The notes beneath the pieces are model-generated. The model saw only the letters and a program-made list of their open reading frames with translations. It had not been told where the DNA came from and did no database searches. This document shows positions 1 through 21,350 of a DNA stretch of 21,350 nucleotides, in pieces; within the stretch, counting starts at the first letter, position 1, and each line of letters begins with the position of its first letter. Location: positions 1 to 21,350 of IMG/VR virus record IMGVR_UViG_3300025141_000922; one strand, given 5' to 3'. This stretch comes from a virus. Position numbers and translations under genes: made by a program.

Positions 1-23
1 GTTTAGCAGGTTTGAATAAATGA
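1..23 (+). other. probable 3' end of an upstream gene, frame unresolved
   Basis: Only the last codons of a possible upstream gene are in the window. One frame ends with residues FSRFE and a TAA at 17-19; another ends with LAGLNK and a TGA at 21-23. In T4-like phages the gene before the major capsid gene is usually scaffold gene 22, so that is the natural guess, but a handful of codons cannot establish it. Confidence 0.25.
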
Positions 24-53
24 CATTCAACATAACTATAGGAGGTTTATAAT

Positions 54-1835
54 ATGTCTATTGTACAGAAATTAACCGAAGGTATCGTTAACCGCGATCT
101 ATCCTCTGAAGGCGCTGCACTCATCAATAAATGGGAGCAGACGGGTCTTTTGGAAGGTTTAGGTGACGATGTTGTTCGGAACGGGATGGCCCGATTGCTT
201 GAGAATCAAGCAAAAGAGTTACTCCGCGAGTCTTCCAGCATGAGCGTGGGAGACGTTGAGGGTTTTGCGGCTGTCGCATTCCCCCTCGTTCGCCGTGTAT
301 TCGGCTCTCTGATCGCCAACGATCTCGTTAGCGTTCAGCCGATGAGTTTGCCCTCGGGCCTCATCTTCTTCCTCGACTTCACCTTTGGTGGTGTTTTCCA
401 GCCAGGGGGCCAGAATGAAGACCCGCGGCTAGGCAACGTTTTCGGTAAGTCAATCTACGGTGGTGACCGCGTAGGTTCGGCAATCACCGGTGGTGTTGAT
501 CTTGCAGGTCTAGCTGGCACCGATGCTGGCGCGCCTTACAACTTACGTAATGGCTATGCGTCTGCGACGGGAAGTGCTCGTGTTGCGATGACTCCGATTG
601 CCTCAGGTACCATTAATGGTGCGAGTGAGGTTAATACCGAGTCGGCCTACTGGGAGGTCGGCGGGGTACAGAGCTCTAAAGCTCCGGTTGCTCAGCTTAA
701 CCGAATTCTACGTGCCGATCCCGATCTAGTGTCGGGTAGTAGATTCTCAATCGTTGAGGTGGATATGGATGGCTTACAGTTTAATTTCGATGATCTGTCC
801 GCTATTGCTCTGACGGCATCTAATGCTACAGCTCTCAGTCTTATTCCGCGCCTCAGTGTGTTAAGTAAATCCATGGATTTAAGTACCACATCGGCAACGG
901 AAGTGATCCTGGTCACGATTGCCTCGGCGGCTAGTACACCGGTGGAGCTGTCCGGTGCTCTGGGTGGAACAGGCGCCGCGTGGACTCCACTTACCTATCC
1001 TATGACGGATGCGTTCAACTCAGTTAACTCTGCAGTTGGCGCTGTCGTCGGTGCGATCGCGTGGCCACTCGAAAATGAAGTAGCCATTCCTGAGATTGAC
1101 ATTAAGGTCGACTCGGTGGCTGTCACGGCTATCACTAAGAAGCTCAAGGCTAAGTGGACCCCGGAGTTAGGACAAGATCTTAACGCCTACCACAACCTTG
1201 ATGCTGAAGTCGAGCTTACTCAGATTCTGTCTGAGCAGATCGCTCTTGAGATTGACCGCGAGATCCTTGAGGACCTCGTTAGCGGTGCTAAGGCTGGTAC
1301 TCGGTACTGGTCTCGTGCTCCGGGTCGCTTCCTCAATCGACAGACCGGTGCTGTTTCTGCCATTACGCAGGACTTCACAGGTAATGTGAGTGAGTGGTAT
1401 GAGACGCTGATTGAGACGATTAATGATGTGTCGGCTCAGATCCACCGCAAGACTCTTCGTGGAGCGGCTAACTTCGTGGTGACCTCACCTGAAGTTGCTA
1501 ATCTGCTTGAGTTTACGGCTGGCTTCCGTGCTAACGTGACTTCTGATAGCGACCGCGGCGACGCGGGTGCTGTTAAGGTTGGTTCGCTTTCGAAGAAGTT
1601 CGACATTCTTGTCGATCCTTACTTCCCTCGTAACCTGCTCCTGGTGGGCCGGCGAGGTAGTAGCTTCCTTGAGAGTGGCTATGTGTATGCACCTTATGTG
1701 CCGCTGCAGACCACACCTACGATCTTCGGTGTTGAAGATTTCGTGCCCCGCAAGGGAGTCATGACTCGATACGCCAAGAAGATGGTCCGTCCTGATATGT
1801 ACGGCCTGGTGATAGTCGAGGATCTCGTCCAGTAA
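54..1835 (+). CDS. 23: Major capsid protein, T4 gp23-like
   Basis: This 593-residue protein forms the head shell. From memory of T4 gp23, matching blocks run along its length: INKWEQTGLLEGLG (24-37) against T4 NKWKPLLEGEG, VQPMSLPSG (about 94-102) against VQPMNSPTG, and ELGQDLNAYHNLDAEVEL (about 372-389) against ELAQDLRAVHGMDADAEL. Further matches are IALEIDREILEDL and, near the end, YAPYVPL and GVMTRYA. It is somewhat longer than T4 gp23 (521 residues), mostly from a larger, poorly conserved Ser/Ala/Thr-rich middle. The N-terminal 60 residues resemble the gp23 propeptide, and L57-R58-E59 fits the (L/I)xE rule of the gp21 prohead protease, so cleavage near residue 59 is inferred. A strong AGGAGG at 40-45 lies 8 bases before the ATG. 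The gene has its own terminator, in keeping with very high expression. Confidence 0.95.
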   Translation: MSIVQKLTEGIVNRDLSSEGAALINKWEQTGLLEGLGDDVVRNGMARLLENQAKELLRESSSMSVGDVEGFAAVAFPLVRRVFGSLIANDLVSVQPMSLPSGLIFFLDFTFGGVFQPGGQNEDPRLGNVFGKSIYGGDRVGSAITGGVDLAGLAGTDAGAPYNLRNGYASATGSARVAMTPIASGTINGASEVNTESAYWEVGGVQSSKAPVAQLNRILRADPDLVSGSRFSIVEVDMDGLQFNFDDLSAIALTASNATALSLIPRLSVLSKSMDLSTTSATEVILVTIASAASTPVELSGALGGTGAAWTPLTYPMTDAFNSVNSAVGAVVGAIAWPLENEVAIPEIDIKVDSVAVTAITKKLKAKWTPELGQDLNAYHNLDAEVELTQILSEQIALEIDREILEDLVSGAKAGTRYWSRAPGRFLNRQTGAVSAITQDFTGNVSEWYETLIETINDVSAQIHRKTLRGAANFVVTSPEVANLLEFTAGFRANVTSDSDRGDAGAVKVGSLSKKFDILVDPYFPRNLLLVGRRGSSFLESGYVYAPYVPLQTTPTIFGVEDFVPRKGVMTRYAKKMVRPDMYGLVIVEDLVQ

Positions 1836-1878
1836 TGGTCGCTGATCTAGTTTAGAGCTGACTTCGGTCAACTTTTCT

Positions 1879-1916
1879 GAAAGCCTCGGCTCGAAAGAGC
1901 CGGGGCTTTCTATTTA
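1879..1916 (+). terminator. Rho-independent terminator after the capsid gene
   Basis: A 14-base-pair stem (1879-1892 with 1897-1910, one G-T wobble) carries a GAAA tetraloop and is followed by a T-rich tail. It lies 43 bases after the capsid stop codon and before the neck genes, so it should separate abundant capsid mRNA from the less-needed neck transcripts. Confidence 0.9.
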
Positions 1917-1943
1917 GTAATGAACTAAAAAGAGGTATTTTTA

Positions 1944-3215
1944 ATGGCGATCCCCCAACTCTATCCCAAATCAACGAGTAATGCCAATATTTTGCCAGCG
2001 ACTGGGTCCCCCGCAAACGTTACAGCAACATTGCCATTTGGGATTTATGCATCTTCGGCGCCTTTTCTTTCGGGCGCCGCCGACCAGGTAGCCTATACAT
2101 ATAAAAAGCTGGGCGGCGATGTATTAGATATTGAATTAGCGGAAGGGAATGTATATGCGGCCTATGAAGAGGCTGTTTTAGAATATTCTTATTTGGTTAA
2201 TATTCATCAGACGAAGAATTCTCTTTCGAGCCTGATGGGAGCAGCAACAGCCTCTTTTAACCAAGATGGTCAGATTACAGCGGGGGACACTCTATCAGGC
2301 TCCAATATTGAGTTGCGCTATCCACGCTTTGATTACGGCTTCCCACGACGCGTTTGGGACCGCACCGCTACAGAGACCGATATCGGAGGTACTCTCCCTA
2401 TATACTCGGCATCCGTTGATCGTGTGAGTGGCCAGCAGGATTATGATTTACAGCTTATTTTATCAGCTTCTTCGGTTAATGATACGGCACAACCTTATTT
2501 CGGCGAGATACAAGATAAGCGGGTTGTAATTCGAAAAGTCTTTTTTAAGACCCCGCGTGCTATGTGGCGCTTCTATGGATACTACGGGGGATTTTCCGTA
2601 GTAGGAAACATGCGCACCTATGGTCAGTATGCGGATGACTCTACCTTCGAAATTGTACCCACATGGCAGAATAAGCTTCAGGCCATGGCATATGAAGATG
2701 CTCTCTATACGAGAATTTCTCATTATTCATATGAAATAAAAAACAATAGATTACGTCTTTTCCCTGAGCCCACTTCCGATGGTCCCGAAAAGTTTTGGGT
2801 TGAGTTTACTGTTGAACATCAATATGCCCCATGGGAAGAGGGCGCTGGCCAACCCAAGTCGGGCATTAATGGCATCAACAATATGAATACAGCACCTTTC
2901 CAAAACATTCCCTTTGCCAACATTAACTCTATTGGTAAACAATGGATTCGGCGCTTTGCTTTATCTGTAACGAAGGAGATCCTAGGTCAGGTACGCGGTA
3001 AGTTTGCGACAGTCCCCATCCCCGGGGAAAGCGTCACGCTTAATGCAGCCGAGCTGTTAGGACAAGCCAAAGCGGAACAAGATGCGCTTCGATTAGAACT
3101 TAAGGAAACTCTGGACCAGCTCACTTACGCGGAGCTGGCTACAATTGACTCTACGTTGCAGGATTCTACTGCGAATGTGCTAAAGAATATCCCCGCCGGC
3201 ATCTTTGTGGGATAA
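1944..3215 (+). CDS. 13: Neck protein, T4 gp13-like
   Basis: This is a 423-residue protein. Near residues 47-75 it has a tyrosine-rich helix after a short strand (YTYKKLGGDVLDIELAEGNV, then a run containing YEEAVLEYS). That matches the start of gp13-like neck proteins, where a Y..(R/K)LG...I.(L/V) motif precedes a helix of this type. Near the C-terminus, ILGQVRGKFATVPIPGESVT and LNAAELLGQAKAEQDAL match the typical gp13 ending, a Lys/Arg-rich helix followed by a P-(M/I)-P turn and a charged helix. T4 gp13 is about 309 residues, so the middle is enlarged here. gp13 and gp14 complete the head after DNA packaging and create the tail-binding surface. The start has AGAGG at 1931-1935, 8 bases upstream, and the gp14-like gene follows after 5 bases. 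The family assignment is pattern-based. Confidence 0.7.
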   Translation: MAIPQLYPKSTSNANILPATGSPANVTATLPFGIYASSAPFLSGAADQVAYTYKKLGGDVLDIELAEGNVYAAYEEAVLEYSYLVNIHQTKNSLSSLMGAATASFNQDGQITAGDTLSGSNIELRYPRFDYGFPRRVWDRTATETDIGGTLPIYSASVDRVSGQQDYDLQLILSASSVNDTAQPYFGEIQDKRVVIRKVFFKTPRAMWRFYGYYGGFSVVGNMRTYGQYADDSTFEIVPTWQNKLQAMAYEDALYTRISHYSYEIKNNRLRLFPEPTSDGPEKFWVEFTVEHQYAPWEEGAGQPKSGINGINNMNTAPFQNIPFANINSIGKQWIRRFALSVTKEILGQVRGKFATVPIPGESVTLNAAELLGQAKAEQDALRLELKETLDQLTYAELATIDSTLQDSTANVLKNIPAGIFVG

Positions 3216-3220
3216 GGTAA

Positions 3221-3718
3221 ATGTCTGATCCTAAAAACAAATGGGAACAGCCGGCAGCCCCGCCGCCCCCCATGTTCTTTGGTAAGAAAGAGCGCGATCT
3301 GGTTAAACAGGTAAATGACGAACTTGCTGAGCGCGTGGTAGGTCAGACGGTAGCTTATTACCCTGTCAGCCTGGAAGACTCTAATTTTCATGATCTCTAT
3401 GGAGAAGCGATTAACAAAGTCACCCTTCCTCCCGTCCGAGTTTATGCGTATGTGGTAGTGGAGAACGAACAAACAAATGAAAAATATGGTTATGACTATC
3501 AAACCAAGCTAACAGTTAATTTTCACCGACGCCGATTGACGGAGGACCAGGATGTTTATGTACGCGTGGGAGACTTTATTCAATATGGGCAAGAGTATTA
3601 CGAAATTGTGCGTCTATATAACGATACACGATACTATTTTGGTCAAGTGGAGTACAAGTTTCAAATAAGCGCCGAGTGTGTCCGAGCCAGAAAGGGAGTG
3701 TTCCGTGTCAAACAATAA
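3221..3718 (+). CDS. 14: Neck protein, T4 gp14-like
   Basis: This 165-residue protein resembles gp14 neck proteins. It has an early helix (DLVKQVNDELAERVVGQTVA), then YYPVS and a DLYGEA box corresponding to the YVPR and FGED boxes of T4 gp14. A strand-rich region follows, then a FIQYG and EYYEIVRLYNDTRYYFGQ stretch equivalent to the T4 IYFP...FEINWVEPYDPFYQLGQ region. It is shorter than T4 gp14 (256 residues). The N-terminus carries a proline stretch (AAPPPPMFFG) that is probably flexible. In T4, gp14 works with gp13 to close the portal vertex. The start is weakly served by AAGG overlapping the stop of the gp13-like gene, which suggests translational coupling. The last 14 bases overlap the next gene. 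Confidence 0.65.
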   Translation: MSDPKNKWEQPAAPPPPMFFGKKERDLVKQVNDELAERVVGQTVAYYPVSLEDSNFHDLYGEAINKVTLPPVRVYAYVVVENEQTNEKYGYDYQTKLTVNFHRRRLTEDQDVYVRVGDFIQYGQEYYEIVRLYNDTRYYFGQVEYKFQISAECVRARKGVFRVKQ

Positions 3719-4721
3719 AAAATTAGCAATTACATTTGCTGAAGATCCAGAAATCACGGCCGAGCGGGTTGCGGCCCAACAAAAAGTACAACGAAAGTTA
3801 CAGCGCACCAATAATTCAAGCATTCGTACTCAAAAACAAATTGAGAATCCCCCCAAGAATCAAAATTTGGGCCTTGATGATCCGTCTATAGTACGAGACA
3901 TTCCATTTCTTCCCTCTTCTCTTGAAACAATCGATGGAGCTGTCATAGACTATATTAATGATCGTTTGGATATCTATGTAGACACCAATGATGGCTTCAA
4001 AAAGGTTCCGACGTTATGGGTAACCGCCGAGCGCTCTTATCAAATTAAGCATAATAAAGATTTACGCGACAAAGAAGAAACGTTGGTCCTTCCTCTAATC
4101 ACGATCAATCGTAGTAATATTGAAAAAAACCCTAGTTCTGAATATGCAATCCCGGCCGCCAATATTCCGGAAGTGAGAGACGCTATGGGCGGCTCGATTA
4201 CTTACGGACGTCGTATCTACCAGAAAAAGACAGCTGAATTTCAAAATGCTTATGCAAAAAGAAAATATGGACAGTCAACATCGCCCACCGTGGTCAATAA
4301 TCGGACTGTGTATGAAACAATTTCAATTCCTTTTCCTACCTGGATTGCGGTGAACTACGAAATTTCAATTCGTACTGAGTACCAGCAGCAGACTAATCAA
4401 ATTATAAGAAAATTTATTCGGCAGGGAGGGTTGAACCGAATGCCGTTCAGAATTGAGCGAGATGGCCATAAATTCGAAGCATTTATTGATGGAAACCTAA
4501 ACAATAACTCTAATGTTTCGGCCCTCAACATGGCTCAAAGGAATTATGAAACTACTCTTGGTTTTAAGGTGCTCGGATACCTTATCGGAGACGGAGATAA
4601 TGAAGAAAAGCCCAATATTGTATATCGCCAAAACGCTGTAGAGGTTAAAATTCCTAGGGAAAACGTCATATTAGGAGACATCCAAGACTTCATTGATAAT
4701 TCCGGCTTTTATAAAGAGTAA
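3705..4721 (+). CDS. 15: Tail terminator/sheath stabiliser, T4 gp15-like
   Basis: This is a 338-residue protein from a GTG at 3705. I chose this start because AGGGAG (3693-3698) lies 6 bases upstream; the further in-frame GTG at 3678 has no such signal. The first 60 residues are charged and probably flexible. Around residues 125-140 there is LPLITINRSN, the usual entry to gp15-like folds. Near residues 220-240 come SIPFPTWIAVNYEISIRTEY and QQQTNQIIRKFI, the pattern (P-(F/T)-x-IxVxYxI.(I/W)..EY..QMN.(L/I)) that I associate with gp15-type tail terminators. gp15 caps the last rings of tube and sheath and joins the tail to the neck. Position between gp14-like and sheath genes agrees, although in T4 genes 16 and 17 lie between 15 and 18. 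T4 gp15 is 272 residues. Confidence 0.7.
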   Translation: MSNNKKLAITFAEDPEITAERVAAQQKVQRKLQRTNNSSIRTQKQIENPPKNQNLGLDDPSIVRDIPFLPSSLETIDGAVIDYINDRLDIYVDTNDGFKKVPTLWVTAERSYQIKHNKDLRDKEETLVLPLITINRSNIEKNPSSEYAIPAANIPEVRDAMGGSITYGRRIYQKKTAEFQNAYAKRKYGQSTSPTVVNNRTVYETISIPFPTWIAVNYEISIRTEYQQQTNQIIRKFIRQGGLNRMPFRIERDGHKFEAFIDGNLNNNSNVSALNMAQRNYETTLGFKVLGYLIGDGDNEEKPNIVYRQNAVEVKIPRENVILGDIQDFIDNSGFYKE

Positions 4722-4741
4722 TGGGGCTTTGCCGCTTTACT
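4717..4741 (+). terminator. Possible weak hairpin after the gp15-like gene
   Basis: AGTAA at 4717-4721 can pair with TTACT at 4737-4741, with an inner GGC-TTT-GCC hairpin and two mismatches. There is no clean T-run, so at most it is a partial terminator or an mRNA-stability element before the sheath leader. Confidence 0.3.
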
Positions 4742-4792
4742 TCACTATTTATATTTGAACACTTACTTTAGGTTCTAGAGGAGACACCACCT

Positions 4793-7700
4793 ATGTCCGT
4801 TGACAGCTTCAGATTTGTATCACCCGGAGTCTTCATCAACGAGATTGATGAATCACAGATTCCTGGTCCCGCAGCACCGGGAGCCGGCCCCGTCATAATG
4901 GGCGTCGCACGCAAAGGGCCCGCCTTGGTGCCCATCACAGTTTCATCCTATAAAGAGTTTGTTGACTTGTTCGGTAATCCAGAGCCCGGCAGTACTGCTA
5001 ACGCTGATACCTGGCGCTCCGGCAATCGGGCTAACCCCACCTATGGAGCTTATGCAGCTCAAGCTTATTTAGCTAATGCTGGTCCGATGACTTATATTCG
5101 TCTCGTTGGAGATCAAGACCCCACGGCTACTGCTGCCGGTCAGGCAGGCTGGGAAGTTCCCCGCCTTACCCCCAGCAGCGACGGTGGCGCCTATGGTTTG
5201 TTCATTATTGGATCCGGCTCCACCGGAGCCCCCGGGCATCCCGCGGGCCACGGTGAAGGAACCCTGGCTGCTATTTTTTATGTAACTGGGTCCGGGACCA
5301 CGGTGCGGCTGAAGGGCCGTCCCGCCGGCGGTACCGAATTTCCAGTCAGCGCCGTCACCGCGTCGTCCGCCATGCTCATGGACCCCGTCACCGTGGGAGC
5401 CGCTGGAACTGCCGCTGAATTTAAGGTGGTTATCTCTGGTAGTAAGGAAACGGTAGAAACTACCTTCAACTTTAATCCCAAGAGCGGCCGCCACATTCGT
5501 AAAGTTTTTAATACCAATCCTCACCTTCTTAACACAGCCATTACCGATCCCGCCAACCAAAAAGATTATTTCCTGGGACAATCATATGGCCAAGCCGTCC
5601 TAGATAATGTTACGGCGCTTGATGATAATGCAGCCATTACTATGGACGATTTTTCGAATACCGTCGCCGTTATCCTGGGACTTGTCTCCTCTTCTGCTGG
5701 TGGCGGCAATTTCCGCCAAGGCTATAGGACCCCCGGTACTCCCTGGCTTGTCGGTCAAGATATGACTGATAACATTGGTAGTTTTGATGTTAACAGTTCA
5801 GTTGAGCCGCTTTTCCGGCTTCATTCCCGCCAGGGCGTTGAGTACGCTCAGTCAAATTATAAGATTTCGATTAGCGATATTAAGCAGTCGTCCAATACCA
5901 ACTTTAATCCTTATGGCACCTTTACTGTTTTGGTAAGGGACATTCGAGATACGGATGAAAACCCCGTTATTCTGGAACAACTTGACCTCCTAAACCTCAA
6001 TCCTGCATCCAATAATTTTATTGGAAAACGAATTGGAGATCGCAGCTATAGCTGGGACACTACCAATAAGAAGTGGAATGTTGATGGCCAATACGACGTT
6101 CAATCTAAGTATTTACGCGTTGAGTGTTCGGATCTTGTGAACGCCGGCGGCCAAGAAGCGGCACTTTTGCCCTTCGGCTATCGTGGCATTCCCGTACACC
6201 AAGGATTCAATATCGTGCGCTCCGGCAGCACCGGTACGGGTATATACAAATATTCCTTGACTGCCGGCACTTCTTCCGCCCCGGCGGATTCGATTTTCTG
6301 CTCCGGCGGCTCTGGCTCGATGCCGAGCCTCTCCCTGGATCATCAACGTTTCGAAGTGCTCGGTGGTGCGCCTTCCCAAGTAGCTTTCTTCCGAACCGGT
6401 AGTGCCACGGTTTCTACCGCATCCTTAGCGATGCCGGCTCTCCCCACTCGCGCTAGTGCCGCAGATGGAAACCTGATGAGACAAACGAATGCATTCTTCG
6501 GCCTTAGCACAAATCAGGGCCCCGCCACTCAGATCTTTGATGGAACAATCCAAGATTTGGTGCGCATCCTACCTGTAGGTCTCGAAGCCGGTCGCACTAT
6601 CCTCTCTCCCGGATTCTCCCTCGATGATCTATCGGGGTCGGGTGCTGGAAACACGGGAACTGCCCAATATGCTTCGCAGGACTTGGGAACCTACAATACT
6701 GCAATTCTAGGGACTGCAACAGCTATTAATTCGCTCGATCCCTATCGTGGAACTCCGAGTAATGCACGACGCCTCGGAACCTCGTTCACGGCTGAGACCG
6801 GCTCTTATACTGGTGTATTGGACCGCGGCTGGAACAAGTTCACGGTGCCACTATATGGCGGCTTTGATGGGTTCGACATCTTTGAGCGCAATCCGTTCAA
6901 CAATACTCGCGCCCTCGGAGGCGCTGGTTCAAGCGGAAAGGCAACTAACGCTTTCCCCATGTGGTACACGCTTAAAAAGGCTATTGATTCAGTCTCTGAT
7001 GTGGATCAAATTAACATTAACATGGCGGCCGTACCCGGGGTAACTGATCTAGATACGACCAATCATCTTCTGGCCATGGCCGAAGAGCGGAAAGATACGC
7101 TAGCCATTATCGACCTAGAGTATGGCTATCGTCCTGTGACGGAGGGTTCTGCAACTGGTCCTGAGCCATTTAATGATCGGCGAGGGTCAAGTGCTCTCAC
7201 TATTACAAATGCCAAAGCGCGGAACTTTAACACGAGTTATGGCTGCACTTATTACCCATGGCTTCAGATTAACGACACGTTGAATTCTACGCGGGTCTGG
7301 GTGCCTCCCTCCACGGTGGCACTCGGCGTGATGGCATCATCAGCAGCTCGATCAGAGCTGTGGTTCGCCCCTGCGGGGTTCAACCGCGGCGGCCTGAACA
7401 ACGGCAATGCTGGATTGAATGTACTAAATGTTATAGAGAAGCTAACTGCTACTCAACGCGACAATCTCTATGAAGAGAACATTAACCCAATTGCTTCGTT
7501 CCCGGCTGAAGGAATTGTAGTATTCGGACAAAAGACGCTGCAGGCAACCCCTTCAGCACTCGACCGAATTAACGTTCGCCGTTTGATGATTTACCTTAAG
7601 AAGCAGATCACCCTCATTTCTAATGGAATTCTGTTTGATCCGAATGTCCAAATTACATGGAATAGGTTCACTAATCGGGTTGACCCCTTCTTGAGCTCGA

Positions 7701-7873
7701 TTAAGCAGCGTTTTGGCTTGGCCGATTATCGAGTGATTCTGGATGCTAGCACGACAACGGCAGACCTGGTAGATAGAAACATTCTTTATGCCAAGATTCT
7801 GCTTAAGCCAACCCGGGCAATTGAGTTCATCGCTTTGGACTTTGTTATTACCAGAAGTGGAGTGGAGTTTTAA
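4793..7873 (+). CDS. 18: Tail sheath protein, T4 gp18-like, enlarged
   Basis: This 1026-residue subunit of the contractile sheath opens with the family signature: FVSPGVFINEID (about 8-19), then a glycine-rich turn and GVARKGPALVPITVSSYKEF. Later in the N-terminal part come YGAYAAQAYLANAGP and MTYIRLVGD. The conserved C-terminal core starts near residue 681 with FTVPLYGGFDGFDIFE. It includes INPIASFPAEGIVVFGQKTL, NVRRLMIYLKK, ILFDPN and W.RF.N, and it ends with the usual P-T-R strand, FIALDFVITRSGVEF. T4 gp18 is 659 residues. The surplus lies mainly between residues about 120 and 680, which are rich in Gly, Ser, Ala and Thr and probably form surface domains. AGAGGAG at 4777-4783 lies 9 bases before the ATG. 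The gene has its own 71-base leader. Confidence 0.95.
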   Translation: MSVDSFRFVSPGVFINEIDESQIPGPAAPGAGPVIMGVARKGPALVPITVSSYKEFVDLFGNPEPGSTANADTWRSGNRANPTYGAYAAQAYLANAGPMTYIRLVGDQDPTATAAGQAGWEVPRLTPSSDGGAYGLFIIGSGSTGAPGHPAGHGEGTLAAIFYVTGSGTTVRLKGRPAGGTEFPVSAVTASSAMLMDPVTVGAAGTAAEFKVVISGSKETVETTFNFNPKSGRHIRKVFNTNPHLLNTAITDPANQKDYFLGQSYGQAVLDNVTALDDNAAITMDDFSNTVAVILGLVSSSAGGGNFRQGYRTPGTPWLVGQDMTDNIGSFDVNSSVEPLFRLHSRQGVEYAQSNYKISISDIKQSSNTNFNPYGTFTVLVRDIRDTDENPVILEQLDLLNLNPASNNFIGKRIGDRSYSWDTTNKKWNVDGQYDVQSKYLRVECSDLVNAGGQEAALLPFGYRGIPVHQGFNIVRSGSTGTGIYKYSLTAGTSSAPADSIFCSGGSGSMPSLSLDHQRFEVLGGAPSQVAFFRTGSATVSTASLAMPALPTRASAADGNLMRQTNAFFGLSTNQGPATQIFDGTIQDLVRILPVGLEAGRTILSPGFSLDDLSGSGAGNTGTAQYASQDLGTYNTAILGTATAINSLDPYRGTPSNARRLGTSFTAETGSYTGVLDRGWNKFTVPLYGGFDGFDIFERNPFNNTRALGGAGSSGKATNAFPMWYTLKKAIDSVSDVDQININMAAVPGVTDLDTTNHLLAMAEERKDTLAIIDLEYGYRPVTEGSATGPEPFNDRRGSSALTITNAKARNFNTSYGCTYYPWLQINDTLNSTRVWVPPSTVALGVMASSAARSELWFAPAGFNRGGLNNGNAGLNVLNVIEKLTATQRDNLYEENINPIASFPAEGIVVFGQKTLQATPSALDRINVRRLMIYLKKQITLISNGILFDPNVQITWNRFTNRVDPFLSSIKQRFGLADYRVILDASTTTADLVDRNILYAKILLKPTRAIEFIALDFVITRSGVEF

Positions 7874-7885
7874 TCAATAGATGAT

Positions 7886-7902
7886 GGGGAGTTTTACTCC
7901 CC
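7886..7902 (+). terminator. Hairpin after the sheath gene, possible terminator
   Basis: A perfect 7-base-pair stem (GGGGAGT with ACTCCCC) around a TTT loop begins 13 bases after the sheath stop. The sequence after it is AT-rich but is not an uninterrupted T-run. It may attenuate transcription or protect the 3' end of sheath mRNA. Confidence 0.5.
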
Positions 7903-7903
7903 G

Positions 7904-7914
7904 TTACTATATAT
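7904..7914 (+). promoter_or_regulatory. AT-rich TTACTATATAT element upstream of the tube gene
   Basis: This 11-base element lies 19 bases before the tail tube start and recurs exactly at 11432-11442, 15 bases before another gene. It may be a late promoter -10-like element, comparable in role to TATAAATA of T4. No consensus -35 is visible, so this is only a candidate. Confidence 0.25.
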
Positions 7915-7933
7915 TTTATAGAGGACATATACG

Positions 7934-8479
7934 ATGGCATTATTTTGGGACAATCCAGCAGCAGAACCGAAAAGAGCACATAGATTTTTGGTTACATTCG
8001 ACCTCCCGGGCAACGTTAGCTCGCAGATTTTCGCGCGCACGTTTACGAAGCCGGCTTATACTATTGGTGTCACAGAACATCAGTTTTTAGATAAGACCTT
8101 TTATTATCCAGGCCGCGTGACCTGGAACGAGATTACGATGCAATTTGTAAACTCGGCCTCCCCGGATATGGATGCTGAATTGGAAGCAGTCCTTAAGGCT
8201 TCAGGTTATAGGTTCCCCAATCAGGTTTCTACCAACAGCTCTGTTTTGGCTGCCGACGCCGCGACTGTTAATAAATTTGGCGCCGTGCACGCGATTGGAG
8301 AAAAGGTTCGTGTTACCGAATTAAATGGCGACGGAATTGCGCTGGGAACTCACGTTCTTAATAATCCCTTTGTAACCTCCATCTCTTATGGTACGCTGGA
8401 CTATTCCAGCGAGGATCTGCTGACCGTTGATATTAATTTACGCTACGATTGGTCTGAGTACCGCTTCGGCGGCGGCTGA
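7934..8479 (+). CDS. 19: Tail tube protein, T4 gp19-like
   Basis: This 181-residue protein stacks as rings to form the inner tail tube. It has the family's opening (W5, then EPKRAHRF at 11-18, leading into a strand), a conserved middle with FLDKTFYYPGRVTWNEITMQF (described here from residue about 51 onward), and a C-terminal set of strands beginning at NNPFVTSISYG (143-153) and ending in DWSEYRF. Length is close to T4 gp19 (163 residues). The ATG has AGAGG at 7920-7924, 9 bases upstream. The position right after the sheath gene is the standard 18-19 order. The gene ends with tandem stops TGA TAA, and the next gene starts 8 bases later. Confidence 0.9.
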   Translation: MALFWDNPAAEPKRAHRFLVTFDLPGNVSSQIFARTFTKPAYTIGVTEHQFLDKTFYYPGRVTWNEITMQFVNSASPDMDAELEAVLKASGYRFPNQVSTNSSVLAADAATVNKFGAVHAIGEKVRVTELNGDGIALGTHVLNNPFVTSISYGTLDYSSEDLLTVDINLRYDWSEYRFGGG

Positions 8480-8487
8480 TAAGCACC

Positions 8488-10230
8488 ATGGCCTCGAACT
8501 GGCCAAATAATTCCGGGCCCGTACCGGCGTCCACCGCCCCAAACCGGATTTCTTGGAGTGACCCTCTTCTAGAGCCAAAGCAACAACATAGATTTATTTG
8601 TGCTTTTCCGGTTTATATGCCCATGGGCAGCAAGAGTGACTCAGCCGAAGTGGCGCAAGCATATAACGCGACCTCTACTTCGGGCGTCCAACGATACTTA
8701 AAAAGTGTTACGGGCGACAGGACGACCGATGAAAAGAGAGCGGCCGCGTCGAGGGCGGCCTCGAAGAGTAGGGCAGAAGCAGAGGCACAACTCTCCCACT
8801 CCCAAACTGAAGTCGTGACCGTCTTCGGTGGCCAGGCGGCCTACGATGCGTGGAAGGTTTGGTACGACAATCAAGGCCAAAGGTCCGCAGACCACATCGC
8901 CCTCGCCCGGCGTCTCTCAGCATATGTAGTTAAATCCTTCACACCTCCTTCCTTTGGTGCAAGCATAGGTCAGACCGAGCAAACCGGCGCCCCCGCTAAT
9001 AAAACCGTCGACGACATGAAATCTGCTGGTACAATGGAATCGGCGCAGATTACATTAGTGAGCACCCTACAAGATGATCTTCACTTTTCGTTAAGTTTTC
9101 TGTATCAGCTGGCCAATCCTGGCGCTCCAGTCATCGGTGCCGGGGGCGCGTCTCTTCCAACAGTGGTTACACCTCGTTTATTTCCTGAGGCTGTCTGGCC
9201 TGATCTTGGCCCCACTAAACGGACACTATCAATTATAGACATGGGCGCCCGCATGAATCCCGGGGACACGAAAATAGAGCCGAATCAGCCGGCAACCAAA
9301 GCTTTTGCCAAGTATTTCGCCTCAACCCCCGTCGGGATTCATAAGTTGCATGATCCTTACATAACTGCGGTTAATTTTTCTGAATATTCTTATGGCGGGG
9401 AAGCTTTCCTCGAGGCGACTGTCACTTTGAGTCCTTCGACGAGTAACTATAGTTTCTATTCTTATGAAACATATGCCACCAGCTACCCGGAAGGCGGCGA
9501 TACAAGATATGGTCGTTACTCGGGTCTTAAGAATAAAGGACCCAACTCAAAGGTCAGCCAGCTACAGAGGCTTGTTACAGAGGCCTATTCTAAGTATCCT
9601 AATTTTGATCTTAAAGTTCATGATAACCCTCTGACTCAATTTCCTGGGGTGGCTATTGAAAATCATATCGCAGCGCGGACAAAACAGAAGCGCGAGCGAC
9701 TGATGGGCCTGGCAAATAAGGTTATGGCGAAGGCAAATGCCCAACAAGTTGGCCACAACCCCGCCGCCCCTAACCCGAGAACAGGAATGTTATATCCTCT
9801 TCTTCAGAATAAAACCCAAGAACTCGCAGCCGCCGCCGCTCAAAGACAGGCGCAGGAGGATGCTAACCTGGCAGCTCACGATCAACGTGTTGCTGAGGGG
9901 GAGGCCAATATGGCAGCCCAAAGCGAAGCAATCCGCCAGGAGGCTCTAGGCCGCGAACAATTCCGCCTCGACCAAGAGGACGCCCTCGACACCATCGGTT
10001 CGGACTACGACGCCCTCCGAGAACAACAACTTATCAGTGAGGATGCCGACTGGATCATCAGGAGAGATAGTCAGGAGATGGCTGGGCAGCAGCGGATGCA
10101 GGACATGCGCAACCGGTATGCCGCTCAGGGCGGTAGTGCTCAAGATGTACTCGCGCGCCGAATCGCGCGCCTTAGCGGCAATCAATCTTCATCCGGCGTG
10201 GATGTTAGCAACTTTGGCCAGGACGAATAA
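8488..10230 (+). CDS. Second tail-tube-like protein with insertion and C-terminal extension
   Basis: This 580-residue protein repeats the tube fold signatures of the gene before it. W23-x-x-P...EPK..HRF (23-36) parallels W5-x-x-P...EPK..HRF in the tube protein, and HDPYITAVNFSEYSYGGEAF (288-307) parallels the tube C-terminal strands. Between these, residues about 45-140 form a charged Ala/Ser/Lys insert. After residue about 330 a 250-residue extension becomes Ala/Gln/Glu-rich (AAAAAQRQAQEDANLAAHDQ near 447-466) and looks like coiled coil. In T4 only gp48 and gp54, the baseplate tube initiators, are known to share the gp19 fold, so this may be a specialised first or last tube ring, or a shaft decoration. 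No Shine-Dalgarno sequence is visible, so translation is probably coupled to the tube gene and lower. The tube homology is clear; the role is inferred. Confidence 0.7.
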   Translation: MASNWPNNSGPVPASTAPNRISWSDPLLEPKQQHRFICAFPVYMPMGSKSDSAEVAQAYNATSTSGVQRYLKSVTGDRTTDEKRAAASRAASKSRAEAEAQLSHSQTEVVTVFGGQAAYDAWKVWYDNQGQRSADHIALARRLSAYVVKSFTPPSFGASIGQTEQTGAPANKTVDDMKSAGTMESAQITLVSTLQDDLHFSLSFLYQLANPGAPVIGAGGASLPTVVTPRLFPEAVWPDLGPTKRTLSIIDMGARMNPGDTKIEPNQPATKAFAKYFASTPVGIHKLHDPYITAVNFSEYSYGGEAFLEATVTLSPSTSNYSFYSYETYATSYPEGGDTRYGRYSGLKNKGPNSKVSQLQRLVTEAYSKYPNFDLKVHDNPLTQFPGVAIENHIAARTKQKRERLMGLANKVMAKANAQQVGHNPAAPNPRTGMLYPLLQNKTQELAAAAAQRQAQEDANLAAHDQRVAEGEANMAAQSEAIRQEALGREQFRLDQEDALDTIGSDYDALREQQLISEDADWIIRRDSQEMAGQQRMQDMRNRYAAQGGSAQDVLARRIARLSGNQSSSGVDVSNFGQDE

Positions 10231-10236
10231 TATTTA

Positions 10237-10247
10237 ATTAAATTTAG
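10237..10247 (+). promoter_or_regulatory. ATTAAATTTAG element upstream of the gp26-like gene
   Basis: This 11-base AT-rich element sits in the 54-base gap before the TTG-started gp26-like gene and recurs exactly at 19297-19307 before the 457-residue gene. The gap continues with AGTGATATAATTATAATAG, which contains a TATAAT-like box. It is a candidate promoter region only. Confidence 0.3.
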
Positions 10248-10284
10248 ATTAGTGATATAATTATAATAGAAAGAGAGGTGCATT

Positions 10285-11163
10285 TTGGCACGCAGAAACA
10301 ATCCTGAGCGACTGGGGGCACCCCAGCCTGACGCTCCACCCCCTGACGCAGCACTACCACCGGAACAACAGGTCGACCCTTTGTCCTTTGTGGTTCCTAC
10401 GGAGTTCGTTGCGCTTCCGACCGAGGGGGCCTACTATCCTGACGGGCATCCTCTTCAAAAGGCTGACTCTGTTGAAATTAAATATATGACAGCCAAGGAG
10501 GAAGATCTTTTAAGTTCTCGTTCCTTGTTAGAAAAAGGACTCGTGCTTGATCGCCTCCTTGAGAACTTACTTGTGGACAAACACATACGTTCTCGCGACT
10601 TGCTGATGGCTGACCGGAATGCTATCTTGGTGGCGGCCCGGAGTTCGGGTTATGGCGAGGAGTATAAAACCAAGATTATGTGTCGATCTTGCACAGAATC
10701 CGACTCTTATAGCTACGATTTAAATAACGCTGTATCTACCGGACCTCTCTCTCCTGAAGAATTAGAAAGTATAAACGTGAAGCACAAAGGGGACGGCGTT
10801 TTTGCCGTACGTGTGCCTAATGCTCCTGTGGAGGTTGAGTTCCGTCTTCTTAGCGGCCATGATGAACGAGCCATGATGGACCTTGCGACCAAGAGAAAGA
10901 AAAAGAAGATGAATGACCAGTTAATTACCGACCAACTTAATTTTATGATTGTATCAGTCATGGGTCACGAGGATCCGGAGATTATTGGCCAGTATGTTGA
11001 TTCATTACCTTTACGAGATTCTCGGTTTTTGCGCGATACCTATGAGAAGGTAACCCCATCGCTCGATCTGCGAAAGGAGTTCGTCTGTAACCATTGCGGT
11101 TACGAGGACGACATCATCTTTCCCTTTACAGTCGACTTTTTTTGGCCTGACGCCGGAGTATAA
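10285..11163 (+). CDS. 26: Baseplate hub/tail assembly protein, T4 gp26-like (T4_baseplate family)
   Basis: This is a 292-residue protein from a TTG; AGAGAGG at 10272-10278 is 6 bases upstream and no other start fits. After a proline-rich leader it shows the family core: LPTEGAYYPDGHPLQ (about 45-59), VEIKYMTAKEEDLLSSRSLL (about 64-83), then a D.LL..L.VD box and DRNAILVAARSSGYG. A CRSC pair (133, 136) and a CNHC pair (268, 271) could bind zinc together. The ending LDLRKEFVCNHC...F.VDFFWP is also typical of the family. T4 gp26 (208 residues) acts in baseplate hub assembly and lies next to gene 51. Here an overlapping gp51-like frame follows in another phase, and the pair sits upstream of the tape measure as tail assembly chaperones do. 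The 292-residue form is probably the unshifted product. Confidence 0.8.
   Translation: MARRNNPERLGAPQPDAPPPDAALPPEQQVDPLSFVVPTEFVALPTEGAYYPDGHPLQKADSVEIKYMTAKEEDLLSSRSLLEKGLVLDRLLENLLVDKHIRSRDLLMADRNAILVAARSSGYGEEYKTKIMCRSCTESDSYSYDLNNAVSTGPLSPEELESINVKHKGDGVFAVRVPNAPVEVEFRLLSGHDERAMMDLATKRKKKKMNDQLITDQLNFMIVSVMGHEDPEIIGQYVDSLPLRDSRFLRDTYEKVTPSLDLRKEFVCNHCGYEDDIIFPFTVDFFWPDAGV
11137..11143 (+). promoter_or_regulatory. Candidate programmed frameshift site (T7 run)
   Basis: Seven T residues lie at the end of the gp26-like gene, read as GAC TTT TTT TGG. A +1 slip of the Phe-tRNA on the second TTT, or a -2 slip on the same codon, keeps perfect codon pairing. It enters the frame that reads GLTPEYNENIYEQFFF into the gp51-like segment. 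The zero frame ends six codons later at TAA 11161-11163. I see no strong downstream stem or nearby upstream Shine-Dalgarno-like stimulator. Confidence 0.5.
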
Positions 11164-11407
11164 CGAAAACATCTACGAACAGTTTTTCTTTTTGAAATAC
11201 CATGGTGGATGGGGCTTAATGGAAGCATATAACTTGCCCATCAAACTACGTGAATGGTTTGTGAAGCGCCTTATGAGGCAAAAAGAAGAAGAAAACGACG
11301 CTATCCAGGCAGCCTCAAAAGGCAAATCGTCCAGCGGTGCCCCACCCACGCAGCTGGGTCCCGGGAACGCCCCTCCTAGAATGCCTTCTTCTAGCCCCCG
11401 CAAATAA
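11144..11407 (+). CDS. Small gp51/gpT-like chaperone segment, probably reached by frameshift
   Basis: This 87-residue segment reads GLTPEYNENIYEQFFF, then LKYHGGWGLMEAYNLPIKLR, then EWFVKRLMRQKEEEN, and ends in a Ser/Pro/Gly-rich tail. The pattern (I/L)YEx(I/F)FxLxYHxx(W/F)xxxEAYxLPxxxRxWFxxR(L/I) is one I associate with small proteins encoded next to gp26-like genes in T4-like phages. It also occurs in small tail assembly proteins of contractile systems. The open frame runs from 11054, but between there and 11192 it has no ATG, GTG or TTG. The only standard start, TTG 11192, has no Shine-Dalgarno sequence and would delete the conserved IYEQFFF part. The simplest reading is a gp26-gp51 fusion of about 373 residues made by frameshifting at 11137-11143. 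Alternatives are a rare start codon or an assembly error in the T7 run. Confidence 0.65.
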   Translation, partial: GLTPEYNENIYEQFFFLKYHGGWGLMEAYNLPIKLREWFVKRLMRQKEEENDAIQAASKGKSSSGAPPTQLGPGNAPPRMPSSSPRK

Positions 11408-11414
11408 GGGGTTA
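11392..11414 (+). terminator. Weak hairpin over the stop of the gp51-like frame
   Basis: TAGCCCC (11392-11398) can pair with GGGGTTA (11408-11414) around a 9-base loop, with one G-T pair. The following TTGTAAT is only moderately T-rich. It is a possible partial terminator. Confidence 0.25.
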
Positions 11415-11431
11415 TTGTAATATCAAACTAA

Positions 11432-11442
11432 TTACTATATAT
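11432..11442 (+). promoter_or_regulatory. AT-rich TTACTATATAT element, second copy
   Basis: This is an exact copy of the element at 7904-7914. It lies 15 bases before the 111-residue gene that precedes the tape measure. In both places it stands directly upstream of the Shine-Dalgarno sequence and after a hairpin, which supports a promoter or leader role. AT-rich gaps do give chance matches. Confidence 0.25.
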
Positions 11443-11457
11443 CTCTGAGGAAGTTCT

Positions 11458-11793
11458 ATGTCTGATGGTCTACAACCAATTGTTATAAATCTGAATGCCA
11501 ATAAAGAGACCAAGCTGAACGAAGCATGGCTGGCGATGCTCGGGGGTGCCATCGAAACACTCCTTAAGAGCATGTTTGGATCTCCGTCTGGCTTCACGAG
11601 CAAATATAGTATTACGGGAACCGCCCCGCAGATCGCCGCCTTTGGCGAAGCGTTGGGGAAAGAAAAGAAATATATGGAAGCCTTCCTGAAACATGGTCTT
11701 AATGACCCTCGTTCATTTTCGTCTAAAGCAGCTCTTAACCAATCGGTGGCCAATTTTGAGCGGGAGACGGGAATTAAGTGGCCCATCAAGTAA
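11458..11793 (+). CDS. Small conserved-type protein upstream of the tape measure, function unknown
   Basis: This 111-residue soluble protein starts after GAGGA at 11447-11451. Its first half is a strand (IVINLNANKE) and a helix (NEAWLAMLGGAIETLLKSMF). The second half contains EKKYMEAFLKHGLNDPRSFS followed by SKAALNQSVANFERETGIKW and a final PIK. I recall similar endings (a GLxDPRT/S(Y/F) turn, an NFE/KFE helix, TG(I/L)KWP) in unnamed small proteins of T4-like phages near genes 26 and 29, but I cannot verify this. No signal peptide or membrane segment is seen. The setting between a chaperone pair and the tape measure suggests a role in hub or tape-measure assembly, possibly equivalent to T4 gene 28, though no similarity to gp28 is claimed. 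Confidence 0.75.
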   Translation: MSDGLQPIVINLNANKETKLNEAWLAMLGGAIETLLKSMFGSPSGFTSKYSITGTAPQIAAFGEALGKEKKYMEAFLKHGLNDPRSFSSKAALNQSVANFERETGIKWPIK

Positions 11794-11804
11794 GGATATG
11801 TTAA

Positions 11805-14369
11805 ATGCCTGAACTGGACCAACGTCAACTGGAAATGCTTCGCGAAGCTATTAAGCTTCAAAAAGAGAAAAAAGCCCTTACTCAAGAGCAAATAAAACTC
11901 CTGCAGGATGAAGGCATATATGTGGAGAAGAATTCCAAACATTACGAAGACCAGCTAAAAAACATTCAGCGTTACCTGGATGCGGCCACCGCCCGGCTAA
12001 CCGAAGAGAACAAGATTTCCGAAATCATCGCCCGCCAATACGAGATGCAAGAGGCGCAAGTCAACATTCAGAACGCTCATATTCGCGCAAGCCGGGAATT
12101 CCTGAATGACAGTGAAAGAAAACTAGAAATGCAGCAACAGTCGCTGCAAAATGCGCTCAAAGAAGAGCTGCAACTTAAACGGTTACTCAAGCTTCACGAG
12201 AAGGTTAATACGGAGCAGGAGTTATCGGCTAAAGAACTGGCCGACCTTCGACGATTACAAATAAAATTCGGTCATAAAACCGTAGACCAGCTCAAAGAAA
12301 TGGAAAAACTCGCCAAAGACAGAAAAGGTGCGATCGCTTTTGCTAACTCCGCGTTGAAAGATCAAGTGAGAGTCACGAAGAAGACCCTCATCCTACAAGA
12401 AGAGCAGCGCGATGCAGCCGTAGACTATAAAGATGCTGTGAAAGGCGTCGACGTGGGCATCGCTGGACTCTTCAAGAAGTTCATCGGCCTCACCGACCAG
12501 AGCAACAGTTTTATCGGTCACTTGGACACACTAACCGAGGGCGGCAAAAACTGGGGCGCCGCAATTGACCGAGTAAAGATGGTGTGGAAAGGTTTGGCGA
12601 CTCCCATCAACGGTCTGGTAATGATTGTGGGGGCACTCGCCCTAGCCACCATGAAGTGGATGATGGACTTTTCAAAAGAGACTTCCAACTTCCAGAAGAC
12701 CACCGGTATTATTGAATCAGGTTTGGGTAGCATTCAAAACCGAATAAACAACGTTCAGCGCGCCAACATTAAATATGGCGTTTCTATGCAAGAAGCTTTT
12801 GCTAGCGCGGCCGCCTTATCCACCGAGATACGCGGATTTAATCGTATGGCGGGGGATAGCCAAGATCAGTTGACGCGCATAACGGCGTTAATGGGCGAGT
12901 TTGGTGCATCTGCTCAGACCACTGGCGCCATTTTTAATGTGTTCTCAAAGGGGTTGGGTTATAATTCTCAACAACTTGAAAATTTGGGTCTTGAGTTAAC
13001 AGCAATTTCTAAGTCTCTTGGGCGCCCACTACAGGAAGTTACAGAGGACTTCAAAGCAGCGATGCCCGAATTAATGAAATATGGTGACGGTATGACTGAT
13101 GTCTTTACCCAACTTCAAGAACAGTCGGTTGGCACCGGCATCGCGATGCAGGAATTATTGGGCATCGCAAAACAGTTTGACACTTTCGAGGATGCTGGAA
13201 ATGCTGTCGGGCGCCTTAATGCTATTCTAGGAGGCCCCTATTTAAATGCTATGGAAATGGTTCATGCCACAGAAGCTGAACGTATTCAGATGATGCGAGA
13301 CAGCGTCAGCGCCACCGGCCGTCAGTTTAAGGATATGGAGCGTTTTGAGAAGCAAGTAATTGCTAATGCTGCAGGAATTACGGATATGTCCAAAGCCGAA
13401 ATGTTGTTTGGATCTACGGATTCTGCCTACGCCGACCGTGCCATGGATATGCAAGAAATGGCTAATCGCGCCCAAGCCGCCCAGTCTGTGCAGGATAAAC
13501 TTACCCAAGCAATGCAAACGTTCATGATCGCGCTGGGCCCGCTGGTGACAATTCTCTCCGAAGTTATGGATGTTCTTCTTCAGATTTTGCAACCTTTCTC
13601 TGGGTTGAACGAAGCGATGCCCAAAACGGCCAAGTTTTTAAATACTCTTACGGTGTTGCTAGCTGCTGGCGCTATCGCATGGAAGGCGTTTGGTGTCAAT
13701 ATGGCCACGGCCCTCGCCCCTGTAGCCGTTTTCGTGGTGATGTATCTTGCAATCAAGAAGGTTTTGGATCTGATGGAAGAAAGGTTCGGCCCCGCAGGAA
13801 AGGCCGCCATGGGGCTGGCAGTTACTCTGCTCGCGGTAGGCGCCGGCTTCATGATAGCAAGCGCCGGCCCTACGCTTGGTGGTTCTGTGCTCCTGTGGTC
13901 CGCTGCCATCGCCGCCGGCCTGGCTGGTGTGGCTGGGATGATATCAGGCTTTGGTAGCATGCCTAAGTATGCCCTAGGCATCGACAACGCCCCTGGTGGC
14001 CACGCACTCGTCGGAGAGGCCGGCCCTGAAATGATTACTACAGGCGGAGGCGCCTATATGGCCGAAGGACCGTCTGTGGTAGATCTTCCACCCGGCGCAA
14101 ATGTTATCAACAATAAGAATACCGAGGCACTAGTAAAACGAGGTGGTTCCGCCGGCGCAGGCGGCTCAATACCTCCTGCATTAATTGCTTCGCTTAGGCA
14201 GCTCCAGCGCGCGATTGAGATATTAAATCAAAACATTTCAGCAGATCGACAAAAAGACCCGGCAGCAGACCAGCCAGTCATTATTACCATGGATGGTAAA
14301 AAGCTGGCAGAGACAGTTATTTCTCGCATAAATAAGCGTTCTAAACTAACTATTAGTAAGGCAGGTTAA
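11805..14369 (+). CDS. 29: Tape measure protein (T4 gp29 position)
   Basis: This 854-residue protein sets tail length and passes through the tube. Residues 1-240 are almost purely charged helix, rich in Gln, Glu, Lys and Leu, and look like coiled coil. A hydrophobic stretch near 266-289 (INGLVMIVGALALATMKWMM) is followed by a mixed alpha-helical middle. Two strongly hydrophobic regions lie at about 615-660 and 667-717. The C-terminal part has the widespread tape-measure signature GHALVGEAGPEMITTGG, then VVDLPPGANVI, with Gly/Ala linkers. T4 gp29 is 590 residues; a longer tape measure predicts a longer tail. TAAGGA at 11791-11796, overlapping the previous stop, lies 8 bases before the ATG. The location after the chaperone-like pair fits. 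Confidence 0.9.
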   Translation: MPELDQRQLEMLREAIKLQKEKKALTQEQIKLLQDEGIYVEKNSKHYEDQLKNIQRYLDAATARLTEENKISEIIARQYEMQEAQVNIQNAHIRASREFLNDSERKLEMQQQSLQNALKEELQLKRLLKLHEKVNTEQELSAKELADLRRLQIKFGHKTVDQLKEMEKLAKDRKGAIAFANSALKDQVRVTKKTLILQEEQRDAAVDYKDAVKGVDVGIAGLFKKFIGLTDQSNSFIGHLDTLTEGGKNWGAAIDRVKMVWKGLATPINGLVMIVGALALATMKWMMDFSKETSNFQKTTGIIESGLGSIQNRINNVQRANIKYGVSMQEAFASAAALSTEIRGFNRMAGDSQDQLTRITALMGEFGASAQTTGAIFNVFSKGLGYNSQQLENLGLELTAISKSLGRPLQEVTEDFKAAMPELMKYGDGMTDVFTQLQEQSVGTGIAMQELLGIAKQFDTFEDAGNAVGRLNAILGGPYLNAMEMVHATEAERIQMMRDSVSATGRQFKDMERFEKQVIANAAGITDMSKAEMLFGSTDSAYADRAMDMQEMANRAQAAQSVQDKLTQAMQTFMIALGPLVTILSEVMDVLLQILQPFSGLNEAMPKTAKFLNTLTVLLAAGAIAWKAFGVNMATALAPVAVFVVMYLAIKKVLDLMEERFGPAGKAAMGLAVTLLAVGAGFMIASAGPTLGGSVLLWSAAIAAGLAGVAGMISGFGSMPKYALGIDNAPGGHALVGEAGPEMITTGGGAYMAEGPSVVDLPPGANVINNKNTEALVKRGGSAGAGGSIPPALIASLRQLQRAIEILNQNISADRQKDPAADQPVIITMDGKKLAETVISRINKRSKLTISKAG

Positions 14370-14375
14370 CCAGAT

Positions 14376-15446
14376 ATGTCAGGCGTCGCCACTTGTAAAA
14401 TTCGTCATGTAGTTACTAATAAAACACTCCACCTTCCTATAGTTATAGTGAGTTACGAGCAAGATGCAGCACCTAAATGGGCCTCGACAGAAGTATACGG
14501 GCGCATGGATCCTATCTTTACCTATCAAAATACGGTGCGTAAGTTTACGGCGATTCTGCGCACACCCAAAGGCGGCGAGAAGTTCAGCATCGCCCAGGCT
14601 AAAGTGTTCAAAGATAATGATCAATCCGGCTGGGGCGAACCAGACGCCGCAGGCATGATCTCGGCTCCATCGACCGTTACTAAAGCATATTTAGGTAAAA
14701 TATCAGACTTGTACAAAATGATGTATCCTATTTATGAAGATGCTTGGAACCGGGGAACTGGATTTATGACCGGCGCGCCGCTTTTAGAGTTACGATTGGA
14801 GGGGATTGCTTACGATGGCGCGTCTACCGGCGCCGGCTCCACGGGTGGTATTTTATTTGCTCCCGAAACCTTTAAAATCAATAGTTTGGTGGACACCAGC
14901 CAAGCTACTATGACGGTCACGTCCCAGGAAGATCTGCGCTTTTTTGCAAATATGGGAGGTTATACCATTACTCTTGGAGGGACCGTCCTTCACAGACATA
15001 ACCGCGTAGGGTTTACGGTCAACAAAGGCGGGGGTATCTATTTTGGCCAAGGTACTAGTTTTCCTTATGCTATCAAAGCGCGCGACTCAATTTTCAGCCC
15101 TACCTACAACCCGGTGGCGTCCCCCCGGGAGATCTCCATCGCCAACCGCGAACAAAGAGATGCCGAAAGAAAAGCAAGATCGCAGCAGGCTGTCGACGAC
15201 CGCGCGCTCATGACCGGCGACGAGGTGGATAACGCGCTGCTCAACCGTACCAATGCCGACGGAACTTTCGTAGAGGGTAGTGTGGACACGGAGAGTTTGA
15301 GTTTCATGGAACAAGAAGGCCTTCGCAGCACTCCCATCAGCACGGACGCTGACCCCGCCAGGAACCTGCGACTTGGAGCTGAGACGGCACGACGACCCGG
15401 GCCATATCGCGAAGATCGCCCCGGCCGGCCCGGGCCCTGGAAATAA
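14376..15446 (+). CDS. Baseplate tube-initiator-like protein (gp48/gp54-like)
   Basis: This is a 356-residue protein. Residues 20-60 contain IVIVSYEQDAAPKWASTEVY and GRMDPIFTYQNTVRKFTA, the "x-W-x-x-(V/T)-E-(V/I)-x-G-R-x-x-P-I-x-x-Y" pattern common to inner baseplate proteins that bind the tube or tape measure. The middle has more strand patterns (LLELRLEGIAYDG, FKINSLVDTSQATMTVT). The last 110 residues are charged and Arg/Pro-rich (EQRDAERKARSQQ, RPGPYREDRPGRPGP) and probably disordered. In T4 the two genes after tape measure 29 are 48 and 54, whose products start tube growth, and this gene lies in that place with similar length (364 and 320). I cannot say which of the two it matches. AAGG..AGG lies about 10 bases upstream of the ATG. 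Confidence 0.6.
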   Translation: MSGVATCKIRHVVTNKTLHLPIVIVSYEQDAAPKWASTEVYGRMDPIFTYQNTVRKFTAILRTPKGGEKFSIAQAKVFKDNDQSGWGEPDAAGMISAPSTVTKAYLGKISDLYKMMYPIYEDAWNRGTGFMTGAPLLELRLEGIAYDGASTGAGSTGGILFAPETFKINSLVDTSQATMTVTSQEDLRFFANMGGYTITLGGTVLHRHNRVGFTVNKGGGIYFGQGTSFPYAIKARDSIFSPTYNPVASPREISIANREQRDAERKARSQQAVDDRALMTGDEVDNALLNRTNADGTFVEGSVDTESLSFMEQEGLRSTPISTDADPARNLRLGAETARRPGPYREDRPGRPGPWK

Positions 15447-15453
15447 TTAAATT

Positions 15454-15780
15454 ATGGCTTCTAGATATCAGGATGTTCTTTACTATCGGAATGGCAATCC
15501 GCTTTTTACTTCACTTTTTAGAAAGCGTGGTGTAAAATATATTAATCAATATGCGACCCCTACTTTTCCAGGAGGGCGCCTCCCCGGCGTTTCCCACAAA
15601 GTTGTTCTCTGGGAAACGGGCACTCGTCTGGATAAATTGGCATCTGAGGCTTATGGAGATGCGACATATTGGTGGGTCATCGCGCGCTACAATTTTAAGC
15701 CCACCGACGCACACTTTAGAAGAGGCGATCGCGTTTATATCCCCACCCCCCTTCAAGTGGTACTCGATAGATATTTGTAA
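15454..15780 (+). CDS. 53: Baseplate wedge protein with LysM-like domain, T4 gp53-like
   Basis: This is a small 108-residue protein. After an N-terminal strand region (YYRNGNPLF, Y-I-N-Q-Y) comes VLWETGTRLDKLASEAYGDA (about 50-69), followed by TYWWVIARYNFKPTDAHFRR and GDRVYIPTPL. This is the LysM-like pattern found in gp53 wedge proteins and in XkdP-like tail proteins: a (L/K)-x-x-x-A-x-x-x-Y-G-D helix, then WWVIA.YN, then a final G-D-x-(I/V)-x-I-P strand. T4 gp53 is 196 residues, so this is a reduced form. It probably bridges wedge and hub rather than binding cell wall. Seven bases separate it from the previous stop and the Shine-Dalgarno sequence is poor, so coupling is likely. Confidence 0.8.
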   Translation: MASRYQDVLYYRNGNPLFTSLFRKRGVKYINQYATPTFPGGRLPGVSHKVVLWETGTRLDKLASEAYGDATYWWVIARYNFKPTDAHFRRGDRVYIPTPLQVVLDRYL

Positions 15781-15796
15781 AAGGAACCTAGAGTAG

Positions 15797-18700
15797 ATGG
15801 CTGAAACCGACGCACCAGACAAGTCCCCCGAGGGTAAAGAAGCAGAGATTCCAGATGCTGAAAAGGCCCTTGCCGACGCCGCTATTGCCTCCGGCGAGGG
15901 TTTCATGGGCGGAAGCGCTGCCCAACAAGGTCAGTATTATAAAACTCTTTTCCGCAATTCTCAGTTGGCCCTCATTAATTTAGCTGGCGCGCGCACAGCA
16001 ACTGATCCTGGTGCCGGCCCTGTGTCTGCCGCCAACAAACGTTTCTATACACATCCGGCGCAGGCCACAGAGCGCTCGTGGAAGAGTACTGCCTTAAAAG
16101 GTACCTCCACCACGGGCCCATGGACTTCTGGATATCGGATGATCTGCCCGATACTTTCTAGTACTCAGTATCCTCCCGACGTGGTGGTTTCTAGTATGGT
16201 GTCCAAGTCGAAAGTTGTAAATGAGTTTTTTACTTTTAGTTTAAGTTCGGCCCAGAAAGCTCTATTGGTGCCTAAAATTCGCATTTTTAAAGTGGAATAT
16301 GCGACGAAGAACGGGGCTCTTGCTAAACCGCTCCGCCCACGCGCGAACTCCATAGAACATCCCAACCCCGTGGAAATTATATTTGACGCTTATATTCTGC
16401 AAGAACAGGTCGATGTACTACGCGAGAATCATGGCGGCCGGCTTTCAGCTACGGGTATTGAAGAATTTGAGTGGTCTCTAAAGGGTGTTAATCCTGGTGA
16501 AGTTGATAACAATATTGAAGCATCTCTCAAAATAAATTTTAATAATGTATCCGATATCTTTTTAAATAATTTACGAGAGAGGACCAATATGGCCGGCCAA
16601 CAGGGGCGGTCCTCCTTCTTAGATTTAATTGTTTTTCCACCCGCCGCCAAAGCTACCGTGCAGGGGGGCAAAACAGAGATTCGGTGCCCTGATCGAGAGT
16701 ATGATGGGTCGTTTTTTGAAATTCGTGTAGACGTGGGGTGGCAGGTTCCTCCCGAACATACGGGGCTTTTTAGTAGTCCACAACTCGACCACATCAAAGA
16801 CGCACAGGAGTCATTATATTTACAATTAACCGATCATACCTTTGACTTTAAAGAAGATGGGGCCGCCACCTTAACTGCCAATTATCGTGCGCGTTCAGCT
16901 ATGACGGATGATAGGTACGACCTGTTAAGATATTCCGAGGATGATATGGGCACCGGGAAGGGCACTATCGGGGACCACCAAACCAATATCAGCGATCTTC
17001 GCAAAGAGCTGAGCAAACTTAACACTGACGCCGAAGCCGGCGCATCGAAAACAGACGAGCAGAAACTTCTAGAAAAGGAAATCGATGATGCGGATAAGCT
17101 ACTGGGTAAATCATTAGAAGAAAAATATAAAGTTCTTGTAAGAGAGTTAATAACCAAGCATGTATACTCTTGTTTTGTGCCCTATACATTACTGCTCAAT
17201 GAGCGTGTCGACAACCCGGAGGGCCTCGACCTCTCCTCGACCGGCGACGTCGATAGCGGCACCGGCGCACTCAACCTCGCGGGAAGCACATATGGCGGAT
17301 CGATCCACGGCGCGCAAAAATTCAATACTACGGTTTTAAACCAATTGGGTAGTGATGTCGAAGGCAACACTTTGGCCGGCAAGGCCGCCGGCCCCCTGCG
17401 TAGTGCTTATGCACATGCATTTAAGAGTATTAAGATCATGGGGCCTCATGCAATGAAGGGAACCAACGGCTCAGCCAACCAGGTAATTAATGATAAGCTC
17501 CTGGACCCCGATAATGATGATGCGAGCCGACCCAATTCGGAAGAGCGAGGGTCCGCAGATGGTACACAAGGCGCCGAAGACTCAGCAGAAGGGGTGTCGG
17601 CAGAAGTGTATGGTCCCTTAATACAATATTTATATTTTGGGGATATTTTAGAGGTTTTTCTTACAAAGACAGCCGTGTGGAACGACATTTCCCAACTGCG
17701 TCGTGCGTTTGTGGTGACAGATCTTGAGTTCATCAACCCACGTCTCATTTATAAAATTTTAAAGGCCGACCCCATCATGAAAAAGCAATCGAGCAAAGAG
17801 GTCCAACAAGCAAACAACGCCGCGGCTTTCTCCGCTGGGTTTAACGAAGCACTCGGTACCTCGGGCGCCACCGCTGCGGCAACCGTCGCAGCCGCTGCAG
17901 CAGCCGCCGCCCCGGCTCAGGACCAGGAGGTCGCCACCGGTACTTTTACAACACCTAAGTTGACAGGCCTGCCGCCCAATGCCTTAAGCTGTGGATTCCG
18001 GGGACTGAAGCCCGAAGCCCGCAAGAAAATTACTTCAATAGTTAATGTGGCCAATATTCCTATTAATTTGGAACTTTTTCTTGACTTTCTGAAGCGTCAG
18101 ATTATTGCCAAACAGCGTACCACCTATTATCTGGAAGACTTTATACGTGATATTGCAACTGAATTTGTTAAGCCGGTCTTCACACAAACGGGGGTGGTCT
18201 CGGCGCCCACTCAATCGCCGGTTACTTATGTAACCAACGGCACTTCAGATAATAGTCTCCTGCTGATGGCGGGCTCCCCCGTTATAGGTTACACTCAAAA
18301 TATTCCTCAATTTGCCGCTGGTACTGAAAATATTCTAAAAGATGCTCTTACGGCGGTGGCCAATCAAGCTGCCTTAGACGATGGCGTCGCCACCAAATCA
18401 AAGCTCGGCACGGTCGTCTCCGTCCTCGACAAAACCATCGATAATATAATCCCCACGGTAGAAGAAGTAGCTACGACCGTCGACGAGGTTAAGACAGGCT
18501 GGGATACTGGTGGTATTACAGGTGCACTCGGGGCCCTGGTGAGCTCCGAGGTCGCACTTACCGGTAAGCCCCTAGACGCCGCCTTCGGCGCCATAGCCGA
18601 AGAAGCAGCCGGCACCGTAGACGACAACGCAGACGCAGACGCAGCTGCCAAGGGCGCTAAAGAGAATGCCGCGGATTATTTCCTATCGAAACGGGGCTAT

Positions 18701-19273
18701 ACCGGGATTGCAACTATCGATCGATATCTACATGACTATATGGTTAATGTTGAGACGCCCGGCGCCGCAAAGGGAGGCGGCAGACATCACAGTTTTTTGA
18801 GAGCTCCAGCGCCTGGCGCCGGATCAGCAACCGAAATTAAATTTATTTCGTTTCAAAACTATTTCGGTTCATATTCAGGTGAGTATGAAGAGAATCTTGA
18901 AAAAGGAATTCCTAATTTTGTGGTAGGATTGGATCGAGGGATTGTTAAATCAGTTAGCTTCGAGCGCGTCGACCAGCCATATCTACGAGAAGCGCGGACT
19001 GCCAAGGGACGAAGTGCTTCGGTCCAACAGTTAAGAGAATTATATAATGTTACTCTTACTCTCTATGGAAACACGCTCCTCAAGCCGGGCCAGCTTATTT
19101 ATGTGGAGGCGAATAGGGTAGTTTTCGGCAAACCTAACGCCGCTAGCTCCGCCGCCAGAATTTTAGGACTTGGGGGTTATCATTTGGTGGTGGATGTGGC
19201 AAATACTATCAACAAAGATGGATGGGAAACGGTGATTAAAGCTCTCCACGTTTCGATGCCCTATGTACGGTGA
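15797..19273 (+). CDS. Giant baseplate hub-like structural protein
   Basis: This is an 1158-residue protein with several apparent parts. Residues 1-50 are acidic and flexible. About 50-390 is a strand-rich region (PWTSGYRMICPILSSTQYPP, then NPVEIIFDAYILQEQVDVLR and ADYRARS-like turns). About 395-450 is a charged coiled-coil-like segment. About 600-665 has a hydrophobic block with GPLIQYLYFGDILEVFLTK and FVVTDLEFINPR. An Ala-rich linker lies at about 690-715. A helical part follows (PINLELFLDFLKRQIIAK near 758), then a Gly/Ala/Asp-rich spacer at about 850-955. The C-terminal domain includes LYNVTLTLYGNTLLKPGQLI and LGLGGYHLVVDVANTINKDG, the type of ending I associate with baseplate hub and tail-spike-base proteins. 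Location after gp53-like fits hub, perhaps replacing gp27 and neighbours. AAGGA at 15781-15785 is 11 bases upstream. No lysozyme motif was recognised. Confidence 0.65.
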   Translation: MAETDAPDKSPEGKEAEIPDAEKALADAAIASGEGFMGGSAAQQGQYYKTLFRNSQLALINLAGARTATDPGAGPVSAANKRFYTHPAQATERSWKSTALKGTSTTGPWTSGYRMICPILSSTQYPPDVVVSSMVSKSKVVNEFFTFSLSSAQKALLVPKIRIFKVEYATKNGALAKPLRPRANSIEHPNPVEIIFDAYILQEQVDVLRENHGGRLSATGIEEFEWSLKGVNPGEVDNNIEASLKINFNNVSDIFLNNLRERTNMAGQQGRSSFLDLIVFPPAAKATVQGGKTEIRCPDREYDGSFFEIRVDVGWQVPPEHTGLFSSPQLDHIKDAQESLYLQLTDHTFDFKEDGAATLTANYRARSAMTDDRYDLLRYSEDDMGTGKGTIGDHQTNISDLRKELSKLNTDAEAGASKTDEQKLLEKEIDDADKLLGKSLEEKYKVLVRELITKHVYSCFVPYTLLLNERVDNPEGLDLSSTGDVDSGTGALNLAGSTYGGSIHGAQKFNTTVLNQLGSDVEGNTLAGKAAGPLRSAYAHAFKSIKIMGPHAMKGTNGSANQVINDKLLDPDNDDASRPNSEERGSADGTQGAEDSAEGVSAEVYGPLIQYLYFGDILEVFLTKTAVWNDISQLRRAFVVTDLEFINPRLIYKILKADPIMKKQSSKEVQQANNAAAFSAGFNEALGTSGATAAATVAAAAAAAAPAQDQEVATGTFTTPKLTGLPPNALSCGFRGLKPEARKKITSIVNVANIPINLELFLDFLKRQIIAKQRTTYYLEDFIRDIATEFVKPVFTQTGVVSAPTQSPVTYVTNGTSDNSLLLMAGSPVIGYTQNIPQFAAGTENILKDALTAVANQAALDDGVATKSKLGTVVSVLDKTIDNIIPTVEEVATTVDEVKTGWDTGGITGALGALVSSEVALTGKPLDAAFGAIAEEAAGTVDDNADADAAAKGAKENAADYFLSKRGYTGIATIDRYLHDYMVNVETPGAAKGGGRHHSFLRAPAPGAGSATEIKFISFQNYFGSYSGEYEENLEKGIPNFVVGLDRGIVKSVSFERVDQPYLREARTAKGRSASVQQLRELYNVTLTLYGNTLLKPGQLIYVEANRVVFGKPNAASSAARILGLGGYHLVVDVANTINKDGWETVIKALHVSMPYVR

Positions 19274-19296
19274 TGCTTATAACTCTCCCGTTTCTC

Positions 19297-19307
19297 ATTA
19301 AATTTAG
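19297..19307 (+). promoter_or_regulatory. ATTAAATTTAG element, second copy
   Basis: This exact copy of the 10237-10247 element lies in the 55-base gap after the hub gene and 21 bases before the next start, which itself lacks a strong Shine-Dalgarno sequence. It is a candidate promoter component; chance in AT-rich sequence is possible. Confidence 0.25.
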
Positions 19308-19328
19308 TATTATCATTCTAATTAAGAT

Positions 19329-20702
19329 ATGCCAACACCTTTAATTGACTTATTTAACGAGTTCTCACCGGCCTCCGATGAAGAAATATCACTTCTTACA
19401 GAAGATATTAATGTTCTAACAGCGCCCGCCGCTGCAGCCGGCTGGCCTAATGGGATGTACCCGGCCGGCTCTAACAAGCTCCCGCTGATCGCGAATTTTA
19501 TGGAGCGCCGCCGGTACAAACATACGCGTTACTTTACGGGCCGCGGCCTGCCCAAGCCCATTGACTTGTACTATGATAAAAACTATTATGGACGCGTCGA
19601 TAGCTTTCAAGATGCAATAGTTCCAAAGCCGGATAACTCTCTCTATCACCAGTTAGCTCAGAGTAATGTGTTTGGTTTTGATTTTATGGGAGATGCGTTT
19701 TTTAAGTTGCGGCGCAATATGAAAATTGCGATTGACTCCGGAGCAATCGAAGGGATCCTGACCAACTTGGGAGAACTCACGGCCACAAAATCTTGGATGA
19801 ACTGGGCAACCGGCTACCGGAACAAGCAACGTCTGCTATATACCAACTTTTTTAAACATCTTTATGATCTCGACGCCCTGCGATATAGTAAAATTAAAAC
19901 GTTCCCTGATTTTTTGCGTGAGTTTCGAAATTATCTTCTAAACGGCAAATATAACGGGACCACTACTCTAACTGGATTTGTTCTTCACAAACACTACCGC
20001 CCGGAATATACCGGGCTGCTAATTGATATTGCGTCCGAAGATTGCAGCGCCGACGCTGTGAAATATAATAAATATTTGACCGACGTTAACTTTCCTTATT
20101 ATGTTCGAGCCGCACGTAAATTTGGATTTTATGTTGATAAAAATGCTCCCTGGCGTTTGTATGCCGATGTTTTTTCGCCCCCTATGATGGATACAAGTGC
20201 GGGAAAGGGCTTCCTGGTTAATCGGGGCGTGAACAAGCAGACTTTTTTCGACACCTACTATGTTCGGACCTATGTGCTTGACCTGCCCTACTTGATGACC
20301 GCGCTTCAGAAAGCGTGGAATGCATTTGTTGAGATGAGCCCTGCTATAGTGGATTCTCGGCCCGGGAGCTTACGCTGCCCGGACCCCACCACTCACATAT
20401 ATTACCGCGAACCAGTTGTCTTAGCACCGGGCGAAGATCTTACTTCACTCATCCCCCTCGAATACTGGCTGGACTTATATTTCACTTGCAGATCTAAGGA
20501 AACTAGTGTACACTATGAGAATCAAACAGTTTTAGTTCGACGCGCCCGAGAGATAGCAGATGTATACGGTAGTGGTTATGCTGTTCTATATATACATAAT
20601 CTTTTTAAGCCCTATATCTACAATAAAACACTTTTGACTCCATTTCCCTTGACACCGACGCGACGGCGTGTTACGATAGGAACATCTCCTAGTATAGAAT
20701 AG
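19329..20702 (+). CDS. Unrecognised aromatic-rich protein, probably virion-associated
   Basis: I do not recognise this 457-residue protein. It is strikingly rich in Tyr, Phe and Trp (YYDKNYYGRVDSF near 81, NYLLNGKYNGTTTLTGFVLH near 206, TFFDTYYVRTYVLDLPYL near 306). It contains two long helical, basic stretches (MKIAIDSGAIEGILTNLGEL and YRNKQRLLYTNFFKHLYDLD). No signal peptide, membrane segment, nucleotide-binding loop or catalytic motif is evident. It starts at an ATG with only AAG as a weak ribosome site, and its stop overlaps the strong AGGAGGTGA ahead of the polymerase gene. Position at the end of the baseplate block makes a structural or assembly role likely, but the next gene is for replication, so this could also be a boundary gene. 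Confidence 0.85.
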   Translation: MPTPLIDLFNEFSPASDEEISLLTEDINVLTAPAAAAGWPNGMYPAGSNKLPLIANFMERRRYKHTRYFTGRGLPKPIDLYYDKNYYGRVDSFQDAIVPKPDNSLYHQLAQSNVFGFDFMGDAFFKLRRNMKIAIDSGAIEGILTNLGELTATKSWMNWATGYRNKQRLLYTNFFKHLYDLDALRYSKIKTFPDFLREFRNYLLNGKYNGTTTLTGFVLHKHYRPEYTGLLIDIASEDCSADAVKYNKYLTDVNFPYYVRAARKFGFYVDKNAPWRLYADVFSPPMMDTSAGKGFLVNRGVNKQTFFDTYYVRTYVLDLPYLMTALQKAWNAFVEMSPAIVDSRPGSLRCPDPTTHIYYREPVVLAPGEDLTSLIPLEYWLDLYFTCRSKETSVHYENQTVLVRRAREIADVYGSGYAVLYIHNLFKPYIYNKTLLTPFPLTPTRRRVTIGTSPSIE

Positions 20703-20716
20703 GAGGTGACAGGGAG
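20701..20716 (+). promoter_or_regulatory. Ribosome binding region of the polymerase gene
   Basis: AGGAGGTGA at 20701-20709 is a near-perfect Shine-Dalgarno sequence but sits 14 bases before the GTG at 20721. A second purine run, AGGGAG (20711-20716), is only 4 bases from it. The frame is open from 20703 and has no ATG until residue 65, so the GTG at 20721 is the preferred start, with GTG 20706 possible. Confidence 0.6.
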
Positions 20717-20720
20717 TGTC

Positions 20721-21350
20721 GTGTTATTTCAACCGCTTGATAAGAAGGCCGGCTGCGCCGGCTACTATGCTAACAATAAACTCCAGCTGGAGACTCGTCT
20801 CCCACTCAACGGCGAGACTTGGGAGTTCTCTGGCCACCTGTGTGGTAGTCAATATGAGATAGGCCAGATTTACACTAGCGGCGGCACCCTTACACAAGGG
20901 TGCCCCTCCCATATGAGGGAAGAGTGGGAGAATATCAAGAAGACACTTAGGTCCTATCTTAAGTCATTTCGAACTTCACGCCTTTCTCTTGATGAAAATT
21001 GTTTTTATGATGTGGTGCCCGAATATTTCCTCTATCAGTACTTAGAGGCGAAGAACAAGATTACACGGCATGTCTTGGACACGGTCCCGCGTCCAGTCAA
21101 TTATGGTTTTATGTATAATCTCGTTGAGCTGCTATCGGATATTCGCTCCCGGGAATTAAGTGTAAATATCAGCCCTATCCAGCATCTCCTGAGTTCGGTG
21201 CGTGGCCAGAACTTTCACCGCACGCTGCAAACCGTCAATCACGTGTGCGACTATAACCCATGGGGCACGATCACAGGGCGCCTATCAACAAACCCAAACA
21301 GTTTACCCATTCTCACGATGAACAAAGAGTTCCGCGCGTGCATTAAACCA
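20721..21350 (+). CDS. polA: Family A DNA polymerase, N-terminal part, no exonuclease domain (runs off the window)
   Basis: The first 210 residues are visible. Residues about 172-190 read YNPWGTITGRLSTNPNSLPI and continue to TMNKEFRACIKP. This is the family A signature TGRLS...PN(L)..(I)P......R..(F/I), which in E. coli Pol I lies just before catalytic motif A. T185 of TGRLS is only 184 residues from the start. In Pol I the region from the polymerase domain start to TGRLS is about 150 residues, and a proofreading domain needs about 190 more. This protein therefore begins at the thumb and lacks an N-terminal exonuclease. The upstream part (LRSYLKSFRTSRLSLDENCF, YFLYQYLEAKNKITRHVLD) is helical, as expected for the thumb. 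T4 itself uses a family B enzyme. Motifs A, B and C lie beyond the window. Confidence 0.88.
   Translation, partial: MLFQPLDKKAGCAGYYANNKLQLETRLPLNGETWEFSGHLCGSQYEIGQIYTSGGTLTQGCPSHMREEWENIKKTLRSYLKSFRTSRLSLDENCFYDVVPEYFLYQYLEAKNKITRHVLDTVPRPVNYGFMYNLVELLSDIRSRELSVNISPIQHLLSSVRGQNFHRTLQTVNHVCDYNPWGTITGRLSTNPNSLPILTMNKEFRACIKP
20781..20920 (+). repeat. Cluster of inverted repeats in the 5' part of the polymerase gene
   Basis: CTCCAGCTGGAG at 20781-20792 is a perfect 12-base palindrome. GGCACCCTT (20883-20891) pairs perfectly with AAGGGTGCC (20896-20904) around ACAC. CCCTC just before and GAGGG just after the in-frame ATG 20913 can also pair. GCCGGC is repeated at 20748-20753 and 20757-20762. 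They could fold in the mRNA and modulate polymerase translation, though the frame stays open through them. Confidence 0.45.

What the first reader, a model, noticed from the sequence alone, without database searches (positions are those of the whole stretch)
11054..11407. Candidate programmed +1 or -2 frameshift fusing gp26-like and gp51-like proteins upstream of the tape measure
The gp51-like reading frame has conserved-looking residues (ENIYEQFFF before LKYHGGWG) upstream of its only standard start, TTG 11192, which has no Shine-Dalgarno sequence. The frame has no ATG, GTG or TTG between 11054 and 11192, and it overlaps the end of the gp26-like gene in another phase. A T7 run (11137-11143) sits where a shift would join them six codons before the gp26-like stop. 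Programmed frameshifting in the two chaperone genes upstream of the tape measure is well established for lambda gpG/gpGT and many other tails (mostly -1, with rarer -2 and +1 cases). As far as I know it is not a standard feature of T4-like gene 26/51 pairs. If real, it supports viewing gp26/gp51 as a tail assembly chaperone system.
Basis: partly seen in the sequence, partly recalled or inferred. Interest (0 to 1): 0.75.

Follow-up and report, generated by a model that had tools for sequence, protein, structure and literature searches.

The report
+1 frameshift in phage tail chaperone
A large group of mostly uncultured phages appears to make the long form of its tail-building helper protein by having the ribosome skip forward one base at a near-invariant TTT-TTT-T, whereas classical T4-like phages slip back one base at the same spot.

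Summary
The finding holds. In the window the gp26-like gene (10285-11163) and the downstream frame (11144-11407) overlap in +1 phase at T7 (11137-11143). The downstream frame has no ATG/GTG/TTG upstream of TTG 11192. Among 164 related loci, 161 keep the +1 phase and all 161 keep a (U/C)UU_Y slip tetramer, usually TTT TTT TGG CCT. Codon-position conservation changes phase exactly there. In eight loci the zero-frame Pro is lost, but the +1 residues Gly-Leu persist through synonymous changes. That places the shift at UUU_U (11140-11143), upstream of GGC, and excludes CCU. Broken T-runs argue against a -2 shift and transcriptional slippage.

The upstream protein folds like a tail assembly chaperone (TAC; HK97 TAC and YqbN are the two best matches), so this is a short/long chaperone pair upstream of the tape measure. 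TAC frameshifting, and -1 frameshifting in several T4-like groups, is already reported (Vladimirov 2022, not readable here). What looks new is the direction. Classical T4-like groups checked here are -1 with T_TTT_TTC/G at the same Phe-Phe codons. This clade is +1, and T never precedes its run (0/119). One nested subclade has gone back to -1, with A_AAT_TTC. No experiment has been done.

The parts
10285..11163 (+). Short tail assembly chaperone (TAC-N), gp26-like, 292 aa, TTG start, zero frame
   Evidence: PF12322 T4_baseplate E 1.2e-9; phrog_150 E 1.2e-11; AlphaFold2 model pLDDT 90.6; best VIA-align matches are HK97 tail assembly chaperone 2ob9 Z 5.1 and YqbN 3klu Z 5.0 over residues about 25-127
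11137..11143 (+). T7 run; zero-frame codons TTT TTT followed by T of TGG. Core of the shift site
   Evidence: conserved as TTT TTT TGG in 133 of 164 loci
11140..11143 (+). Proposed slip tetramer UUU_U: P-site tRNA-Phe moves from 11140-11142 to 11141-11143 (+1)
   Evidence: (U/C)UU_Y present in all 161 +1-phase loci; +1-frame Gly-Leu is kept when zero-frame Pro is lost
11143..11145 (+). Zero-frame A-site codon TGG (Trp), replaced by GGC (Gly) after the +1 shift
   Evidence: TGG in 115 of 119 dereplicated loci
11144..11163 (+). Dual-coded overlap between the shift site and the TAC-N stop
   Evidence: in loci with long overlaps the +1 second codon position is the least variable here (0.80 bits against 1.32 at the +1 third position)
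11144..11407 (+). C-terminal domain of the long chaperone (TAC-C), 87 codons plus stop, reached only by the shift; fusion protein TAC-NC is 373 aa
   Evidence: conserved in the +1 relatives; weak DUF6760 (13 of 34 members) and phrog_20255 (10 of 34) matches
11805..14369 (+). Tape measure protein, the expected client of the chaperones
   Evidence: phrog_167 tape measure E 8.5e-13; TMP_2 sub-threshold
7934..8479 (+). Tail tube protein upstream of the chaperone
   Evidence: phrog_4542 tail tube E 3.8e-16

Best explanation
The locus encodes a short (TAC-N, 292 aa) and a long (TAC-NC, 373 aa) tail assembly chaperone from one gene. Most ribosomes stop at 11161-11163. A minority, with peptidyl-tRNA-Phe on UUU at 11140-11142 and UGG waiting in the A site, slip forward one base so the tRNA re-pairs with UUU at 11141-11143. 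They then decode GGC-CUG and continue to 11407. The two products would coat the tape measure and recruit tube subunits, like lambda gpG/gpGT. Shown by sequence: the phase, the motif, its conservation, the +1 coding signature and a chaperone-like fold. Inferred: that slipping occurs, its efficiency, the tRNA mechanics and the function.
For: 161 of 164 related loci have the downstream domain in +1 phase at the same place. All +1 loci have UUU_U, CUU_U or UUU_C: the T-run may be broken (TTC TTT T in 16, TTT CTT T in 6) but the slip tetramer stays. L078 and L084 have it at the first Phe codon. The most variable codon position moves from zero-frame position 3 upstream (1.73 bits) to +1-frame position 3 downstream (1.52-1.57), and the least variable from zero-frame position 2 (1.08) to +1-frame position 2 (0.63). 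When zero-frame Pro is lost (CTT, GCT, TTT), the +1 codons read GGC TTG, GGG CTC or GGT TTA, always Gly-Leu. 38 of 119 loci, this window among them, have no ATG/GTG/TTG from the upstream stop to residue 12; five have none anywhere in TAC-C. Motif class predicts phase: loci with T_TTT_TT(C/T/G) or A_AAT_TTC are in -1 phase, and T precedes the run in 0 of 119 +1 loci against 26% for other Phe codons. Two bacterial loci carry in-frame fusions of TAC-N-like and DUF6760 domains joined just after Phe-Phe. HK97 TAC and YqbN are the best fold matches. Precedents: RF2 CUU_U, and UUU_U in a minority of species (PMC5009743); influenza PA-X UUU_C (PMC3498833).
Against: No protein or reporter data. No conserved stimulatory RNA structure was found (only weak folding bias), and no conserved Shine-Dalgarno-like element directly upstream, so efficiency may be low. 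A UUU-UGG site proposed for +1 shifting in Yersinia yopN was not needed when mutated (PMC3789692), so the tetramer alone does not prove shifting. Fold Z-scores are about 5, below the level that is decisive alone.
Confidence: 0.9

Rival explanations
1. Shift into the same phase by -2 instead of +1 at the T-run, adding one extra Phe, as in phage Mu.
For: The T7 run allows the P-site tRNA-Phe to re-pair two bases back in the majority motif (133 of 164 loci).
Against: In TTC TTT TGG (16 loci) and TTT CTT TGG (6 loci) a -2 move puts the tRNA on UCU or UUC with core mismatches, while +1 re-pairing works. UUU_C sites (SP-15, SagM, the two Streptomyces phages) fit +1.
Confidence: 0.05
2. +1 slip of tRNA-Pro at CCU_N (CCT 11146-11148), two codons further on, as for proline-codon shifts in Listeria phage PSA.
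For: CCT is present in 116 of 119 dereplicated loci; +1 shifting on proline codons is known (PMC5009743).
Against: Eight loci (three groups) lack CCT yet keep +1 Gly-Leu by synonymous codons; SP-15, RM378 and Streptomyces relatives have no CCT; the base after CCT is any of the four; the strict TTT at the second Phe codon would be unexplained.
Confidence: 0.03
3. TAC-C is a separate gene translated by its own start (TTG 11192, or a non-standard start) or by coupling to the gp26-like stop.
For: Overlapping tail genes are often translationally coupled; some relatives have upstream starts with a Shine-Dalgarno-like sequence.
Against: The window and 37 other dereplicated loci have no ATG/GTG/TTG up to residue 12 of the conserved domain; five have none at all in TAC-C. 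Conservation begins at the T-run, not at a start, and the slip motif would be unexplained.
Confidence: 0.03
4. RNA polymerase slippage on the T-run, or a sequencing/assembly indel, puts the two in one frame.
For: Homopolymers are indel-prone.
Against: 161 +1 loci, 119 of them under 85% identical to each other, all need the same phase; the run is interrupted by a C in 22 loci without loss of phase.
Confidence: 0.02

Closest known systems
T4-like TAC genes with -1 frameshift (Vladimirov, Gautam, Davidson 2022, Virology 566:9; title and content known through PMC10885494 and PMC12846349)
   Same: Same gene family (gp26/PF12322), same position between tube and tape measure, shift at a Phe-Phe poly-T pair just before the TAC-N stop
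   Different: Known cases and those checked here (P-SSM7, ACG-2014g, phiWae14, RL2RES, V09, Moby) shift -1 at T_TTT_TTC/G; the window's clade shifts +1 at V_TTT_TTT_T (V = not T). I could not read the 2022 paper itself
Lambda gpG/gpGT tail assembly chaperones
   Different: Lambda shifts -1; no sequence similarity was sought or found; this protein has a further C-terminal half with Cys-rich, zinc-ribbon-like parts
Other rare-direction phage cases: HSTV-2 (+1), Mu (-2), Listeria phage PSA (+1 on a proline codon) (PMC5009743)
   Same: Tail genes reaching the +1 phase
   Different: Different slip codons; none is reported there as a conserved UUU_U motif over a large clade
RF2 (prfB) CUU_U and influenza PA-X UUU_C +1 sites
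   Same: P-site slip of a tRNA from CUU or UUU to the next UUU/UUC (PMC5009743, PMC3498833)
   [quoted passage not shown] here the A-site codon is mostly UGG and no stimulator was found
Phage T4 genes 26 and 51
   Same: gp26 aligns over its length with TAC-N down to the terminal Phe-Phe
   Different: 26 and 51 are separate genes on opposite strands, so T4 does not use a shift

Membership tests
Tail assembly chaperone (TAC-N / TAC-NC) system | Gene lies between tail tube and tape measure genes | tested here: met
   tube 7934-8479, TAC-N 10285-11163, tape measure 11805-14369; same order in L082, L083, L085
[quoted passage not shown]
   by sequence only: conserved phase, motif and +1 coding signature in 161 loci
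Tail assembly chaperone (TAC-N / TAC-NC) system | TAC fold | tested here: inconclusive
   HK97 TAC 2ob9 (Z 5.1, 89 aligned, rmsd 7.9) and YqbN 3klu (Z 5.0, 78 aligned, rmsd 3.3) are the two best of 957 chains, next 3.5; Z below 8; Foldseek E 0.86 for 2ob9
Tail assembly chaperone (TAC-N / TAC-NC) system | Chaperones bind the tape measure and are absent from the virion | not testable with these tools
   needs pull-down and virion proteomics
T4 gp26 family (PF12322) | Match over the curated cut-off | tested here: met
   38.7 bits against cut-off 24.5; structural matches to gp26 proteins of T4-like phages in BFVD
T4 gp51 family | Sequence similarity of the downstream frame to gp51 | tested here: inconclusive
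   one of 34 TAC-C members matches phrog_634 at E 0.008; hhalign to T4 gp51 P-value 0.49
DUF6760 (PF20546) | Match over the curated cut-off | tested here: not met
   window 18.2 bits against 27; 13 of 34 relatives match at E up to 0.1, best 3.2e-5
+1 programmed ribosomal frameshift | P-site tetramer allowing +1 re-pairing | tested here: met
   UUU_U at 11140-11143; (U/C)UU_Y in all 161 +1 loci
+1 programmed ribosomal frameshift | Trans-frame product observed | not testable with these tools
   needs mass spectrometry or a reporter
Canonical -1 frameshift site (X_XXY_YYZ) | Heptamer ending at the Phe pair and downstream frame in -1 phase | tested here: not met
   base before the run is C in the window and never T in 119 loci; downstream frame is +1

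The most novel reading that the evidence does not exclude
At one homologous Phe-Phe codon pair the T4-like chaperone gene has switched frameshift direction during evolution: -1 at T_TTT_TTC/G in classical T4-like phages, +1 at V_TTT_TTT_T (V = not T) in a large uncultured clade, and back to -1 at A_AAT_TTC in a nested subclade. The base before the run and the base after it set the direction. UUU_U, rare as a natural site, would be the standard +1 site of a whole phage lineage.
Probability: 0.75. Interest if true: 0.65.

Novelty: new variant of a known kind. Interest (0 to 1): 0.6.

Why it matters
Most studied tail chaperone frameshifts are -1, and the T4-like ones have been described as -1 or absent. 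A +1 site kept through deep divergence, with natural variants that reveal where the ribosome slips, gives a ready-made test set for how bacterial ribosomes choose direction. It also means TAC-C is misannotated or missed in deposited genomes: a 36-aa hypothetical protein covers only part of it in phage immuto, and it is unannotated in LIS04. Fusion proteins expected to be central to tail length control are therefore missing from databases.

Tried and rejected
Slip at CCU_N was considered first because CCT looked invariant in the first 84 loci; loci without CCT that keep +1 Gly-Leu ruled it out. -2 shift and transcriptional slippage: rejected on interrupted T-runs. Conserved RNA structure: RNAalifold on two groups gave none; mean folding z-scores were -0.6 to -1.2 near the site, weak and not conserved in form. 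DUF6760 search in the genomes of four loci found nothing; 3 of 296 in a phylum sample. T4 gp51 against the TAC-C profile: not significant. Searches with SP-15 and Paride TAC-N in viral contigs gave few new loci. Vladimirov 2022 is not held in the paper library. DUF6760 in papers: none.

Full report
What is in the sequence. The gp26-like ORF runs from TTG 10285 to TAA 11161-11163 and ends ...GTC GAC TTT TTT TGG CCT GAC GCC GGA GTA TAA. A second frame, +1 to it, is open from 11054 to TAA 11405-11407. Its first ATG/GTG/TTG is TTG 11192, without a Shine-Dalgarno sequence. T7 at 11137-11143 is the only T7 in the window. If the ribosome moves +1 there, the product is 373 aa...VDFFGLTPEYNENIYEQFFFLKYHGGWG....

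Surroundings. Upstream is a tail tube gene (phrog_4542), downstream a tape measure gene (phrog_167). The gp26-like protein matches PF12322 over its cut-off. Its AlphaFold2 model from 37 sequences has pLDDT 90.6. Among solved structures the two best VIA-align matches are the HK97 tail assembly chaperone (Z 5.1) and YqbN (Z 5.0), over the N-terminal domain, with the next match at 3.5. Foldseek alone was not significant. BFVD matches are gp26 proteins of T4-like phages. So the upstream frame is best read as the short chaperone, TAC-N, and the downstream frame as the extra domain, TAC-C.

Relatives. I fetched 80 loci by TAC-N, 80 by TAC-C and several named phages. In 164 loci, the window included, the site reads TTT TTT TGG (133), TTC TTT TGG (16), TTT CTT TGG (6), TTT TTT TAC (3), TTC TTC TGG (3, see below) and three singletons. 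In 161 the downstream domain is in +1 phase; the three TTC TTC loci are in -1 phase. After removing near-copies, 119 +1 loci remain. There the second Phe codon is TTT in all 111 loci where it is Phe, against 78% TTT upstream in the same genes; the first Phe codon is TTT in 111 of 119. P-values given by these tests ignore relatedness.

Where the shift happens. Codon-position variability changes phase at the site. Upstream the third zero-frame position is most variable (1.73 bits) and the second least (1.08). Downstream the +1 third position is most variable (1.52-1.57) and the +1 second least (0.63); this is already seen inside the overlap in loci where it is long (0.80 against 1.32). CCT after TGG is nearly invariant, which first suggested slipping on CCU. 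But L111/L112 have TGG CTT, L137/L138/L148/L150 have TGG GCT and L147/L149 have TGG TTT. All lose zero-frame Pro yet keep +1 Gly-Leu, as GGC TTG, GGG CTC and GGT TTA. So GGC and the next codon are already read in +1, and the slip lies before them, at UUU_U. In L078 (TTT TTA TGG) and L084 (TTT CTA TTC) the first Phe codon still offers UUU_U and UUU_C.

Which direction. +1 re-pairing works at UUU_U, CUU_U and UUU_C, that is in each of the 161 +1 loci. A -2 move fails in TTC TTT and TTT CTT loci. The interrupted runs also speak against polymerase slippage. Published analogues are RF2 CUU_U, with UUU_U in a minority of species (PMC5009743), and influenza PA-X UUU_C (PMC3498833). A caution: a UUU-UGG site proposed in Yersinia yopN proved dispensable (PMC3789692).

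Separate start excluded as the general rule. In 38 of 119 loci, including the window, no ATG/GTG/TTG exists from the upstream stop to residue 12 of TAC-C; five loci have none in the whole domain.

Direction switching. Distant relatives split cleanly. +1 phase: SP-15 and SagM (TTT C), LuckySocke and BRock (TTT C), LIS04 (TTT A, a poorer fit), RM378 (TTT TTT TGG AAT, without CCT). -1 phase with T_TTT_TTC, T_TTT_TTT or T_TTT_TTG: XacN1, Paride, Atu_ph07, LR756511, L177, P-SSM7, ACG-2014g, phiWae14, RL2RES, V09 and Moby. GG32 has no such heptamer and is unresolved. T before the run occurs in 0 of 119 +1 loci against 26% before other Phe codons, as expected if a -1 heptamer is avoided. L033, L037, L040 and L181-L184 are -1 with A_AAT_TTC, a canonical heptamer, and TTC TTC in place of TTT TTT. 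In a tree their representatives form a clade (100/99) inside the +1 clade (99/91). The tree needs four direction changes, two forced by well-supported branches; deep branches are long and unsure. T4 itself has 26 and 51 as separate genes on opposite strands.

Fusion evidence. Two bacterial loci (L194, L195) encode TAC-N-like and DUF6760 parts in one frame, joined just after Phe-Phe. This supports the fused architecture independently of any frameshift.

What is known. Tail chaperone frameshifting is textbook (lambda gpG/gpGT), with -1, -2 and +1 cases in different phages (PMC5009743). Vladimirov et al. 2022 identified the T4-like chaperone genes; citing papers say that some T4-like phages carry separate short and long genes (PMC10885494) and that poly-T -1 signals occur in T4-like TAC-N genes (PMC12846349). 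I could not read it, so a +1 group may already be mentioned there. I therefore rate this a new variant of a known kind.

Limits. No experiment, no efficiency estimate, no stimulator identified. Tape-measure binding is inferred from position and fold.

Noticed in passing
L033, L037, L040, L181-L184 (e.g. L040:2500-2760): A nested subclade has TAC-C in -1 phase, with conserved A_AAT_TTC and TTC TTC TGG instead of TTT TTT TGG: an apparent reversal of frameshift direction.
   Followed up: partly
L194:871-1626, L195:871-1626: Bacterial loci next to a tube-like gene, possibly contractile injection systems, encode TAC-N-like and DUF6760 parts as one 251-aa protein joined just after Phe-Phe.
   Followed up: partly
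L193, reverse strand, about positions 1480-1500 of the reverse complement: A gp26-like frame and a DUF6760 frame overlap in -1 phase at TCG GGG GAA with no usual start codon: possible -1 shift in a bacterial contractile-system locus.
   Followed up: no
L082:3833-3943, L086:2706-2938, L196:1974-2069: TAC-C is truncated to a short hypothetical protein or short gp51 (phage immuto, P-SSM7) or unannotated (LIS04) in deposited genomes.
   Followed up: partly
window 8488-10230: A 580-aa protein between the tube gene and TAC-N has no Pfam or PHROG match.
   Followed up: no
window 11458-11793: A 111-aa ORF between TAC-C and the tape measure has no Pfam or PHROG match.
   Followed up: no
L201:1600-1660 (Salmonella phage GG32): TAC-C-like frame in -1 phase but without a canonical heptamer (GAG ATT TTC ATT TAA); how it is reached is unclear.
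   Followed up: no
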